Shown: positions 1 through 64,000, counted from the stretch's first letter. The stretch is 64,000 bases of DNA from Thermoplasmatales archaeon (GCA_016806715.1 CP060531.1:1597966-1661965); one strand, 5' to 3'. Numbers and translations are program-made. The notes: a model not told the origin generated them from the sequence alone.

Positions 1-38
1 TGCGTCTATACTGTTTTCTTCCGTCCACTACATAAAAA

Positions 39-218
39 TTAGAAATCATAAGGACCCTCTTCTACACGAATTGACGTTGGTTCGCTCCCTTCAGAACAAG
101 AGTTTTCAACAGATTCGACATCGAAGTCGATTATCTTTACCCTTATTCCTTCCGGTATCTTTGTTACCGTAGCTACTCCACCACTCAACTCGATTACCAC
201 TTCATCCTCTTTTCCCAT
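39..218 (-). CDS. Small acidic hypothetical protein (59 aa)
   Basis: A 59-residue acidic protein. The chosen ATG at 218 is preceded by a GGAGA ribosome-binding site about eight bases upstream; a longer in-frame reading to 254 lacks this support. The pattern of a Gly-Gly-Val-Ala strand, a Pro-x-Gly-Ile-x-Val-x-Ile segment and a DFD motif resembles small acidic proteins often seen near mobile DNA in archaea and bacteria; I cannot name a function. It lies downstream of a long, potentially structured leader that starts from the promoter-like box at 601-609, so expression may be controlled by that leader. The last residues are a simple Glu/Pro/Tyr/Asp tail. Confidence 0.6.
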   Translation of the reverse strand: MGKEDEVVIELSGGVATVTKIPEGIRVKIIDFDVESVENSCSEGSEPTSIRVEEGPYDF

Positions 219-576
219 TTTTATCTCTCCTTTTAGGGTTTTACAGTTCCCCAACTGGCTTTATCGCATCATTTTATGTTTCGACCCCCAAGAACCCATC
301 CGCCTTTCGGCGTTATTAGAAGGTCGGTCTACCTATAAGGGTTGGATTGTTTTAGTCTTGATCTGGTAGTCCCTTTCGGGCACTGGTAGCCAAGCTCCCC
401 CTATAAGCACTACTCTGTAGAGATCACAGGTAGATCATCAGGCGCATTCTTTTTACAAGGAGGTAAGGGAATCTTCCACCTCTATTGAGGTATCTCTGGT
501 CATCCGTTACCCAGCGTAACTTAATCGCTACATATGGGGAGGGTTAATCCCCAAAACCCGTTTATTTCACTCTTCT
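219..576 (-). other. Long possibly structured 5' leader of the 39-218 gene
   Basis: No gene seen. On the minus strand this would be the leader between the TATA-like box at 601-609 and the small CDS. It contains two short hairpins whose loops read GAAA on the minus strand (301-312, arms CGCC/GGCG, and 371-380, arms CCC/GGG), and a direct repeat CTGGTAG at 363-369 and 383-389. GAAA tetraloops suggest folded RNA, but I could not assign a family. Confidence 0.3.
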
Positions 577-600
577 ACAAATATATCTTTTCCATCTGGG

Positions 601-609
601 TATATAAAG
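601..609 (-). promoter_or_regulatory. TATA-like box, promoter copy B
   Basis: Minus strand reads CTTTATATA preceded by an A-rich BRE-like stretch. The surrounding 24 bases (596-619) are a near copy of 855-878. Expected start of transcription is near 576. Confidence 0.45.
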
Positions 610-659
610 GTTTTGCTTATATGCTCCTCCCAGAGCCCTTCCTCGGGGGCTCCAGCGAC

Positions 660-835
660 AAAAATTAACAGTAATCGATGGGATGGCCCTTGTGCCGGGC
701 CTCAAAATCCATCAGTTCGCTAACCCTATATGTTCTTTTCTTCCTTCGCAGGTATTGCAGAAGGCAAATCTAAGGCGGGGTTTTACGACCCCTCTTGACT
801 CAAGCATCTGTAGCTTGAGCGGCTATTCTGATACC
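660..835 (-). ncRNA. Candidate small structured RNA
   Basis: A TATA-like box at 860-868 predicts a minus-strand transcript starting near 835. The first 60 bases hold two perfect stem-loops: 7-bp arms at 813-819/799-805 (CTCAAGC/GCTTGAG) and 5-bp arms at 788-792/777-781 (GGGGT/ACCCC). A U-rich stretch on the minus strand at about 658-667 could end the transcript. No convincing open reading frame lies on the minus strand here. It is not recognisable as SRP, RNase P or tRNA; a transposon-associated guide-type RNA is possible but unproven. Confidence 0.3.
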
Positions 836-859
836 ATATGTACTACTTCTCCCACTGGG

Positions 860-868
860 TATATAAAG
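860..868 (-). promoter_or_regulatory. TATA-like box, promoter copy A
   Basis: Minus strand CTTTATATA within a 24-base unit (855-878) nearly identical to 596-619. It would drive the candidate RNA at 660-835. Confidence 0.45.
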
Positions 869-1239
869 GCTCTGCTAAATATTCAACAGAACTTGGAAAT
901 CGACAAAGGAAGAATGGGGAGACTTTGCCAGGTATCCCGTTGATACCGGACGATCTACTATCTGCTCATTATCAGGATTCTAAATCAAGCGCTTATATCA
1001 TTAAAACACAGAGCGGACCATGGGGAAAATTAAAGGCGTTGTCAAGAATAATACCGACAGAAATGACCAGTATGACACGGACTATAGAATATCCAGAGGG
1101 AGAACCTGTGAAACAAATTCGGGTAGATCCCCACAAAAACCTCAAGAAAAAATTTGAGTACAGCAAAACGAGAACAGCGGACTATACGGCCAAAGGCTAG
1201 TCAGGGGACTTTGAATCACTCAAATCAGAATGATATCCA
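869..1239. other. No supported gene
   Basis: Short reading frames on the plus strand here lack start signals and family features. I see no RNA gene or insertion sequence that I can define; it may be decayed mobile DNA. Confidence 0.3.
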
Positions 1240-2340
1240 TCAATTTTCATCTTCATTTTGCGGTTCTCTTGTCTGGGTATCGATCTCCTCAGATGATTGG
1301 ATCTCGTTTGCAGTGCCTACTCCCAATTCATTGAATTTTCTTGCAGATACCAGAACCCGACCTTCAAAAGTTCCAACGAGTTTGTTGTATGATTTCACTG
1401 AATTATCTATTTTCTTGCCGAGATCGCCGATTGATTCGTTCATTTTGCTGAGTCTCTCAAACAAGTCTTTGCCCAGGTCGCTAATCCTCCGTGCATTCTC
1501 CTCCATCTTTTTCTCGCTCCAACCTCGTGCCACTGCCTTCAGAAGTGAAATGAGCGTTGTCGGGGTTGAAATTACGATATTGTCCTTCATGCCGTCTTCT
1601 ATCAGATCCCTGTCGACCTGCAGTGCTGCGTAAAGAAATGCTTCACCTGGAATGAACATGATTACAAATTCAGGAGAACTTGGGAACTGCTGCCAGTATG
1701 CCTTAGAGGACAATGATCTCAGGTGGTCTCTAATGGCTCTTGCATGTTTGTTCATCAGGTCATTCCTCTGTACATCGTTTTCGGCTTCAAGAGATTCCAG
1801 ATACGAGTTGAGCGGTATCTTGGAATCCACAATAAGCTGCCTGTTTGAAGGAAGGTTCACAATCATGTCCGGTCTTATTGTGCTGTCTTGGTCGGAGGAC
1901 GTTACCTGAGTATGAAAGTCACAATACTCAACCATCCCTGCAAGCTCAACGAGCCTCTGTAACGTTATCTCTCCCCATCTGCCTCTCACCTGAGGGTTCC
2001 TTAATGCGGTTGTGAGGTTAGTGGTCACACTCTCCAGTTCCTTCTGACTGCCGGCGAGGCTACTAATCTGTTCTTTCAGCGAGCCGTATGCCTCAGTTCT
2101 GCTTTTTTCGATATCCTTTACTGCATTAGAGTATTCATCAAGCTGCTTTTTCAGAGGGTCAACTGTACCCTTTAGATTCTCATTCGCCAGAGTCAAGAAC
2201 TGTTCGTTGTTATTCTTCAGTGCCTGATTGGCCAGGTTTCCTATTCTGTCTCCGATGATTCCTCGCCAGATATAGAGTCCGGAAATAATTCCTATAAACA
2301 CCCCGATCAAAATTCCAACCAGAATAGAAATTGCGTCCAT
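1240..2340 (-). CDS. rmuC: RmuC family DNA recombination protein
   Basis: A 366-residue RmuC family protein. Residues 5-27 form a single hydrophobic N-terminal anchor; residues 50-110 are heptad-rich coiled coil; from about 115 the RmuC nuclease-like core begins with the typical RGRWGE motif, followed by RPDMIVNLP and VDSKIPL. In bacteria RmuC limits inversions and rearrangement of DNA repeats; the core is related to restriction-type nucleases. Size is in the family range. The ATG at 2340 has an AGGTGA ribosome-binding site just upstream. The acidic, low-complexity C-terminus is not conserved in the family. It stands alone between non-coding regions, next to repeated and mobile DNA. Confidence 0.93.
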   Translation of the reverse strand: MDAISILVGILIGVFIGIISGLYIWRGIIGDRIGNLANQALKNNNEQFLTLANENLKGTVDPLKKQLDEYSNAVKDIEKSRTEAYGSLKEQISSLAGSQKELESVTTNLTTALRNPQVRGRWGEITLQRLVELAGMVEYCDFHTQVTSSDQDSTIRPDMIVNLPSNRQLIVDSKIPLNSYLESLEAENDVQRNDLMNKHARAIRDHLRSLSSKAYWQQFPSSPEFVIMFIPGEAFLYAALQVDRDLIEDGMKDNIVISTPTTLISLLKAVARGWSEKKMEENARRISDLGKDLFERLSKMNESIGDLGKKIDNSVKSYNKLVGTFEGRVLVSARKFNELGVGTANEIQSSEEIDTQTREPQNEDEN

Positions 2341-3022
2341 TTCATCTCACCTTTCCACATTCGGCCTTTCTAAAGGAGTCCATTCACACTCTTTCAGGGG
2401 ATTAGTCAGCTTCTGATATCTAGATAAAATATCGCACCCGATTTAAACATTCCGTTTGGATTTGCTCTGATACTGTGGTTGTTAGCGGATGCCATGATCA
2501 AGCCTATTTGTGAGGATGATGTCAGGACCTTGCGGTCGCCTTCGCTGATACGATCAGGCATTGAATGTCGGGAATGACCCCGCTCATTCAACTGATGGAA
2601 AGCATTGATGCTCCGATCGGGGGGAACCTGATGAACGATCCTTGGATCAGGTATCGTGAGGGAGAGCCCAGGATAGGCGTTTAAGGGAGACGACTTCAAA
2701 CGCTTGATTTCGAAGCGCAATGTGGGTTTGCGCTAACAACATATGTGTTGAACAGATCACTCTGAAAATCTCCTGTTTCCATTGATTGTCGATATTTTTA
2801 GGTCTCTTCAACATTGTGTGGGTGAAAAGATTTTACATGTTCACACGAGAGTCAACGAGACATTGTGTATTTGGGGCATCCCTAGGTTTACCACGGGATA
2901 TAATAACAAAGTCTCAAATTCTATGTAAACTCCAATGTTTCCAGAGTAATTTCAAGTTCTTAAGCTACCCACAATAAACTGAAGAAACTTAAAATAAAAT
3001 GGCCCGTCCAAACTTCAACACC
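2341..3022. other. Non-coding with a decayed gene fragment
   Basis: No intact gene. On the plus strand a degraded coding stretch can be read at about 2480-2684 in two frames, ending with a 36-codon segment (2574-2684, GEPRIGV at the end) then TAA; I do not recognise its family. The rest (2690-3022) holds nothing I can name. Confidence 0.3.
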
Positions 3023-3523
3023 CTATCTTTTCTTCCGAAGATATAGGAAAAGTATCCCAGTAGATACACCCCCTACAGACAGAGTCAACCCAATTATTAG
3101 GAAAATAGAGTTGTTCGGATGAGTTTCATTATTTTGGATATATACCTGAATAGAATGTTGGCTTGAAATACCATACTGATTGGTAGCAATTAAAGTAATG
3201 GTGTAATTTCCCGGGGAATTGAATGTATAAAGATTTCCAGCGATATCTTTTCCATCAACTTCCCAGGTCAAATTTCCCGATACATTCATCCAGTCAACTG
3301 AAGAGCTTAAAGATATCGTATGTGCGACCATTGGATTGGCGGGGGATATATTTAAGGAGTTTATTATGGGAGTACTGTTCCAAACTACTACTGTCATATT
3401 AACTTGAGCAGAACCATACATGTTGGTTGCTTTAGCAGTTACCAGATAGGAGCCAGGGTCAGGGAATTTATATAAAAAGTTAGTAGAATTATCGGACTTT
3501 AGGACACAAGTAGTCTTACCCAT
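3023..3523 (-). pseudogene. C-terminal fragment of a PKD-type surface protein
   Basis: The reading frame encodes parts of two immunoglobulin-like PKD units: the first ends near residue 50 and the second spans about 50-130, each with the Pro-Gly-x-Y-x-V/I-T turn typical of PKD domains. Residues 140-160 are a transmembrane helix followed by RKKR, a membrane stop-transfer signal. There is no signal peptide or plausible start: the 5' end breaks exactly where a transposase fragment begins (about 3520). I infer a longer cell-surface protein whose front was removed by a mobile element. Only the C-terminal domain and anchor remain. Confidence 0.65.
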
Positions 3524-3728
3524 TCATGAACATCAGATTGTGCCAGAGGCCTTTTATGAATATTGAAGTCTCAATCCTGTCACCGCGTCTCTGGAATATT
3601 TTCCATCCCGTTGCACGTTTATACTCCTTCCAGTCGGTGACAGTAGGAGTGGAGAACTTCTCCCTGTACTCCTCAATGAGGGAGTTGATGCTGTCCATGA
3701 ATTCCTCATACCCGGATTGGCGAATCAC
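3516..3728 (-). pseudogene. Truncated transposase N-terminus
   Basis: Seventy residues with no complete catalytic domain, charged and helical, ending at the junction with the PKD fragment. It is divergent from the DUF2080 gene at 3762, with a shared TATA-rich spacer, an arrangement seen in archaeal transposons carrying DUF2080 proteins. I therefore read it as the start of that element's transposase, cut off by rearrangement. I cannot assign the IS family from this piece. Confidence 0.4.
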
Positions 3729-3761
3729 AAAGTATAATATATACTGTGTATATATACATTT

Positions 3762-3935
3762 GTGAAGAAGGTCAAGGTAAAGGAGGCGAACGAGATCACA
3801 GTACTCAACATAGAGGCATACATGGAACGTACTGTTACAAAGTTTGGATCGGGTGCCAAGGTTGACTGTCCTAAGGAATATCTTGGAAAGAAGGTGTACC
3901 TCATCATCAAGAAAGATGATGAGAGTGGTGAATGA
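3762..3935 (+). CDS. DUF2080 transposon-encoded protein
   Basis: A 57-residue protein starting with GTG at 3762, directly after an AT-rich TATA-like stretch, so probably leaderless. The core VTKFGSGAKVDCPKEYLGKK followed by a short hydrophobic strand and KKD matches the DUF2080 family (PF09853), small proteins called putative transposon-encoded proteins in Methanosarcina and other archaea. Their biochemical role is unknown; the fold resembles AbrB-type swapped-hairpin DNA-binding proteins in size and pattern, which is inference. The partner transposase on the other strand is truncated, so the element is probably dead. The gene was too short for routine calling. Confidence 0.75.
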   Translation: MKKVKVKEANEITVLNIEAYMERTVTKFGSGAKVDCPKEYLGKKVYLIIKKDDESGE

Positions 3936-3970
3936 CTACTTTTGTCCCAAAGTCACCCTACCAAAATAAC

Positions 3971-3978
3971 TTTATATG
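3971..3978 (+). promoter_or_regulatory. TATA box of ilvE
   Basis: TTTATATG lies 26-33 bases before the ATG at 4004, the spacing of a leaderless archaeal transcript; this decides the start codon against the longer frame opening at 3932. Confidence 0.55.
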
Positions 3979-4003
3979 GTTATGGAATGTATATCGGAAT
4001 TCT

Positions 4004-4882
4004 ATGCAAGACGAGAGTACCTTAGTTTACGTGAACGGGCAATTGTTGCCCAGAGACAAGGCAACAGTTTCTGTGTACGATGCAGGTTTTCTATCCGGAG
4101 ACGGGATTTTTGAAGGTCTTAGAATATACAACAGCAAGATATTCAGGTTATCTGAACATATTAAGCGCTTTCTGGATAACGCTCGTGTGCTGGAATTTGC
4201 CCCTAAATACACTTTCGATGATGTGAGGGACGCAATACGCAAGGTCGTAGAGGCGAACGGTCATCTGGGTGTTAATTATCTTAGACTACAGATGTCAAGG
4301 GGGGTCACAAAAAGTCCAGCCATGGACCCGACCTATAGCCTCTTCTCTCCAACAGTTGTCATTTATCCGGAAATAAAAGAGCCAATTTACGACAAGAAAG
4401 GTATCAGGCTAATGACATCACACATCAGGAGGATACCACCAGATGCCCTGGATCAGAAGATACATACATTCAACAAAATGAACAGTTTGCTTGCAAAATT
4501 GGAATCCAACAGGTATGGATTAGACGATGCCATAATGCTCGACAAGGAAGGATTTGTGGCAGAAACATCAACTGCGAACATCTTTTTTGTTAAAGGGGAT
4601 ACCATTTCAACATCTTTTCCGAATGCGTGCCTTAACGGTATTACAAGACAGACAATTCTTGCAGAGACCCCAAAACTCGGGTATAAAGCGGTTGAAAAGA
4701 ATCACTCACTTTTTGATGTATATACATCGGATGAAATATTCCTCACTGGTACTGTTGGAGAGATTGCTCCGGTGATTGAAGTGGATGGCAGAAAAATAGG
4801 AAGCGGTACTGTTGGGGAAGTATCTAAGAATGTATCAAATAGATACATGAAGATCGTCAATGAACAGGGCGAGGTCCCGTAA
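4004..4882 (+). CDS. ilvE: Class IV aminotransferase, branched-chain type
   Basis: A 292-residue fold-type IV PLP enzyme, the family that interconverts branched-chain amino acids and their 2-oxo acids. Visible features: N-terminal VYVNGQLLPRDKATVSVYD, GDGIFEGLR near residues 32-40, the cofactor-site region around 150-165, DDAIMLD and the FVAETSTANIF cofactor-phosphate loop (about 185), then GITRQTIL. Start chosen from the TATA box at 3971. Odd point: where family members usually have the PLP lysine (K-x-x-N in the pattern before N-x-x-N) I read His154, with a lysine two residues earlier (Lys152). Alignment is needed to decide whether this is a real substitution. D-amino-acid aminotransferase or aminodeoxychorismate lyase are alternatives. 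Confidence 0.82.
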   Translation: MQDESTLVYVNGQLLPRDKATVSVYDAGFLSGDGIFEGLRIYNSKIFRLSEHIKRFLDNARVLEFAPKYTFDDVRDAIRKVVEANGHLGVNYLRLQMSRGVTKSPAMDPTYSLFSPTVVIYPEIKEPIYDKKGIRLMTSHIRRIPPDALDQKIHTFNKMNSLLAKLESNRYGLDDAIMLDKEGFVAETSTANIFFVKGDTISTSFPNACLNGITRQTILAETPKLGYKAVEKNHSLFDVYTSDEIFLTGTVGEIAPVIEVDGRKIGSGTVGEVSKNVSNRYMKIVNEQGEVP

Positions 4883-5141
4883 AGGCTGATTTGCAGAAGT
4901 CGGAGTCAGGAACCACGTCTAAACCCAGAAGTTTCAAGCTTGGCGTGCATGGATAATTTCTTGGGACTCCAAACCTCTCCTATCGCAAATCATAAAAAAG
5001 CATAGGTTGAATTATCAATACGAGGCGAAAATCGCATTGAATGACCTCATAGAATGACTTAAGCATGAACCTAGCTGATTTGGAAATAATACATCTATTT
5101 CAGAAAGAAGCAAAGTTATTTGAAACGAAGATAAACATGAT

Positions 5142-6101
5142 ATGAAACACGCTTTGAATAATATCCTAGAGACAATAGGGGATACTCTACTCGTTAAATT
5201 GAGTAGGATATCTGCATCGGCGGCATCAATATCTATGCAAAGGTTGAGTATTTCAATTCCGGCCCGAGTTTCAGTGATAGATTCCCGGTGAGGTTCATAA
5301 CAGCAGCCAAAAAAGCGGCAGCCTGGAACCAGGCGGTATAGTAATAGAAAGAACAAGCGGCATTATGGGCATCGGTCTTGCCATAGTATGCGCAGTCAAG
5401 GGATACAAATTCATTGCAGTGATGTCGGAAGGGAACTCTGTAGAGAGGAGGATGCTGAGGGCATTAGGAGCAGAGGTTGTTCTTGTACCACAGGCGCCCG
5501 GAGGTAAGTCTGGATTTGTTTCCGGCGTGGATTCGGAGCTTGTGGAACTAAAGGCTAAAGAGCATACAGAGAAGTTGCACGCTTATAGACCCGATCAGTT
5601 TACAAACCCTGACGGCCCCAGAACTCATGAGGAAACAACCGGCGAAGAGATATGGATCCAGATGGAAGGGGGAATAGACGTATTTGTCGCCTATGTTGGT
5701 TCGGGGGGAGGGAACGTTTACCGGCGTGTCAAGAGTCCTAAAAAAACACAAAAAATGTCAAAAGTTTCGTAGTAGAAGCCGACACAGCTCCTTACCTTGC
5801 AGGTAAAAGTGTAACATCTACACGGCACAGGGTCCAAGGCGGTGGCTATGCCTTCAAGCCACCATCCTCGGATGCGAGCATGGTCGATGGCTATCTGACC
5901 GTATCGGATGAGGAAGCGATCCCCTACACACGGGAGATGGCCAGAAAAGAGGGCATATTCGCTGGTTATTCAAGCGGAGCCAACGTTGGTGCTGCGCTCA
6001 AACTCGCTTCCCTCATTGGAAAAGGGAAAAATGTGGTGATATTACTTCCAGGCTCAGGTCTCAAATATCTTTCAACGGATCTGTTTCCCTCAAAATTTTA
6101 G
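5142..6101 (+). pseudogene. Decayed cysteine synthase copy
   Basis: A broken second copy of the cysteine synthase at 9113-10066. Translating piecewise gives the same order of motifs: ETIGDTLLVKLS at the start, the IERTSG/GLAIVCAVKGYKFIAVMS block, VLVPQAPGGK, the SGGG region, the STRHR/QGGGYAFKPP block and the end LKYLSTDLFP. At least three frameshifts and in-frame stops interrupt it (within 5200-5360 and near 5720-5770). In the piece matching the PLP site the lysine of S-x-K-D-R is replaced by serine (SFSDR). It follows ilvE without an obvious shared operon. It cannot make an active enzyme. Confidence 0.88.
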
Positions 6102-6146
6102 ATTGGAAACAAAAATATAAAAGATATTTTCAGGTAAACTGCAAAC

Positions 6147-7619
6147 TCATTCCTCTGGTATTTTTGATATTATCTGTTGTGATAGGTCTGCGCCGCTTTG
6201 ACTCTTCACATGCAATCTTGCAGCTTCGTAGATAATTTCTGATAAAAGTACGGCCACGACCGACTGAATAGAAGGTTGGAGGTACCAGACCACATTAGGT
6301 AGTATCACAACGCTTGGGATAAAAACCAGAGCTACTATGACGCCGGCAATCGCAGCAACTATCATCGACGTTGTAGTGACGGATTTTTCCCAGTCCTTCT
6401 TACTTTTCTTAGTATTGAGGAACAAAACTGCAATGCCCATGAACAGTACGATTACAAGCAAAGAGATGGACCTGAATGCCACAATGTTGACACCAATTAT
6501 TGATGCATCTATTAGGAATATCGAACCGAACAGAGCGACTATAAACAGGGAAAAATCTGGTGCTTTGTTTTTATTTGTATGGGTCCAGATCTTTGGCAGG
6601 AGCGAATCCTTCCCCCACTCAAAAGACACCCTGCTTGGCCCCATCAGAAGTGGCATAACTGTTTTTGCAATGACTATGAGTATTATTATTGAGAAAATGT
6701 CACCAACGTACGTCGGAACCGTTAAGCTCAGGACCCCTGGCACCGTTGCATATACACTGTGGTTTGAATTTATCAGAGCCAGAATGTTGGTTGCCCCCAC
6801 AGCGTGGAATGTGGCAAATGTCACTAGTGTATACAATATCAATGCGACTGCCCAAGCCGCAACTATCCCTATAGGCATATTCCTGTTGGCATTCTTGGCC
6901 TCTCCTCCGAGCATCGGCGCAGAGCTTAGCCCACCGTAGGAAAAGACATTCAATCCGACCGCTCCAAGGAAAGCAGCATAGGTAAATGGTGGTAGCGTGA
7001 CGGATGGAACAGGGCCATGGAATACCTTACTTGACAGAGTGGATGAAAACAAGTTGCTCGATACATGGAGCCCAATCACGATGCTCATAATTGCCCCAGC
7101 CAGAATGGCAAAGAACAGTATGTCGACGAGAATCCCATATGTCCTCACACCGGTGATATGCAGACCGAAAAAAATCCAGATTAGCAACAGCCCAATCACA
7201 ACATGTCCTGTAAAGGTTCCAAACCAGATACCTGTTGAGACACCAAAATTCACCAATGTAGTTGCAAGAGTGGACCCGAATAGGTAGGCTACAAACCCGA
7301 TCGCACCCATCAGGCTGGCGTAATACAGGAATTGAACGTAAAACCCTATCCTCGGGTGGAGTGCCCGTGAGATCCATGTGTATTCGCCACCACTAGAGTT
7401 TATAACCCTACCAAATCTTTGAAACATGAATACTTTGGGAATCAAAATCAGTCCAGCGACTAACACAACAAGCGGAACCAGACTCCCCACACCCGGATAT
7501 GGACTTAAGGTACTCGTAGGCACAGAATTAATTCCTGCTCCGTATTCATTGGAAGCTGCAGATGCCATTATGGTGAACCATCCAACAACTTTGGCTAGCT
7601 TAATGGTTTGAGGTTCCAT
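6147..7619 (-). CDS. APC family amino-acid permease
   Basis: A 490-residue polytopic membrane protein with about 12 hydrophobic helices spread over residues 10-470, of the amino acid-polyamine-organocation superfamily. The first helix region has the characteristic broken-helix small-residue pattern, and the second region contains a GGEYTWISR motif, matching the family's conserved Gly-Gly-x-Tyr signature after helix 2. Substrate unknown; import of amino acids is likely given the peptide-rich heterotrophic lifestyle inferred for these archaea. The ATG at 7619 lies behind a TTTTTATATT box at about 7638-7648, so transcription is probably nearly leaderless. Single-gene unit, followed on its 3' side by the cysteine synthase pseudogene. 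Confidence 0.88.
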   Translation of the reverse strand: MEPQTIKLAKVVGWFTIMASAASNEYGAGINSVPTSTLSPYPGVGSLVPLVVLVAGLILIPKVFMFQRFGRVINSSGGEYTWISRALHPRIGFYVQFLYYASLMGAIGFVAYLFGSTLATTLVNFGVSTGIWFGTFTGHVVIGLLLIWIFFGLHITGVRTYGILVDILFFAILAGAIMSIVIGLHVSSNLFSSTLSSKVFHGPVPSVTLPPFTYAAFLGAVGLNVFSYGGLSSAPMLGGEAKNANRNMPIGIVAAWAVALILYTLVTFATFHAVGATNILALINSNHSVYATVPGVLSLTVPTYVGDIFSIIILIVIAKTVMPLLMGPSRVSFEWGKDSLLPKIWTHTNKNKAPDFSLFIVALFGSIFLIDASIIGVNIVAFRSISLLVIVLFMGIAVLFLNTKKSKKDWEKSVTTTSMIVAAIAGVIVALVFIPSVVILPNVVWYLQPSIQSVVAVLLSEIIYEAARLHVKSQSGADLSQQIISKIPEE

Positions 7620-7637
7620 GAAAAGTTGTACGTGCTG

Positions 7638-7648
7638 ATAATATAAAA
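7638..7648 (-). promoter_or_regulatory. TATA box of the APC permease gene
   Basis: TTTTTATATTA on the minus strand, about 20-30 bases before the ATG at 7619. Confidence 0.5.
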
Positions 7649-7728
7649 ATATTCCTATTTAGTCGACTGTGATGGGATGCTTAAGAGGGCAGGATAACCC
7701 TAAAAGGTAATTTATCACCGGAGTTATT

Positions 7729-7761
7729 GTGGGATCACCGTTTAGGAGGCGATGATCCCAC
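7729..7761 (+). promoter_or_regulatory. Hairpin carrying the ribosome-binding site of the IS110 gene
   Basis: Perfect 9-bp arms GTGGGATCA (7729-7737) and TGATCCCAC (7753-7761) enclose a 15-base loop that contains AGGAGG (7744-7749), the best Shine-Dalgarno match before the ATG at 7772. The stem ends ten bases before the start codon. It could control translation of the transposase. Confidence 0.5.
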
Positions 7762-7771
7762 GTATACAGGA

Positions 7772-8736
7772 ATGGATATTTCAACAAAAAGTATTGCGTG
7801 CACCACGCTGGACGATGAAGGAATGGTTGTCAGAAAGGATGAAGTGGAGAACAGCTTCGAGAAGCTTGGGGAATTCCTCGAGAACTTCTCTCCAGGTGAC
7901 AGGTTTGTCATGGAATCCACGGGCTTTTACGAACCGCTGTACGATTTCATAGAGTCTCGCGGTTTTAAAGTGGTTCTGGCCAACCCCTGAGGATCAAGCT
8001 GATCGCGGAATCAAGGATGAAGAATGATGATGTGGACTCCGAGATCCTTGCCAAGCTGCTGAGAAACAACTGGGTACCGGAATCATACGTACCGCCAAAG
8101 GAGATCAGGAGAGTCGTGCGCACAAGGATTCAGATCAAGCAATCTCTGAGGTCATACAAGAACCGCATCCGATACGAGTTATTGAGGATGCATGTGAATT
8201 ACGAGGTCGATCGATTTACCCGAAAAGGGAAGGTCTTCCTCATGAATCGGGGAATCCAAGGGTTGATTCATATCTCAATGTGCTCCACACCATGTAAAAG
8301 GCAGTGAAGAGGATTGACGAGTCTCTGATCCGATACGCGGACATGGAGGAGATAAAACTCCTTCAGGCCATTCCCGGCATTGGGCTCTTCTCTGCAGTAT
8401 TGATTTATTCAGAGATCGGTAATATCGAGAGGTTCCCGGATTCCTCGAAGCTCCTTGCATATACCGGAATGATCCCCTCGGTCTGGCAATCTGCGGATGT
8501 AGTTCATTACGGTCACATAACTTACCAGGGATCCAGGTACCTGAGGTGGATCATCACAGAAGCGCTGCACGTACATATGAGATTTGATCCCGGTTCCAGT
8601 GTATCGAAATTCTACCTCCGCATATTCAAGGGAAAGAAGAAATCGAAAGCACTGGTGGCAGCAGCTAACAGCACCATGCCGGGGTATTCTGGGTCCTCAA
8701 GAAGAAGAGACCGTACTACAGGAATCACGCTCAATA
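7772..8736 (+). pseudogene. IS110 family transposase (frameshifted)
   Basis: A broken DEDD recombinase of the IS110 family. The N-terminal RuvC-like part (7772-7990) shows MDISTKSIACT and MESTGFYEPLYDF; the next frame (8000-8290) carries MKNDDVDSEILAKLLR with the paired Asp; the third frame (8304-8690) holds the IS116/IS110/IS902 helix-hairpin-helix part (AIPGIGLFSAVLI, YTGMIPS). The last residues (FWVLKKKRPYY) are in yet another frame and end at 8736. At least three frameshifts make it inactive. Members of this family use a non-coding bridge RNA from the element's ends to choose target and donor DNA; no complete such RNA was identified here. Confidence 0.88.
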
Positions 8737-9112
8737 GATAGACCTCGCTTGTGTCCCTGATGGAAAGCATCGTGGCTTTGATTGAGGGAGTCTGTTGGGA
8801 AATGGTCGGACTATCCATAGTGAGGGTAAAAGCCTCGGATAGGTGGATGACCGCTTATTTAGATCCCTCGATAAAGATGAGGCCATTAAGGAAGGGTTAA
8901 AGAGCATCAATCCATTGATGCCTATAAAACGGGATCCCTCTTAACATAGGTGGGACACTATTCTAAACCTTAACAACGTAAATTTTAGGGAATAGATTTT
9001 ACAGTTACCTTCATTTATCTGTTTTTTCCTGCATCCTGCAACACAAAGTTTTATTATTGACTAACCCCCACTGCGATTAATGGAAGACTGGGTCAGGAAA
9101 ATAGTGGAGAAT
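8737..9112. other. Right flank of the IS110 remnant
   Basis: No gene. The first 220 bases are probably the non-coding end of the IS110 element; a small perfect stem ATCAAT/ATTGAT lies near 8907-8920. The rest is spacer before the cysteine synthase end. Exact element boundary not visible. Confidence 0.3.
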
Positions 9113-10066
9113 TTAAGGGAAAAGATCCGTAGAGAGATACTTTAAACCGGAATCTGGGAGTATTGTAACTACGTAACTGCCTTTCTCTAGAAATTCGGCA
9201 GCTTTTATTGAGGCTGCAACGTTGGCGCCACTTGAAAAACCTGCAAAGATACCTTCCTTACCGGCTAGATTCCTTGCTGCTTCCATCGCGTCCTTGTCTG
9301 AAACTGTTAGGTAACCATCCACCAAGCTTTCATCCCAGAATGGGGGCTTGAATGCATATCCACCACCTTGTATTCTATGTCTTGTCGACACAATTTCTTT
9401 CCCTGCAAGATAGGGTGCAGTCTCAGGTTCGACGACGAAACATTTGACATTTAAATTATGAAGTTTTAGGGCACGCGACGTTCCAACAAATGTCCCTCCA
9501 GAACCTACATAAGAAACAAAAGCATCGACATTACCTTCAGACTGAAACCAGATCTCCTGTCCGGTGGTTTCTTCATGAGCTTTTGCACAATCCGGGTTAT
9601 GGAATTGATCCGGCCTATAGGCTTTGAGTTTCTTGATAAGCTCCTTTGTTTTAACCTCCACTAGCTCAAGGTCTTCTCCAGATACGAATCCAGGTTTACC
9701 CCCAGGCGCCTGTGGCACTAGAACCACTTCAGCCCCAAGAGCAGTGAGCATCCGTCTTCTCTCAGTGGAATTTCCTTCGGACATTACTGCAATGAATTTG
9801 TAACCCTTAACAGCACAAACAATTGCCAACCCCGTACCCATATTTCCGCTGGTTCTCTCAATAACAGTTCCTCCAGGCTTGATCTTGCCCAATTTTTCGG
9901 CCTGCTCAATGAACCTGATGGCCACCCTGTCTTTAATGCTAAGACCAGGATTGAAATATTCTATCTTTGCGTATACGTTGAGTCCTGATTCTCTAGATAC
10001 ACTAGAAAGTTTCACAAGTGGTGTATTGCCTACTGCACCTAGGATGCTATTGAAAGCTTTTTCCAT
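9113..10066 (-). CDS. cysK: Cysteine synthase / PLP beta-family sulfhydrylase
   Basis: A 317-residue fold-type II PLP enzyme, expected to make cysteine (or cystathionine-type thioethers) by beta-replacement on O-acetylserine, O-phosphoserine or serine. Visible: NTPLVKL at 14-20, the PLP lysine Lys45 in GLSIKDR, the substrate loop IERTSGNMG near 75-83, the phosphate-binding region GSGGTFVG around 178-185, and SSGAN near 270. Length is standard for CysK/CysM. The start at 10066 is set by a TATA box at 10086-10095; an upstream in-frame extension to 10180 runs into an insertion sequence and is rejected. Which sulfur acceptor substrate is used cannot be told from sequence. A dead copy lies at 5142-6101. 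Confidence 0.88.
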   Translation of the reverse strand: MEKAFNSILGAVGNTPLVKLSSVSRESGLNVYAKIEYFNPGLSIKDRVAIRFIEQAEKLGKIKPGGTVIERTSGNMGTGLAIVCAVKGYKFIAVMSEGNSTERRRMLTALGAEVVLVPQAPGGKPGFVSGEDLELVEVKTKELIKKLKAYRPDQFHNPDCAKAHEETTGQEIWFQSEGNVDAFVSYVGSGGTFVGTSRALKLHNLNVKCFVVEPETAPYLAGKEIVSTRHRIQGGGYAFKPPFWDESLVDGYLTVSDKDAMEAARNLAGKEGIFAGFSSGANVAASIKAAEFLEKGSYVVTILPDSGLKYLSTDLFP

Positions 10067-10085
10067 AAAAAAAGATTTGTAAAAA

Positions 10086-10095
10086 ATATAAAAAG
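10086..10095 (-). promoter_or_regulatory. TATA box of cysK
   Basis: TTTTTATATT on the minus strand with BRE-like AAACC upstream, 20-29 bases before ATG 10066. The end of an insertion sequence lies only about 15 bases further upstream (10110). Confidence 0.55.
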
Positions 10096-10109
10096 GTTTC
10101 GGTGTGATG

Positions 10110-10553
10110 AACTGTGTTGCATAACCCATGCAATAATTCTTCTTGAAAATATGATGGGTGTTGTCTGTGCAAAACAACAACCCAATTGTTCATGGAAAGG
10201 AGGATAATAAAAGGATATGGTCCCTCTACAACGAATCGCTTGTCAGACGCATGAAGGATATCCTCGATCTCAGAGATATCAGGAATTACAGGCATGATCT
10301 CGGGAAACAGAACAGGAAGAAGAACGGAAGGCATATATTCTTCCGGATAAGATTATTGAGATCCTGGCACGAATAAGGGCAGTGTTCAATGCTTCCTTCA
10401 GATCCCTGGAATCTTACATGAGAATATTGCAGGAGATTCTCGGAATCCCGGGGATCTCTTACTCATCAATATTTCGAAGAATAAGAAAGATCAAAGTACC
10501 CGATATTATGAATGCATCTTCCTCCGTTGCAGTAGATTCAACAGACTTCAAGG
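10110..10553 (+). mobile_element. Truncated IS5-like element
   Basis: Starts with the same terminal sequence (AACTGTGTTGCATAAC) as the right end of the element at 13337-14315 and follows it closely through the N-terminal half of the transposase. A one-base difference near 10331 shifts the frame after NRKKNG, and homology stops at about 10553 just after AVDSTDFK, so the rest of the catalytic domain and the other end are missing. Dead fragment. Confidence 0.85.
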
Positions 10554-10836
10554 ACACTTTCAGGCACTGTCTTGTGCCTGTTCCCGTTGTTCGGGGCCAT
10601 GGCCTGCCTATCTTTTGTGACACCCCGCAACCTGTCCTGAAACTCCACCTAACCCATAACTTGACAATACATGTATCTTTATAAACGCGTGTTCCGGAGT
10701 GTATTTCTGGCCATCGGATCAGTATATATACTCACCGGCCAGCTGGTCGTCAAAACTTGACAATATCCCCAATAATGTCAATGCAAAAAATGAGGGAGGG
10801 GGGTAACTTGTCAACCTTTCTGGTGAAGATATCGTC
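10554..10836. other. Unexplained spacer with a direct repeat
   Basis: No gene. It holds a 12-base direct repeat AACTTGACAATA at 10658-10669 and 10754-10765, and a related TAACTTGTCAA near 10805. Between them is an AT box (about 10722-10728). Confidence 0.3.
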
Positions 10837-11766
10837 TCACTCGATTTCGATATTAAATGTCCTCTTTTTGATAATTATTCTGAAATCCGCCTTGTATTCT
10901 TCAGGCATCTCCGGGAAGGGTAGTCGATCGTAAAGAAGCCCGTCCGTGATATACGCAGAGTTCTCTTTTTGCCGAGTAATGTAGTCCTGCTTCAGCTTCG
11001 TAGATTGCCCACCGATATCCCTACGCTTTATTGTCCCTCTCATATAGATAGTCCAAGGGAATATATCCCCCAGCTTACTGTCCAGTTGACCAAAATCCTC
11101 GTCTCCTAGGATACAGTTTATAAGATTACTTGAAAAATATGAAGCCGCATCCTTGAACTTCCGATGCACTTTCACATCCATACTGTATGAAGAATATAGT
11201 TCTGACGCTTTGTCTATCGCCAGATGAGCCCAGTAGCTTGTCTTCCTTGTGTTAAGAGCGTCACCAAGTTCAGCATAGAACTCAGCTTCTTGTTTATATC
11301 CTGATATTCCTGGAAATAGGATACATACAACCTTCCCTACCGTAAGGTGGTCAACAATATCTTGAGATGTCCGATAGATAAAATAATCTATGCCCTCCTT
11401 CTCAAGATCATCCACCGTAATCTCTTCCTTGGTGTCCTTGTCTAACACCTTAACGAGCGTGAAATCCCCTCCCCACGGAACAGCGAGGATTCCTATGCCC
11501 ATCTTGAAAAATTCAAGGTATAGGTCATGTTCTCGAGCACGCCAGATGCAAGCTTGTTTTTCCCGATCATCCCCGTAGATGTCTTTCCCCTTGCATGCAA
11601 GGTATGTCAGGTATTTCAGAAGAGATGCCCTGCCACCCCATAGCCCCAACAGTATAGCATTGTGCCCGCTCTGCCCATCGTCCAGCTTGAAGAACTCTGA
11701 AAGTACAAAATCACGCTCTCCTGACATATCTGTATAATTCAGTAATAGGTAAAAAGGATGTTGCAT
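10837..11766 (-). CDS. Hypothetical protein, unknown family (309 aa)
   Basis: I do not recognise this protein. It is soluble by composition, with no signal peptide or clear membrane helix, rich in charged residues and with mixed alpha/beta pattern. Notable segments are YGDDREKQACIWRAREHD, a GIGILAVPWGGDF strand-turn, and a C-terminal beta-rich tail. I prefer the ATG at 11766 because AGGTGA precedes it, though very close; the frame is open to 11871. It lies alone in the IS-rich island between two IS5-like copies, so it may be an accessory or transferred gene, perhaps once carried by mobile DNA. No operon partner remains. Confidence 0.55.
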   Translation of the reverse strand: MQHPFYLLLNYTDMSGERDFVLSEFFKLDDGQSGHNAILLGLWGGRASLLKYLTYLACKGKDIYGDDREKQACIWRAREHDLYLEFFKMGIGILAVPWGGDFTLVKVLDKDTKEEITVDDLEKEGIDYFIYRTSQDIVDHLTVGKVVCILFPGISGYKQEAEFYAELGDALNTRKTSYWAHLAIDKASELYSSYSMDVKVHRKFKDAASYFSSNLINCILGDEDFGQLDSKLGDIFPWTIYMRGTIKRRDIGGQSTKLKQDYITRQKENSAYITDGLLYDRLPFPEMPEEYKADFRIIIKKRTFNIEIE

Positions 11767-11871
11767 CTCACCTGAAAGTTGGTGTCTCCTTTCCTGATTC
11801 CGTAAATCTTCGCAAGCAATATGTCGTCCAAGGCATGCTATATTTATGAGCATGATCAGGGACGAAATCAT

Positions 11872-12555
11872 GGGATGGGTTCAGGAAGACCATACCCGAA
11901 CTCTGATGGGAGGTCCCCACACCATCGGTCTAAGGAGCAGTAAGCCCGTAGTTGCAACCAGCGGGAAGTCTTAAACGTCCGGAAAGAGGTGATGGGCCAT
12001 TCTGCCTTCACCTTTGGATCTCTAAAATTGATCACTTTAGATTCGTGTAATTATATATCCATGTATATATCCATAAGAGAAAGAGAAGTCGGACGAACGA
12101 AAGGTGGTCGAGCCTTTTTTCCAGGCAAGGTCAAAGGTGTAATGATGTCCGTCTCTTTTTGATGCCCTTAAATCGGTCATAAACTAACGGCAAATAAAAT
12201 AATTTGAGGTTTATCCTGCTGTTTATGGGGTTCGACGACATTCACCTCGGGGTAACCAAAATCAAGAGTAAGAGTTAATCCGATTTTGTGTTAGTCCCAC
12301 GTTTGGTACCACAAATTTCGGAAAAAATGGTGGACAACCACAACCGTTCAGGTAATTTTTCTTTAAACTGAACCAAAAACGACAAACAGGTCAAACAAAT
12401 CTCTTTGTTCTTTTAGTTCCTGTTTTTGCATGCGATCGCACATATACACGTGGGCGTATGGTAATTATATGTAGTATGGAAAGGAAGGCTGGAAATGAGT
12501 AAAAATCGACAGGTGCATTTATTGGGTAAATTGTGGGACTACCACACTTCTGTGC
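11872..12555. other. Non-coding, possible TnpB tail remnant
   Basis: No intact gene. The plus strand at about 11872-11973 can be read as the end of a protein (ending ATSGKS and TAA) preceded by a Gly-Gly-Pro-His pattern, reminiscent of IS605-type TnpB C-termini, but this is weak. AT-rich repeats with ATATATCC occur at 12045-12068. The remainder is featureless. Confidence 0.25.
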
Positions 12556-12908
12556 CTAAAACTCTCCGAAGTCATACTGAATAGGGGGATGGTAGACGCC
12601 AACGAACTTTTTGATGGGGTCTGGTATCTCTACCTTCTCTCCGCACCTTGGACACTTGACTTTATTCCATGATGGCTTGGCATAGTCCCAGGTGTACTGG
12701 CATTTGGGGCAGAATAGTTTGACCCCGAACTCCTTGTGCACACAACCTCAGCGTCAGTCTTCTTTGCAGATACGGGAGGTGGGGGCAACTTCCTTTGCCA
12801 GTTCACCAGCCTGTTCATATTGACCCCCGGAATGTCTGCTCTTCCCTTCGAAGATTCCTCTCGATTCTGTTGAGTTCCCACCACTGCCCTCGTTTGACTG
12901 ACATGCAC
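12556..12908 (-). pseudogene. Probable frameshifted zinc-ribbon protein
   Basis: The last 61 codons (12556-12741) encode a classical zinc ribbon: CPKCQYTW and CPRCGEKVEIPDP, with two CxxC knuckles 17 residues apart, followed by a short tail ending YDFGEF. The ribbon frame opens just after a stop with a weak GTG, whereas a basic helical region in the neighbouring frame (12745-12908 and further up) runs straight into it; one small indel near 12742 would join them. I therefore read a decayed gene with C-terminal zinc ribbon, but a standalone 61-residue zinc-ribbon protein remains possible. Confidence 0.4.
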
Positions 12909-13327
12909 ATCCTTGAGCCTTATCTCTTTTCTTTCCTCATAGACCCTTGTGACGCGTCGAAACCGCCTGTAATCGGGACTGTTTTCTTTTCATCGCCTTT
13001 CCTCAAGGTCCTCAGAAGCGTTCTCTTCGTTTTTCCTTCATCTTCCTTTTAGTGCAATTTTTCCCAATTTTTTGGTACTACTGTACCGATATGTCCAAAT
13101 AATTACTCCACAGGTGAGATAATCACCGTCAGTGATCATGCGTAACCTCATTTCGCGCTCTGCCTTGTTGACAGGAACCCTTTCCCCAGATCCCTTTGGC
13201 CGGAAAGCTTCTCTGTCAGAGGGATATTATTCTATTCGTCATCAATTTCCCTAGTGATGAGTGCGTTATCATTTGATGCGTACTTTTATCCTACATAGTG
13301 ATAAGATAGTGAGTTTATAAACGTTTG

Positions 13328-13336
13328 CAAAAAGAG
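13328..13336. repeat. Target site duplication, left copy
   Basis: CAAAAAGAG directly outside the left terminal repeat of the IS at 13337-14315; identical to 14316-14324. Confidence 0.85.
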
Positions 13337-14315
13337 AACTGTGTTGCATAACTACCCATATGTCCTTGTATTTTCCCTCATCATGTTGTAATAGAGCACC
13401 TTCAGTCCCACTTCCTGGATCATGTAATCCGTTCTTCTTGCCCTTATTATCTCGCCCATTACTCTCTTGAGACCCGAGAAATATATCTCCACAGTCCATC
13501 TCCTTCCATATTCATGGATATTTTTCTACTGATCCTCTCCCAGCTTCCTGATCTCCCTTGCTGTCTTTCCTCTCAGGGGAGATGTTCTTGATAATGTGCT
13601 GAAGTTCTTTCTCAGGGGAATAATGGCCTCGCTGCCATTATTCCTCAAAATATTGAATATCTTCCTGGAATCATATGCCTTGTCTGCAAATACCCTCTGT
13701 TCTGATCCAGTTATGAGCCTGGTGAATTGAGTGGCATCATGGCTGTGCTCCATTGTGATGGAGATGCGCGATGCCATGATCCTTTCTGTGTCTGCAGAGA
13801 CATGAAGCTTGATCCACCCCTTCCTCTTCTTTGCCCATTTGTTGGACAGCCAGTCTCCCCTAATTGTTGTCTTGAAGCCTGTTGAATCTACTGCAACGGA
13901 GGAGGATGGATTCATAATCTCAGGCACTTTGATCTTTCTTATTCTTCGAAATATGGATGAGTAAGAGATTCCCGGTATTCCGAGAATCTCCTGGAATATC
14001 CTCATGTAAGATTCCAGTGACCTGAAGGAAGCGTTGAACACTGCCCTTATTCGTGCCAGGATCTCAATGATCTTATCCGGAATAATATACGGCCTTCCGT
14101 TCTTCTTCCTGTTCTGTTTCCCGAGATCATGCCTGTAATTCCTTATATCCCTGAGATCAAGGATATCCTTCATGCGTCTGACAAGCGATTCGTTGTAGAG
14201 GGACCATATCCTTTTATTATCTCTCTTTCCATTAACAATTGGGTTGTTGTTTTGCACAGACAACACCCATCATATTTTCAAGAAGAATTATTGCATGGGT
14301 TATGCAACACAGTTC
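13337..14315 (-). mobile_element. IS5-like insertion sequence, complete ends
   Basis: A 979-bp element bounded by inverted terminal repeats beginning AACTGTGTTGCATAAC (13337 onward on plus, 14315 backward on minus) and flanked by perfect 9-bp direct repeats CAAAAAGAG. One transposase gene on the minus strand. A 9-bp duplication fits some IS5-family subgroups. The ends and duplications are intact, showing a fairly recent insertion, but the transposase has a stop codon. Confidence 0.9.
13352..14266 (-). pseudogene. IS5-family transposase with in-frame TAG
   Basis: DDE transposase. The N-terminal part is a helix-turn-helix-rich region (residues 1-110); the first catalytic Asp is in VAVDSTGF (about 129), the second in FADKAYDS (about 193). 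A TAG at 13526-13528 ends the long frame after GEDQ, but the same frame continues through YGRRWTVEIYFSGLKR, which carries the expected catalytic Glu, to a TAG at 13352. So a single nonsense codon removes the last 58 residues including the glutamate. Unless suppressed, the product is inactive. Confidence 0.85.
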
Positions 14316-14324
14316 AAAAAGAGA
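14316..14324. repeat. Target site duplication, right copy
   Basis: CAAAAAGAG, identical to 13328-13336. Confidence 0.85.
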
Positions 14325-14549
14325 GACTATCAAATTTTCGTCGACAGTCCGTGATATCAGTATGATGTCCTGAGCAGTTCTTCATCGGTCTTGAATCTCT
14401 TCTTCAGAATTTTCTTAATAACTCCCGTCTAATTTTCTGAACCTTCCTGTCCTCCCGCTCATGATTTTTCATGTTGTTATTACTCATGAACCCTTAAAAT
14501 ACGGCATTTGTAACAGAAAGCTTTACTCATGCCATCATGATCAATTATC

Positions 14550-15308
14550 ATGAACATCAAGAATTACGGTCTTAGGGAAAAGTATGAGGAACTTTCAAGA
14601 TTTGGGGACAGGCTTGCTGAAATGGAGAAACTTGTTGACTGGGAGGCATTCAGGACAATGCTTGCCGATCTCTATAACAATAACACTGAACTTGGAGGGA
14701 GACCAAACAACGATCCCGTACTCATGGTGAAGATACGCTTCTTCCAGTCCCTCTACAATCTGGTGGATGAGGCCGTGGAGAAGGAGATACAAGACAGGAT
14801 ATCGTTCATGAATTTTCTCAACTACCCTGATCGTGTTCCGGATTCACGGACCATATGGTTATTCAGGGAGAGACTGTCATTAACAGGGAAGGATAAGAAA
14901 ATCTGGTCCATGATCTGGAGACAGTTTGAATCCCGAAGCATAACAGTGAAGAAGGGTATGGTTCACGTCGTTGATCCAGATCATAGTTATGGCACTCGAA
15001 AAGACATACGGCCGAAAAAGGATGGCTCACGGGGACGTAGAAGACCTCTGCGCCTTCGTTCTTTCTTCGGCTATGACGGCTACGTTCTAGACAACACCCT
15101 GTCAGCACCAGAGAGAGATATTTTCTATAACCTCAAGGAGTTCGGATTTCTTGAGCCACACAGGGAGGAATTGAACATTTTCAGGGGAAGAACCTAGAGA
15201 GTCAACCAATGGGTGTACAAGAAGGAAAATAATCATAAGGAAGGTAATGCGCCAATTGTTGAGGAAGAGCCGGCAAACATATACGACGAGATATTCAAAG
15301 AGATGTAG
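14550..15308 (+). pseudogene. IS1182/IS5-type transposase, decayed
   Basis: The N-terminal 130 residues match the DUF772-type transposase start (NDPVLMVKIRFFQSLYNLVDEAVEKEI, ending PDSRTIWLFRERL). The catalytic region is short and garbled after FGYDGYV: only one candidate Asp (DPDHSYG) is visible, and the usual second Asp and Glu region is absent, indicating an internal deletion. A TAG at 15195-15197 is followed in the same frame by a 36-codon tail (NIYDEIFKEM at the end) that ends at 15308. A TATA-like box at about 14494 precedes the ATG. Inactive; its terminal repeats were not found. Confidence 0.78.
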
Positions 15309-15335
15309 AATCCTGCTTTACTGATTCTGACCAAA

Positions 15336-15887
15336 TTATTTGTTGTTCGAGCTCTCTTCTCTTCCCTCTTCTGAAAGTCTTATCCTGCGGCTCCTGAACC
15401 TTATCCTTATGCCGCGACCTTTTCTGCTGAAACGCCTTGAAAGCATCGTGATCAATGCGAGGTAAGAAAAGAGCAACGCCAGCATGAATGGTATTCCGGT
15501 CTGGACCCCGTAGGGGAAAACTGTAAAAGTTGTGCCGCCAATCACTTTGAGGTAGCTGTAATAGAAATTATAGTAGATCAGGAACGGAAGGCATGCTGCT
15601 GCAACTGCCAAGCCTGAACTGAGCATTGCTTTCAGCCTTTTGGGGTGATAAAAGGCGAGGCGAACCGACAAATCTGCACCAAACAGCAGGGCACCGGTCA
15701 CCAGAATTCCGGAATAAAGTCCAGAAGTGACGGTAGACCTTATCACCGTCCCGTTTGCATTTGACAACGGTATGCCTATATGGGTGTATGAAAGATATGC
15801 CCCCACCGCAAGCACCACAAGCTCAACTGAAAACGTTGCGGCAGTGCCGGAAACTCCACCCAGCCATTTCTTCAGCCCCATTTTCAT
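15336..15887 (-). CDS. Hypothetical membrane protein (183 aa)
   Basis: Four hydrophobic helices are visible at about residues 12-32, 52-72, 90-108 and 125-147, followed by an Arg/Lys-rich cytoplasmic tail with several RRF/SRR repeats and a polar end. I chose the ATG at 15887; the frame remains open to 15992 but that extension is polar and lacks a start signal. Family not recognised. It is co-directional with and about 100 bases downstream of the NYN-LOTUS gene, so both may be co-transcribed, but no functional link is visible. Confidence 0.65.
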   Translation of the reverse strand: MKMGLKKWLGGVSGTAATFSVELVVLAVGAYLSYTHIGIPLSNANGTVIRSTVTSGLYSGILVTGALLFGADLSVRLAFYHPKRLKAMLSSGLAVAAACLPFLIYYNFYYSYLKVIGGTTFTVFPYGVQTGIPFMLALLFSYLALITMLSRRFSRKGRGIRIRFRSRRIRLSEEGREESSNNK

Positions 15888-15988
15888 GTTACTAACAGTT
15901 CGGAGTATTAGAACTATTTGGAATAAGGAGGCTGTCAACGGAGAGTTGACAGCCTCGGAATTGACATTGTCCAAAAAGAGAGAATCAT

Positions 15989-17098
15989 TCACACTTTAAC
16001 CAGTTTATATACCATGTCTCCACCTGATCTTTCCCCCTGATAAACAAGAATTTCAGGATAATGTTCAACAAAGGCTCGCAAATCATCAAAGCCATATTTC
16101 TCAGGTAGAAATTTATGGTCCAGATCACGAAGTTGTAAACCCAGTTGTGAACCAAGCACTTTGCCATCGCTGTCTGCTGATTTCTTTGCCGCAAGGGTAA
16201 GAAGGTTTCTACCTTCACTCTCCTTATTGCTAAAGCTCTTTCTCAGTTCTTTCACAAATTTATTGGTCTCGTCAATTGTAAAAACAGTGTACTGGTACTG
16301 ATTTCCATAATCATCCGGAAGCATGGGAGTTTTCTTTTCAGTAACAACCAGTCCCAGCTGCACAAGAGTTGTAAAGATTTTTTTCCTCCCCAGATGATCG
16401 AGCTCCGGCAGCTCCATGGCCAGACTTTCCATAAGGAATACGCTAACCTTCACGCATCCGAATTTTTCTCTGTATTTATCGTAAGAATCCAGAGCTGCCA
16501 TGGCGGCTCGAGTCTCGAATTGATTCAGGCCATCAATTACTCGTTCATCAACACCTATCGTAGCGTTTTCACCTGAGTTTCCTGTCTCTGTAACGGGTTG
16601 AATATCGTCAGTCTTGGCGTAGGAATAGTTTCCTTCCCCGACAAGTTTTTTCAGGTCTCCTGACAAGCTTTTCTCGAAACCTACAAAGTGAAGGTTTTTT
16701 CCCTTCTCACGGATTCTGTTTGCAATTGGCATATAATCGCGATCCCCTGCAAAGATTACTATTGTGGCAATATCTTCCCTGGTAAGGATTATCTCCTGAG
16801 CTGCAAGAGAAAGTTCTATATCTGCGCTATTTTTATACTGTGTTGATAAAATATCCACTATTCTTATACCGAGTCTCTGCAATTCCCTCTTTGAATCCTG
16901 CATGGAGCTCCAGTCGGCAAAAGCTTGCCTTATTATGATCTCTCCATACCGCTTCTTCAGCTTTTCAAGCTGGTTCGCAATAAACGTTACAGCAGCTTCA
17001 CCAGCATCCTCATAGGGAAACTCGTAGATATTTGTCAGGGAATAATAGAAATTCTCAAAGTCTATCAACACTGCTGCAAAATCTTTTCTGGTATCCAT
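15989..17098 (-). CDS. NYN-domain PIN-like nuclease with C-terminal LOTUS/OST-HTH
   Basis: A 369-residue protein. Residues 5-160 form an NYN (PIN-like RNase) domain: AAVLIDFENFYYSL with the first metal-binding Asp, the middle NSADIELSLAAQE with acidic residues, and IFAGDRDYMPIANRIREKG, the signature second acidic cluster. After a linker come a helical/winged region (about 200-285) and a C-terminal OST-HTH/LOTUS module (about 310-369) ending in strands GGDMVYKL. Such proteins (LabA, Limkain-b1/MARF1) cleave or bind RNA. Start chosen at ATG 17098. All acidic residues needed for a PIN-like site seem present, so I expect an active RNase; target unknown. Confidence 0.85.
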   Translation of the reverse strand: MDTRKDFAAVLIDFENFYYSLTNIYEFPYEDAGEAAVTFIANQLEKLKKRYGEIIIRQAFADWSSMQDSKRELQRLGIRIVDILSTQYKNSADIELSLAAQEIILTREDIATIVIFAGDRDYMPIANRIREKGKNLHFVGFEKSLSGDLKKLVGEGNYSYAKTDDIQPVTETGNSGENATIGVDERVIDGLNQFETRAAMAALDSYDKYREKFGCVKVSVFLMESLAMELPELDHLGRKKIFTTLVQLGLVVTEKKTPMLPDDYGNQYQYTVFTIDETNKFVKELRKSFSNKESEGRNLLTLAAKKSADSDGKVLGSQLGLQLRDLDHKFLPEKYGFDDLRAFVEHYPEILVYQGERSGGDMVYKLVKV

Positions 17099-17256
17099 TA
17101 TATTGATAACTGTTTTGTGTATAACTTTGTTTCCAATCGGCACAAAGGTGATCATTATTGATCTTCAAGCTAACGGAACTATGTTTCAATGGTTGACCTG
17201 GTATATGCTTTTATCCAGTTCTGATTCCCATGAACTGGTTGGGGATACGTTCGTTC

Positions 17257-17283
17257 ACCCTCGGGGTAATTCCCCGTAAGGGT
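17257..17283. other. Strong hairpin in non-coding DNA
   Basis: Two nested perfect stems: outer ACCCT/AGGGT and inner CGGGG/CCCCG with a five-base loop. The preceding TTCGTTCAC (17250-17258) recurs at 17301-17309. It lies between the NYN gene promoter and a transposase relic; it may be an IS end or a small RNA. Confidence 0.4.
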
Positions 17284-17381
17284 GCATGCTTCCCCTTGTT
17301 TTCGTTCACTACCCGGATAACGTGCTCCAACGGTGAGAGTTCAGGGTCGGGATAATTCCACAAGCCTTCTATGCTCCCTTC

Positions 17382-17713
17382 TTGCAGGGTAATATGTTGA
17401 GGCGAAGAGTAGTCAATCTGTTCAGAGACCCACAGGTCAAGTTTTGCGTGGACTGCATCTCAGAAGCCACACTGTCATCGTCATACAAGCGTGGTCAAAA
17501 GAACTTTTTCATGACATATGCCCATGAAGGAAGGACGCACTGTTCACAAACATCATGGACATGGATGCAGAAAGCATAATCGATCTTTACAGGAAACGCA
17601 ATCGAATGGAACACTGCTTCAGGACAATAAGCATGGAAGATCTTGCAAAGCCGGAATTCAGCTTCGAAGTACCCATGAAACGGGAGCAGCTGCTTGAGAT
17701 GGGCTGGCAATGA
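17382..17713 (+). pseudogene. IS4/IS1634-type transposase relic
   Basis: Only the C-terminal end of a DDE transposase remains, in several frames. The last 45 codons (about 17570-17713) contain the Y-x2-R-x3-E-x6-K signature region as IDLYRKRNRMEHCFRTIS, with Tyr, Arg and Glu in register but serine where lysine is expected. Upstream the frame breaks repeatedly. No ends could be defined. Confidence 0.6.
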
Positions 17714-18017
17714 TTCCCAGTATTTATGGCGCGTAGGCCTGGCCTTTCCACGTTCTGGATCTCCCTCCAGCCTGAACCTCAGGTTAGCGAGGATATCAAG
17801 GGGACATTTCGGAGCTGAACAGAAATCGAACCTAGAACACAACCTCATGGAATCAACCGATGGCGTCTCCATTTCATATTCAGATTCGATGGATTTTCTC
17901 TCGTTTGTACGGTCTTTTGGATTTATTGGGGCACGGGTTGGGTTATTGTACCTTACCCCTCAAATTCATACAATGTCCCGTTTAAAATGTTGTTTTGGTT
18001 GATTTTGTGCGGTGATT
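17714..18017. other. Spacer before the integrated element
   Basis: No gene supported. Possible reading frames are antisense to the transposase relic and lack family features. The left boundary of the integrated element probably lies here, but I could not find a direct-repeat attachment site. Confidence 0.25.
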
Positions 18018-18230
18018 TCATGGCATTACGCTCACTGTTATGATAGCAGATTTCGCAACGATCAATGGCCGATTATTGGATCCCTGTAATTCCAGGAAAA
18101 ACTGGCCCGCTCTCTGCAGCTTACCGCTCTCAATGCGTCCGTTTATGAGGGAAATTGTGACGATCTTGCCCTCCAAACCTGTGTTTATTCCATCCGGCAC
18201 ACTGAAATTCCGGGTATCCTTATCATTCAT
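18018..18230 (-). CDS. Sm-like / Hfq-like small protein (70 aa)
   Basis: After a 17-residue polar start, residues 18-70 form a single Sm fold: GLEGKIVTISLINGRIESGKL matches the Sm1 part (strands around a conserved Asn-Gly turn) and KSAIITVSVMP resembles the Sm2 part of bacterial Hfq (K-x-A-I-x-T-V-x-P). Sm/Hfq proteins form rings that bind U- or A-rich RNA. It is the last gene of the element's seven-gene minus operon; its ATG overlaps the upstream gene by four bases, suggesting coupled translation. It is too divergent to be called an ordinary archaeal Lsm; a plasmid or virus regulator of RNA is the likely role. Confidence 0.7.
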   Translation of the reverse strand: MNDKDTRNFSVPDGINTGLEGKIVTISLINGRIESGKLQRAGQFFLELQGSNNRPLIVAKSAIITVSVMP

Positions 18231-18580
18231 GGAAATACCACTGTTCCCTTGATCAATGCGCTGATTATGTGTGGATCAAGCAGCCGAATAACAATCGCAA
18301 CGATCAGCAACAACAAGATCCCGATCATGCCTGCGCCTTCCTTACTATCGCTCGCAGATATGCCCTTAAAAATACCTGGGTTCTCTGCCATATTTTCGTT
18401 TCCAATTCTCTCATTCGCATCTTTTTCACCCTCTCTTTTTTTCTCTGTTTTCACGCTGAAGCCGTAAACTACGCTATTATTCAACACTAATTTGTAATTG
18501 ATCCCTGGCGCTCCGACCCGGGCACAATGTATAATTGACCTGCTGACACCGTGAAATTGCAATTTTGCAAAGGTTCTCAT
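18227..18580 (-). CDS. Small membrane-anchored protein of the element
   Basis: A 117-residue protein. The first 50 residues form a short beta-rich segment, then a very charged Lys/Glu linker, and a hydrophobic helix at about residues 86-105 near the C-terminus (MIGILLLLIVAIVIRLL). The ATG at 18580 overlaps the stop of the preceding gene as ATGA, which decides this start over an in-frame ATG nine bases earlier. Family unknown. As the only membrane protein in the operon it may tether the element's replication proteins to the membrane, which is speculation. Confidence 0.65.
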   Translation of the reverse strand: MRTFAKLQFHGVSRSIIHCARVGAPGINYKLVLNNSVVYGFSVKTEKKREGEKDANERIGNENMAENPGIFKGISASDSKEGAGMIGILLLLIVAIVIRLLDPHIISALIKGTVVFP

Positions 18581-18768
18581 GACTTCCACCTCCGCATGTT
18601 CTGGACAAGATTGGAGATCAATTCCTTGGCTTGGCCTATTTCAAGACCGGATAACCACTGTGCACCGTAAGCTTGCATGCGTTCAAGCACCAAGGAGATC
18701 TGATCCTGATTAAGCATTAAATTGCGTATTGCACGCACCTGGGCTTCGGTTGCCCTGATTGTCTTCAT
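18577..18768 (-). CDS. Hypothetical helical protein (63 aa)
   Basis: A small, mostly alpha-helical basic protein with a predicted three-helix layout and a C-terminal RRWKS. No motif identifies a function. Its ATG overlaps the stop of the upstream Sm-fold gene by four bases and its stop overlaps the next start, so it is surely part of the operon. Its size and charge would fit a DNA-binding or adaptor protein, but this is only a guess. Confidence 0.6.
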   Translation of the reverse strand: MKTIRATEAQVRAIRNLMLNQDQISLVLERMQAYGAQWLSGLEIGQAKELISNLVQNMRRWKS

Positions 18769-18962
18769 AGCTGCACCTCCTTGATCGACTGGATATCCAT
18801 GACTGGAACTCGGTAAAGAAAGCCGCTATCGATTTCAACCATCAGGCGCTTGAAACCAATGCAGGTGAGTATTCCCGTGCGTGTCTTCATTCCTGTTGTG
18901 GTCTTATACCGGATGCTTACCCTGCTGCCTTTCAGCAGCACTATCAGGGAACGCGGGATCAT
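18765..18962 (-). CDS. Second Sm-fold small protein (65 aa)
   Basis: Residues 8-60 show an SH3-like five-strand pattern: GSRVSIRYKTTTG, then TRTGILTCIGFKRLMVEI and a final RVPVMDIQSI strand. The Gly after the second strand and the order of strands resemble Sm proteins, with the last strand ending in an Ile-x-x-Ile as in Sm2. It is not closely similar to the other Sm-like gene of the operon. It starts four bases inside the end of the primase gene, so translation is probably coupled to it. An SH3-like DNA-binding protein is an alternative reading. Confidence 0.5.
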   Translation of the reverse strand: MIPRSLIVLLKGSRVSIRYKTTTGMKTRTGILTCIGFKRLMVEIDSGFLYRVPVMDIQSIKEVQL

Positions 18963-21900
18963 TGCTGTTCCCTCCTGAGTGGTATCTCAAAAGCCATCAT
19001 CCCGATCGTTTTTTCCTTAACTTTCGTAAAGTGTGCATCCGACATTATGGCTTCAATTTTTGATAGCCGTCCGCTATCTGACGTGCCCGATAACTCAATA
19101 TGGTATGTTTTTCCAAGCAAGCCAACACCGCATCCAGCGGGATCAGGATGAAATCCGAGCTTCGATAACTGTAATACAAACTTCATGGCTTCATCTTCAG
19201 TCACGAAATACCCCGTTCCTACAGTCTCTTTTTCCGGTGATTTTGTCACTGTGTCCATGTCGCCATTTTCAGGATTGTTGCTCGCGGCATCGGAATTTAC
19301 AGGTTCAGCATCCGATGCTGGACGATGAGGACTATCACTATTGGAATACCCCTCGTTTTTTTCATTCTCTGTGTTTTCATCATTTTTTTGTGAAGTATGA
19401 TCAGAAAAAATAGTAAACCGATCTCCGGGACATGACTCTAGGTACCCAGATTTAGCCATAATGGAATCAACCAAAGAACCAGTATTTTCCGAGCTCTCAC
19501 AGTCAGCAGTTTCCATCGATTTTTTTTCTGCACTATGATTCTCGGGAAAGTGGTTTACTATTTCTGACCCCATGTAAAAAGCCCTGAAATGCTCGCTCAG
19601 CAGATAGTCTATGTTCTGCGGAACTGCTGTTGCATATAGGTTTACTAATTTTTCAATGTTGGCGTCGATGGTCTTTGAGAGATATGTCAATCTGTCAACC
19701 AGCGGTATGATCACCAGTCCGCGCTTATCCTGGTCTTTCCCTTTTGGCTTCTCTCTCTCGATCACATTCCGCTGCTCCAGTGCTTTGAGGTACTTTCCAC
19801 ACATCGTCTTTGACTTGCCGATATTGAGAGGGCTTTCAGCCAGTGCGCGGCAAACTTCGGCTTGTGTGGGGTTGCTGTATGCTTCTTCATCGCTATTCTT
19901 GACATTAGCTTCACAAGCCGGCAATAGGACCTCATTAAGAAACAGGAACTGGGATTCAGTGAAACCATGCAGCGTTGCATTCAGTTCTGAGTTTGAAAAC
20001 TCATTTAGCAGTTCCCAGAGATCACACGGTCCAACCAGCACATGCTCCGACTCTCCTTTGAAGATTACTCTATCCGGTGTGTTGAATAGTGCATTCAAGC
20101 CGATATGGGACATTATTCTGGGGAACTTCCGCATGAGATCGTTCTGTTCTACTTTATTGCCCAGGAAGGTTTTTCTCATCTCCGCAGGTGAAACAATGTA
20201 AGGTCTCGGCCTATGCTGTTTCAAAAATTCTACAAGCTGGCGAATCTGGCTTCTTATTTTCTTTCCTTCTAAGTCATCAACCTGAGGAATTCCAAACTTT
20301 CTGTTAAGACTCAGGTCTATGGCGTCTGTGTACTTCTCTGCGGATTCCACCGGTTGAGCAACCTCAAAACGTGTTTCCAGGTCTTTCCAAGACAAATCTT
20401 CATCCTTTGAGGTGCAAAATATAATGGCTGGCCAATGCTTGTACACAATATGCTTGGTGTATTTTTTGTCTCCACCTTCTACGAAACTTGACTCCAGGTA
20501 CTCATCATCGTGGGACATCACGCTCAGCATGTCCACCCAAAATTCAGGACTGGGTCTCTCAAGAAAAACCAGGATCTTGTCTGTGAAATCGATCAGCGTG
20601 TACAGATTGTCTGTGACATTTGACTTTTCGCGCTTCAGTTCATCGAGACGGTCTTTTTTTTCTTTGTTTTCCTTGCTGTCAATTTCAGCGTTCAGGTAGT
20701 CGAGATAATCACCTATAGAGGTTTCCTTTCCGGTGAATTTGTTTTCAATTTTGCTGTTGTATTCTGGGCCATCCTCACTGAATGATTTAACAACTAGTTT
20801 TCCTCTTTCCCGCGAAAATGCTTTGCGTGAAATACTCTTCAGCTTAATTACATCCTCACTGGGCAAGTAATTGATCACATTTAGAACCAGGTAAGTTTTG
20901 CCTGTTGTGGACTCACTCACGAAGGCCAGGTTGACAGGATCGTCAGTATAGGCGGATATTCCCACATTGAGGATCTTCCGAATGTTGGGCTCCTCTCTCT
21001 TGACAGTTTTCAATGCATGTTTAACAATCTTCTCCTTCAAGCCTACTAACTCGGCAAGTCCGCCTTCAGTGTTCTTGCTCTTTGCTTTTGAATTGAAAAG
21101 CTTGAATACTTCGTGCCGAATGTCAGCGGGAACCTCTTTTAGTTCATACTCTATGCCACGCGAATAGACGTACGAAACTGCTTTTTTCAAGTTGTCCGGA
21201 GAATGGATCAGTCCGTCCGAGCATTGATGGTTTTTCGAGAATTCGGCAATCCATGTCTTATACCAATCACCACTGACGCCGGATTTCCTCAGTATGGATG
21301 CTGTCGTTATGGCTATACTCCAATGGGATCCGGCCCTCTCCGGCTTGTCTGTCTCCCATGCTAATTCAACAAGTTCCGATAACCTTTTGATTTCACCCTC
21401 GTTCGGGATCCTGCCTTTTTTCTCTAATACTGGCGTCTGTGACTTCCTTCCGGGGTTTACGAACGGCGCAAGTATTCTAAGATCCACCTCCCGGATTGGA
21501 GAGTTGTTTAACACATCGCCGGTGATTGTGAGGTACCGTCCTGAGCTCCACATTTCGAGTTTGCCGTCTCCAACTTTGGTTGAGTTCGAAAATTCCTTTG
21601 GGATTCCCTCCTTAGAGTGAACGAGAATTCGCAACCCTTCGCCTGACGGACTTTTCTCAGTGTAAGAATCCAGTAAGTCCACCAATTCCGAAGCCCATTC
21701 TACAAGGTTCCCATCTACAATTACGTGATCGGGATCTAATCCCGTTAACGCAAGGTCTTCAGTCAGAACGAAGCCGATTCCAATGTTTTTGATCCTTGCG
21801 CTCTCGAGCGCCCTTTCGAACGTGGTCCATGTTTCCAGATTAGTGCTGCTTGCTTTTTTGCCGTTGATTTGATACGGAACCTTTATCGACTTGTTTCCGC

Positions 21901-22090
21901 TCGGTTGCAGCGGCGTTTCGAGCTTGTTTCCCTGATCATCCTCATAACGCCAGTTGATCCAATGCGGTATGGCCTTGAGTTCTGCGGGAATGTTATCCGG
22001 TTTTATTATGTAACCAATAAAACTTATTTCCCCGGATGTATTGCTACTATGGACATTGACGGCAGGGGAGCTTTCCTTGTCCTTACTCAT
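18959..22090 (-). CDS. Primase-polymerase / ATPase replication protein (1043 aa)
   Basis: Large multi-domain replication protein. Residues 35-200 form an archaeo-eukaryotic primase (AEP) domain like that of phage NrS-1 polymerase: KVPYQINGKKASSTN, the metal site LDPDH (D119, D121), SPSGEGLRI (147-155) and EMWSSGRYLTITG (179-191). Residues about 340-700 are a P-loop ATPase with Walker A SESTTGKT (392-399) and Walker-B-like ILVFLE (506-511), with a charged coiled coil between. A winged-helix region follows, then a Ser/Asn/Glu-rich linker (about 880-960) and a small C-terminal domain. It probably primes and unwinds the element's DNA. The ATG overlaps the upstream stop (ATGA). Confidence 0.85.
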   Translation of the reverse strand: MSKDKESSPAVNVHSSNTSGEISFIGYIIKPDNIPAELKAIPHWINWRYEDDQGNKLETPLQPSGNKSIKVPYQINGKKASSTNLETWTTFERALESARIKNIGIGFVLTEDLALTGLDPDHVIVDGNLVEWASELVDLLDSYTEKSPSGEGLRILVHSKEGIPKEFSNSTKVGDGKLEMWSSGRYLTITGDVLNNSPIREVDLRILAPFVNPGRKSQTPVLEKKGRIPNEGEIKRLSELVELAWETDKPERAGSHWSIAITTASILRKSGVSGDWYKTWIAEFSKNHQCSDGLIHSPDNLKKAVSYVYSRGIEYELKEVPADIRHEVFKLFNSKAKSKNTEGGLAELVGLKEKIVKHALKTVKREEPNIRKILNVGISAYTDDPVNLAFVSESTTGKTYLVLNVINYLPSEDVIKLKSISRKAFSRERGKLVVKSFSEDGPEYNSKIENKFTGKETSIGDYLDYLNAEIDSKENKEKKDRLDELKREKSNVTDNLYTLIDFTDKILVFLERPSPEFWVDMLSVMSHDDEYLESSFVEGGDKKYTKHIVYKHWPAIIFCTSKDEDLSWKDLETRFEVAQPVESAEKYTDAIDLSLNRKFGIPQVDDLEGKKIRSQIRQLVEFLKQHRPRPYIVSPAEMRKTFLGNKVEQNDLMRKFPRIMSHIGLNALFNTPDRVIFKGESEHVLVGPCDLWELLNEFSNSELNATLHGFTESQFLFLNEVLLPACEANVKNSDEEAYSNPTQAEVCRALAESPLNIGKSKTMCGKYLKALEQRNVIEREKPKGKDQDKRGLVIIPLVDRLTYLSKTIDANIEKLVNLYATAVPQNIDYLLSEHFRAFYMGSEIVNHFPENHSAEKKSMETADCESSENTGSLVDSIMAKSGYLESCPGDRFTIFSDHTSQKNDENTENEKNEGYSNSDSPHRPASDAEPVNSDAASNNPENGDMDTVTKSPEKETVGTGYFVTEDEAMKFVLQLSKLGFHPDPAGCGVGLLGKTYHIELSGTSDSGRLSKIEAIMSDAHFTKVKEKTIGMMAFEIPLRREQQ

Positions 22091-22248
22091 TTTTGCACCG
22101 CCTCCAATAATCTAAGCCAATCTCCAGCTTTCACCAAATATTCCTCGCGCGAAATGCTGTCAGGTTGCGTCAGTATTATATTCGCAAATGGACCGCCTAT
22201 CTTGAAGGCTCGTTCTTTCAAGGCCCTCAGGTCAACAGAATCAGACAT
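22087..22248 (-). CDS. Small hypothetical protein (53 aa)
   Basis: A 53-residue helical protein (MSDSVDLRALKERAFKIG at the start). It has a strong AGGAGG ribosome-binding site eight bases before ATG 22248, embedded in the end of the upstream gene, and its TGA overlaps the primase ATG. I do not recognise the family. Position directly before the primase suggests a replication or regulatory helper. Too short for routine gene calling. Confidence 0.65.
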   Translation of the reverse strand: MSDSVDLRALKERAFKIGGPFANIILTQPDSISREEYLVKAGDWLRLLEAVQK

Positions 22249-22408
22249 TTTCGGCCTCCTTTTCTAATTCCAGTCTGAGCGACCCGTCGGATAGTTCAGT
22301 CAGAATGACAGCCATGGGCGGGGTATCCGAGTTTATTCGTACCCAGTCAGTTGGCAGTGCTAGGTACCCCGTGTACCTGTTCCAGTGGATTCTTTTTCTC
22401 CATATCAT
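22241..22408 (-). CDS. AbrB/SpoVT-like small DNA-binding protein (55 aa)
   Basis: First gene of the element's minus operon. The pattern RKRIHWNRYTGYLALPTDWVRIN, then a hydrophobic VILTEL strand, Asp-Gly-Ser and LRLEL, follows the swapped-hairpin AbrB fold found in archaeal antitoxins and transition-state regulators (basic strand, Leu-Pro-x-x-Trp helix, acidic-turn-strand). It probably binds the promoter region at 22409-22508 and controls the operon, as is common for first genes of plasmid operons. Its stop lies seven bases inside the next gene. Too short for routine calling. Confidence 0.6.
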   Translation of the reverse strand: MIWRKRIHWNRYTGYLALPTDWVRINSDTPPMAVILTELSDGSLRLELEKEAENV

Positions 22409-22508
22409 GTTTAACATAATTTCTATGAAATATTTGTCATTCGCTTACGAGATTAGGGTATCTATCCATAAACCTTTAATACCAAAATAGCACTATGAAA
22501 GGAAAGCT
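22409..22508. promoter_or_regulatory. Divergent promoter region of the element
   Basis: Hundred-base spacer between the minus replication operon and the plus winged-helix gene. A TATA-like CTTTAATAC at about 22472-22480 suits the plus gene (ATG 22509); an AT-rich AAATATTTCATAG on the minus strand suits the operon. Likely target of the element's own regulators. Confidence 0.45.
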
Positions 22509-23615
22509 ATGACATCCGGAACTATCAGGGGGAAGAAGTGGGAAACGCGCAGATGCATAGTCGAAGCCCTAGCTTCCCATCCGGATGGTATGATGTCGAG
22601 AGCCGAACTGTTCGCTTTGGTGCAAGAAAAGAGAGGGATTGGGATTCACTCAATCGAAAAGTCGCTCAGTTCACTGATGGAGAAAAGCAGGATGCCAAGG
22701 CTAGGTAATGATAGGCTCTTCGGAGAGGAAGATCAGCTAATTGAGAGGGTTGTTGGGTTTGCAGGCGGTCCTCGGGTCTTTTATCGATTCTTGCATGAGC
22801 CCAATGAGCGGGATCTAGCGCAAGCGATAGAAAAATACGAGGACAGGGCAAAGCGTGCTCCTGCGGCTCGCGCACGTTCGCCACCTGACTTTCACTCACT
22901 TGCCGTGGAGAAGATTCTCTGGGCATCTGAGCTTGCTGAATGGATATGTAGAGCGACAGGATACGATGAAGAAAAATTCGAGAATTCTGCTTTCGGCAGG
23001 GAAATGCACAGGAGGTATATCGAAGCCAATTACCTGTCATTCAAATTGAAGTATGGAATAGCCCCGGTCCTTCCAATGGTTGAAGGCATTTATTCAGAGG
23101 ATCCACATGATATAATGGCAGTCAGCACCCTAGTAGTAGAGGAAAGAGTAGGGCGAATTCGGAAAGATGAAACCGCAGAACCCGGCAAAGGTAAAGGCCA
23201 TGGATACAGCGGCTTAAAACTTAAGGTATGCCGGGCGCCTGAGAACAGTACATTACTCATCATTCACAGACACAGAATAGTATGCCCTGACCCATCATGC
23301 CCGATGCGAGTGATAACCAAGCTGGAACTTACAAACATGGGTGATCTGCGCCCCAGTCAGGGATGGTTGGAACATGGATTTAGCGAAAGCGAGCCGAGGT
23401 ATCCCTCGTTTCACATTATCTCTGTTATGAAAGCGGGTAGGGAAACCGAGGGAGATAGTACGCTCACTATTTCTCCTGAGCAGTATGAATTTTTGGACAA
23501 ACACCCGGAGATCAATCTGTCCGCTGTCATACGTGCCGGCTTCTATGGGTTTATCTATGAATATGAGAAGTTATCTGAAGCAGAACGACTTTTATTTCTT
23601 AATAAATTGGATTAA
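22509..23615 (+). CDS. Winged-helix protein of the integrated element (368 aa)
   Basis: Residues 8-75 form a winged helix (ETRRCIVEALASHPDGMMSR, then a recognition-helix region ending SSLMEKS). The remainder (about 110-368) is mostly helical with a beta-rich part near 250-310 that includes CPDPSCP, a possible metal or disulphide knuckle, and a C-terminal helical end. No known full-length family comes to mind. Divergent from the replication operon, so it may be its regulator or a partition/replication accessory protein. The ATG is preceded by a TATA-like box about 30 bases upstream. Confidence 0.6.
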   Translation: MTSGTIRGKKWETRRCIVEALASHPDGMMSRAELFALVQEKRGIGIHSIEKSLSSLMEKSRMPRLGNDRLFGEEDQLIERVVGFAGGPRVFYRFLHEPNERDLAQAIEKYEDRAKRAPAARARSPPDFHSLAVEKILWASELAEWICRATGYDEEKFENSAFGREMHRRYIEANYLSFKLKYGIAPVLPMVEGIYSEDPHDIMAVSTLVVEERVGRIRKDETAEPGKGKGHGYSGLKLKVCRAPENSTLLIIHRHRIVCPDPSCPMRVITKLELTNMGDLRPSQGWLEHGFSESEPRYPSFHIISVMKAGRETEGDSTLTISPEQYEFLDKHPEINLSAVIRAGFYGFIYEYEKLSEAERLLFLNKLD

Positions 23616-23645
23616 TATATAATTCGGATAGGGCTAATTAGTCTA

Positions 23646-23698
23646 TTATGGGTCTAATTATAGGCACACAAACATACTGAATACGGACAGACCCATAA
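23646..23698. repeat. 10-bp inverted repeat before the integrase
   Basis: TTATGGGTCT (23646-23655) and AGACCCATAA (23689-23698) are perfect inverted copies 33 bases apart, in the spacer between the winged-helix gene and the integrase. Could be an operator, or arms/core of a recombinase binding site. Confidence 0.5.
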
Positions 23699-23771
23699 AT
23701 GTTCATAAGCGAATACCGTATATTTTCGTAGTGCATGTCAGTTTATGACTTTTTAAGCGAAATACAGGGAA

Positions 23772-24908
23772 TTGTTAGAGAATGAGGAAATAAGCCGATG
23801 GTTCAGCAATCTCAAGGCTAAGTCATATCTCACGGCAACGGTTTACCTCAGGGGACTGGGCTATTATTGCGTATTAACAGGGACTACTCCCGGTTCAATT
23901 ATCCAGGATGTGAAGTCTGGCAAATTGCGAAATGACTTTATGGATTTTGTCAGGAAAATGGAAAGGGAGGGGAAAGCCGGATCCTATATAGCGCGATACA
24001 AGAAGGTTTTGCGTTCATGGTTAGGCTTCAAAGGACTGGACTTCAAGCTTGGTGTCAATATTGCCTATGAGAACAGGGCCCCTAGAGTGGAAGGGGAAAG
24101 GATACCGGAGAAGTCAGAGCTTGCAAAGATACTGAGGAACGGATCAGCAAGGGCAAGACTGGCGATCTCGTTGCTTGCCTTCAGCGGCCTTAGACCTGAG
24201 ACACTGGGCAACGCCGAAGGCAAAGACGGCATGAGAGTATCGGACCTCCCAGAAATGAAGATAGAAAACGGCAAAGTGGAATTTGAAAAAATTCCCACCA
24301 TGGTTAATGTGAGGTACACACTGAGCAAGGCGAAGTATACTTATTTTTCATTTCTGGGGCAAGAAGGATCCAATTACCTGAAAGAATACCTCGAATCAAG
24401 GATCAATGAAGGCGATGACCTGAAAGCCGATACCCCACTATTCAAATTAGACCCACAGGGACGCATTAGCCATGAATACATAAGAACGCAACTGGCGACA
24501 AGAGACATCAGAAAAGCGATAACTGGATCCGGCTATTCATGGAGGCCTTACGTTTTAAGAGCCTATTTTGCCACCGCTCTTGATAACGCAGAAAATAAGG
24601 GCCTTATTTCCCATCCTTGGAGAATGTTTGTCATGGGCCATAAAAGAGACATTGAAGCCCGTTATTCCACCAATAAGAGACTGCCAACGGATATGATCGA
24701 AGAAATGAGATCAGCGTACCTGAAGTGTTCTAAGTTCTTTGAGACTGAGGAAAGGGGAATAAAAGAAGAGGATTACCAGAAAATGCTCGGGGATTCTGCC
24801 ATTGACACATTGACGGGGGCGTTTGGCATCACACTTACGGACGATCAGAAAGAGGAGCTCAGGAACCTTGACACTGAGAATACCAGAAAAGATGGAGGAG
24901 ATATTTAA
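23772..24908 (+). CDS. Tyrosine recombinase (integrase), ends probably frameshifted
   Basis: Site-specific recombinase of the archaeal XerC-like type. N-terminal SAM-like core-binding domain (about residues 5-95) and catalytic domain (100-330) with Arg of FSGLRPE, the RPYVLRAYFAT box (Tyr instead of the usual His before the second Arg), FVMGHKRDIEARYST with His and the nucleophile Tyr. The long frame can start only at a TTG (23772). A better ATG at 23735 opens another frame reading MSVYDFLSEIQGIVRE that meets this one near 23784 with a one-base slip. At the C-end the usual tail continues in other frames to 25049. Probably a recently broken integrase, or less likely a frameshifting one. Confidence 0.75.
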   Translation: MLENEEISRWFSNLKAKSYLTATVYLRGLGYYCVLTGTTPGSIIQDVKSGKLRNDFMDFVRKMEREGKAGSYIARYKKVLRSWLGFKGLDFKLGVNIAYENRAPRVEGERIPEKSELAKILRNGSARARLAISLLAFSGLRPETLGNAEGKDGMRVSDLPEMKIENGKVEFEKIPTMVNVRYTLSKAKYTYFSFLGQEGSNYLKEYLESRINEGDDLKADTPLFKLDPQGRISHEYIRTQLATRDIRKAITGSGYSWRPYVLRAYFATALDNAENKGLISHPWRMFVMGHKRDIEARYSTNKRLPTDMIEEMRSAYLKCSKFFETEERGIKEEDYQKMLGDSAIDTLTGAFGITLTDDQKEELRNLDTENTRKDGGDI

Positions 24909-25049
24909 GGGCAAGAAGGCCGATATCCCGAATAACGGTAATTCCCAGAAGGTGATCTCCTTCAAAGAAGTGGAAACATACATAGAACAGGATGTGAATA
25001 CGTGAGGGACTTTCCGGGAAACAAGGCCATCGTCAAATTGCCTTCGTAA
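24892..25049 (+). pseudogene. Displaced C-terminal tail of the integrase
   Basis: From 24892 a second frame gives KVISFKEVETYIEQD, and a third (the integrase's own frame) gives EYVRDFPGNKAIVKLPS then TAA at 25049. Joined, these make the tail that normally closes integrases of this family (helix, aromatic patch, Lys-rich strand). The two shifts suggest indels near 24890 and 24995. Confidence 0.5.
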
Positions 25050-25066
25050 TTCAATTTTTTTTGAAT
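25049..25066 (+). terminator. Hairpin at the end of the integrase region
   Basis: Perfect arms ATTCAA (25049-25054) and TTGAAT (25061-25066) around six T, starting at the last base of the tail's TAA codon. T-rich loop and position suggest transcription end. Confidence 0.45.
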
Positions 25067-25122
25067 ACAATTGGCCTGACTTATAGAAATTAACTGCCAA
25101 AAATAGAGAATTCTGGGTCAAC

Positions 25123-25773
25123 CTATTTATCTCGGATATTCTTAATGTCTTTCCTGATCCGACCGGCTACATCTTTCAACTTTAGATTGAGAAAGTCAAG
25201 GGAAATTAATATTTCACTTTTGTCTCTAGGAAATATATCAAATGCAAACCATTTGGTGATCTTCCTTACAGCAAGCGATTTTAATTTCAATTTTATTAGA
25301 ATATACAACTGTACAGGTTCGGAAAAAGAGTGTGCTAACTTCGAAAGCGATCTTATTGCACTCTCACCTTTTTTAAATGCGTATTTTTCAATCCAAACAG
25401 AAGTTTCATCAAGTAAATTATTAACTGAGTCCTCGTCTTGTGTTGTAGCCATAGCTATAAGAACTGTCCTCCTGACTGAATTGAGTGGTAAGAAAATTAC
25501 ATATCCATTTTTCCATAAATATTCTATAAGGACTGCGAGTGATGTACGTTTATTTCCATCTACAAATGGATGCATTCGGATAATAGATTCCATTAGAGAG
25601 GCTGCCTCTTTAAAAATATCTCTGTAAAGTTTCTCGCCTGAAACAGTGAGTTCTGGCTTTTGAGAAATGGCCTCAATCACTCCCTTGTTAATTACTCCTG
25701 GCTAAGCCTTTAAATTGTTTACAACTTCGTCGTGGATTTTGATTATATCTTCATAGGACAAAAGATGGCTCAT
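25123..25773 (-). pseudogene. Doc/Fic-domain toxin interrupted by TAG
   Basis: Fic/Doc domain protein that would modify a target by AMPylation or phosphorylation. The active motif HPFVDGNKRTSL is complete. The frame from GTG 25680 lacks the usual N-terminal helix, but the same frame runs upstream to ATG 25773 (MSHLLSYEDIIKIHDEVV) interrupted only by a TAG at 25702-25704, where a serine would fit (PGVINKG follows). The C-terminal 90 residues are an extra helical region unlike short Doc proteins. Twenty bases upstream is a 41-codon gene that may be its antitoxin. Either a nonsense-killed toxin or a shortened protein from GTG. Confidence 0.65.
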
Positions 25774-25793
25774 ATTTTAGTAAAAAAGTGAGA

Positions 25794-25919
25794 TTATAAA
25801 TCTTTAAGCCTATCGAATATAGCTTTGTTTACGGGGTGATTCAATAGGTCATTCGTACGTTCCTCTTTTATAGAGAAATTGTTGTCTGGCTTTTTTATTG
25901 TTTTCTTATAGAAAGACAT
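25794..25919 (-). CDS. Possible antitoxin partner of Doc/Fic (41 aa)
   Basis: Small basic protein (MSFYKKTIKKPDNNF at the start) that ends 20 bases before the ATG of the interrupted Doc gene. A TATTTATG-like box at about 25955-25964 and a palindrome at 25970-25986 lie in front. Small size, order (small gene first) and operator-like palindrome are typical of toxin-antitoxin operons. No recognisable Phd fold, so the role is inferred from context only. Too short for routine calling. Confidence 0.45.
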   Translation of the reverse strand: MSFYKKTIKKPDNNFSIKEERTNDLLNHPVNKAIFDRLKDL

Positions 25920-25969
25920 GTTACATATCCTCGTTAGTAGAGTATTATTTTTTGAGCATAAATACTTTG

Positions 25970-25986
25970 ATACGTAATGAACGTAT
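25970..25986. promoter_or_regulatory. Palindromic operator candidate
   Basis: ATACGT (25970-25975) and ACGTAT (25981-25986) are perfect inverted copies with a five-base spacer, next to the predicted TATA box of the small gene at 25919. Likely binding site for a dimeric repressor of the toxin operon. Confidence 0.4.
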
Positions 25987-26217
25987 TAATTCGCACTAAT
26001 TGTTAGATACGACACCCCGTTTTGAATTTATTGGATCTCTTCAACATATAGTGGGTAGATTTGGAATCCAGAACTACTCCGGAAATATCAGATTTATAGC
26101 GAGATTTGATACTTCACCTTGTGATTCCATGGCAGAATTATAGAATGTAGTTGAGATAGGTTGTTCCACCGGTTCTCGTGTTAACAGTTGGAGTAAACCT
26201 ACCCACACGATCCTGAA

Positions 26218-26259
26218 GAGAACCCAAAAAATAAGGCAATAGTGAAATTGCCATCCTGA
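26218..26259 (+). pseudogene. Relic of another integrase tail
   Basis: Fourteen codons ending NKAIVKLPS and TGA match the tail that ends the integrase at 25049 (NKAIVKLPS, TAA) but with different codons and a different preceding sequence. So it derives from a second integrase, not from copying. A perfect stem CCTGAA/TTCAGG (26255-26268) overlaps the stop codon. The rest of that gene (26075-26217) is not readable. Confidence 0.5.
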
Positions 26260-26431
26260 ACTTTCAGGATCCCAGAAGCACAAACCATCCCTCATACGCA
26301 TTGCCATGTCTCACAGGTTGAAAGAAAATGTACCCTCTAAGCAAAATATCAAAGACACTAAGGAAACGTCTAAAATAAAATTATATGAGGTCTGAATAAA
26401 AATTCAAATAGTGGATTTTTATATTTCTTCC

Positions 26432-26638
26432 ATGGTTTCATTACCAGTTCTGAAGAACCTCATTATGACCGCCATAATAATTTCCTTCCTTGCAACATTT
26501 CTCAACCAGCAGGGTCTATTGCAGATCACATTTGGGGCTTCCAATGGAACAGTCTGGAACATCGGTGACATTATCGGGCTCGTATTTGCAGTAATTGCTA
26601 TACGCCTGGTCTTAAGGGTACCTGAAAAACACGCTTAG
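26432..26638 (+). CDS. Small two-helix membrane protein (68 aa)
   Basis: Two hydrophobic helices (about residues 10-28 and 42-60) with a short loop containing GASNGTVWN, then a basic end. ATG 26432 is chosen; GTG 26411 would add seven residues. A TATA-like AAAATTATATG at about 26377-26387 precedes it. Family not recognised. It stands alone between the integrase relic and the methylase. Confidence 0.55.
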   Translation: MVSLPVLKNLIMTAIIISFLATFLNQQGLLQITFGASNGTVWNIGDIIGLVFAVIAIRLVLRVPEKHA

Positions 26639-26806
26639 GAATCCACATTTATTTCTGCTTAATTAAAAATGAAATACAGCTAATTAGAAAATGTGACAAA
26701 CAATTGTGGAACTCTTGATCTCCTTGAGGGTATATTACTTCCCACAAAGAGTTCAAGAGATCTAGAAATAAATAAAACTCCAGATGAATTACCATACAGG
26801 AGCAAA

Positions 26807-27691
26807 ATGGCGTATATCAGGCTAATAAAATATCCGGGCGCCAAGTTCGCTATCATCCCGGACATAATAAGAACGTTTTCTAATTCTGGCTGCAATCAAT
26901 TCGTAGATGTATTCGGAGGTTCGGGATCTGTCTCTCTCAATATGAATTACCCGTCCACGATATATAACGATCTTGACCCACAATTTGCGAATGTTTTCAA
27001 GGCTATAAAATATCATCCCGGAAAGCTTTACGAGATGCTGAAATATGCCGATTCAAACCAGAATGTAAGCAATGAGGGCAGACTTAAGACGATTTCATCC
27101 GGCATGGCGAAAAAGTTAGGGAGAGACAGCCATAAAATAAAGAGTCCGTTCTATGCAAATGATTATGATTCGTCAAGAGCGGGTTTATCAACACAACAGG
27201 ATTCACTAAAAAATAGTGATGGAGATCCGGAATGGGCAAGAGACACAATAATTAGATTCAGCCGCACTTTTGGTGGAATGGGTGAAACCTATGCGACAAC
27301 AAATGAGAAATCAACCGATCTTTTCCTGAGAAAAACAATAAACAGTTTTGGGAAAATTCATGACGTGGTAAGGTTATGGAAGATAGAAAATATGGATTTT
27401 CGAGAGATTATTGCGAAATACGACTCAGAGAACACTTTCTTCTATTTCGATCCTCCATATCCCGGGAAGAACTGGTATTCATACAGCTTTGCCAACGAAG
27501 ATTTTTTGGAGCTTGCAAAATATTTCAAAGGCTTGAGAGGGAAATATCTTCTCAATCTGAATGCAGATGACATTCAACTTGGCAGTATTTTTGGAAAGCC
27601 AGCTTTCATTAAAAAATACAGGAACCAGAACGTGAAGGAAGCGAATACAGCGGGCGGAATCAGATCCAAGTCATTTTACACGAACTTCTAG
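26807..27691 (+). CDS. D12-class DNA adenine N6-methyltransferase
   Basis: A 294-residue Dam-like enzyme. Visible: KYPGAK near the N-terminus (motif X, substrate/AdoMet binding), FVDVFGGSGSVSLN (motif I, AdoMet binding), IYNDLDP (motif II) and FDPPYPG (motif IV, catalytic DPPY). It transfers a methyl group to N6 of adenine in a short DNA site. Start at ATG 26807 is supported by AGGAG just upstream and by the usual position of KYPGAK; the frame is open to GTG 26693. No restriction nuclease is adjacent, so it is an orphan methylase, probably from mobile DNA. Recognition sequence not predictable from here. Confidence 0.87.
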   Translation: MAYIRLIKYPGAKFAIIPDIIRTFSNSGCNQFVDVFGGSGSVSLNMNYPSTIYNDLDPQFANVFKAIKYHPGKLYEMLKYADSNQNVSNEGRLKTISSGMAKKLGRDSHKIKSPFYANDYDSSRAGLSTQQDSLKNSDGDPEWARDTIIRFSRTFGGMGETYATTNEKSTDLFLRKTINSFGKIHDVVRLWKIENMDFREIIAKYDSENTFFYFDPPYPGKNWYSYSFANEDFLELAKYFKGLRGKYLLNLNADDIQLGSIFGKPAFIKKYRNQNVKEANTAGGIRSKSFYTNF

Positions 27692-28299
27692 AATTGCCTC
27701 CTAGCATGAACGTATATAGGCTCTTGGAAACTTAGCGTTACCTGAAGAAATGATAAGAAATAACATGCCTTCTAACCCACGAGTAACGCTGGATCATCCC
27801 ATTCTGTTGCATCGTATGCGGCGAGCAGGATGAATGTATAGATGATATTGCCACATACAAGGCAATTCTTGGGAAAGTAAGGAAAATGAATTTTTTTGGA
27901 CATCCCGGATGATACATGCTATGCTTCCGATCGATTTTTCGTGGTGCTTTCTATCTTTGATATAGAGGATCGCGCATATATTAGTACCATCGTTATCATT
28001 TCCCCTTTACTCCGAAGGAAGCTGCAGCAAAACCCTCCATTGTAATAATGAGCCAGAGCTGACGTTTCAATCAAAAAATATACTGAGCATAAGATATCGA
28101 TTGTAGGTAAAGGTGTTTCATAATAGTGCCAAGAAACTGATAAAATTCATTTACTTCAGGGATGGAAAGATCTCAGGAAACCCGTAAGCAACCGGTTAAG
28201 AAATAGTGACACAGATAAAGATCCAGAACATTGTACTTGCATCACAACTACAAATTAAGGGATAACTAACAATTTTAATTTTATTAAGAGTACCTGTTG
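27692..28299. other. Non-coding, decayed coding fragments
   Basis: No intact gene. A plus-strand stretch around 27790-27910 reads as a cysteine-rich fragment (FCCIVCGEQDEC) ending in TGA, and 27915-28045 as another fragment, in different frames. I do not recognise either. The last 200 bases show nothing. Confidence 0.3.
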
Positions 28300-29397
28300 T
28301 CAATGAAATACAAGTATCACACCAATAAGCGGAATAATGAAAATTGTTGCGAGAATTATCCATGAGATCGGGTTTCCAAAGTTTATAGTCCAGCCTATTC
28401 CAAATCTCTTTGCAACGACAAAAGACCTGTCCTTCCGGTTTAAATATATAACGCCCCCCTTCCAGAATTCATCATCATTCATATTTACCAGTCCAGTTGG
28501 TTGCTCAGGAAACCCAATCTTTATCCTGCTTCCCTGTTGTCCAAGATAGATCATCGGCGGGTATACCAGGATAATTGCAGATATGGGGAGATAGATGAGT
28601 GAAGACCCGTAATCCCTGTTAAGGATTCCCCAGTGGATTGCAGCAAGGAGCATAATAGTGACATTTACGGAAATTGATATTGCAGCAAATGCATATCTAT
28701 TATATTTCTTGAATTTCTGCTGTTGCAGGTATGATGTACGTGGCTTGAAAACTTCAATCTCTTGGCGTGATCGCCATATTGCGAGCGATACCAGGAATAG
28801 GGATACTGTGAGTATTGCTTGTAATATTGGGAAATTGAAGACGTCTATGAGGTTCTTCCTTTCAAAGCCGTTTGGGATACCGTTTTGCGCGTAGTGCGTA
28901 ACCAGAGTATTTGGGAGACTTGGATACAAAATGGCACCCATAATTATTGTGGCAACAACTATTACTGCAGAAAAGGCAAGCATCACCGGGTAAACATAGT
29001 CTTTCTTTAGCGGACCTGTAACCGGTATCACTACTCCGGCCGCTTCCCTCACTCCCTGGTACCAGCCATTCAACTCCTTAAATCTCTTCACTCTTCCGTG
29101 GATCACAAAATAAATGGAGTATACGGCTACAATTTCGACGAGAAAAGATAGAGTGTTTATTGGGAAAAATCCATAAAAATCCGGTATTAGTATAAAGAGA
29201 GTGAAAATGAGTACGCTTGCTATTGCCAGCCAGAAATGATAAGTTCTTTGCATCTTATTGAAAACTGGATCGATAGCTCTTTCAGGAGTAACTCTTACCC
29301 CAAATTTAATTGTGCTCTGAGATGCGTATGGAGCAAACCAGTAAAATAGCACAATAACCAGAAGAATAGCCGGGAATTCGATCTCAACTGGATTCAA
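28300..29397 (-). CDS. DUF1648 / DUF5808 membrane protein
   Basis: A 365-residue protein with about ten hydrophobic helices. The central part around residues 130-185 has the DUF1648 pattern (TLVTHYAQNGIPNGF) and the region near 310-345 has the DUF5808 pattern (DDEFWKGGVIYLN, then FGIGWTINFG). Such proteins are usually found, as here, in a two-gene unit with a GntR/YtrA-type repressor encoded immediately upstream (29477-29869). Function unknown; a role in cell-envelope stress or small-molecule sensing has been suggested for bacterial relatives. Start at ATG 29397; gap to the regulator is about 80 bases. Confidence 0.8.
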   Translation of the reverse strand: MNPVEIEFPAILLVIVLFYWFAPYASQSTIKFGVRVTPERAIDPVFNKMQRTYHFWLAIASVLIFTLFILIPDFYGFFPINTLSFLVEIVAVYSIYFVIHGRVKRFKELNGWYQGVREAAGVVIPVTGPLKKDYVYPVMLAFSAVIVVATIIMGAILYPSLPNTLVTHYAQNGIPNGFERKNLIDVFNFPILQAILTVSLFLVSLAIWRSRQEIEVFKPRTSYLQQQKFKKYNRYAFAAISISVNVTIMLLAAIHWGILNRDYGSSLIYLPISAIILVYPPMIYLGQQGSRIKIGFPEQPTGLVNMNDDEFWKGGVIYLNRKDRSFVVAKRFGIGWTINFGNPISWIILATIFIIPLIGVILVFH

Positions 29398-29476
29398 TCA
29401 AATCACCTCACATATTTTATCTGCAAGCAGTGGACGTATCTCCCTGAGAGCCTATGCCAAGCAGTATTGATGTATA

Positions 29477-29869
29477 TCATGATTTCTTTGGAGTAAGCAC
29501 GAGTTTTCTGAATATTTCCATGATCTTCTCTGGTTCAAAGCCCATTGCCTTTGCTTCATTTATGAGGCTAATCTCAACGGAACTCCAGTCGTCAAGGAAC
29601 CGCTTCAGCTGGGCACCGGAAGCTGGCATTACAAGCAGCTGCCTCTTGGAATTCATTGATATGAATCCCTCAAGTACCAGTATGTTGTAAGACTTGTTTA
29701 CTGTATGATAATTGATACCCAGATTCTTTGCCATGGATCTGGCAGAGGGAATAATTTGGCCTTCCTTAAGAGTGCCATCTGCAATGGCTTCCACTATCTG
29801 GTCCCGGATCTGTTGATACAGCGGTATATCAGAGTTGAATTCTATCTTGAGGAAAACTCCGGCTTGCAT
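29477..29869 (-). CDS. GntR family (YtrA-type) transcription regulator
   Basis: A 130-residue protein. Residues 1-75 are a GntR winged helix: IPLYQQIRDQIVEAI, then GQIIPSARSMAKNLGIN (helix-turn-helix) and HTVNKSYNILVLEGFI. The short C-terminal helical part has no ligand-binding domain, as in YtrA-type regulators that control neighbouring membrane genes. Start at ATG 29869 with a TTTTAATATC box about 30 bases upstream; the frame is open to 29980. It likely represses its own operon including the DUF1648 gene downstream. Confidence 0.85.
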   Translation of the reverse strand: MQAGVFLKIEFNSDIPLYQQIRDQIVEAIADGTLKEGQIIPSARSMAKNLGINYHTVNKSYNILVLEGFISMNSKRQLLVMPASGAQLKRFLDDWSSVEISLINEAKAMGFEPEKIMEIFRKLVLTPKKS

Positions 29870-29983
29870 GTTATAATAATGTATCACAGATATTAAAATG
29901 TGCTGAAATCGTTGCCCTTCCTCAAATAGAATTGAATTAAAAAAACTGCAAAAATTCATATTTGAACATATGTTGTGCACTCA

Positions 29984-31456
29984 ATGAATTTAAGCAGGAA
30001 CGAAAGCTCAGTTCTTAAGTTCTTGAAGAACCGTCAGGATTCCAAAAGAATCGCTGAAAACGAAATTTTACTTCCAGAGCTAAGCAGTAGAGAAATTTCC
30101 AGTTCTGTTTCATGGCTGCAAAAGAAGGGGCTGATCACAGTAGAAACAGAATACACTGACAGGATCTTACTTGGAAATGAGGGCAAAACATATCTTAATG
30201 AAGGATTGCCAGAGTATAAGGTACTCAATTTTCTTAAGCAAAAGAAAGAAGCGCGCTTGGGCGATCTATTTGAAGTCTTCGGGAAAGAAGAGGCCTCGAT
30301 AGCGCTAACGCAATTGGCAAAATTGGGGCTGAAGCCGAAAGAAGGCAGAATTAGCTACCATGAAGACCCGGCTGTTATTGAAGAGATAGAATCCAGGCAA
30401 AAGGCGCTCGTGTCATTGAGCAATGGTGATAGCAATCTTGACCAGAAGGTTCTGGAAAATCTAAAGGCAAGAGGGGACCTGCTTGAAACCCGGAAGCTAG
30501 GAAAAAGATTTGTTTCGCTTACTCCTGAGGGCAGGTCTTTTGTGTTACATGATTCGACGGAAAAGAGCATTGAAGAGATAGACAGCAAGATTATACTGTC
30601 TGGCGAATGGAAAATCTCAAGATTCAGGGAGTACGACCTGTCTTCACCTGTAGAGACATTTCGTGGGGCATCTGTTCATCCCATAACCAACCTGATTAAT
30701 CGCGTGAAAAAGATTTTCCTGGAACTTGGATTCAGCGAGATAAGGGGACATTACATTGAATATGCTGGGTGGAACATGGATGCACTATTCATTCCGCAAC
30801 ATCATCCAGCCAGGGACCTGCAGGACACCTTTTACGTAGACGTTGCAAGTAAACCGGAATTTGAGAGCCCCGAAATTCTTCCGAAGGTAAAAAAATCACA
30901 CGAGAGAGGAATTCCCGGCTATTCCGGCTGGAAATATCAGTGGGATGAAGCAGAGGCACATCGTACTCTGCTCAGAACACACACAACAGTTAATACAATC
31001 AGGTACCTCTATAACCATAGGGAACCACCAGTTGCTGTATTTTCTATTGAGAAGGCGTTCAGGCATGAAAGTGTAGACTGGAAGCATCTTGCCGAATTGC
31101 ACCAGATCGAAGGGGTATTCTATGGTAAAGACGCAAATATATCCACTCTCAAATGGCTGATCAGAGAATTCTACTCTAAACTCGGGTTTAATGAAATAAA
31201 GTTGATTCCGTCCTACTATCCCTATACCGAACCGAGCATGGACGTTGTAGCCGTAATAGATGGAAAAGAGGTTGAGATGGGTGGTTCAGGGCTATTCAGG
31301 CCCGAGGTCACTGTGCCCATGGGGCTAAGGGAACCTGTAATTGCATGGGGTCTCGGGCTGGAAAGGCTGGCAATGTTGTTCTATGGAATAAAGGACATCA
31401 GGGAAATATATAACTCAGATCTGGAATGGCTGCAAACATACAGGTTCAGGTATTGA
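29984..31456 (+). CDS. pheS: Phenylalanyl-tRNA synthetase alpha subunit
   Basis: A 490-residue class II aminoacyl-tRNA synthetase subunit attaching phenylalanine to tRNA(Phe). The N-terminal 200 residues are winged-helix repeats of the archaeal/eukaryal PheS type. The catalytic core shows VHPITNLINRVK (motif 1 region), TTVNTIRYLY then AFRHESVDWKHLAELHQIEG (motif 2), YYPYTEPSMDV and GSGLFRPEV, and GLGLERLAMLFYG (motif 3). Start at ATG 29984. The beta subunit pheT is not in this window, so the two subunits are encoded apart. Its 3' end overlaps a small convergent zinc-finger gene by eleven bases. Confidence 0.95.
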   Translation: MNLSRNESSVLKFLKNRQDSKRIAENEILLPELSSREISSSVSWLQKKGLITVETEYTDRILLGNEGKTYLNEGLPEYKVLNFLKQKKEARLGDLFEVFGKEEASIALTQLAKLGLKPKEGRISYHEDPAVIEEIESRQKALVSLSNGDSNLDQKVLENLKARGDLLETRKLGKRFVSLTPEGRSFVLHDSTEKSIEEIDSKIILSGEWKISRFREYDLSSPVETFRGASVHPITNLINRVKKIFLELGFSEIRGHYIEYAGWNMDALFIPQHHPARDLQDTFYVDVASKPEFESPEILPKVKKSHERGIPGYSGWKYQWDEAEAHRTLLRTHTTVNTIRYLYNHREPPVAVFSIEKAFRHESVDWKHLAELHQIEGVFYGKDANISTLKWLIREFYSKLGFNEIKLIPSYYPYTEPSMDVVAVIDGKEVEMGGSGLFRPEVTVPMGLREPVIAWGLGLERLAMLFYGIKDIREIYNSDLEWLQTYRFRY

Positions 31457-31601
31457 ATACGAGTCCCCCGAATTTTTCCTGGCACTGAATACATACTTTA
31501 CCATTCCTTGACAGATGTATTTCACAGGTTGGTTCATTGCATATCCTGCAAAGTGTGGAAGCAGGTGCTCCACATATATGGCATAAACCTGTCACAGACA
31601 C
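31446..31601 (-). CDS. Small zinc-finger protein (51 aa)
   Basis: A 51-residue protein with the spacing C-x2-C-x6-C-x2-C-x4-C-x3-H-x7-C-x2-C (LCHICG, LCRICN, TCEIH, CIQCQ), which fits a HIT- or B-box-type zinc finger binding two zinc ions. Start is GTG 31601; there is no better ATG in frame. It converges on pheS and overlaps its end by eleven bases. Such mini-proteins are widespread in archaea with no assigned role; protein or RNA binding is likely. Too short for routine calling. Confidence 0.7.
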   Translation of the reverse strand: MSVTGLCHICGAPASTLCRICNEPTCEIHLSRNGKVCIQCQEKFGGLVFNT

Positions 31602-31711
31602 GCATTAAGCATCCTCTGCGGATATTTAGTCTTATCCCGGCAAATTGTTTTTAAGGGCTAAAATTAATGTGATAATATTTATATAAATCAGATATATCCT
31701 CCACAGACAAT

Positions 31712-32221
31712 ATGAACAGGAAAACATTTCTTTTTCTAGCAATTTTCACAGCTGCCCTTTTGCCTGCTACCGCGACTGCCGCAGTCATTATAAACGATCC
31801 TATCCTGGTTTCAACAAACCAGAACAATGCTGTGGTATACTTAACCAATGGACCCGGATACTCAACGGCACAGAGCATGGGTTTCATGTATTCTAATTAT
31901 GCTGCTTCTGGTGCAAATGTTACACTTGACCTGAACTACACTCATCATGGTGAGGTAAATATCACAAATGCGCTGGAAATTGTCAATAATGCAGCGAGTA
32001 ACGTAGAGGTGTGGCTAAATGGAACACTACCCAACTACATTACACTCTATTACTCAACTTCACTAGCGACAGGCTCGGATCTGGGAACGAAGTTAGTAAG
32101 CGGAACACCATTCACAATTACAACAGGCTCAGACTTATATTTCTCAATTGTTATTAATACTCTCACGACTCCAGGTACCTCTGCAAGCGCTACCTTAACA
32201 ATGCAGTATACTGAATCGTAA
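31712..32221 (+). CDS. Secreted surface protein (169 aa)
   Basis: Signal peptide with hydrophobic core at residues 4-22 (cleavage likely after ATATA). The mature part is beta-rich, high in Asn, Thr and Ser with many N-x-S/T sites for glycosylation and no C-terminal anchor. Its mature start (VIINDPILVSTNQNN) resembles that of the following gene (VLVHNPVLITSSPTS), so the two are paralogues exported together. A TATA-like TTTATATAAAT stretch lies near 31678-31686. Possible S-layer, pilus or biofilm component; exact function unknown. Confidence 0.65.
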   Translation: MNRKTFLFLAIFTAALLPATATAAVIINDPILVSTNQNNAVVYLTNGPGYSTAQSMGFMYSNYAASGANVTLDLNYTHHGEVNITNALEIVNNAASNVEVWLNGTLPNYITLYYSTSLATGSDLGTKLVSGTPFTITTGSDLYFSIVINTLTTPGTSASATLTMQYTES

Positions 32222-32237
32222 GTTGGGAAGCATTGGC

Positions 32238-34223
32238 ATGACCGGAGCACGACTGAAAGCCGCAATAACGATCCTCATAGCTGTGGCTTTCCTGTCTACC
32301 GGTATTTCCAGTGCCACTGTTCTTGTACATAACCCGGTATTAATTACAAGTAGCCCGACTTCATCAATAGTGCAGTTCTCGTCGAATGGTTCCTCATCGC
32401 TGGTGGCAGTAAACATCAGTAATGATCTTTCTGAACTCAATGCGAGTATTTCTGCAATAGGGTTTTATTCAAACTCTAGCAGGGTTTCAGACCAGTTAAC
32501 CCTTAATAACGGCAACTACACGGTTCTCGCCAAGCCGCTGACTAGTTTCATGGCAACTCAAAACTCTACCACGTTCAGGATAGCAGGCTCAACAAACTTT
32601 TCCGGTATATTATACTCTCCGATCAATGATACAAATTATAGCTACGTTATAGCTCCGTCTAATGCCACAATATCCATCTTCGGCTTTCCATTCGTGAAGG
32701 GGCAGAGCGAAGAATTCATTACGGCCACTGGGGAGTTCGTAAATGAGGTGAGTCTGCTGCTCTCTGGAAACGGCTCCTTTAATTTCTCAATGGGTTCAAC
32801 CCTCTATGGTTCACAGATCGCCAGCAACGAAAGCGTCGTTGTTACGGGTACAAATTACTATAACATATCCATTCCGGTGGCATTCCTAAGTGGAGAGACG
32901 CCCTATTACCTGAATCTCTACAGGACCTCCGGTAACCCTGCATGGAGATCAGTCATCCAGCAAGATGTTTCGTCCGGGAGCAACATCAGTTCATACGGAA
33001 ATATAGATTCTTTTCTCACAATAAGCTTACGTGGATACAATTTTCCCTCTAATATAAGCGTGGAAGACTCATTTTTAAGTGGCGTATACTCAGTGGGTTT
33101 TAACCCACAACTTGGGCATCTTCCAAGAAACGTTGCCATATTTTACGAATATGGACTGAAGTCTGGCACGAGCTGGTCGGTTTTGGTTAATGGCAGTACA
33201 TACGTTACACAGGGAAAATTCATTGAAGTCAACGGTACTCAGGGAGCAACGGCCTATTCTACAGTTCCGGTTCCAGGATATTCGGCGGTTTCTGATTACG
33301 GCATCTATAACCAGTCTGGTTATTCCATCGTGATTCCAATAGTGTTCCATATCGACACGACAGCACCGCTCGTGGGCGCGAACTCAACGCATCTGAAGTA
33401 TGGTTTATCAAAAGGTTCTCAGGAATTTACATTGCCCGGCGGTGGCATAATCGACCATGTATCCATACTCTTGAAAGGCAGCGGTAGAGTAAATATATCT
33501 ATCGGCTACTCTCTCTCCGGGAGCCAGATTATGGGGAACAAGACACTTTCCGTTAATGGTTCCGGTTGGTATTCAGTTTCTGTGCCAACCATATTTTTCA
33601 GCGGTTCATCCAGCTACTTTTTGAACGTTTATTCCGTGAATGGTAATGTTAAGTGGGCATATTCACAAGTATCTCACGCAGTATCCATAAACACTCTGCA
33701 TTCGTATTTCTATAAGAACGACAAACTCAAACCGTCAAATTCACGGGTTTACATTTTCAACCTGACATATGTCAAGCAAGAGGCTTTCAATACTACGGGT
33801 AGAATGATCTTTGTGGAATACGGTCTTCCTTCAGGAACAAATTGGGCCGTTGACCTGTTATCTCAGCACAGCATCAATATCGGTTCAGTCATTACCGGAT
33901 ACAGTTCCCTCTTGTTTGCCCACGCCAATATGATTGCAGTTTCAGGCCCACCGAACAGCATAGGCATTTCATTTTCGTTGTCAAATAATACCTCAACCCG
34001 GCTTCAGTTTACTTATACTCCGGGCAGCTTGGTCAATACTGGCAGTCCTGTCGGATTCACGCCGTTGTCTCCCCTGGTAATGGGAATAAATCTGATACCA
34101 TATACCACTGGTGCTGTAAAAGAAACCTTCGGCATTTACTTGGTTGCTCACTCTGGAAGTGTAACCATAACATTACCCATTGTGCTAACTGTAAGCCTTT
34201 CGTTTTATGAAATTACAGGGTAA
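32238..34223 (+). CDS. Large repeated-domain surface protein (661 aa)
   Basis: Signal peptide at residues 8-27, then a beta-rich exported protein with many N-x-S/T sites. It contains two copies of a beta domain (SLLLSGNGSFNFSMG...GSQIASN at about 165-240 and SILLKGSGRVNISIG...GSQIMGN at about 405-480) and two copies of the EYGL-x-SGT-x-W motif domain (about 310 and 540) that is common in Thermoplasmata surface proteins. The N-terminus of the mature protein resembles the preceding gene. No transmembrane anchor at the C-end. Chosen ATG 32238; TTG 32223 would give five more residues. Gap to the previous gene is short, so likely one operon. Confidence 0.7.
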   Translation: MTGARLKAAITILIAVAFLSTGISSATVLVHNPVLITSSPTSSIVQFSSNGSSSLVAVNISNDLSELNASISAIGFYSNSSRVSDQLTLNNGNYTVLAKPLTSFMATQNSTTFRIAGSTNFSGILYSPINDTNYSYVIAPSNATISIFGFPFVKGQSEEFITATGEFVNEVSLLLSGNGSFNFSMGSTLYGSQIASNESVVVTGTNYYNISIPVAFLSGETPYYLNLYRTSGNPAWRSVIQQDVSSGSNISSYGNIDSFLTISLRGYNFPSNISVEDSFLSGVYSVGFNPQLGHLPRNVAIFYEYGLKSGTSWSVLVNGSTYVTQGKFIEVNGTQGATAYSTVPVPGYSAVSDYGIYNQSGYSIVIPIVFHIDTTAPLVGANSTHLKYGLSKGSQEFTLPGGGIIDHVSILLKGSGRVNISIGYSLSGSQIMGNKTLSVNGSGWYSVSVPTIFFSGSSSYFLNVYSVNGNVKWAYSQVSHAVSINTLHSYFYKNDKLKPSNSRVYIFNLTYVKQEAFNTTGRMIFVEYGLPSGTNWAVDLLSQHSINIGSVITGYSSLLFAHANMIAVSGPPNSIGISFSLSNNTSTRLQFTYTPGSLVNTGSPVGFTPLSPLVMGINLIPYTTGAVKETFGIYLVAHSGSVTITLPIVLTVSLSFYEITG

Positions 34224-34225
34224 AA

Positions 34226-35497
34226 TCAATTCCTGTTAAGTGCTGCGGTCATGCAGTGTGCCCCACCGTACCCTCCAGTCAGTTCACTGAGTTCAAGAGT
34301 AATGCAGTCCAGGCCGAGTTCGCTAATTTCTCTCCTGTCTGGAAACAGCCCGTCAGAATTGGGCTTTGCAATGTCTGTATGCACCATATCTGCAAGTTTC
34401 CTGGAGAACACATTCTCGTCGAGAAGCTTTTTAATCACCTGCTTGACGTTTACAGCCAGTATTTTCTTGTCTGATATTGTGAGAAAGTTGGAAGAATACC
34501 CCATCTGTTCACTTAGCCTCAGGTCGACAAAATTGAACCCTTTGCCCTTCAGGTAATCATACAGGTTTGCCTTTCCGGTTTCAACATACTCTCCCATGGC
34601 AACCTTTCCCATTATGATCCCATCGGCTTTTTTTGCAAGATCAACTGCTGTTATGGCTATCCCGTCGCCAGCTATGTTGAAATATGTGTCGAGATGCATG
34701 TTTATCATGGGGTCTCTCGCCTCTGCTTCCATAAAGTCATAAATTGGATTGTTAGCTATAAAGAATTCATCAAAATCAAATTTTCCGGACTTTAACACTT
34801 CCATTGCACCTCCGGTATCCGTGCGCGGTCCCGTTCCGATAAGCGCGAAATCTCCTGCAGGTATGAAATCCCCTCCTTCAAATGAATTATTTTCTGAAAC
34901 TCTGAAAACACTCTTCTCCTTAAGGGCATTTCTTATGACAAAATCTGTGATTTCAGTCTCCCTGGACCTCTGCATCTTCTTCATGTTTCCAATTACTATC
35001 CCGTTATTTCCCACCGCCTGCTGGTCACGCATGAAGTAAAGGTTTGCCAAGGGTATGTTGGAATATACTGTAGGGTATTCTACAGAAAGGTCATACATAT
35101 CCTTCTTGAGGTCAATTGCAGGTTCCAGGGTAAGGATCTGGAACAATGTCGATGAGTCTATTGTGTCTATATTTTTTACAAATTCCGATTTTGCACGGTT
35201 TGTAGACTCGACAGTTCCAAAAAACCTGACCGTTGATTTTACCTTCTCTTCAAGTTTTTTCCTGAAATCCTTGGATTTCTCCGCCTCGTTTACCACGGTG
35301 TCCCGCAGAACCTTGACCATTACACCATTATCCTTCAGGACATTTTCCAGGGATTCATGCTCCTTTACGGCTCTGGTTATCTTGAACGTTCTCTCAAACA
35401 GAAATGGTCTTGGCGCAAGCATTGCATATGCAATCTCAATTCCCGGACGATGAATCATGACTTCGCTGAGATTTTCCCACTCTGCATTAATCCTCAT
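34226..35497 (-). CDS. arcA: Arginine deiminase family protein
   Basis: A 423-residue enzyme of the amidinotransferase fold. It would hydrolyse arginine to citrulline and ammonia. Visible: EWENLSEVMIHRPG at the start, YFMRDQQ (substrate-binding Asp), FEGGDF (Glu/Asp), MHLDTYFNI (catalytic His) and the C-terminal GGAHCMT with the nucleophile Cys, all as in arginine deiminases. Length fits. Start at ATG 35497 is supported by a TTAATATTT box 25-30 bases upstream, inside the end of nmd3. No carbamate kinase or ornithine transcarbamylase is adjacent. A citrulline-forming or peptidyl role is less likely. Confidence 0.87.
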   Translation of the reverse strand: MRINAEWENLSEVMIHRPGIEIAYAMLAPRPFLFERTFKITRAVKEHESLENVLKDNGVMVKVLRDTVVNEAEKSKDFRKKLEEKVKSTVRFFGTVESTNRAKSEFVKNIDTIDSSTLFQILTLEPAIDLKKDMYDLSVEYPTVYSNIPLANLYFMRDQQAVGNNGIVIGNMKKMQRSRETEITDFVIRNALKEKSVFRVSENNSFEGGDFIPAGDFALIGTGPRTDTGGAMEVLKSGKFDFDEFFIANNPIYDFMEAEARDPMINMHLDTYFNIAGDGIAITAVDLAKKADGIIMGKVAMGEYVETGKANLYDYLKGKGFNFVDLRLSEQMGYSSNFLTISDKKILAVNVKQVIKKLLDENVFSRKLADMVHTDIAKPNSDGLFPDRREISELGLDCITLELSELTGGYGGAHCMTAALNRN

Positions 35498-35540
35498 GCT
35501 GGGAGAATATGCCCTGCAAATATTAACCTTGGCGAATTTC

Positions 35541-36545
35541 CTAGAATAGTCGCCCATCGTAAGAGTAGAGTTCTATCTCATTACCGGAAAACTTCCCTCT
35601 TACTGTTGTGACCTTGAAACTTTCAGGATCCATTACTTCCACTTCATTTTCGTTCCTTGAAACAACGATGAATTTCTTCTTCAGGATTTTCCTTTCTACG
35701 ACCCTGTAGTCATTCCTGAAAAGAGTATCAGATTTCACGATCTTCTCCTTTCCACTTTCGATGCTCTGCAGCCTCGTATTTTGCTTGTGTATGGATCTGA
35801 TAATGAAGGTACCTTCTCCTGTAGTTATAATAGACCCTTCGGTCAACCCGAGTATCCTGATTCCATAGGTGAATCTGTAAAAATCCTCGCCATCCTTTCT
35901 TCCTGCAATGCTCTTAGTAACGATAAGGCTGGACGGTCTTCGTTCTGTAATTGCCTTCGCGATCTGCGAGGCATCAGTCTTCCGTCCGAGGTATATGTCT
36001 ATGCCTTCAGGCTTCTTTTCTATCTTGGAGATGAAGGAATTCTTGTGCTCTTTCTCCAGGTTGTTCTCGATTGCTATGGCTTCTGAAACAACCTCGTCTA
36101 TTGAATCATCATACTCCTCAAACGAGGATCTTATCTGTAATATAGCTTCATAGTATGAGCCTGTTTTTTTATTGCACTCCGGGCAACTGTTTAAAATCTT
36201 CTTCAGGAGCACTTTGCCCTGAAAGTCATGTTTTATGCCGGTGGTAGATTTCACTTCCGCATCAAAATCTATGGCATCATCCCTTTTCATGTCGAACGGC
36301 TTGAACACGACATTGATGGTTTTATCAGCCAATCCCCTGACACTGATCTTTGATCCTATTCTTTTCTGCATCTCCAGTTCCTTGTTTTTGTAATGCCATC
36401 TTTTTCCTATCTTTATGCCACCACATTTGGGGCAGATGACAATGTCCTCCGAACCAGTGTATGCGATGTCAACGGACTTGAAGAGGCAATCTTCACACAG
36501 CCCTCTCTCCAAGGATTCCTTTTCACCACATATAATGCATTTCAT
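35541..36545 (-). CDS. nmd3: NMD3 family ribosome-associated protein
   Basis: A 334-residue archaeal homologue of NMD3, the factor that binds the large ribosomal subunit during its maturation. The N-terminal third contains zinc-binding pairs: CIICGEKESL, LCEDC, CPKCGGI and a later CPECNKKTGSYYEAILQIR, which is the NMD3 signature. Two beta-rich domains follow (eIF5A-like and SH3-like positions). Length fits archaeal members, which lack the eukaryal export tail. Same direction as the acyl-CoA dehydrogenase upstream with a three-base gap, so likely one operon. Confidence 0.9.
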   Translation of the reverse strand: MKCIICGEKESLERGLCEDCLFKSVDIAYTGSEDIVICPKCGGIKIGKRWHYKNKELEMQKRIGSKISVRGLADKTINVVFKPFDMKRDDAIDFDAEVKSTTGIKHDFQGKVLLKKILNSCPECNKKTGSYYEAILQIRSSFEEYDDSIDEVVSEAIAIENNLEKEHKNSFISKIEKKPEGIDIYLGRKTDASQIAKAITERRPSSLIVTKSIAGRKDGEDFYRFTYGIRILGLTEGSIITTGEGTFIIRSIHKQNTRLQSIESGKEKIVKSDTLFRNDYRVVERKILKKKFIVVSRNENEVEVMDPESFKVTTVRGKFSGNEIELYSYDGRLF

Positions 36546-36548
36546 AAT

Positions 36549-37706
36549 TCAGTCAGGCATTCTATCATGACTCATATAGTTTTTAATCAACCCTGACGAA
36601 ATCAGCTTCTTCCTGATCTCGGTAGTCCCCGCTCCGATCTGGCCAAGGATCGCATCCCTCATCAGGCGTTCGACTTCGAAATCCTTCACGTAGCCATAGC
36701 CTCCGTGTATCTGTATGGCTTCCCGTGCTATGCTTTCTGCTGACTCTGTGACGTAATATATGGCTGCGGCTGCAGACATCGCGTCCATACGGTCCTCCTC
36801 AAGCCTTCTCAGTGCTTTCATGGCAAGAAGGCGTCCCGCTTCATATTTTGTATACATTTCTGCCAGTTTTTCCTGTATCATCTCAAATTCATAGAGGAAT
36901 CTTCCACTCTGCTTCCTCTGCATAGAGTATCTTACTGACAGATCAATTGCCCTTCTTGCGAGTCCAACGAATATGAATGAGAGGATCACTCTCTCGGAGT
37001 TCAGTCCGCTCATTATTATATCCTTCCCCTTGCCAATAGAACCAACAACTCTCTCTTCAGGAAGTGTCACGGAGTCGAAGAATACCTCTCCTGTAGGAGA
37101 ACCTCTCATGCCCATTTTGTCGAATTTTGTACCTCTTGAAAATCCTTTATCAGTGCTGAGAATTACAAAGGGTGTGAAGGCGTCCTCTGTTTTTGCGTAA
37201 GTTAGGAAGAGATCGGAATATGGAGCATTGGTTATGAGTGTTTTGCTTCCAGTTATCACGTGCATTGACCCGTTGACCCTTGCACTTGTTTTCATTGCAA
37301 GTGCATCCGATCCGGATCCTGGCTCTGTCAGTGCAAGTGATCCTACCCACTCTCCGCTGGCCAGCTTGGGAACATACTCCCTTCTTATAAACTCGGAGCC
37401 GTTCCTGAAAATGTTATCCAGGCACAGGTTGCTGTGGGCTCCATATGAAAGTGCAAGCGAGGCAGACGCATACCCGAGCTCTTCCTCAATAATTGCCTGT
37501 GCATAGTAATCCATGCCGGACCCGCCATATTCCTCTGGGATTGTTATGCCAAGATAACCGAGTTTTCCCATTTTCTTGAAAAGATCAAGCGGAAAAGCAT
37601 CGTTTCTGTCTATTTCGGATGCTACTGGAAAAACTTCTTTTGTGACAAACTGCCTTACTGCATCTCTTAGGTCCCTGTAATTATCACTTTCTGAAAGTTC
37701 AAACAT
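36549..37706 (-). CDS. Acyl-CoA dehydrogenase
   Basis: A 385-residue FAD flavoenzyme oxidising acyl-CoA to enoyl-CoA in fatty-acid or branched-chain amino-acid breakdown. N-terminal helical domain (1-125), beta domain with LTEPGSGSDA (flavin/substrate signature) and a C-terminal helical domain with QIHGGYGYVKDFEVERLMRD. The catalytic base candidate is the Glu in LNSERVI, the position used by isovaleryl-CoA dehydrogenase; the QIYEG position carries Gly-Ala instead. Start at ATG 37706 is supported by a TATAATT box about 30 bases upstream. The electron acceptor ETF is not in the window. Confidence 0.92.
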   Translation of the reverse strand: MFELSESDNYRDLRDAVRQFVTKEVFPVASEIDRNDAFPLDLFKKMGKLGYLGITIPEEYGGSGMDYYAQAIIEEELGYASASLALSYGAHSNLCLDNIFRNGSEFIRREYVPKLASGEWVGSLALTEPGSGSDALAMKTSARVNGSMHVITGSKTLITNAPYSDLFLTYAKTEDAFTPFVILSTDKGFSRGTKFDKMGMRGSPTGEVFFDSVTLPEERVVGSIGKGKDIIMSGLNSERVILSFIFVGLARRAIDLSVRYSMQRKQSGRFLYEFEMIQEKLAEMYTKYEAGRLLAMKALRRLEEDRMDAMSAAAAIYYVTESAESIAREAIQIHGGYGYVKDFEVERLMRDAILGQIGAGTTEIRKKLISSGLIKNYMSHDRMPD

Positions 37707-37805
37707 CTCATATGTATAGGCAGAATTGTAATTATAGATTGCGGAATTGTGTAATGCAACAACTGGAGTCGGGTAAGAACTGCCAGTATGTAGCCTATTT
37801 TTCAT

Positions 37806-37996
37806 CTGCTCACCATAAGGTTAATAGTTAACATTAACATCACTAATAAATGCCCGTTTGGGTAGAGGACGGAATCGCTGTTGTTGCCGTAATTTCACCA
37901 ATGCCGATTCAGGTGTGTGCGAATACGGCCGAACGTGATTCGACTGGTTCTGAAAATGGGTTGAAGTTCAGTTTATACTGCGGAATGGTGCTTTGA
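37806..37996. promoter_or_regulatory. Divergent promoter region, acyl-CoA dehydrogenase / rpoE
   Basis: No gene. A GTTTATACT box at 37971-37979 lies about 20-25 bases before the rpoE ATG, fitting a leaderless start. The rest is spacer. Confidence 0.45.
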
Positions 37997-38581
37997 ATGT
38001 ATATAATGATTGAAAACGAGAATATTGCAAGAATCCCGCCTGAAATGCTCAGCAACGATTACAATGAGTCCATAATGCGTGTAGCGAGAGAAACAATAGA
38101 AGGTAAGCTCATAGACGTGGACGATGACGAAACACAAAAATCGCCCGGTAAATGCTACGTTGTATCCGTAGTGGAGGTAAAGCCAATCGGTGATGGTGCA
38201 ATAGTGCATGGAGACGGGGGGGTCTACCAGACAATAAAGTACAAAGCAATTGCCTATTACCCGGAAATGCACGAGATCATAGATGGCGTGGTAGTTTCGG
38301 TGAAAGAATTTGGCGCGTTTGTAAGAATAGGTCCTTTTGATGGTCTCCTGCACATCAGCCAGATAATGGACGACAGGATTGACAAGGATATGGCCAACCA
38401 GAGATTCATAGGAAAGGATACAAAAAGAGACCTGAAGATTGGGGACCGGGTCAGGGTCCGGATAGTCGCGATGAACCTTAACTCATCATCAATCAGGGAC
38501 AGCCAGATTGGCCTTACGATGAAGCAGATAGGTTTGGGCAAGCTTGAGTGGCTCGAGAAGGCAAGAAACAAGAATCAGTGA
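37997..38581 (+). CDS. rpoE: RNA polymerase subunit Rpo7 (RpoE')
   Basis: A 194-residue homologue of eukaryal Rpb7, part of the polymerase stalk that binds nascent RNA and helps open the promoter. N-terminal RNP-like domain (RIPPEMLSN, then KCYVVSVVEVKPIGDG) and a C-terminal S1 domain (GVVVSVKEFGAFVRIGPFDGLLHISQI). Length is standard. First gene of the conserved cluster with spt4, dephospho-CoA kinase, rps24e and rps27ae. Confidence 0.97.
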   Translation: MYIMIENENIARIPPEMLSNDYNESIMRVARETIEGKLIDVDDDETQKSPGKCYVVSVVEVKPIGDGAIVHGDGGVYQTIKYKAIAYYPEMHEIIDGVVVSVKEFGAFVRIGPFDGLLHISQIMDDRIDKDMANQRFIGKDTKRDLKIGDRVRVRIVAMNLNSSSIRDSQIGLTMKQIGLGKLEWLEKARNKNQ

Positions 38582-38586
38582 TAAAA

Positions 38587-38781
38587 ATGAAGATAACACT
38601 AAAGGCATGCAAGAAATGCAAGAGACTGACCAGTGAGAAGGCATGTATCTCACACCCAGAGGAGAAACTGACTGCTGAGTGGACTGGCTTCCTGTATATT
38701 AAGGAACACAGGAATTCCATTGTTGCCGAGCGTGCAGGCATAACTACCGAAGGTATGTATGCAATCAAGGTCCGGCAGTAG
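38587..38781 (+). CDS. spt4: Transcription elongation factor Spt4 (RpoE'')
   Basis: A 64-residue zinc protein that pairs with Spt5 to support processive transcription. Zinc ligands: CKKCKRL at the start and the EKACISHP segment. The final strand (MYAIKVR) completes the Spt5-binding sheet. The ATG at 38587 follows the rpoE stop by five bases. It ends with a normal TAG codon, and overlaps the next gene by 23 bases. Confidence 0.95.
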   Translation: MKITLKACKKCKRLTSEKACISHPEEKLTAEWTGFLYIKEHRNSIVAERAGITTEGMYAIKVRQ

Positions 38782-39262
38782 GTACATCATAACCGAGGAG
38801 CTGCGTTCTGAGATTGCAGCAAACAGCAACAATTTTTGTTCCCTTGATGAATTGTTGCTGAAATCCATGTCGAAAAAGATAGTTGCTGTCGGAGACGTGA
38901 CCACCGACCGGCTGAAGAAGGCCGGGATAAAACTGTTTATGGAAGTGGTTGATCTTAAGACAAAGAGAAACGTTCAGGGGGACTTTGTACACATAAAAGG
39001 ATCGCTGGAAGTGGTCAATGACCCTGGCACCATATCGCTTGAAATGTTCAACCTGATCGGCAGGTTGATACGGAAGGGGACAGGGGGCAGGATAGAGGTG
39101 CACGGGGAAGAGGATCTTGCAGTGATACCAATAATTTATTATTCAGGCTTTGATACAGTTGTTGCTTACGGCATCCCTGACAAGGGGCTTGGCTGCATAG
39201 ACATTAACCCTGAAATTAAAGGTACTGTAAATAAACTCGTTGAGAGGATGAAACTGCAATGA
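38759..39262 (+). CDS. GTP-dependent dephospho-CoA kinase (DUF359)
   Basis: A 167-residue protein of the DUF359 family, the archaeal GTP-dependent enzyme that adds the last phosphate in coenzyme A synthesis. Visible: IVAVGDVTTDRLKKAGI, EVVDLKTKRN (metal-binding acidic residues), VVNDPGTIS and VHGEEDLAVIPIIY. It sits in its usual place between spt4 and rps24e and overlaps spt4 at the start and rps24e by four bases at the end, implying coupled translation. Confidence 0.92.
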   Translation: MQSRSGSRYIITEELRSEIAANSNNFCSLDELLLKSMSKKIVAVGDVTTDRLKKAGIKLFMEVVDLKTKRNVQGDFVHIKGSLEVVNDPGTISLEMFNLIGRLIRKGTGGRIEVHGEEDLAVIPIIYYSGFDTVVAYGIPDKGLGCIDINPEIKGTVNKLVERMKLQ

Positions 39263-39561
39263 CTGAAATCAAGATCGAATCGACAAAGGAAAACGTGTTA
39301 CTGAAAAGGAAGGAGATCAGGTATAGGATTATTTACTCGGGCAGTGGTTCACCAAGCAGGGAATCTGTGAGGGAACTGGTAGCAAAGAACACCGGCTCAA
39401 AGAAGGACCTTGTGATAGTAGATACCCTGAAACAGGAAGCTGGAAAGCGAGAACTGATCGGATACTCAAAGATATACCAGGACAAGGAAAGTGCAATGCT
39501 CTATGAACCCGATTATGAACTGATCAGGAATGGGCTGAAACAGAAAGAGGCCAGTGAGTAA
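39259..39561 (+). CDS. rps24e: Small-subunit ribosomal protein eS24
   Basis: A 100-residue ribosomal protein with the S24e pattern: [47 protein letters not shown]. Overlaps the kinase gene by four bases. Confidence 0.96.
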
Positions 39562-39563
39562 AA

Positions 39564-39716
39564 ATGATGAAGAGAGAAATGTACAAAGTCGAAGGTGAAA
39601 AGCTGACAAGACTCAGAAGGTTCTGCCCCAGGTGTGGACCGGGAACTTTTCTTGCTGAGCACGAAGACAGGATGACCTGCGGAAAGTGCGGCTACACCGA
39701 ATTCAAGAAAAAGTGA
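39564..39716 (+). CDS. rps27ae: Small-subunit ribosomal protein eS31 (S27ae)
   Basis: A 50-residue zinc ribosomal protein: [17 protein letters not shown] then [11 protein letters not shown] gives two CxxC pairs at standard spacing. ATG 39564 follows the rps24e stop after two bases. Too short for routine calling, but its place in this cluster makes it certain. Confidence 0.95.
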
Positions 39717-39759
39717 TTTGTCCGCATAAGTAATTTTTACCAGTTTCGTATAATCACTC

Positions 39760-40860
39760 ATGGAAAGGAGAGGCACCTCGATTCTTCCGTTACACTACGG
39801 GCATCCTCCCGAGTACCTTTTCAAGAGGATGGTGGAACTCGGTGGAACCCTCTGTGAAATTATAGCCGATGAATATGGCGTTCAGGCACTTCTTGAAAAA
39901 CTGTCCGATCCTTTCTGGTTCCATTCTTTTTCCCTTGTTATTGGATTTGACTGGAATTCGAGTGGAACCACTACAGCCACTCTTGCCGCGCTTAAGGAAT
40001 ATTACAGCAAGCATGACGGTTCGATCAGGATTCTTGGGGGGAAGGGTGAACGGATGGGAAGAATTGCCGATGAGGGAGGTGCGCTTGCCAGGAGTGGATA
40101 TCTTGGAGAAGGCAGGGTTTCAGGTATCCTCAGGAATGCCAAGAACATAGCAAAGACGGACAATAATCTGCTGCAGGATGGATACGATCTTTATCTGCAA
40201 TTTATCGTGGTAGACGGTTCGGGAAAGTGGGCGGTGGTTGAACAGGGTATGGACCAAAACCTCGGCCTCGCCAGAAGATACCACTGGATCTGGTATTCCT
40301 CCGCGGAGCTCTTAAATGACGGGCGCAGCGGTATATCATCAAATGATTACCGCCCGGAATCACTTGATCTATCCACGCGTCTTAGCGAAGGGAACAGGAA
40401 GTCCATGCTGGAACTGTCGGGAGAAAATCCTGATGCGCTTATAGGAAGGACGAGCCAGGGTGGGCAGAGCACCATAGACTCGTTCTTCGGGGTAGAGAGG
40501 GAACTGAGGCTTGATCACGCCGTGGACTGGAAGAAGCTCAGGAAAATCTATGAGTACAGCCCGTCCAGTTTCATGGAACTGATAAATATAAACGGCATCG
40601 GCAAGTCTACAATCAGGGCATTATCCTACCTTGCTGAAGTGGTTTGCGGTGATCCCCCATCATTTCAGGACCCTGTAAAATTTTCTTTTGCACTCGGCGG
40701 AAAGGACGGTATACCAAAACCCGTTGACGTTCATGATTATGATATTGCCATTGACTTTTTCAGCGATGCCCTTGGAAAAATAGGGGCTGGAGACAGGAAT
40801 GTGCAGTCTCTCATCAGGAATCTTTCAAGGCTGAGTTACAATAGATCAAAGCTACGATAA
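39760..40860 (+). CDS. DUF763 protein
   Basis: A 366-residue member of DUF763 (PF05559): RRGTSILPLHYGHPPEYLF at the start, GGKGERMG, DLYLQFIVVDGSGKWAVVEQGMD and RRYHWIW. Near residues 280-295 is a helix-hairpin-helix-like INGIGKSTIRALSYLA, suggesting DNA contact. The function is not known; related proteins occur in thermophiles and were suggested to act in DNA metabolism. Start at ATG 39760, about 40 bases after rps27ae, so it may have its own promoter (TAATTTTT spacer). Confidence 0.88.
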   Translation: MERRGTSILPLHYGHPPEYLFKRMVELGGTLCEIIADEYGVQALLEKLSDPFWFHSFSLVIGFDWNSSGTTTATLAALKEYYSKHDGSIRILGGKGERMGRIADEGGALARSGYLGEGRVSGILRNAKNIAKTDNNLLQDGYDLYLQFIVVDGSGKWAVVEQGMDQNLGLARRYHWIWYSSAELLNDGRSGISSNDYRPESLDLSTRLSEGNRKSMLELSGENPDALIGRTSQGGQSTIDSFFGVERELRLDHAVDWKKLRKIYEYSPSSFMELININGIGKSTIRALSYLAEVVCGDPPSFQDPVKFSFALGGKDGIPKPVDVHDYDIAIDFFSDALGKIGAGDRNVQSLIRNLSRLSYNRSKLR

Positions 40861-40971
40861 TTTGTAATAGGAAGTCTGTCAGCGTTTTATTAATTTAGCT
40901 TCATTCAGTGTCGCTTTATGGTCCGGCAAAATAGTTAAATACAGTATCAAACTAAAAGAAGGATTTAACAA

Positions 40972-43900
40972 ATGGAAGAGGCACATGACTTATCATATAG
41001 AGTCGAGGAAGAGTTGCCATTTCTTGATCCTGTCGTAGCTAAATGGTTCAACAACAACTATTCCAGCCTCACAGAGCCCCAAAAAAGGGCCATCCCGCTT
41101 ATACACAGGAAGATAAATGTGCTGGTATCCAGCCCTACTGGCACGGGTAAAACAATGACGGGATTCCTGTCAATACTCAATGAGCTATTCCTCATGTCAA
41201 GGGAGGGGACGCTTGAGGACAAGATTTACTGCCTTTACATCAGTCCCCTGAAGGCGCTTGCCAATGATATAGACAAGAACCTCAAGAAACCACTTTCAGA
41301 GATTGCAGAAATATCTAGGGCAAACAATTACACATTTCCGGAAATACGGGTCTCCGTGAGGTCTGGTGACACTCCGCAGTCGGAGAGACAGAAAATGCTG
41401 AGGAAGCCCCCTCATATTCTTATAACCACCCCGGAGTCATTTTCCCTGGCGCTTTCAGCCCCTAAGTTCAGGGAAAAATTCATGGACCTCAAATACGTCA
41501 TAGTCGACGAGATTCACGAGGTTTCTGCCACGAAGAGGGGTACGCTTCTGTCAATAAATCTCGAGCGTTTGAAAGGTATTGCAGGAAACTTTGTAAGGAT
41601 TGGGCTCTCGGCAACCCAGGCGCCTCTCAACGTGATCGGGCAGTATCTTTGCGGGTTTGAGGATGGAAAACCGAGAAATTTTGAAATCGTAGACATTGAC
41701 ACAAAAAAATTCCTTGATCTCAGCACAATAACACCGGTAAAAGATCTGAGCAGGGCAAACTATGAAGTGGCAAATGACAAGATGTATGATGTCCTTGCGG
41801 GTTTAATCGCAGAGCATACCACAACCCTGGTATTCACAAACACGAGAAGCGGCACTGAACACGTAGCTATGCGTCTTAAAGCCAGGGGAATAGAGAGCAT
41901 CGAGGCGCACCATTCATCGCTGGGGAAGGAGACAAGGCTCGATGTCGAGAATAAGCTTAAAAATGGCGAACTTAAGTGCGTAATTACTTCCACATCCCTT
42001 GAGCTGGGTATCGATATAGGTAACATTGATCTTGTTGTGCAGATTGGCAGCCCGAAGTCAGTTTCGAAGGGACTTCAGCGTATCGGGCGATCCGGTCATG
42101 GTCTCAATCAGCTGTCAAAGGGAAGGTTCCTTGTCTTCGACCTCGACGACCTAATGGAGTGCGCTGTGCTGACAAAGGCCGCTTATGACAGGGAAATTGA
42201 CAAGGTCGTTATTCCAGAAAATTCTCTTGATGTGTTGTCCCAGGTCATCGTTGGCATGTCCCTGGAGAAAGTCTGGGGATTCGACGAGGCATACAACCTC
42301 ATAAAAGGTTCGTATTCTTACAGGAATCTTGGCATTGAGGATTACAGATCCACCATAAATTACCTGAGTGGTGAGATTGAGGAAAGTACAATATATTCAA
42401 AAATATGGTATGACAGGGAGAAGAACACCTTCGGGAAGAAGAAGAGCAGCAGGATGATCTACTTCATGAACGTGGGAACAATTCCCGAAGAGGCAGATTA
42501 CCAGGTCGTGAATGAAAGAGGAAAGCATCTGGGACAGCTGAGTGACAAGTTTGTTGAACGCCTGAAACATGGGGATGTTTTCGTTCTTGGGGCAAGAACC
42601 TATATGTTTATCAGGTCAAGCGGAAACCGTGTCAATGTAAAGGATGCAGTGGGTATGCGCCCTACGGTCCCATCCTGGAGCGGCGAGATGCTTCCACGCA
42701 ACTATGACCTCGGTGTGCTTATTGGAAAATTCAGGGAAGAACTGTACAGGAGGATACGTGATGGCGAGGAAACCGTTAGGTGGCTCATGGACAACTACAA
42801 AGTGGATGAGTACGGCGCTAACAGTCTCATATCTTACGTCAAGACGCAAGCAACTTTCTATCTTCCAACAGACAGTAAACTTCTTGTTGAGGGTTATGTG
42901 GATTCCAAGAACCTTTACAGCATAATTTATCATATTCCCCTTGGAAGAAGGATCAACGACGCACTCTCCAGGGCGTATGCCCAGGCCCTCTCTAACGCCT
43001 ATTCGGTAACGACGAGGATCACCATAACAGATGACGGGTTCATGTTGACCATACCACAGAAGATTCCACTCAGGGAACAATTGTCCCTGATCAATTCAAA
43101 TAACCTTGAGGAAATGGTATCAAGATCAATAATAAACACGGAAGTATTCAAACAGCGGTTCAGGCACTGTGCTGCCAGATCCCTTATGGTACTGAGGAAA
43201 TACAAGGGGTACGATATATCGATCGTCAGGCAGCAGCTTCGTAGTGACAAGGTGTTGAGGAGCCTGGAGAATATAAAGAATTTCCCGGTGATAACGGAAA
43301 CGTACCACGAGATTATGAATGACATGATGGATGTTCCCAGGGCACTGTTTTATGTCAAAAACGTGATAGATAAGGGGAAATATGGCATACTGGAATACAG
43401 GGAGGAAACCAGTCCATTCTCATATGGCATAATTCTAACCGGGGTTTCCGACATCGTGCTCATGGAAGACAGGTCCAAGCTCCTTAAGGAACTGCAGAGC
43501 AAGATTATCGACAGGGTATTCGGTGAGCAGAACGTACACTTTCTGTTCAATGATTCAAAAGTCGTTGAGAATTATTTCAGGAGCAAGGTTCCCAGAATAG
43601 CAGACCTGGATACATATCTGGCGTTTGCAGACCACTTTCTCTATATTGACCCTTTCAGGGACAGGGACAATTCTCCTTTTCCATACAGCGATACTGATCC
43701 AAACCCTATCACCGGTAGGCTGATCGAGGATGGTGGCATTGTCTCAACTTACGTCCGCGGTCCGCAATGGGCATCTGAATCAAACTATTCTGTACTCAGG
43801 AAACTATTCGCAAAGAGGGTTGATGTGACGCCAGAGAGAAGGAGATTGCTTGACCTGTGCAAGGGGCTGACTTTCAATGAACTGAAAAACAGCTCGGGTT

Positions 43901-46113
43901 TAAGGGAAAATGAGCTGAAGGATGAACTCATAAGGCTGGAATCCGCTTTCCTTCTCAGGAGAAAGATGAAGTCAGGTACCACAACATACAACATCAGTGA
44001 GTTTGAACAGGAGCAGTGGAACGAAGGTGATGTTGAATACTGCGTCAGGAAGGTTCTGGGGTCTTATGGACCCCTGACAATTGACGAGATCCTGATCAGG
44101 CTGCCGTTCGAGTCAATAAATCTGGAGGCCACAATGGGAAAAATGGTAGAGGATGGCGAGGTTGTGCTGGATTACATTTCTCCTGTTTTTTCCAAGCAAT
44201 ATATCCTGAAAGAAGACTTGAATGCAATGTTGGGGGAGAGCAGAAGGGACTTACAGGTTGAACGGATGAAAAACTTCTCCTCTCAGGTTAGCAGTACTAG
44301 TGAATATTTCAAGAGATACGGATACGCCATTGACAAATGGGGAATATCCGTGAGATACAGGGGATTCCGCGATTCAGAATTGACTGACCTGATCGCATCG
44401 GGAGAAGTTGTAACGGGAAGATTTGTAAAGCACAGGACAACTTATATGTCGCTGGAGCTGGCAAAAACTCTTAACTACCTCAGGTATGAAAAAATGTCCA
44501 GCGAGGAGGCGGAGATTCTACTGTATATATCTCAGGGTTACGACACGGAGAAGTCCTTGCTGAAAAGATCTTCCCTGGACCTGAAGATAATTCGGCAGAT
44601 ATTAAGGATCCTGGAATACAGGCTGGCAGTGCGAAGGGATGAAAACGGATTCTTCCGAGTGTTATTTGGAGACAGCAGATCAGAGGGCAACATAAAATAC
44701 CTGACCGATCTGTTCGGCCCGGTAACCATGAATGAACTCTCGCGCACTTTCTGGTTCCATCCGGAGCAAGAGATCAAGGCATCAGGGATCAAGCCGATAT
44801 ACTTTAAAAGGGAGTTGTATTATGGAAATCAGGTTGCCTCTCCCGTAGAATCCGGAAGCATACTTGTTTCAATATACGATCCAATTAACATGTACATGGG
44901 GCGTCTTTATACAAGGGATATAGCATTTAATTCACGCCTGATAACCGGTGGTACCGAGGTTGCTGATCTGCAATATGACCTCCAGGACAACGTTCTGTGG
45001 ATCGAAGATGTGCAGGAGATCCCAGGTACGGGAAGGGAAAGTATCCTTTCGGGTCTGGAGGAGGTTAAGCAACGTGCAGGGCTGGACTCAGTTGTTATAA
45101 TGGACGATAAGTCGATTTTCGATGAATTTTCCGGAACCCATGGATTCAGGAAAGTGGATAACATAATCATCAATTCAGACGCTGAGGTTCAGGAGATCAG
45201 CGAGGACACGCTGCTTAAGGCTGCCATCAGCCAGTTTTCCCGATCCCGGCCATCAGAGCCCATCCTATTTAACTTTCTAAAGGAGAGGTTGCTTGGCATA
45301 AGGAGCGAGATTGAGGCAAATTCGCTTGGCGTAACGAATACACAGCTCAGGAATTATTTCCAGTCGAGGCTTCTATTCCTGTTCAACGGCCCTTTTGGCG
45401 TTCAGGCTTATGCAGCAATGGAAGTTATATCCATTTTCAGGGCAATAAAAAGTTCAAAACTGAATGACGATGAGGAAAGGATAATCAGTGTAGTGCTGGA
45501 TAATAACGGTGCCACCGAGGAAGAGATACTGCAGAATGTAAGGAAGAATATCTCGGGGCTCAGGTCGGTTATAAAGGATCTGTACGCAAGGAATATCCTG
45601 GCAAGGGACTACAACCGCAAATATGTCTTTGTTCCAGAGAAAGTGGGGAAGGAAGAAGCAATCAGTGCCCTGATCAGATTTCTTCTAAACGAGATGATGT
45701 TCTTCGATAAGGAGAGGTTCCGCAGTATCACAGGCGCAGAACCGGATGAGGAATATAATCGGATTGTAGACAAACTGCTTTCAGGTGGGAAGGTCAGGAA
45801 GGTTATAGTGACAGATGAGAGAAAGGTCAGTTACGTCTCCACCAGATTCAGGCCTGAGAAGAAGATTACGGTGTCTGGAACGGTTATCCTGGGCCCAAAA
45901 GACATAATTCCACTGTATTTTTCACAATTCATTAAGAGGAAATTAGGTATCAGGAACTATTTCTACCTGTATAACGGTGACCTTGTGACGGCGTTCACTG
46001 GAAAGAAGAAGGGAAAAATTATTGAAGTCACCAAGATAATCGGAGACAGGAAGCACCGTGAGCTCATAAAGAAAGAGATGAATAGAATGGGTTACGCATT
46101 GACTTTCAGGTAG
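40972..46113 (+). CDS. lhr: Lhr-type large DEAD/DEAH helicase (1713 aa)
   Basis: A very large superfamily 2 helicase. All motifs are visible in the first 420 residues: SSPTGTGKTMT (I), ISPLKALAND (Ia), TTPESF (Ib), DEIHE (II), LSATQAP (III), FTNTRSGTEHV (IV), STSLELGIDIG (V) and QRIGRSGHG (VI). The Lhr core (winged helix and beta-barrel domain) follows to about 850. The last 850 residues are further winged-helix modules, similar in layout to E. coli Lhr's long C-terminus but with no clear catalytic motif. Lhr unwinds DNA and RNA-DNA hybrids in repair. Longer than most archaeal Lhr (about 850-950), as is usual in Thermoplasmata. Its TAG stop is directly followed by the next gene's GTG. Confidence 0.93.
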   Translation: MEEAHDLSYRVEEELPFLDPVVAKWFNNNYSSLTEPQKRAIPLIHRKINVLVSSPTGTGKTMTGFLSILNELFLMSREGTLEDKIYCLYISPLKALANDIDKNLKKPLSEIAEISRANNYTFPEIRVSVRSGDTPQSERQKMLRKPPHILITTPESFSLALSAPKFREKFMDLKYVIVDEIHEVSATKRGTLLSINLERLKGIAGNFVRIGLSATQAPLNVIGQYLCGFEDGKPRNFEIVDIDTKKFLDLSTITPVKDLSRANYEVANDKMYDVLAGLIAEHTTTLVFTNTRSGTEHVAMRLKARGIESIEAHHSSLGKETRLDVENKLKNGELKCVITSTSLELGIDIGNIDLVVQIGSPKSVSKGLQRIGRSGHGLNQLSKGRFLVFDLDDLMECAVLTKAAYDREIDKVVIPENSLDVLSQVIVGMSLEKVWGFDEAYNLIKGSYSYRNLGIEDYRSTINYLSGEIEESTIYSKIWYDREKNTFGKKKSSRMIYFMNVGTIPEEADYQVVNERGKHLGQLSDKFVERLKHGDVFVLGARTYMFIRSSGNRVNVKDAVGMRPTVPSWSGEMLPRNYDLGVLIGKFREELYRRIRDGEETVRWLMDNYKVDEYGANSLISYVKTQATFYLPTDSKLLVEGYVDSKNLYSIIYHIPLGRRINDALSRAYAQALSNAYSVTTRITITDDGFMLTIPQKIPLREQLSLINSNNLEEMVSRSIINTEVFKQRFRHCAARSLMVLRKYKGYDISIVRQQLRSDKVLRSLENIKNFPVITETYHEIMNDMMDVPRALFYVKNVIDKGKYGILEYREETSPFSYGIILTGVSDIVLMEDRSKLLKELQSKIIDRVFGEQNVHFLFNDSKVVENYFRSKVPRIADLDTYLAFADHFLYIDPFRDRDNSPFPYSDTDPNPITGRLIEDGGIVSTYVRGPQWASESNYSVLRKLFAKRVDVTPERRRLLDLCKGLTFNELKNSSGLRENELKDELIRLESAFLLRRKMKSGTTTYNISEFEQEQWNEGDVEYCVRKVLGSYGPLTIDEILIRLPFESINLEATMGKMVEDGEVVLDYISPVFSKQYILKEDLNAMLGESRRDLQVERMKNFSSQVSSTSEYFKRYGYAIDKWGISVRYRGFRDSELTDLIASGEVVTGRFVKHRTTYMSLELAKTLNYLRYEKMSSEEAEILLYISQGYDTEKSLLKRSSLDLKIIRQILRILEYRLAVRRDENGFFRVLFGDSRSEGNIKYLTDLFGPVTMNELSRTFWFHPEQEIKASGIKPIYFKRELYYGNQVASPVESGSILVSIYDPINMYMGRLYTRDIAFNSRLITGGTEVADLQYDLQDNVLWIEDVQEIPGTGRESILSGLEEVKQRAGLDSVVIMDDKSIFDEFSGTHGFRKVDNIIINSDAEVQEISEDTLLKAAISQFSRSRPSEPILFNFLKERLLGIRSEIEANSLGVTNTQLRNYFQSRLLFLFNGPFGVQAYAAMEVISIFRAIKSSKLNDDEERIISVVLDNNGATEEEILQNVRKNISGLRSVIKDLYARNILARDYNRKYVFVPEKVGKEEAISALIRFLLNEMMFFDKERFRSITGAEPDEEYNRIVDKLLSGGKVRKVIVTDERKVSYVSTRFRPEKKITVSGTVILGPKDIIPLYFSQFIKRKLGIRNYFYLYNGDLVTAFTGKKKGKIIEVTKIIGDRKHRELIKKEMNRMGYALTFR

Positions 46114-46395
46114 GTGAAGAACGTGTATCTATCTTATGATATTGTTATAGCCGGTATCTCCCTTGTTGTATCGGCATTTATGCTGGCAGTGACTGTGAGG
46201 GCATCGAGAAAGGGAGCGCCAAAAGCCGTTGTCTATCTTGGTACTGCTTTTGCTGTGATTCTTGCCGTGAATCTCCTGTTTGTTCTCTCCGTTTTCAAGT
46301 TACTGCTTCCAGGCAGCGATTTTATAATAATCTTCCTGGTTTCAGATCTGATCCTTCTGGGTATTTTCTACTTAGGAGCTGTTAGGGGTAAATAA
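46114..46395 (+). CDS. Small membrane protein following lhr (93 aa)
   Basis: Three hydrophobic helices (about residues 9-27, 42-63, 70-88) with short basic loops. GTG start directly after the lhr stop, so translation is coupled to lhr. It ends one base before the TTG start of the winged-helix gene. Family not recognised. Pairing of a short membrane protein with a winged-helix gene is common in archaea and suggests a membrane-linked regulator. Confidence 0.7.
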   Translation: MKNVYLSYDIVIAGISLVVSAFMLAVTVRASRKGAPKAVVYLGTAFAVILAVNLLFVLSVFKLLLPGSDFIIIFLVSDLILLGIFYLGAVRGK

Positions 46396-46396
46396 C

Positions 46397-46897
46397 TTGC
46401 CTGATCCGGACAACGTCAGGGAAAAAATTCTCAGTTTCATAGCAAAAAACCCGGGAGTACACTTCAGGGAAATACAGCGCCAGACAGGAACTGCTGTAGG
46501 CCAACTGGAATACCATCTCTATTCGCTTGAGAAAGGTGGCTTGATCAGGGGGAGAAAGGATGGCAAATTTGTAAGGTTCTTTTCGCTCTCAGCCGGTTCG
46601 CTTGAGAACAATCTTTTCTTCTACATCAGGAGCAACAGGGGAAGGGAGATTATGTTCCAGCTTCTCCGTGGTGATATCCGGGAGGACAAAATTTACCCGA
46701 AAAACGAACGAAAGAGGCAGGAAACCCTCGTAATACTGGATGAGCTTCAGGCTGCAGGGATAGCAATCAGGACAGTAGTATCTGGAAAAAATGCTTATTC
46801 ACTTCGGAACAGGGATAGTGTTATAGAAATACTCCTCAAATTCCGGGAAAGCTTCGTGGACTACGCCGCAAATAACCTGATAAACCTGTTCAGGTGA
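46397..46897 (+). CDS. Double winged-helix regulator (166 aa)
   Basis: Residues 5-65 form a winged helix (REKILSFIAKNPGVHFREI, then TAVGQLEYHLYSLEKGGLI) and residues 85-155 a second one. TTG start right after the previous stop. It belongs to a group of archaeal regulators encoded with small membrane proteins; target unknown. Third gene of the lhr unit. Confidence 0.75.
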   Translation: MPDPDNVREKILSFIAKNPGVHFREIQRQTGTAVGQLEYHLYSLEKGGLIRGRKDGKFVRFFSLSAGSLENNLFFYIRSNRGREIMFQLLRGDIREDKIYPKNERKRQETLVILDELQAAGIAIRTVVSGKNAYSLRNRDSVIEILLKFRESFVDYAANNLINLFR

Positions 46898-46898
46898 A

Positions 46899-47867
46899 TC
46901 AGATAACTCTCCTCCTCCTGTAACCTAAATATGGAAGTGCAATAAGCGCCGACCCTATAGCTGCACCGGCTGCCAGCAGTTCAGCATGTGCCAGGACAAA
47001 GCTTACCACCGATTCCGTTATCGTTGTTGGAGGCAGATCCGTTATACCAATTCCCTCAGTGGCAATATACGGGTCTTCATATATGACGCTATTGCTATTG
47101 TTATCAGAGAGATTGAATGCAAAATTTATGGCGTTAGCTTCAATTTCTTGACCAAAATTATTTCCGTATGCGGACCTAAAAATTTCAGGAGCACCGTTGA
47201 GGGTATATGAGTTATTCCACCAGAAGAGTGCCGGGAAATGTGAAATATTCATGAAGTAACCGTTAAATTTCTGATTACTTTGGTCACTACCAGCCACCAT
47301 TCCTGAACCGTGAAAGTCGCCGCCCTTTGCGCCAACTCCATCATCCCTCCCACCGAAATTTATCAAAAGGAAAATGGTTCCGCCCGCAGCGGAGCCTATG
47401 GCAGAAATCCAGGTAGTTATTTTGTAGTATGTGTAGTGGGAAAAGTTAGAAACATTCAGAGAGCTGGAATATGAACTTATAGATGGTGGGGTATTTACAG
47501 GAGTGAAATTTAAGAAGAGTGATACAGAGAGAGGGTTCTGGCTATTTGAGGGTGCATTATGTCCTTCCATTTCCATGCCTCCTCCAACTTGGAAATTCGA
47601 GTGATACGACATCGTACCATTGCTGCTAAGTGAATAGTTCCAGTTGTCGCTGGCGAAATTATTGAAATATCGTGTACTTGAGTTAGCTGGAATGTAAACG
47701 ATCCCGAGATAGGTCAGGTTGTAAGATATATTTCCGGGGAGTGAAACATTCATGGACGGCAGATTTCCGAAGACAATGCTTCCTGAAGTTTCAGCGTGGC
47801 TAATGCCCGCCTGAATACCTAAACCCGACATTAAAACTACAGCAATTATGATTGCCTTAAGGTACAC
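46899..47867 (-). CDS. Exported membrane-anchored surface protein (322 aa)
   Basis: N-terminal signal peptide (hydrophobic residues 5-24, cleavage near SHA), a beta-rich Asn/Ser/Gly-rich domain with many N-x-S/T sites, then a C-terminal helix (about 293-315) followed by RRRR, a typical stop-transfer anchor. Family unknown. Convergent with the winged-helix gene (one base apart). Confidence 0.65.
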   Translation of the reverse strand: MYLKAIIIAVVLMSGLGIQAGISHAETSGSIVFGNLPSMNVSLPGNISYNLTYLGIVYIPANSSTRYFNNFASDNWNYSLSSNGTMSYHSNFQVGGGMEMEGHNAPSNSQNPLSVSLFLNFTPVNTPPSISSYSSSLNVSNFSHYTYYKITTWISAIGSAAGGTIFLLINFGGRDDGVGAKGGDFHGSGMVAGSDQSNQKFNGYFMNISHFPALFWWNNSYTLNGAPEIFRSAYGNNFGQEIEANAINFAFNLSDNNSNSVIYEDPYIATEGIGITDLPPTTITESVVSFVLAHAELLAAGAAIGSALIALPYLGYRRRRVI

Positions 47868-47916
47868 TTAAAAATCATGTCCCTGTGAAATAACTTATTT
47901 TTGGTACAATAATGGA

Positions 47917-48075
47917 TCAGGAAAATTCTTCCTCAAGTTCTACCATGACGTCATTGAGTACTTCATCAAAGGTGTTTCCCGTATATTCCCTGAGTCCACC
48001 GATTTCAGTCCTCAGTTTTGCTATGTACTGGTCTTCGTCCTTGTCAAATTCAATGTTACAAATCATTTCCTGCAT
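47917..48075 (-). CDS. HicB-like small protein (52 aa)
   Basis: Sequence MICNIEFDKDEDQYIAKLRT, then GGLREYTGNTFDEVLNDVMVELEEEF, follows the HicB-type fold (two strands, a helix with TG-x-T-x-x-E-V) that forms the partner half of HicAB modules. No HicA toxin is adjacent, so it is an orphan. ATG 48075 has a TTTTTAAG box about 33 bases upstream. Too short for routine calling. Confidence 0.6.
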   Translation of the reverse strand: MQEMICNIEFDKDEDQYIAKLRTEIGGLREYTGNTFDEVLNDVMVELEEEFS

Positions 48076-48163
48076 ATGTGCAACCTGTCAAAGCAATTAT
48101 TACCCTCTTAAAAACCTTTCTTATTAATCTCGTTTAAAGAAAAGAGGGTAGTGTGAGATTACA

Positions 48164-49348
48164 TCAGGCTAAGGCATATGACTCGTCGTCCAGTACAGCC
48201 AGTAAATGGGTGCTGGAAACGTGTGTACCAGAATATACCTCAAATATCAGGTAAGACTGGTATTGCCCGACAAATATCTCAGCTCCTGGCAGATCGATGG
48301 AGCCAGGATAAGAAATATTGAAATATTTCGTTCCGTTCCGAGTAGTACTATTCACATACCCATTATAGCCGCTCATGTTCGTGCTCAAATTTGCGAATGC
48401 GCTTCCAGCCAGTGTTACATTTCTTGCTTGAAGATATCCAAGAAGCATTCCACTGGTGCTTCCATTTGAAAATGCTGAAATGCCTAATCCTGTTAAATTG
48501 GATCTGGAGGCATTCGCAATGGGAGAATACTGCCCTAAGTAACTAGAGGCCGAGCTGTTCATGATGTTCTCAAGCATGCCCGTGCTCTTGATGTAATTCA
48601 GGCTAAAGTTGAAATCACTGGACCAGTTCGTAGCGTTAAATACTGTATTTAGCTTGTCGGGCTGAACCAGTCTTTCTGCACTTCTGTAATTTATTGTTTG
48701 CGTGTTTAATATTGTGACCTCATTTGACACAAGCGAGGCGAAATTACTGGCAGAATTGTTTGTCGATCCTATATATACTCCTGCAAGAATATATTTTGGA
48801 TATACGGCGTATATAGCGTTATAGTAATTCTCATTTGTCTTGTTGCTAATAAAGACGTAAAAAGCGCCGTTTGACGTTGTACCAGATGTTTTATAGGTAC
48901 CTGTCGAGGAATTGACTATTGTTAAATTACCTGTTAATGTATCGTTAATGAAATCGGTATAATTGAATGAGGAAAATTGAATATATCCAAAGAGCAGGGA
49001 ACTGTGGTTTGAGTTTCCAAATCCAGCAAACTGGAAAGACCTGATCTGAGCTCCGGAATTGTTAAGGAGATGCATTCCAGAAGCTCCGATAGAAGTATTC
49101 TGCCCTGAGAACATACTTTCCAGGCTGCTGATATCGCTCAGCCCTCCGGTCACATTGAATCCCTCGTACCATCCTCCTCCTATGGAACTGTTTACGGTAT
49201 TTGTGGAAACAATGTCCATTCCGTTAAGAGTTTGAGGGGAAGATGATTTGGACCCGGATAAAAGTGACGGGTTGCTGTATACAACATACCCAATGCCGCC
49301 CACTACTATAACCACGGCAATGATTATCGCTAAAATACTGCTTTTCAT
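48164..49348 (-). CDS. Exported Ser/Asn-rich surface protein (394 aa)
   Basis: N-terminal hydrophobic helix (residues 4-26, after MKSS) that may act as signal anchor, then a Ser/Asn/Gly-rich beta domain with numerous N-x-S/T sites. No C-terminal anchor. No repeats strong enough to define a family. Likely a glycosylated cell-surface protein. Start at ATG 49348; the frame is open to 49360. Confidence 0.65.
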   Translation of the reverse strand: MKSSILAIIIAVVIVVGGIGYVVYSNPSLLSGSKSSSPQTLNGMDIVSTNTVNSSIGGGWYEGFNVTGGLSDISSLESMFSGQNTSIGASGMHLLNNSGAQIRSFQFAGFGNSNHSSLLFGYIQFSSFNYTDFINDTLTGNLTIVNSSTGTYKTSGTTSNGAFYVFISNKTNENYYNAIYAVYPKYILAGVYIGSTNNSASNFASLVSNEVTILNTQTINYRSAERLVQPDKLNTVFNATNWSSDFNFSLNYIKSTGMLENIMNSSASSYLGQYSPIANASRSNLTGLGISAFSNGSTSGMLLGYLQARNVTLAGSAFANLSTNMSGYNGYVNSTTRNGTKYFNISYPGSIDLPGAEIFVGQYQSYLIFEVYSGTHVSSTHLLAVLDDESYALA

Positions 49349-49434
49349 ATCCTTAATCAATCAAAACCAAGTATAAACGCTTTCCTAATACATTTATATT
49401 TTGAAACATTGCCCGTGAAAAAGTAAATTTATGG

Positions 49435-50454
49435 TTATCCATCAAGTTTTATCATTACCCTTCCCACGTTTTTCCTGTTCCTGATATCTTCATATGCAGT
49501 GTTGATTGCTTCCAGCTGTATTTCCATATTTGATACTGCTTTCACTTTTCCACTGGCTGATAGATCCAGGGCTTTCTTCATATCGTCCCTGGTGGAACTT
49601 ATGCTTCCCATTATCCTGTTTCCCTTAAGTATAATCAATCCAAGCGGCAAATTGACAGGATCTGGAATCACGTTACCGATCACCACCATCCTCCCGCCGG
49701 TTTTCAGGCTTCTGAGTGCACCGTCAAAAGTCGGCTTCCCGACGCTTTCAAGAACTACGTCCACGCCTCCACCGGAAAGTTCCTTTGTCTTCCTGCCGAG
49801 ATCATCCCCTGAATATACAACATGGTCAGCTCCCGCTGAGATAATCTGCTCTGCCTTCCACTTGGATGAGGTCTCCGCAATGACTGTTGCGCCGAGAGCT
49901 TTTGCAATCTGTATGGCATGAATTCCAACGCCACCACCAGATCCAGTGATTAGTATGGTCTCTCCTTCTTTGATGCCTGCTTCCACCTTGATTGCATGAT
50001 AAATCATCCCGGTTACACAGGCCGAAATTGCCGCTTCATGATCTCCAACACCATTGGGCACATGAACAACCGACCGCTCTGAAACCTTGACAAATTTCCG
50101 GTATGAGCCATCAAGAAGCTCACCGAATGTTTTTTTGTTTGGGCAGAGGTTTTCCCTGCCCGTTAAGCAGAATTCGCATTTTCCGCACGGTATGTAAATC
50201 AGGCTGGCTACTCTCTCCCCAATCCGGAATTTCTTCACGTCCGGCCCGATCTTGACGATCTCACCGGCAATCTCATGCCCGGGAATTATCGGCAACTTCA
50301 CCCTAGGAAAAAATCCATCCATGGTCAGGATGTCACGGAAGCATACGCCGGTTACCGACTGTTTGAGGATAATTTCGTCTCCGACTGGATCGTCAATTTC
50401 ACTTTCAGCGATCCTGAGCGGATGCCTAAGTTCATCAAGATATGCCGTTTTCAT
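49435..50454 (-). CDS. Zinc-dependent alcohol dehydrogenase (MDR family)
   Basis: A 339-residue medium-chain dehydrogenase/reductase. Catalytic zinc site: Cys in GVCFRDIL and GHEIAGE; structural zinc loop CGKCEFCLTGRENLC; Rossmann NAD(P) motif TGSGGGVGIHAIQIA around 160-172. Oxidises alcohols or reduces aldehydes; cofactor preference not decided from sequence, though the position after the glycine motif (ETSSKWK) lacks an obvious Asp for NAD. Start ATG 50454, divergent from the HAD gene with a 74-base spacer. Confidence 0.92.
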   Translation of the reverse strand: MKTAYLDELRHPLRIAESEIDDPVGDEIILKQSVTGVCFRDILTMDGFFPRVKLPIIPGHEIAGEIVKIGPDVKKFRIGERVASLIYIPCGKCEFCLTGRENLCPNKKTFGELLDGSYRKFVKVSERSVVHVPNGVGDHEAAISACVTGMIYHAIKVEAGIKEGETILITGSGGGVGIHAIQIAKALGATVIAETSSKWKAEQIISAGADHVVYSGDDLGRKTKELSGGGVDVVLESVGKPTFDGALRSLKTGGRMVVIGNVIPDPVNLPLGLIILKGNRIMGSISSTRDDMKKALDLSASGKVKAVSNMEIQLEAINTAYEDIRNRKNVGRVMIKLDG

Positions 50455-50528
50455 GGTCTTGTATTATTTCCTTGTATTTATCCAATTTCGCGTAAGTCTA
50501 ATATCAAATGTCTTAATATGGCACAGAC

Positions 50529-51161
50529 TTGAAAATAACAGGGATAATTTTTGACCTGGACGGAACCATACTTAACTCCTTTGAATTTCGAATCATAGCC
50601 TGGAACAAGGCGTTCAAGGAATTCGGCATTTCCCCGAAAGAAGACGAACTCAAGCCCCTGATAGGCCTTCCCGGATCCACACTTGCTGCCAAGTATTCAA
50701 GCGATCCTTATTCAGTTGAAATGGAGGAAGAAAGGATATTTGCAGAATATCTTCCAGAGATTTCCCTTTATCCGGATGTCGTGCCCACATTCAACGAGCT
50801 TGAAAGAAGAGGCATAGGCAGAGCTATTGTCACTTCATCGAGGAGAAAACTTGTCAATACCCTCAATCTGCCAGCGTCCAGGGTTGTCACAATAGACGAT
50901 GTCTCGCACGGTAAGCCGGATACAGAACCATATACCAGGGCAATGCAGTTGCTGGACATATCAGATCCCGGAAAGGTTGTAGTTGTAGGCGACGCACTGA
51001 CAGATATACTGCCTGCTAATAAACTAGGCAATATCTCTGTTCTGATAAAGCATGGGCGGCAATTTGAAACGAAACTTCCTAACTACGTGGTAGATAATGT
51101 ATTTGAAATCATAACACTTATCGATCGAATAGAGGCAATGCCCGAGCATCATGAGAAATGA
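50529..51161 (+). CDS. HAD superfamily phosphatase (210 aa)
   Basis: FDLDGTILNS at the start gives the nucleophile Asp of motif I; VTSSRR is motif II; GKPDTEPY carries motif III Lys; VVVGDALTDI supplies motif IV acidic residues. The cap is helical (phosphoglycolate phosphatase-like). Substrate unknown. The start codon is TTG at 50529, taken because AT-rich CTAATATC lies about 25-30 bases upstream. Convergent with the pncB gene with no gap. Confidence 0.88.
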   Translation: MKITGIIFDLDGTILNSFEFRIIAWNKAFKEFGISPKEDELKPLIGLPGSTLAAKYSSDPYSVEMEEERIFAEYLPEISLYPDVVPTFNELERRGIGRAIVTSSRRKLVNTLNLPASRVVTIDDVSHGKPDTEPYTRAMQLLDISDPGKVVVVGDALTDILPANKLGNISVLIKHGRQFETKLPNYVVDNVFEIITLIDRIEAMPEHHEK

Positions 51162-52364
51162 TTACGGGGTCTTTTTCCCATTTACTTCGACAGGGGTAAT
51201 ATTCTTCAACTCTTCCATAACTCTTTCCCTTATTCTTTTGGGAGTGTCGTAAGGTTCAGTCAGCCTGCCGGAACTGAGGAATTTCTTCATAAGGGATTTC
51301 ATTTCCCCGCCACATTCACATTTCAGATCGCCATGCCCAAATGGAACGACCCGAATGCTGTTACACTTCCCGCACCTAAGCACGTCTTTGCGGCCAGAGT
51401 ATTTTCCCTTCTTTGTATCTGGCACACCACCGATTTCAACAATATCCATGGCAAAATCAAAAGGCTTGGCCGCAGATATGGCTGTGCCTACACCGAAAGC
51501 GTCCGCGCCTGCTTTCCTCAATTCCCTGACAGACTCCTCGTCAAGTCCTCCTGATACCATGATCTTTACTCCTCCATGCCCCCGCAGATCCAGCTCCCAT
51601 CTGACTTCCCTTACAATTGCAGGAAAATTCCCGCGCCTGGAGGACGGTGTATCAAGCCTGATATAATCCAGTTCCGGAAACGCTTCAGCAGCTCTCAGTG
51701 CAGCGAATTTCTCGTCGCTGAATGTATCTATCAGGACCGTCCTGCTTCCCGGAGGTGAGTTCTCAACAACGCTTTTCCATGCTTCCTGGTCACCAACGAG
51801 GAGGGAAAGGGCATGAGGCATGGTCCCGACCGGTCTTTCGCCGATCAGCTTGGCTCCAAGTATTCCGGATACTCCATCAGCTCCGCCAATGAATGCTGCC
51901 CTGTCTATCATTGGTGAGAGGGCAGGGTGCATGCGTCGAATGCCAAACGAGAAGAATTTTGCGTCACCTGCGGCGAGCCTTATCCTAGAGGATTTTGTTG
52001 AAATTCCGGACGACTGGCATAGGAACCCGAGGATAGACGTTTCGCATCTGCCGAATTCGGAATAGTTTCCCTCAATCCACACAAATGGTACCGGGATCCC
52101 TTTTGAGTCTCTCGGATTCAGGATTGTCCCCTCAGGTATTGCATAGACATCAACATTTTTACCACTGAGCAGGTTTATAAGCTCATCCAGGCCGGAGAAA
52201 TTTACCCATGTATCAATTGGTCCGGATACTGTTATCTCCGAAACCACTGATTTATTCTCCCCCATTCCTTCCATGGATTTTATAGATCTATCAAAATAGA
52301 CGTCTGATGCACTGCAAGTCAATATTTCCTGATCTGTCGCAACGTTGAATTTCCTGTCTGTCAT
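51162..52364 (-). CDS. pncB: Nicotinate phosphoribosyltransferase
   Basis: A 400-residue enzyme forming nicotinate mononucleotide for NAD salvage. The layout resembles the crystallised Thermoplasma enzyme: N-terminal alpha/beta part, GADGVSGILGAKL, VLIDTFSDEK, IRLDTPSSR and the barrel motif KIMVSGGLDEESVRELRKAGADAFGVGT, with a C-terminal zinc site (CGKCNSI, CECGG). Starts four bases inside the nicotinamidase gene, which makes its substrate, so the two are translated together. Confidence 0.92.
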   Translation of the reverse strand: MTDRKFNVATDQEILTCSASDVYFDRSIKSMEGMGENKSVVSEITVSGPIDTWVNFSGLDELINLLSGKNVDVYAIPEGTILNPRDSKGIPVPFVWIEGNYSEFGRCETSILGFLCQSSGISTKSSRIRLAAGDAKFFSFGIRRMHPALSPMIDRAAFIGGADGVSGILGAKLIGERPVGTMPHALSLLVGDQEAWKSVVENSPPGSRTVLIDTFSDEKFAALRAAEAFPELDYIRLDTPSSRRGNFPAIVREVRWELDLRGHGGVKIMVSGGLDEESVRELRKAGADAFGVGTAISAAKPFDFAMDIVEIGGVPDTKKGKYSGRKDVLRCGKCNSIRVVPFGHGDLKCECGGEMKSLMKKFLSSGRLTEPYDTPKRIRERVMEELKNITPVEVNGKKTP

Positions 52365-52909
52365 AAAATCTCCCTCAAAGCCACATCCGCAGTGATTATT
52401 TCCGCACCGTAATTTTTCTTCATGTTATTAAGTGCAGTGCTGTGATTTTCTTCTTCTATCGAGGAACACAGGTCAGATATCACGCTTACGCTGTAATTCC
52501 TGAAAAAGGCGCCAGCAGCTGTATGCAGAACGCATATGTCAGTTGAGATTCCAGTTAGGTATACATGTGATATCCCGCATGCCCTCAACACTCCATCCAG
52601 GTCCGAGTCAAAGAATGAGTCAAAATGCCTCTTTGTGATCCTGTGTCCTCTGATCCCCGCAAGCCCATCTACAAGCATGCACCCTTTTGTTCCCGAGACG
52701 CAGTGTCTTCCCCATACCGCAAATTCTGGGTCATTTTCTAAGTGCGTGTCCAGTGTGAAAATTACAGGTACAGAGTCATTAATTTTTTCAAGAAAAACGG
52801 AAGTTTTTTCTGCTGTTCGTTGAGCTCTTTCATTTCCAAAAACCCCTGAAACAAAATCGTTAACGAGGTCAACAATAACGAGTGCACTCTTCTCATCTGT
52901 ACTTTTCAT
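52361..52909 (-). CDS. pncA: Nicotinamidase-like isochorismatase-family hydrolase
   Basis: A 182-residue cysteine hydrolase: catalytic Asp in VIVDLVNDF, Lys in ITKRHFDSFF and Cys in STDICVLHTA; metal ligands in the DTH and neighbouring segment. Would convert nicotinamide to nicotinate, feeding the pncB product next door. ATG 52909 overlaps the cysS stop as ATGA, preferred over an in-frame start at 52921. Isochorismatase activity is possible but less likely in this context. Confidence 0.88.
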   Translation of the reverse strand: MKSTDEKSALVIVDLVNDFVSGVFGNERAQRTAEKTSVFLEKINDSVPVIFTLDTHLENDPEFAVWGRHCVSGTKGCMLVDGLAGIRGHRITKRHFDSFFDSDLDGVLRACGISHVYLTGISTDICVLHTAAGAFFRNYSVSVISDLCSSIEEENHSTALNNMKKNYGAEIITADVALREIL

Positions 52910-54276
52910 AATTTTCTCCATTCCGTTCCACTTTCACGATCCTCGATCATTATCCCATTCTCTTTGAGGATTTCCCGGAGACTGTCTGCCGCCTGGAACA
53001 TCTTCTCCGTTCTGAGCCGGTTCCTTAGCGATACAATATCTTCAATCAGTTTATCCGATACTTCGTGCTGGTGTGCCTCCCTGATGATACCCATGAATGA
53101 ATTCATCCAGTTGAACAGGTCAAGGTATGCTGTTGCTGTCCCCTGATCCATTTCGTCTATTTTCCGGTTAATGTTCGTGGTTATATCCATGAAATGTGCA
53201 AAGAAACCTCTTGTGTCAAAATCATTATCCAGGAATTTTTCCAGTTCCTCCTTAATATTGGTCAGGTTCGTTTCCAGTGCCGACATTCCAGTAGCTTTAG
53301 TTCTCAATTTATCGTACGCAGACTGCAATCTCTTGAGCGATTCTGAGCTCTCCTTCATTGCCTGTTCTGAGAATATCATTGTGCTTCTGTAACCAGAGTT
53401 GAGGAAGAAGAACCTGATCTCTTCCTTGCTGTAATTATTCATAACCTCCTCAATGGTAACAAAATTTTTGAGAGATTTTGACATTTTATTGCCGTTTATG
53501 TTCAGCATACCAACATGCATCCAGTACTCTGCCAGGTATGGTAAGTTGCTTATGGCACGCATCTGTGCAATTTCAGCCTCGTGATGGGGGAATATAAGGT
53601 CGGAACCACCACCGTGAATATCGTATGATTGACCGAAGTAGGATTCCGTGATGGCTGTATCTTCTATGTGCCATCCGGGCCTTCCATCTCCCCATGGAGA
53701 CTCCCAATATGGTTCCCCAGGTTTCCTGAACTTCCACACTGCAAAATCACCCGGATCTTCCTTGCTCTCATTCACCTCGATCCTTGCTCCGGCCTCTATG
53801 TGATCCATGTCCTGCCCGGACAGTTTTCCATAATCTTTGAATTTACGGATCCTGTAATATAGCCCATCGTCGGTACGATAAACGTAACCTTTCTCCTCAA
53901 GCCTCGTGATCTGGCTGATTATCTCATCCATGTACAGCGTAGCCCTGGCATAGAGATTTACACTGTCTATGCCGAGTTTTCTCATTATACCCATGTATAT
54001 GGTATAATACCTGTCGGCAACAGTTCGGTAGTCACTTCCCTCTTCCCTGGCCCTGTTTATGATCTTGTCATCGATATCTGTAATATTCTGAAGATAAAAG
54101 ACAGAATATCCTCTACTCCGCAGATACTTGGATACCATGTCAAAGAACACATAAACTCTTGAATTTCCTACATGTGGGATATCATAGACTGTCGGTCCGC
54201 AAACAAACATGTTAACCCTCCCCAGGTGAAGTTCGCGAAAGTCCCTTTTTCCCTTCATGGTATCCTTTATGAGCAT
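52906..54276 (-). CDS. cysS: Cysteinyl-tRNA synthetase
   Basis: A 456-residue class I synthetase attaching cysteine to tRNA(Cys). Visible: VCGPTVYDIPHVGNSRV (HIGH-type signature and zinc Cys), WHIEDTAI and HGGGSDLIFPHHEAEIAQ (zinc site), NKMSKSLKNFV (KMSKS loop), and a helical anticodon-binding end. Start at ATG 54276 with an AAATATTAATAC box about 30 bases upstream. First gene of an operon with pncA and pncB. Confidence 0.95.
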   Translation of the reverse strand: MLIKDTMKGKRDFRELHLGRVNMFVCGPTVYDIPHVGNSRVYVFFDMVSKYLRSRGYSVFYLQNITDIDDKIINRAREEGSDYRTVADRYYTIYMGIMRKLGIDSVNLYARATLYMDEIISQITRLEEKGYVYRTDDGLYYRIRKFKDYGKLSGQDMDHIEAGARIEVNESKEDPGDFAVWKFRKPGEPYWESPWGDGRPGWHIEDTAITESYFGQSYDIHGGGSDLIFPHHEAEIAQMRAISNLPYLAEYWMHVGMLNINGNKMSKSLKNFVTIEEVMNNYSKEEIRFFFLNSGYRSTMIFSEQAMKESSESLKRLQSAYDKLRTKATGMSALETNLTNIKEELEKFLDNDFDTRGFFAHFMDITTNINRKIDEMDQGTATAYLDLFNWMNSFMGIIREAHQHEVSDKLIEDIVSLRNRLRTEKMFQAADSLREILKENGIMIEDRESGTEWRKL

Positions 54277-54393
54277 GGCAGGCAGATGCAGTATGTAGTG
54301 AGCGTATTAATATTTAACAGAGGGTATTTTGCAAGCATCCTATCTTAACACAGTGATCCAATATGTATTAATATAAAAAATAAATCTGCTTCA

Positions 54394-54858
54394 GTGAAGC
54401 GGCAAACCGAAGCATCTTTCTCGGAGGGCGTGAAAATTGGAATACAGTCCTCTGGTTCCAGCTACCTTCAGAAACTGTGCAGAGACCTCATGAACTTAAA
54501 TAGCCGGTACAACTGGGTTGGGATTTATGTCCTGAAAGGCGATAAATTAGTTCTGAACAGCTATGCAGGGGAACGTACAGAACACGAACAGATAAGTCTC
54601 GGGGATGGTTTGTGCAGCCAGGCTATTGTACAGAACGCAATTGTAAATGAGTCAGATGTGAAATCCAATTCCAAGTACCTGGCATGCTTTATCAATACGC
54701 GTTCAGAACTTGTCGTCCCGGTGAGGTTTGACGGCAAACCAGTCGGTGAGATTGATATAGACTCAGACACCAAAAGAGCTTTTGACAGAGAGGACGAACT
54801 GTTTATTTCAGAGATCGCAGAACTTATCTCAGAAACTGTCGGATCACTGGCAAAGTAG
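54394..54858 (+). CDS. GAF-domain protein, free Met-R-sulfoxide reductase-like
   Basis: A 154-residue single GAF domain. YNWVGIYVLKGDKLVLNSYAG, GDGLCSQAIV and YLACFINTRSELVVPV align with E. coli fRMsr (YebR), whose cysteines reduce free methionine-R-sulfoxide. Two of the three positions are Cys here (in GLCSQ and LACF); the third is not Cys (EHEQIS region), so resolving chemistry may differ. GTG start 54394 after a TTAATATAAAAAAT box. An orphan GAF sensor is the alternative. Confidence 0.7.
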   Translation: MKRQTEASFSEGVKIGIQSSGSSYLQKLCRDLMNLNSRYNWVGIYVLKGDKLVLNSYAGERTEHEQISLGDGLCSQAIVQNAIVNESDVKSNSKYLACFINTRSELVVPVRFDGKPVGEIDIDSDTKRAFDREDELFISEIAELISETVGSLAK

Positions 54859-54887
54859 AGAATTTAATTTTGTCTGGTAGTTCACTT

Positions 54888-56042
54888 ATGAGTCACTTTA
54901 ATGAAGGCCAAAGGAGGATAGTAGGCATAGGAGCTACCATTATATCAATGCGGACACTTGGAATTTTTTTCTCCCTGCCTGTTTTTACAATCTATGGATA
55001 TGCATTCTCCTCTTCACCTCTGCTGGTTGGGGTGGCCCTCGGTTCTTACGGTATTTCCATGGCAATCTTCCAGTATCCCTTGGGAAGGCTTTCTGATAAG
55101 TATGGACGGAAGTATATTACACTTCTTGGGATGATACCATTTATTGCCGGAAACCTGATTTGCTGGAATCCCATCAATATTTACGGGTTAATAGCGGGAA
55201 GGCTCATTGCTGGAAGCGGAGCAGTGTCTTCAACGGTTAGTGCCATGGTGCAGGAAAATATTGAGCCTAATCAGAGAAATTTCGCTATGGCCATGATAGG
55301 CATACCAGTTGGGTTGTCATTCCTGTTCGGAACTCTTCTTGGTCCTGTAATCGGTGCCTCTGTCGGCATTCGCTGGATATTTTTTATTTCGGCCGCTGCC
55401 GGAGTGGCTTCCATAGTTCCGATATTCTTCATAAACCCTTCTCCAGTAGAATTCGCCAAAAGAATCCGGGAAAAAATGAAGCCTGAGCACCTGTTGATAT
55501 CGATATCCGGGCTGTTTATTTCGACGTATATGGCATATTTCTATTTTCACCTTCCACTTATCTCGGAGAAGTTCTTCTCCATCTCTGATTTTTATAAGTT
55601 CCTCCTCCCTGCCCTGTTTATCGCCGGCTTTGTAGCAGTTATTTCATCAATGTATGCTGACAGGGGAAAATTCAAGGTGGTTTCAATAAGCGCCTTGATA
55701 ATGTTATTGGCTAGTACTCCATTCACATTGTTTTTGTCAGCATCCAGCCTATACTTCCTTTTCGCAGGGAGCACACTGTTCTTCGTCGGATATGCACTGT
55801 ATGACATAGCGTTCCCACCCCTGGTCTCGCGTCTGTCATCTACAGGGTATTATGGATCAGCACTGGGAGTATTCAATTCTTTTCAGTATGGAGGGCAGTT
55901 TTTAGGAGGCATATACGCCGGCATATTCCTTTCCCTGTATGCTGGCAGGGTAGCAGGCTATGTTAACGCAGCATTCATCGTTGGTATGCTTTTAGTCTCT
56001 CTGGTTTTTCTCATGTTAGTACTTGGAAGAGTAGGAAAATAA
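54888..56042 (+). CDS. Major facilitator superfamily transporter
   Basis: A 384-residue membrane protein with 11-12 helices. The loop after helix 2 reads GRLSDKYGRKY, the MFS signature, and a matching loop after helix 8 is degenerate. Substrate unknown; drug or metabolite efflux is likely. ATG 54888 chosen; TTG 54870 would add six residues. Convergent with the phosphoglycerate mutase-like gene with no gap. Confidence 0.9.
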   Translation: MSHFNEGQRRIVGIGATIISMRTLGIFFSLPVFTIYGYAFSSSPLLVGVALGSYGISMAIFQYPLGRLSDKYGRKYITLLGMIPFIAGNLICWNPINIYGLIAGRLIAGSGAVSSTVSAMVQENIEPNQRNFAMAMIGIPVGLSFLFGTLLGPVIGASVGIRWIFFISAAAGVASIVPIFFINPSPVEFAKRIREKMKPEHLLISISGLFISTYMAYFYFHLPLISEKFFSISDFYKFLLPALFIAGFVAVISSMYADRGKFKVVSISALIMLLASTPFTLFLSASSLYFLFAGSTLFFVGYALYDIAFPPLVSRLSSTGYYGSALGVFNSFQYGGQFLGGIYAGIFLSLYAGRVAGYVNAAFIVGMLLVSLVFLMLVLGRVGK

Positions 56043-56612
56043 TCATGAGAATGCGTTTTCAATTTTCTTGCTGGGTTTTAGTGACCCAAGGCATAAAACT
56101 TTCCCATTGGTGATGTCTATGGCGGAAATTGAGGTAAATCGAATTTCTATACCATAACTGTCAAGCTCGTTCAAGCCGAGGTAATGGGAAACAGCTGCCC
56201 TTATAGGAAGGGCATGGCTGACAAATATGTAGTTTCCCTCGCGTTCTTCAAGTGCCCCGATCATTCGTTTCACCAGCGAAGCCCAGGACTCCATTCCAAG
56301 ATCTTCTCTCCCTCCGAAGGGAAGGCTCTGGAATGGTTTTCCATTGAAACCTCCAAGACCGGATTCACGGATATCATCCATGATCTCTACCTTCCTGCCT
56401 ATTATACCAGATATTATATCTGCGGTCTCTCTCGTCCGGAGTATTGGACTTGAAAAAATACCATCTATCCTGTAGTTCCTGAGAATGTTACCCATTCTCT
56501 CCGCCTGACTGCGACCCGTTTCTGTCAGGTTGTAATATTCCAGCTCCTCGGACAGGATACCTCTCACGTTCGCCTCACTCTCTCCGTGACGGATGAGTAT
56601 AGCTTTCTTCAT
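56043..56612 (-). CDS. Histidine phosphatase (phosphoglycerate mutase-like)
   Basis: A 189-residue protein with IRHGESEAN (catalytic His), SSPILRTRETA (phosphate Arg), Glu region ESGLGGF and VSHALPIRAA (second His). Small size suggests a phosphatase (cobalamin or sugar phosphate) rather than a glycolytic mutase. ATG 56612 is the natural start for this family; the frame is open to 56675. Confidence 0.88.
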   Translation of the reverse strand: MKKAILIRHGESEANVRGILSEELEYYNLTETGRSQAERMGNILRNYRIDGIFSSPILRTRETADIISGIIGRKVEIMDDIRESGLGGFNGKPFQSLPFGGREDLGMESWASLVKRMIGALEEREGNYIFVSHALPIRAAVSHYLGLNELDSYGIEIRFTSISAIDITNGKVLCLGSLKPSKKIENAFS

Positions 56613-56883
56613 CTGTTTTGTAATAAGATGAGGGTTAATTAATTGTATTCCCATGTTTAAAGCGGGGCCCTCCAAGAAATGAGCATGTTTGCCACAAATT
56701 TATCAAATACTTGATAGCGTCAAAAATTAAAACTGCAATATTTTGTCAAATCTTTTGAACGTTTACTTGCATGCACGGTTAATTTAAAGGAGGCACGGAT
56801 GCATAAATTTCATATCGAGAACTTTGTAGTGAAGCAATAAGCATCAGCGTATGTTTAGCTATTCTGGAACTAATTAAATTCTC

Positions 56884-57327
56884 TTATCCAAGCTTTACTT
56901 CAAGGTTCCTCTTTATATCAGAAATAATGTAACTAACGAATAGTTTTGAAACATTCCTTTCAGCTATTATACTAAACGGGTTCTTTATCACGGCAAACTT
57001 AGGGGTATATTCTTTGATCTTACGGTGCAGCGACTCTACCAATTCTGTCTCCCTGATCCTTTCAAACAGGGATCTCCAAAGATTCTTCATCAGAATTCTG
57101 GTGAACGAACTGCCGGTGGAGGAAACGATCAAAACCACACGATAATCTGTGTCAAAAGCATATTTTTGCTGAGAAAAATCAATCCAGTTCTTCACGTCCT
57201 GTTTAAACAGAACGTTGGCAAGCTCGTCGGCAAGCTTTTTGATGTCCCCATGATCTTCGTAAGAGCGAAGATCGTATGAAACGGTCATGTCATCCCTCTT
57301 TTCCCTATGATTGATTATCCGGTCCAT
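56884..57327 (-). CDS. Hypothetical protein (147 aa)
   Basis: Not recognised. A soluble alpha/beta protein: a helical N-terminal half, a hydrophobic strand YRVVLIVSSTGSSFTRI around residues 63-78, then more helices and another strand FVSYIISDI near the end. A TTTTAAAATATC box 20-30 bases upstream supports ATG 57327. No cysteine, no signal or membrane helix. It stands alone between two spacers. Confidence 0.6.
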   Translation of the reverse strand: MDRIINHREKRDDMTVSYDLRSYEDHGDIKKLADELANVLFKQDVKNWIDFSQQKYAFDTDYRVVLIVSSTGSSFTRILMKNLWRSLFERIRETELVESLHRKIKEYTPKFAVIKNPFSIIAERNVSKLFVSYIISDIKRNLEVKLG

Positions 57328-57953
57328 TTATCCTATAATAATATTGAGAGGATATTTTAAAATATTGCAGAATTTGCGCCATATTACAACCAGTTTACTC
57401 GTAGGCATACTAACTTCTGTAAACTGACTTTAAAATCGTGATAATATTGAATACCGAATTAATCAGAGAAACTAAAGAAAGCTCAAGAAGCTTCCATTCA
57501 AATAATGTGTTTTTCACGATAGCAACAGAAATGATATCTTCCAGGACCTCTTTCCAAATCCAGAAAATCACTGTTCACTTGTTTGGATATCATTGTCCGG
57601 ATCGGCAAATAAATTGACCAGGATAAAGAAGCTCAATACCCTGAGAAAATTGTGTGCGAATATGAAAGATCTGAAATTGGATCGCATTACTTTCGTTTTT
57701 AACTGGAACCTATCCATATGTCTGCTTAGAGAATATTCTCTTCCAGCCAGATAAATAAAGGAATGACATAATAGTTAAAGACAACGGAAGTAAGGAAAAA
57801 CCTCGATGAGTGTATTCTCAACACAGTTATGGATCGAGAGTCACAGGAACAGATCATGGCGGAGATTCGGAAGATCGGAAGGACTTAGAATTTTGTACAC
57901 TGCACATTAGCTACCTAGATTTATATATCCATAGAGCAATAGCTGTCCGAATT
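57328..57953. other. Non-coding spacer before the YyaL gene
   Basis: No supported gene. A short plus-strand frame near 57617-57752 is not convincing. A TTTATATATC box at 57919-57928 is the probable YyaL promoter, 26-35 bases before ATG 57954. Confidence 0.35.
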
Positions 57954-60032
57954 ATGAAAAACGACGAAAACAGGCTGATACATGAAAAGAGCCCATATCT
58001 CCTGCAACATGCCCACAATCCCGTAGATTGGTATCCATGGTCTGAGGAAGCTTTCCGCAGGGCAAAAGATGAGAACAAACTGGTTTTCCTTAGCATAGGT
58101 TACTCAACCTGCCACTGGTGCCATGTGATGGAACACGAGTCGTTCGAGGACAGGGACGTAGCAGATGCAATGAACAGAAACTTCATATGCATCAAGGTTG
58201 ACCGCGAGGAACGGCCGGATATAGACAATTTTTACATGACAGCTAGCCAGATACTTACAGGTTCTGGCGGATGGCCGTTGAACGTCATTGCAACCCCGGA
58301 CAGAAAACCCATTTTTGCCATGACATACATACCACGGAATTCACGAGGTGAGCAGATGGGTATAATCGATTTATCAAATGCAATAGGAGAACTCTGGAAG
58401 GAAAAAAGCGCTGACCTCTCCAGGAGGGCTGATGACCTAGTTTCAAAACTCGAGATGGCGGTGGCAGCAAAGCCAGGAAACATGATGGATGAGAGGTTCC
58501 TGAAGGATGCTTTCACGGAACTGAAAGATAATTTTGACCCGATGAATGGGGGATTCGGCTCTTCGCCAAAATTCCCAACTCCACACTATCTGCTCTTCCT
58601 GATGCGGTATTATAGCAGATACGGTGACGACTCGGCTCTTCATATGGTAGAGAAAACCATCGAGAAGATCAATCTGGGGGGAATACATGATCATGTTGGC
58701 GGAGGTTTTCACCGTTACTCCACCGATGCTGGATGGTTCCTGCCCCACTTCGAGAAGATGCTGTATGATCAGGGTATGCTGATGATGGTATTCTCGGAAC
58801 TGCACCATATAACGGGAAAGAAAATTTATAGTGACATGATAGAAGAGCTTTTTATCTTCCTTACCAGAGAAATGCACGGAGCATCAGGGGGGTTCTATTC
58901 GGCCATTGATGCGGATAGCGAGGGTGTAGAAGGGAAATTCTATACATGGTCATACCAGGAGATAATTGCTGTTCTTGGTCAGGAGGATGGGAAATTTTTC
59001 CTGGAGACATTCAACGCGAACCAGCAGGGAAACTACCATGATGAATCAACAGGAAGAAGCACAGGTAGGAACATACTATACTTAGATAAGGGGACAGCTG
59101 AGATCGCTGCCGGCTCAGGCACAGGAACGGATGCATTTGCCGCAAGAATAGCTGCATGCAGAAAGAAGCTTTTTGATTACCGTGAAAAAAGAACCAGGCC
59201 TCACACGGATGACAAGATTCTCACAGGTCTTAATGGAATCATGATCTCTGCACTTTCACTTGGGTATAGGGAAACCGGCAATGACAAGCTCCTGAAACTC
59301 GCAAAGGAAACAGCGGATTTCATTCTGGAAAAGATGGATGCCGGAGAAGGGAGGTTATTCCACACATACCGGGAAGATTCACCTGCAATTGAAGGATTTA
59401 TTGACGATTATGCCTACTTAATTAAAGGACTCATCGATTTATACGAGGCATCATTTGAATTAAAATATCTTGAACATGCTTCTTTACTTAACGAGAGCGC
59501 GCTGAAGGAGTTTTTCGACGAGAAAGACTTCGGGTTTTTCTTTACTGCAAGATACAGGAACGAGGTAGGTGGAAGGAGGAAGGAGTGGTACGACGGAGCG
59601 ATTCCCTCAGGGAATTCGGTCCAGATTCTGAACCTGCTACGGCTTTCCAACATGACCGAGAATGAAAAACTACGCGACATTGCGGTAAAGTCTCTTGACT
59701 CACTTTATGATACGGTGGCAAAGGCTCCGGTTTTTCACCTGTACCTGATGTGTGCTCTTGATTTTGCAATTGGCCCTACAACAGAAGTTAAGATAATCTG
59801 CGGAAAGGACGGTGTTGCAGAACAAATGATAAAGATCGCCAGAGAGAAATACAACTCGCGAATGACAATTGTTGCTGCTGACGAAACCGGGAATGAATTT
59901 TACGCTAAATTCCTCAAGGAGTTTTCACCCAAAGCAGACGGTAGGACAAGGGCGTTTGTCTGCAAAAATTACAGATGTCTTCCCGAGACCAGCACAGCTG
60001 AAGAGTTCAGGAAGCAGGTTTCCAATGCGTAG
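57954..60032 (+). CDS. Thioredoxin-domain protein of the YyaL/DUF255 family
   Basis: A 692-residue protein. N-terminal Thioredox_DsbH domain: [21 protein letters not shown], then [11 protein letters not shown] with the C-x-x-C pair, FVSI-type strands and [10 protein letters not shown]. The rest is an (alpha/alpha) barrel like glycoside-type hydrolases with [17 protein letters not shown] and HFEKMLYDQ motifs. Members include YyaL and human SPATA20; function is unclear, possibly redox-linked carbohydrate processing. Start at ATG 57954 set by the TATA box; the frame extends upstream to 57810 without support. Confidence 0.9.
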
Positions 60033-60040
60033 AGTATGTT

Positions 60041-60538
60041 TCACGGAAGTGTTGGAGAATCTGTGGCAATTGTACCATGAGTAACTGTGTCAATCAGTTC
60101 CAGGTATGATATGGTCTGCGGGCCTGTCATGCTCTTTACTGTTATAACCGGGTTCTCACCGAGATAGTTCCCGGCACTAACAGTAATAGTCCAGTTTGAA
60201 TTCATGTTTGCTGAGGCCTGCCCTTTTTGAGTTGCAAATCCCAGGTTTATATCCTGAACAGACCCGGTGCCATTTGTTATAAGCAGTTCTACATTGGATA
60301 ATGAGATGTTTCCGTTAGGGCTGACTGAAGAGATGTAGACAATATAGGTGGCGTTGGGCTGTGTATTCAGATCTGTTACTGTAAGGGATGCAGTTGGTGT
60401 CGTTGACCCGAGGTAGGATGTATAGCCACCAATAACTGAGTAAAGTGTAGCTGCTAGAACTACAGTTATTGCAATTAGGAGAATGGTGGCTATGATGGGT
60501 GAAACAGCATTATCTTCTTTATTCATTATGTCTTTCAT
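60041..60538 (-). CDS. Archaeal type IV pilin
   Basis: Begins with a short charged leader and NAVSPIIATILLIAITVVLA, the class III signal and hydrophobic helix of archaeal pilins (cleaved before the helix). The remaining 130 residues are a Ser/Thr/Asn-rich beta domain with N-x-S/T sites. ATG 60538 is chosen because a GGAG lies upstream; ATG 60526 is equally acceptable for pilins. Convergent with the YyaL gene. Probable adhesion pilus subunit. Confidence 0.82.
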   Translation of the reverse strand: MKDIMNKEDNAVSPIIATILLIAITVVLAATLYSVIGGYTSYLGSTTPTASLTVTDLNTQPNATYIVYISSVSPNGNISLSNVELLITNGTGSVQDINLGFATQKGQASANMNSNWTITVSAGNYLGENPVITVKSMTGPQTISYLELIDTVTHGTIATDSPTLP

Positions 60539-60637
60539 TTACTCATGTTCTCCGGTTCACTTATTACCTCTAATTAATATTAAAATCTTTCCCAATTTTT
60601 AATAGAATATGGCTGACACAATATAAATAATAATATA

Positions 60638-61201
60638 TTAAGTTGTCGTTATTTTTTTCTTATTTGCCTTAAACATGAAATGTGCCCTGATTGCCTGGCC
60701 ATCAAGCATGCCGGTAGCAAGCGACAGTAATCCCGTGAAAAGAAGGGTTATATTCAGCGTGGGGAAATATATTAGCGAAGCAAACTCCAGCACGAACGTA
60801 AGTGTCCAGAACAGGCTTATCCAGACCGATTTGCGAAAGTGTATGCTGCTTTTCTTTTCATAAAATTTAACGCTTCTTCCACCCTTGAAACCTGCTGCAA
60901 AGCCAACTATCAGTCCAGCCGGGATAAGGAGGACGTAAGAATGCAGCACATAATCAGTTCCCAATACGGAGATATTCATACCTACGGACTGATAAAAGAG
61001 ATAAATGGTAAAGAGAGTATAAACAATGGGAACAAATGCAACCCTGGAGAATGTATATCTGGTTCCATGGAGGGCGAATGTCATCCTTATTGAGAAAAGA
61101 AGTAAAATAATGACAACCATTCCGATAAACCCAAGTTGCAGGAGATTTAGTGAGCCCAAAACAGACTGCAATGATGGAACCGCATACCCGAGTATCTGCA
61201 C
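60638..61201 (-). CDS. Membrane protein, unknown (187 aa)
   Basis: Five or six hydrophobic helices with short loops; a Lys-rich loop between helices 4 and 5 (GGRSVKFYEKKSSIHFRKS). Resembles small CcdC/DUF1453-like membrane proteins in layout but no motif proves it. ATG 61201. Same strand as the permease gene upstream. Confidence 0.6.
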   Translation of the reverse strand: MQILGYAVPSLQSVLGSLNLLQLGFIGMVVIILLLFSIRMTFALHGTRYTFSRVAFVPIVYTLFTIYLFYQSVGMNISVLGTDYVLHSYVLLIPAGLIVGFAAGFKGGRSVKFYEKKSSIHFRKSVWISLFWTLTFVLEFASLIYFPTLNITLLFTGLLSLATGMLDGQAIRAHFMFKANKKKITTT

Positions 61202-61280
61202 ATTTGATTATACTGTCCCTATATTTATAAGGATTTTATCAGGAAACTGGTCCATGGTTTCTGTTTATTGTTCGCGATGT

Positions 61281-63122
61281 TCAATCTCTGACCCTGATTC
61301 TTGTTCTCCTTAGAACGAATACATCGGTAAAGACATTCACGGAAAGCATCAGGCTGCTTAGCAGGAGCACTATAGGGGCAACCACAAGGGCATCTTTTCC
61401 CAGTATGCCGATAAAAGTGGATGAGTTTATACCATAATCGCTCAGGTCTAGTTTTACAACGGAAAGCGTATAAAAAGAAATGATGTTGAACACTATTATG
61501 AACAGCTGGAGTCCTATTGATCCAAGGTTGATAATGTCATATACCAGGAAGCTCAGGAGGATAGCCAGGAAGCCAAGAAGCACGACAGAGGAATTGAGAA
61601 AATAAACAGAAGCGCCAACAATAAAGCACATTGATCCTACGACAATAGGGTAAATGTCAATTCTCTTCAGGTTCGACAATTTCACTTTTCGCAACCAGAG
61701 CGAGGAAAAATTGATCACGCCAAGGCTAATAAGGACCATGAAATCAGTAATATTGACCAGGAAATTGTCTCCGGCAAGGGAGAGAGCAATTATCATGATA
61801 AGGGTGAACACCCATGACATTGATCCAAAAGATGCCGGGAGATAGCCATCTTCTGATAGGGCTCTCAGATGCCTTGATGCTGCCAGGAAAGCCGGGACAA
61901 AGGTTGTTATTGTAGCTATCATGAACGAGATTGCTACTCCTACTTCCCAGAGGGGGCCAAGAAACCTGCCGGCAATATAAAGTGATGGAATGTTTGAATC
62001 AATCAGAGAAGTGTAAGACGGATGGAGGCTGTAAACCGCTAATCCAAATAATATCTCTACGAAAGCTGAAATTATGACCGTCAAGGCCATTGCCAATCCC
62101 ACATAAGATACTTTCTGCAACTTTTTCCCCGTTATCCTTGTATATATCGGTATAGAACTCTCCGGAACCGTTTCCCTGTCTAGAACCTGTATTTCCTGAA
62201 ACCCGAAGAATAAAATAAAAAGATATCCCGTGTTCATTATCATTGTAAAAACAGGGTCTCCATGTGGAATTGAAAAGAGCCCGGTGAAGTTAAGGCTGCC
62301 CTTGACAAAGAGTGCTCCGCTCTGGATCAGCAGGATGGACACCATTACAACAACCATTACGATCTGGGCCATACCAATTCCGCGAAGGAATACGTTTTCA
62401 AAAAATGCATTAACCAGGAACCAGAATACGAAGACTGCAACTACGAGATAAACAATTATGTCACTCGCAAATGCGGAAAAACCGAGCTCTCCAAGCAGTG
62501 ATGGTATGATCTGGAAGGCAAAAAGTACAAAAAATATCGAAGAAAATGCTGCGAGAGCAGTATTTGCTATCCACATAGAAAATCTCGATATGAAGTATCT
62601 TAGGCTCCGGGACCCGATTGCCTGCCTGGAAAATGCAGGTCCACCTACCGCCTCCATACCCTGTTTGCTGGAGTACGAATTCATGTCATGGTATACCTTG
62701 GACATAAGAACTGATAATGCTGCCGCTATGAGCAACGATCCTACCGAGAGAATCGAGTATTCCATTATATTCTCTGGAATTATGACAAAGAGCGGGGAAC
62801 CAATTGTTGAACCTATTCCTACAGCCAGGAGAGTAACAAATCCGTAAGTCGGCCTTGCCACTCCCTTTATTTCTGGTTTCTTGAACTTGACCCTGAGTGA
62901 CTCGGGCAGAGAGATAATCAGGGCCGATCCGGAGACCATGCATCCAAGGAAAGCCACGACTGTGAAAACGAGCTCTATATTGAACGGATAACCCTCCAGG
63001 ATCAGGTTCACAATTGTGAGAAGGTATGATATGCCCATGAGAAGGAATATTACGCCTACACTGACAGCCCCGATCTTGAAACCAAGCACTATTCCCGTCC
63101 TGCTTACTTGTAATTTTCTCAT
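61281..63122 (-). CDS. APC superfamily permease (613 aa)
   Basis: About 14 hydrophobic helices. An N-terminal two-helix extension (residues 8-70) precedes the APC core, which starts near residue 90 (PTYGFVTLLAVGIGSTIGSPLF, matching the broken first helix of APC permeases) and shows GGPAFSR in place of the family's Gly-Gly-x-Tyr. Likely amino-acid transporter; the long C-end adds helices. ATG 63122, eight bases after the previous gene's end, so both are one operon. Confidence 0.85.
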   Translation of the reverse strand: MRKLQVSRTGIVLGFKIGAVSVGVIFLLMGISYLLTIVNLILEGYPFNIELVFTVVAFLGCMVSGSALIISLPESLRVKFKKPEIKGVARPTYGFVTLLAVGIGSTIGSPLFVIIPENIMEYSILSVGSLLIAAALSVLMSKVYHDMNSYSSKQGMEAVGGPAFSRQAIGSRSLRYFISRFSMWIANTALAAFSSIFFVLFAFQIIPSLLGELGFSAFASDIIVYLVVAVFVFWFLVNAFFENVFLRGIGMAQIVMVVVMVSILLIQSGALFVKGSLNFTGLFSIPHGDPVFTMIMNTGYLFILFFGFQEIQVLDRETVPESSIPIYTRITGKKLQKVSYVGLAMALTVIISAFVEILFGLAVYSLHPSYTSLIDSNIPSLYIAGRFLGPLWEVGVAISFMIATITTFVPAFLAASRHLRALSEDGYLPASFGSMSWVFTLIMIIALSLAGDNFLVNITDFMVLISLGVINFSSLWLRKVKLSNLKRIDIYPIVVGSMCFIVGASVYFLNSSVVLLGFLAILLSFLVYDIINLGSIGLQLFIIVFNIISFYTLSVVKLDLSDYGINSSTFIGILGKDALVVAPIVLLLSSLMLSVNVFTDVFVLRRTRIRVRD

Positions 63123-63130
63123 TGGTGCAC

Positions 63131-63601
63131 CTAGACCTTTAGGCCTGCTTCAGTGAGTTCTTCTGAAACTTTTCTAAGGATGTAGAACGCAGAGGCAAAC
63201 AAGATAACCGAGATACCATAGTTGACAATAAGAACGAGGGAACCGGAAAATCCCAGGTTGAACACATCAATGTCAAAAGCTGAAAAGTATCGAATAATAG
63301 AACCTGGTGAAAGGGAGCCGATAAGGGTCGGGAATATGATGCCGATTCCAGATACGGTCAACATTGAAGCCAGCGCAATTTCACCGATAGAAATAAGTAT
63401 TGCCCCAAAAATCTTGACTTCCCTGGACTGCTGTATTATCTTCCTGAAATCCTGCATGTCGCTATCGACAGATTGATTAATTTTCTTGTCTATTAGCACT
63501 GCTACTTCCGGGTCGGTTTTTGCAATAAGCATCACGGCCTTTACGTCAAGGGAAAGCTTATCAACTAACCCCTCTATTTTGTCAGAATCACCTCTTTGCA
63601 A
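63131..63601 (-). CDS. Small membrane partner of the permease (156 aa)
   Basis: A helical acidic N-terminal half (residues 1-60) followed by two hydrophobic helices (about 62-85 and 105-140). Family unknown. First gene of the operon with the APC permease eight bases downstream, so it may regulate or stabilise that transporter. ATG 63601. Confidence 0.65.
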   Translation of the reverse strand: MQRGDSDKIEGLVDKLSLDVKAVMLIAKTDPEVAVLIDKKINQSVDSDMQDFRKIIQQSREVKIFGAILISIGEIALASMLTVSGIGIIFPTLIGSLSPGSIIRYFSAFDIDVFNLGFSGSLVLIVNYGISVILFASAFYILRKVSEELTEAGLKV

Positions 63602-63755
63602 ATTTAACCCAACACAATGATTTTCAATCAGAAATAAATCTTTCCATACTTATACGCCGGGATACGATGTTAAAATGGCTGCTTTTGTCTGACATAAGCC
63701 ATTGGTATACGGTCAGGCGCAAACTATTATTATTGATCCATTAATACATCTATTC

Positions 63756-64000
63756 ATGATTTCCAGTAGTGCGAACCAGCCATCATCTAATTATGGGCAC
63801 ATTACTCAGGGTATTCTTTCTAACCTTTTCGATGCCATTGCATACTCGCGAAGATCTGCAGACAAGAGAGACGACTCCGAAAAAATACAGAAAGAAATGG
63901 CGGTCAAGTTATCAAGATCTGATGAACTCCTGCAGTCAATAACAAGAATAATCAAACAATTTTATGACGAGATTGGTCTCGACATTTTGAAGGACAACCT
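63756..64000 (+). CDS. Hypothetical protein, cut by the window end
   Basis: From ATG 63756 an open frame runs to the edge of the window (81 codons visible). Sequence is charged and helical (SADKRDDSEKIQKEMAVKLS), no motif recognised. AT-rich TATTATTATTG upstream may be its promoter. Confidence 0.5.
   Translation, partial: MISSSANQPSSNYGHITQGILSNLFDAIAYSRRSADKRDDSEKIQKEMAVKLSRSDELLQSITRIIKQFYDEIGLDILKDN

Follow-up and report, generated by a model that had tools for sequence, protein, structure and literature searches.

Hfq-like proteins encoded directly downstream of a helicase gene have been described on Thermococcus plasmids and on pMETVU01, and a role in plasmid replication was suggested for them (Krupovic et al. 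2013, PMC3543421). In these archaeal replicons, namely the pTN2/pEXT9a-type plasmids of Thermococcus and pMETVU01 of Methanocaldococcus, the Hfq-like gene directly follows the replication genes, seemingly within one transcription unit, and a small DNA-binding regulator is located near the replicase. Sulfolobus pRN1-type plasmids and pSSVx likewise have a gene for a small DNA-binding regulator in front of that for a primase-type replicase (PMC3543421). A recent survey recorded Hfq from bacteria plus one archaeon (PMC10221803). Our searches of the open-access literature turned up no account of Hfq in elements of Thermoplasmata. To our knowledge, no Hfq-like gene is known on the Sulfolobus pRN1-type plasmids or pSSVx.

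Here we analyzed a 64-kb stretch of DNA (the window), corresponding to positions 1,597,966-1,661,965 of a 1.96-Mb single-contig genome, and found in it an Sm/Hfq operon that is linked to replication and conserved among archaeal integrative elements (Table 1). That an Hfq-like gene accompanies a replication module is already known from other archaeal plasmids (PMC3543421), and pCIR10 and pMETVU01, in which the Hfq-like gene follows those for primase and helicase, share the layout of the window element. New are the presence of two Sm-type proteins, the kind of replicase, the host order, and how broadly the arrangement is conserved within one order. The Hfq-like C-termini of pCIR10 and pMETVU01 matched the sm70 profile (3e-12 and 7e-8, respectively, in a 165-ORF set), the AEP profile had no match to these two plasmids in the same set, and the sm65 profile detected no second Sm-like protein in the Thermococcus and Methanocaldococcus plasmids. 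The latter plasmids have a PolpTN2-like or other primase, an SF1 helicase, and an Hfq-like domain to which a zinc finger is usually fused, whereas the window element family has an NrS-1-type primase, ATPases of various kinds, a second Sm-like protein, a tyrosine integrase, and no C2H2 finger (none was found in the long sm70 members). A tblastn search of 72,556 plasmids with sm70 returned only two records, both belonging to the PMC3543421 set and both at chance-level E-values; the profile-based matches above are secure.

Table 1. Features of the element in the window, with positions counted from its first nucleotide.
Feature	Coordinates	Strand	Size and character	Basis
op1	22241..22417	-	58 aa; putative AbrB/MazE-type swapped-hairpin DNA-binding protein	Family alignment, PDB profiles
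op2	22087..22248	-	53 aa, conserved; motif LK..A......L...PD	Same-place homologues
Replication protein	18959..22090	-	1043 aa; NrS-1-type AEP primase-polymerase domain, P-loop-like middle, shared C-terminal domain	
sm65	18765..18962	-	65 aa; predicted second Sm-like five-stranded barrel	AF2, Foldseek, hhalign
op5	18577..18768	-	63 aa, conserved, in a minority of elements	
op6	18227..18580	-	117 aa; C-terminal transmembrane segment	
sm70	18018..18230	-	70 aa; predicted Hfq-type Sm protein	Profile, AF2 + Foldseek
Cys-rich element protein (CxxxxxCxxxxCPLD)	17495..17872	-	Homology in N-terminal part only	21-member family
Divergent 368-aa protein	22509..23615	+		Similar-sized divergent genes at the same place in related loci
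Putative attachment core AATACGGACAGACCCATAAATGTTCA	23680..23705	+		Same core at tRNA 3' ends in relatives
Tyrosine integrase, archaeal XerA-like	23772..24908	+		Pfam Phage_integrase 3.4e-5; PHROG integrase 2e-9

The seven overlapping ORFs of the preliminary description were recovered, all intact, as a single gene string on the minus strand (22417-18018), in which neighbors overlap by 8 nt once and then by 4 nt five times; the first gene, op1, may begin at 22417 instead of 22408. Purine-rich sequences resembling ribosome-binding sites, several of them clear GGAGG-type, were present upstream of six of the seven starts, and none was seen upstream of op1. Because homologues of op1, op2, op5, sm65, and sm70 occurred in the same order at other loci and dN/dS was low in close pairs of the operon genes (~0.05-0.45), we consider the ORFs to be real genes, and purifying selection on them in these pairs is clear.

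The last gene of the string had been described as having an Sm/Hfq-like strand pattern, a reading that both the family profile and structure prediction upheld. A profile of the 32-member sm70 family had Methanocaldococcus jannaschii Hfq as its best match in the PDB (5dy9, E 6.5e-9, then 1e-7), followed by Hfq from Aquifex (3.6e-5), Staphylococcus (6.7e-5), and many other sources, and 29 of the 32 members matched Pfam Hfq below E 1 (best 2.7e-5). The window protein itself scored 13.8 bits against the curated Pfam cut-off of 27 bits, which one relative (G035) exceeded with 31.3 bits; alone, it reached only E 0.017-0.062 against Hfq models, so that the assignment rests on the family. The AlphaFold (AF2) model had five strands and a mean pLDDT of 79.9 (~86-91 in the core), with the N-terminal helix reduced to a short helical turn at residues 17-19, and all 50 top Foldseek matches in the PDB were Hfq (TM to target 0.61-0.84). 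Taken together, profile and model indicate that sm70 is an Hfq-type Sm protein. Its best solved match, MJ1435 of M. jannaschii (2qtx, 4x9c, 5dy9), has the same pocket lysine and differs in that many of the element proteins carry an N-terminal extension. We know of no replication operon that contains MJ1435.

In E. coli Hfq, K56 and F42 belong to the uridine pocket, Tyr25 and Leu32 to the distal A-site, and R16 and R17 to the rim. Across the sm70 family, Lys60 (equivalent to K56) was invariant and position 44 (equivalent to F42) was aromatic, either Phe or Tyr, in all 32 members, while Gln43 was kept in 13. The Sm2 segment read KHAI, KSAI, or KGAI, with the His in only 11 of 32 and Tyr55 not kept. 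The distal A-site was lost (Tyr25 to T/S, Leu32 to E) and the rim arginines were replaced. Since the uridine-pocket residues are kept and those of the distal face and rim are replaced, our best guess is that sm70, if it binds RNA, would bind uridine-rich RNA on its proximal face, and an annealing role like that in E. coli seems less likely. Sequence alone cannot tell such RNA binding from binding of ssDNA or dsDNA.

We also considered, and rejected, the possibility that sm70 is a stray copy of a host SmAP. Two ordinary SmAP genes are present at other places in the genome, and the Hfq of the element is therefore not a housekeeping copy; the two SmAPs differ in the Sm2 segment (VIRGSNVV in one) and scored 6e-4 and 0.02 on the sm70 profile, compared to <1e-18 for nearly all family members. 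Being foreign to the host Sm set and located near variable accessory genes, sm70 could conceivably act on the host to the benefit of the element, through RNA turnover, small-RNA pathways, or the blocking of SmAP functions, but it is locked to the replication operon and not to the variable cargo, and we regard such a host-directed action as distinctly improbable.

The second Sm-like protein, sm65, belongs to a family of 19 members. Its AF2 model (pLDDT 90.7) comprised a helix plus five strands arranged as in Sm proteins, so that an Sm-type fold was predicted for both small proteins, and thus the Sm pattern previously ascribed to it holds at the level of the barrel fold and not at that of an Sm1/Sm2 sequence signature, which was absent in searches of sequence libraries. 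Neither sm65 nor its family alignment (A2) was recognized by any profile in these libraries, the top structural match in the PDB was GerQ (6.3e-4) rather than Hfq, and the equivalent of Hfq Lys56 is missing, all of which would fit a generic SH3-like barrel that lacks an Sm-type ring or RNA binding, leaving sm70 as the only true Sm protein. Against this stand the Sm order of the secondary structure elements, the further Foldseek matches, most of which were Hfq (E 0.008-0.06, TM ~0.7), and an hhalign comparison that placed the sm65 and sm70 families in register over the whole fold (E 0.0011, with a Prob of only 21%). We hold the SH3-like reading to be somewhat doubtful, and class sm65 as Sm-like by predicted fold, not as a proven Sm protein. 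Elsewhere, one element encoded two tandem sm65-type genes after its Prim-Pol protein (L015:533-1112), and elements of another family encoded, at the sm65 position, a 99-100 aa protein with an SH3/Sm-like pattern that fell below profile thresholds (L116:8360-8659 and L117:10598-10900).

The large central gene had been proposed to encode a primase-helicase with a Walker A motif, of which the primase part stood. An AEP primase domain spans about residues 30-215; residues 67-221 matched 6k9a (PDB record title "Primase"; phmmer E 1.5e-24), which we take to be the NrS-1 phage primase-polymerase, and residues 32-213 matched a PHROG DNA primase (1e-34). The AEP metal residues were present, as the earlier reading of LDPDH held, in the form of the DxD of this motif, which aligns with the NrS-1 primase, and the E/D of LEMW. 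By sequence, then, the domain is NrS-1-type, sharing DxD and SPSGxGL with the phage enzyme (6k9a, 6a9w) and differing from it in the larger size of the protein, in unrelated C-terminal parts, and in motif II, which reads SPSGEGLR versus SPSGDGLH. Because the motif II His is thus an Arg, catalysis by the window primase is not assured. In other AEPs, loss of this His is family-specific, and in the DR0530-like family it is replaced by Arg or Lys (PMC5862659). The Walker A proved weak, in that the P-loop-like motif in the middle of the protein, SESTTGKT, departs from a strict G/AxxxxGKS/T, and the middle and C-terminal parts had no match among Pfam, PHROG, NCBIfam, or PDB profiles; we infer a helicase half from position and this motif. 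The C-terminal residues 902-1043 were common to element proteins from L017 and L016. Used as a query against collections of viral and genome contigs, the 1043-aa protein had no relative. In related elements a D5_N/DUF5906 helicase or a PF09250 Prim-Pol is often found at the corresponding place, indicating that the replicase is modular and is swapped. The closest relatives of the window primase domain were stand-alone AEP domains of 181-183 aa at three loci from one genus (L010, L011, L012), in seemingly ordinary chromosomal surroundings.

At the head of the operon, op1 is AbrB/MazE-like at the family level, which fits its probable role as an autoregulator of the operon. Pfam MazE_antitoxin was matched by 18 of the 20 members of its family alignment (A3; best 1.6e-8), with no match for the window protein itself, and PDB profile matches were to AbrB, MazE, and SpoVT proteins (9.7e-6 to 1e-3). 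The AbrB-like protein 3o27, presumably that of pSSVx, also matched op1. Homologues of op2 (23) occupied the same place and were found only in these element loci, and op2 had no Pfam match. Four clear members, including that of the window, plus one marginal member were found for op5, and no homologue was found for op6, in which the C-terminal hydrophobic segment was the sole part resembling anything recurrent; small hydrophobic ORFs recur at this place. The Cys-rich protein beyond sm70 is often its neighbor in other loci. Its identification as the counterpart of the Thermococcus zinc finger that is fused to Hfq was considered and is unsupported, the cysteine spacing being different.

The gene order recurs well beyond the window, and so neither a unique arrangement nor non-Sm folds for both small proteins, the two outcomes that would have spoken against the preliminary description, was observed. 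In single-query searches of 117 genomes of the same order, sm70 was found in 31 and sm65 in seven. Iterated profiles across ~48 loci recovered 40 sm70 loci, 19 sm65 ORFs, 23 op2 ORFs, and 26 op1 ORFs, with the sm70 and sm65 genes nearly all in one archaeal order and a tyrosine integrase often adjoining. The usual order was op1, op2, primase (fused or separate), a large ATPase-type protein, sm65, variable small genes, sm70, and the Cys-rich protein, usually on one strand, with a minority of loci deviating. Among the 40 sm70 loci, 27 were preceded on the same strand by op1 or op2, 32 had a co-directional neighbor of 430 aa or more, and 13 had sm65 nearby. Where 5 kb or more was available on each side of sm70 (20 loci), such a large co-directional protein was nearby in 18, op1/op2 was upstream on the same strand in 14, and an integrase was within 9 kb in 10. 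All of these are raw counts from partly non-independent loci, two pairs of which are identical at sm70. An even sample of 400 genomes from the class contained sm70 in 27, of which 25 belonged to the order and the other two were weak partial matches, and in a 390-genome sample of the phylum Pfam Hfq was matched in only seven genomes, all in the order and with coordinates that fall at the element loci analyzed here. In close pairs, dN/dS was 0.06-0.28 for sm70 and 0.07-0.30 for sm65. Searches with the sm70 proteins gave no match among viral contigs and chance-level matches only among phages.

The assignment to an archaeal element was likewise confirmed, the element being plasmid-like, integrative, and of Thermoplasmata. 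In relatives L017, L059, L061, and L062 the integrase lies by an attachment site at a tRNA 3' end, and the 26-nt core seen in the window recurs in L059-L062, at tRNA 3' ends a short way upstream of the integrase, as well as in L017, at its far end (position 13717 in L017, 1409 in L059, and 2698, minus strand, in L061). Integrase copies in related genomes (85-86% identical, 447 aa, intact) follow tRNA-Pro 3' ends. A second, diverged element of the family is present in the same genome (L017; 95,000-114,900), where it follows tRNA-Arg and contains this tRNA, an integrase, a split primase/ATPase, sm65, and sm70; the 3' end region of the 368-aa gene in the window matches it. The window has this core in the gap that separates the 368-aa gene from the integrase, where it resembles a plasmid site that is still uncut. 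No tRNA was detected in the 64 kb, leaving the core without an adjoining tRNA, so the window copy may have come by another route, or may be a rearranged tandem copy or a remnant. No direct repeats flanking the element were found in the window.

The window copy is partly decayed: the C-terminal end of the integrase has two offsetting frameshifts (24885-25043), the Cys-rich gene is interrupted by what by sequence inspection appears to be a transposase remnant, and the attachment site is off a tRNA. These features, together with the motif II substitution in the primase, would suit an operon that is a decaying remnant devoid of present function. Yet all seven of its ORFs are intact with overlapping starts, sm65 is conserved relative to a second genomic copy with 65% identity (dN/dS 0.17), and the frameshifts could be assembly errors, rendering this explanation improbable in our estimation.

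Several other features were observed in the surrounding DNA. About 1.2 kb beyond the integrase, a 42-nt stretch (26229-26270) shows similarity to the L017 integrase gene at its 3' end and is possibly a remnant of another integrase copy. Also beyond the integrase are one gene of the Fic/DOC family (25123-25680) and one for a D12-type DNA adenine methyltransferase (26693-27691). On the other side, 15989-17155 encodes a protein in which an NYN nuclease-type domain is linked to one of OST-HTH/LOTUS type, adjoined by a 218-aa membrane-protein-like ORF; no homologue was found in the related element loci.

That an Hfq-like gene is linked to unlike replicases argues for a functional tie. We consider RNA-level control of element replication by the Hfq-like protein the most likely role, at roughly an even chance of being correct. 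In such a scheme, the AbrB-type op1 would probably hold its own operon in check, the NrS-1-type primase-polymerase protein would start and drive element replication, and both Sm-fold proteins would be made from the same message as the replicase. For the Sm proteins we infer ring formation, RNA binding, a target, and an effect on copy number: sm70 would most likely form a ring with a proximal face that binds uridine-rich single-stranded RNA, and would most likely act post-transcriptionally on element transcripts (the replicase mRNA and/or a small element RNA), tuning replicase level and hence copy number, while sm65 would be a diverged partner, serving as heteromer subunit or adaptor. The more specific version, in which sm70 and sm65 form a mixed ring that binds element RNA and sets primase level or priming activity, amounting to a replicon-borne archaeal Hfq-based copy-number control, appears quite unlikely. 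Sm-based RNA control of priming or copy number had been proposed in the preliminary description and was not borne out by look-ups for an RNA partner in the non-coding segments of the window, which yielded neither an Rfam match nor a structured segment or antisense RNA, with single-strand folding no better than that of shuffles (z -1.2 to +1.5).

Alternatively, the Sm proteins could be direct replication accessories, as a ring that holds primer RNA or ssDNA at the fork or origin, or that compacts element DNA. The tight linkage to the replicase gene, whatever the replicase type, is compatible with this, as are the presence of an Hfq entry with dsDNA among the Foldseek matches and the DNA binding of E. 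coli Hfq (cited in PMC3543421). The conserved pocket residues, however, are those for uridine-rich RNA, and element operons often carry regulators, such that linkage alone proves no role at the fork; overall, we judge an accessory function unlikely and favor RNA-level control.

Of 117 genomes in one archaeal order, 31 thus encode Hfq-type proteins, for the most part on apparent mobile elements. With the plasmids of Thermococcus and Methanocaldococcus included, a recurrent association is seen between Hfq-like genes and replication modules whose replicases are unlike one another, extending a link formerly reported only for a few hyperthermophile plasmids. Control of, or help in, the DNA replication of archaeal replicons by an Sm ring would be directly testable with small purified proteins, with sm65 as an added partner.
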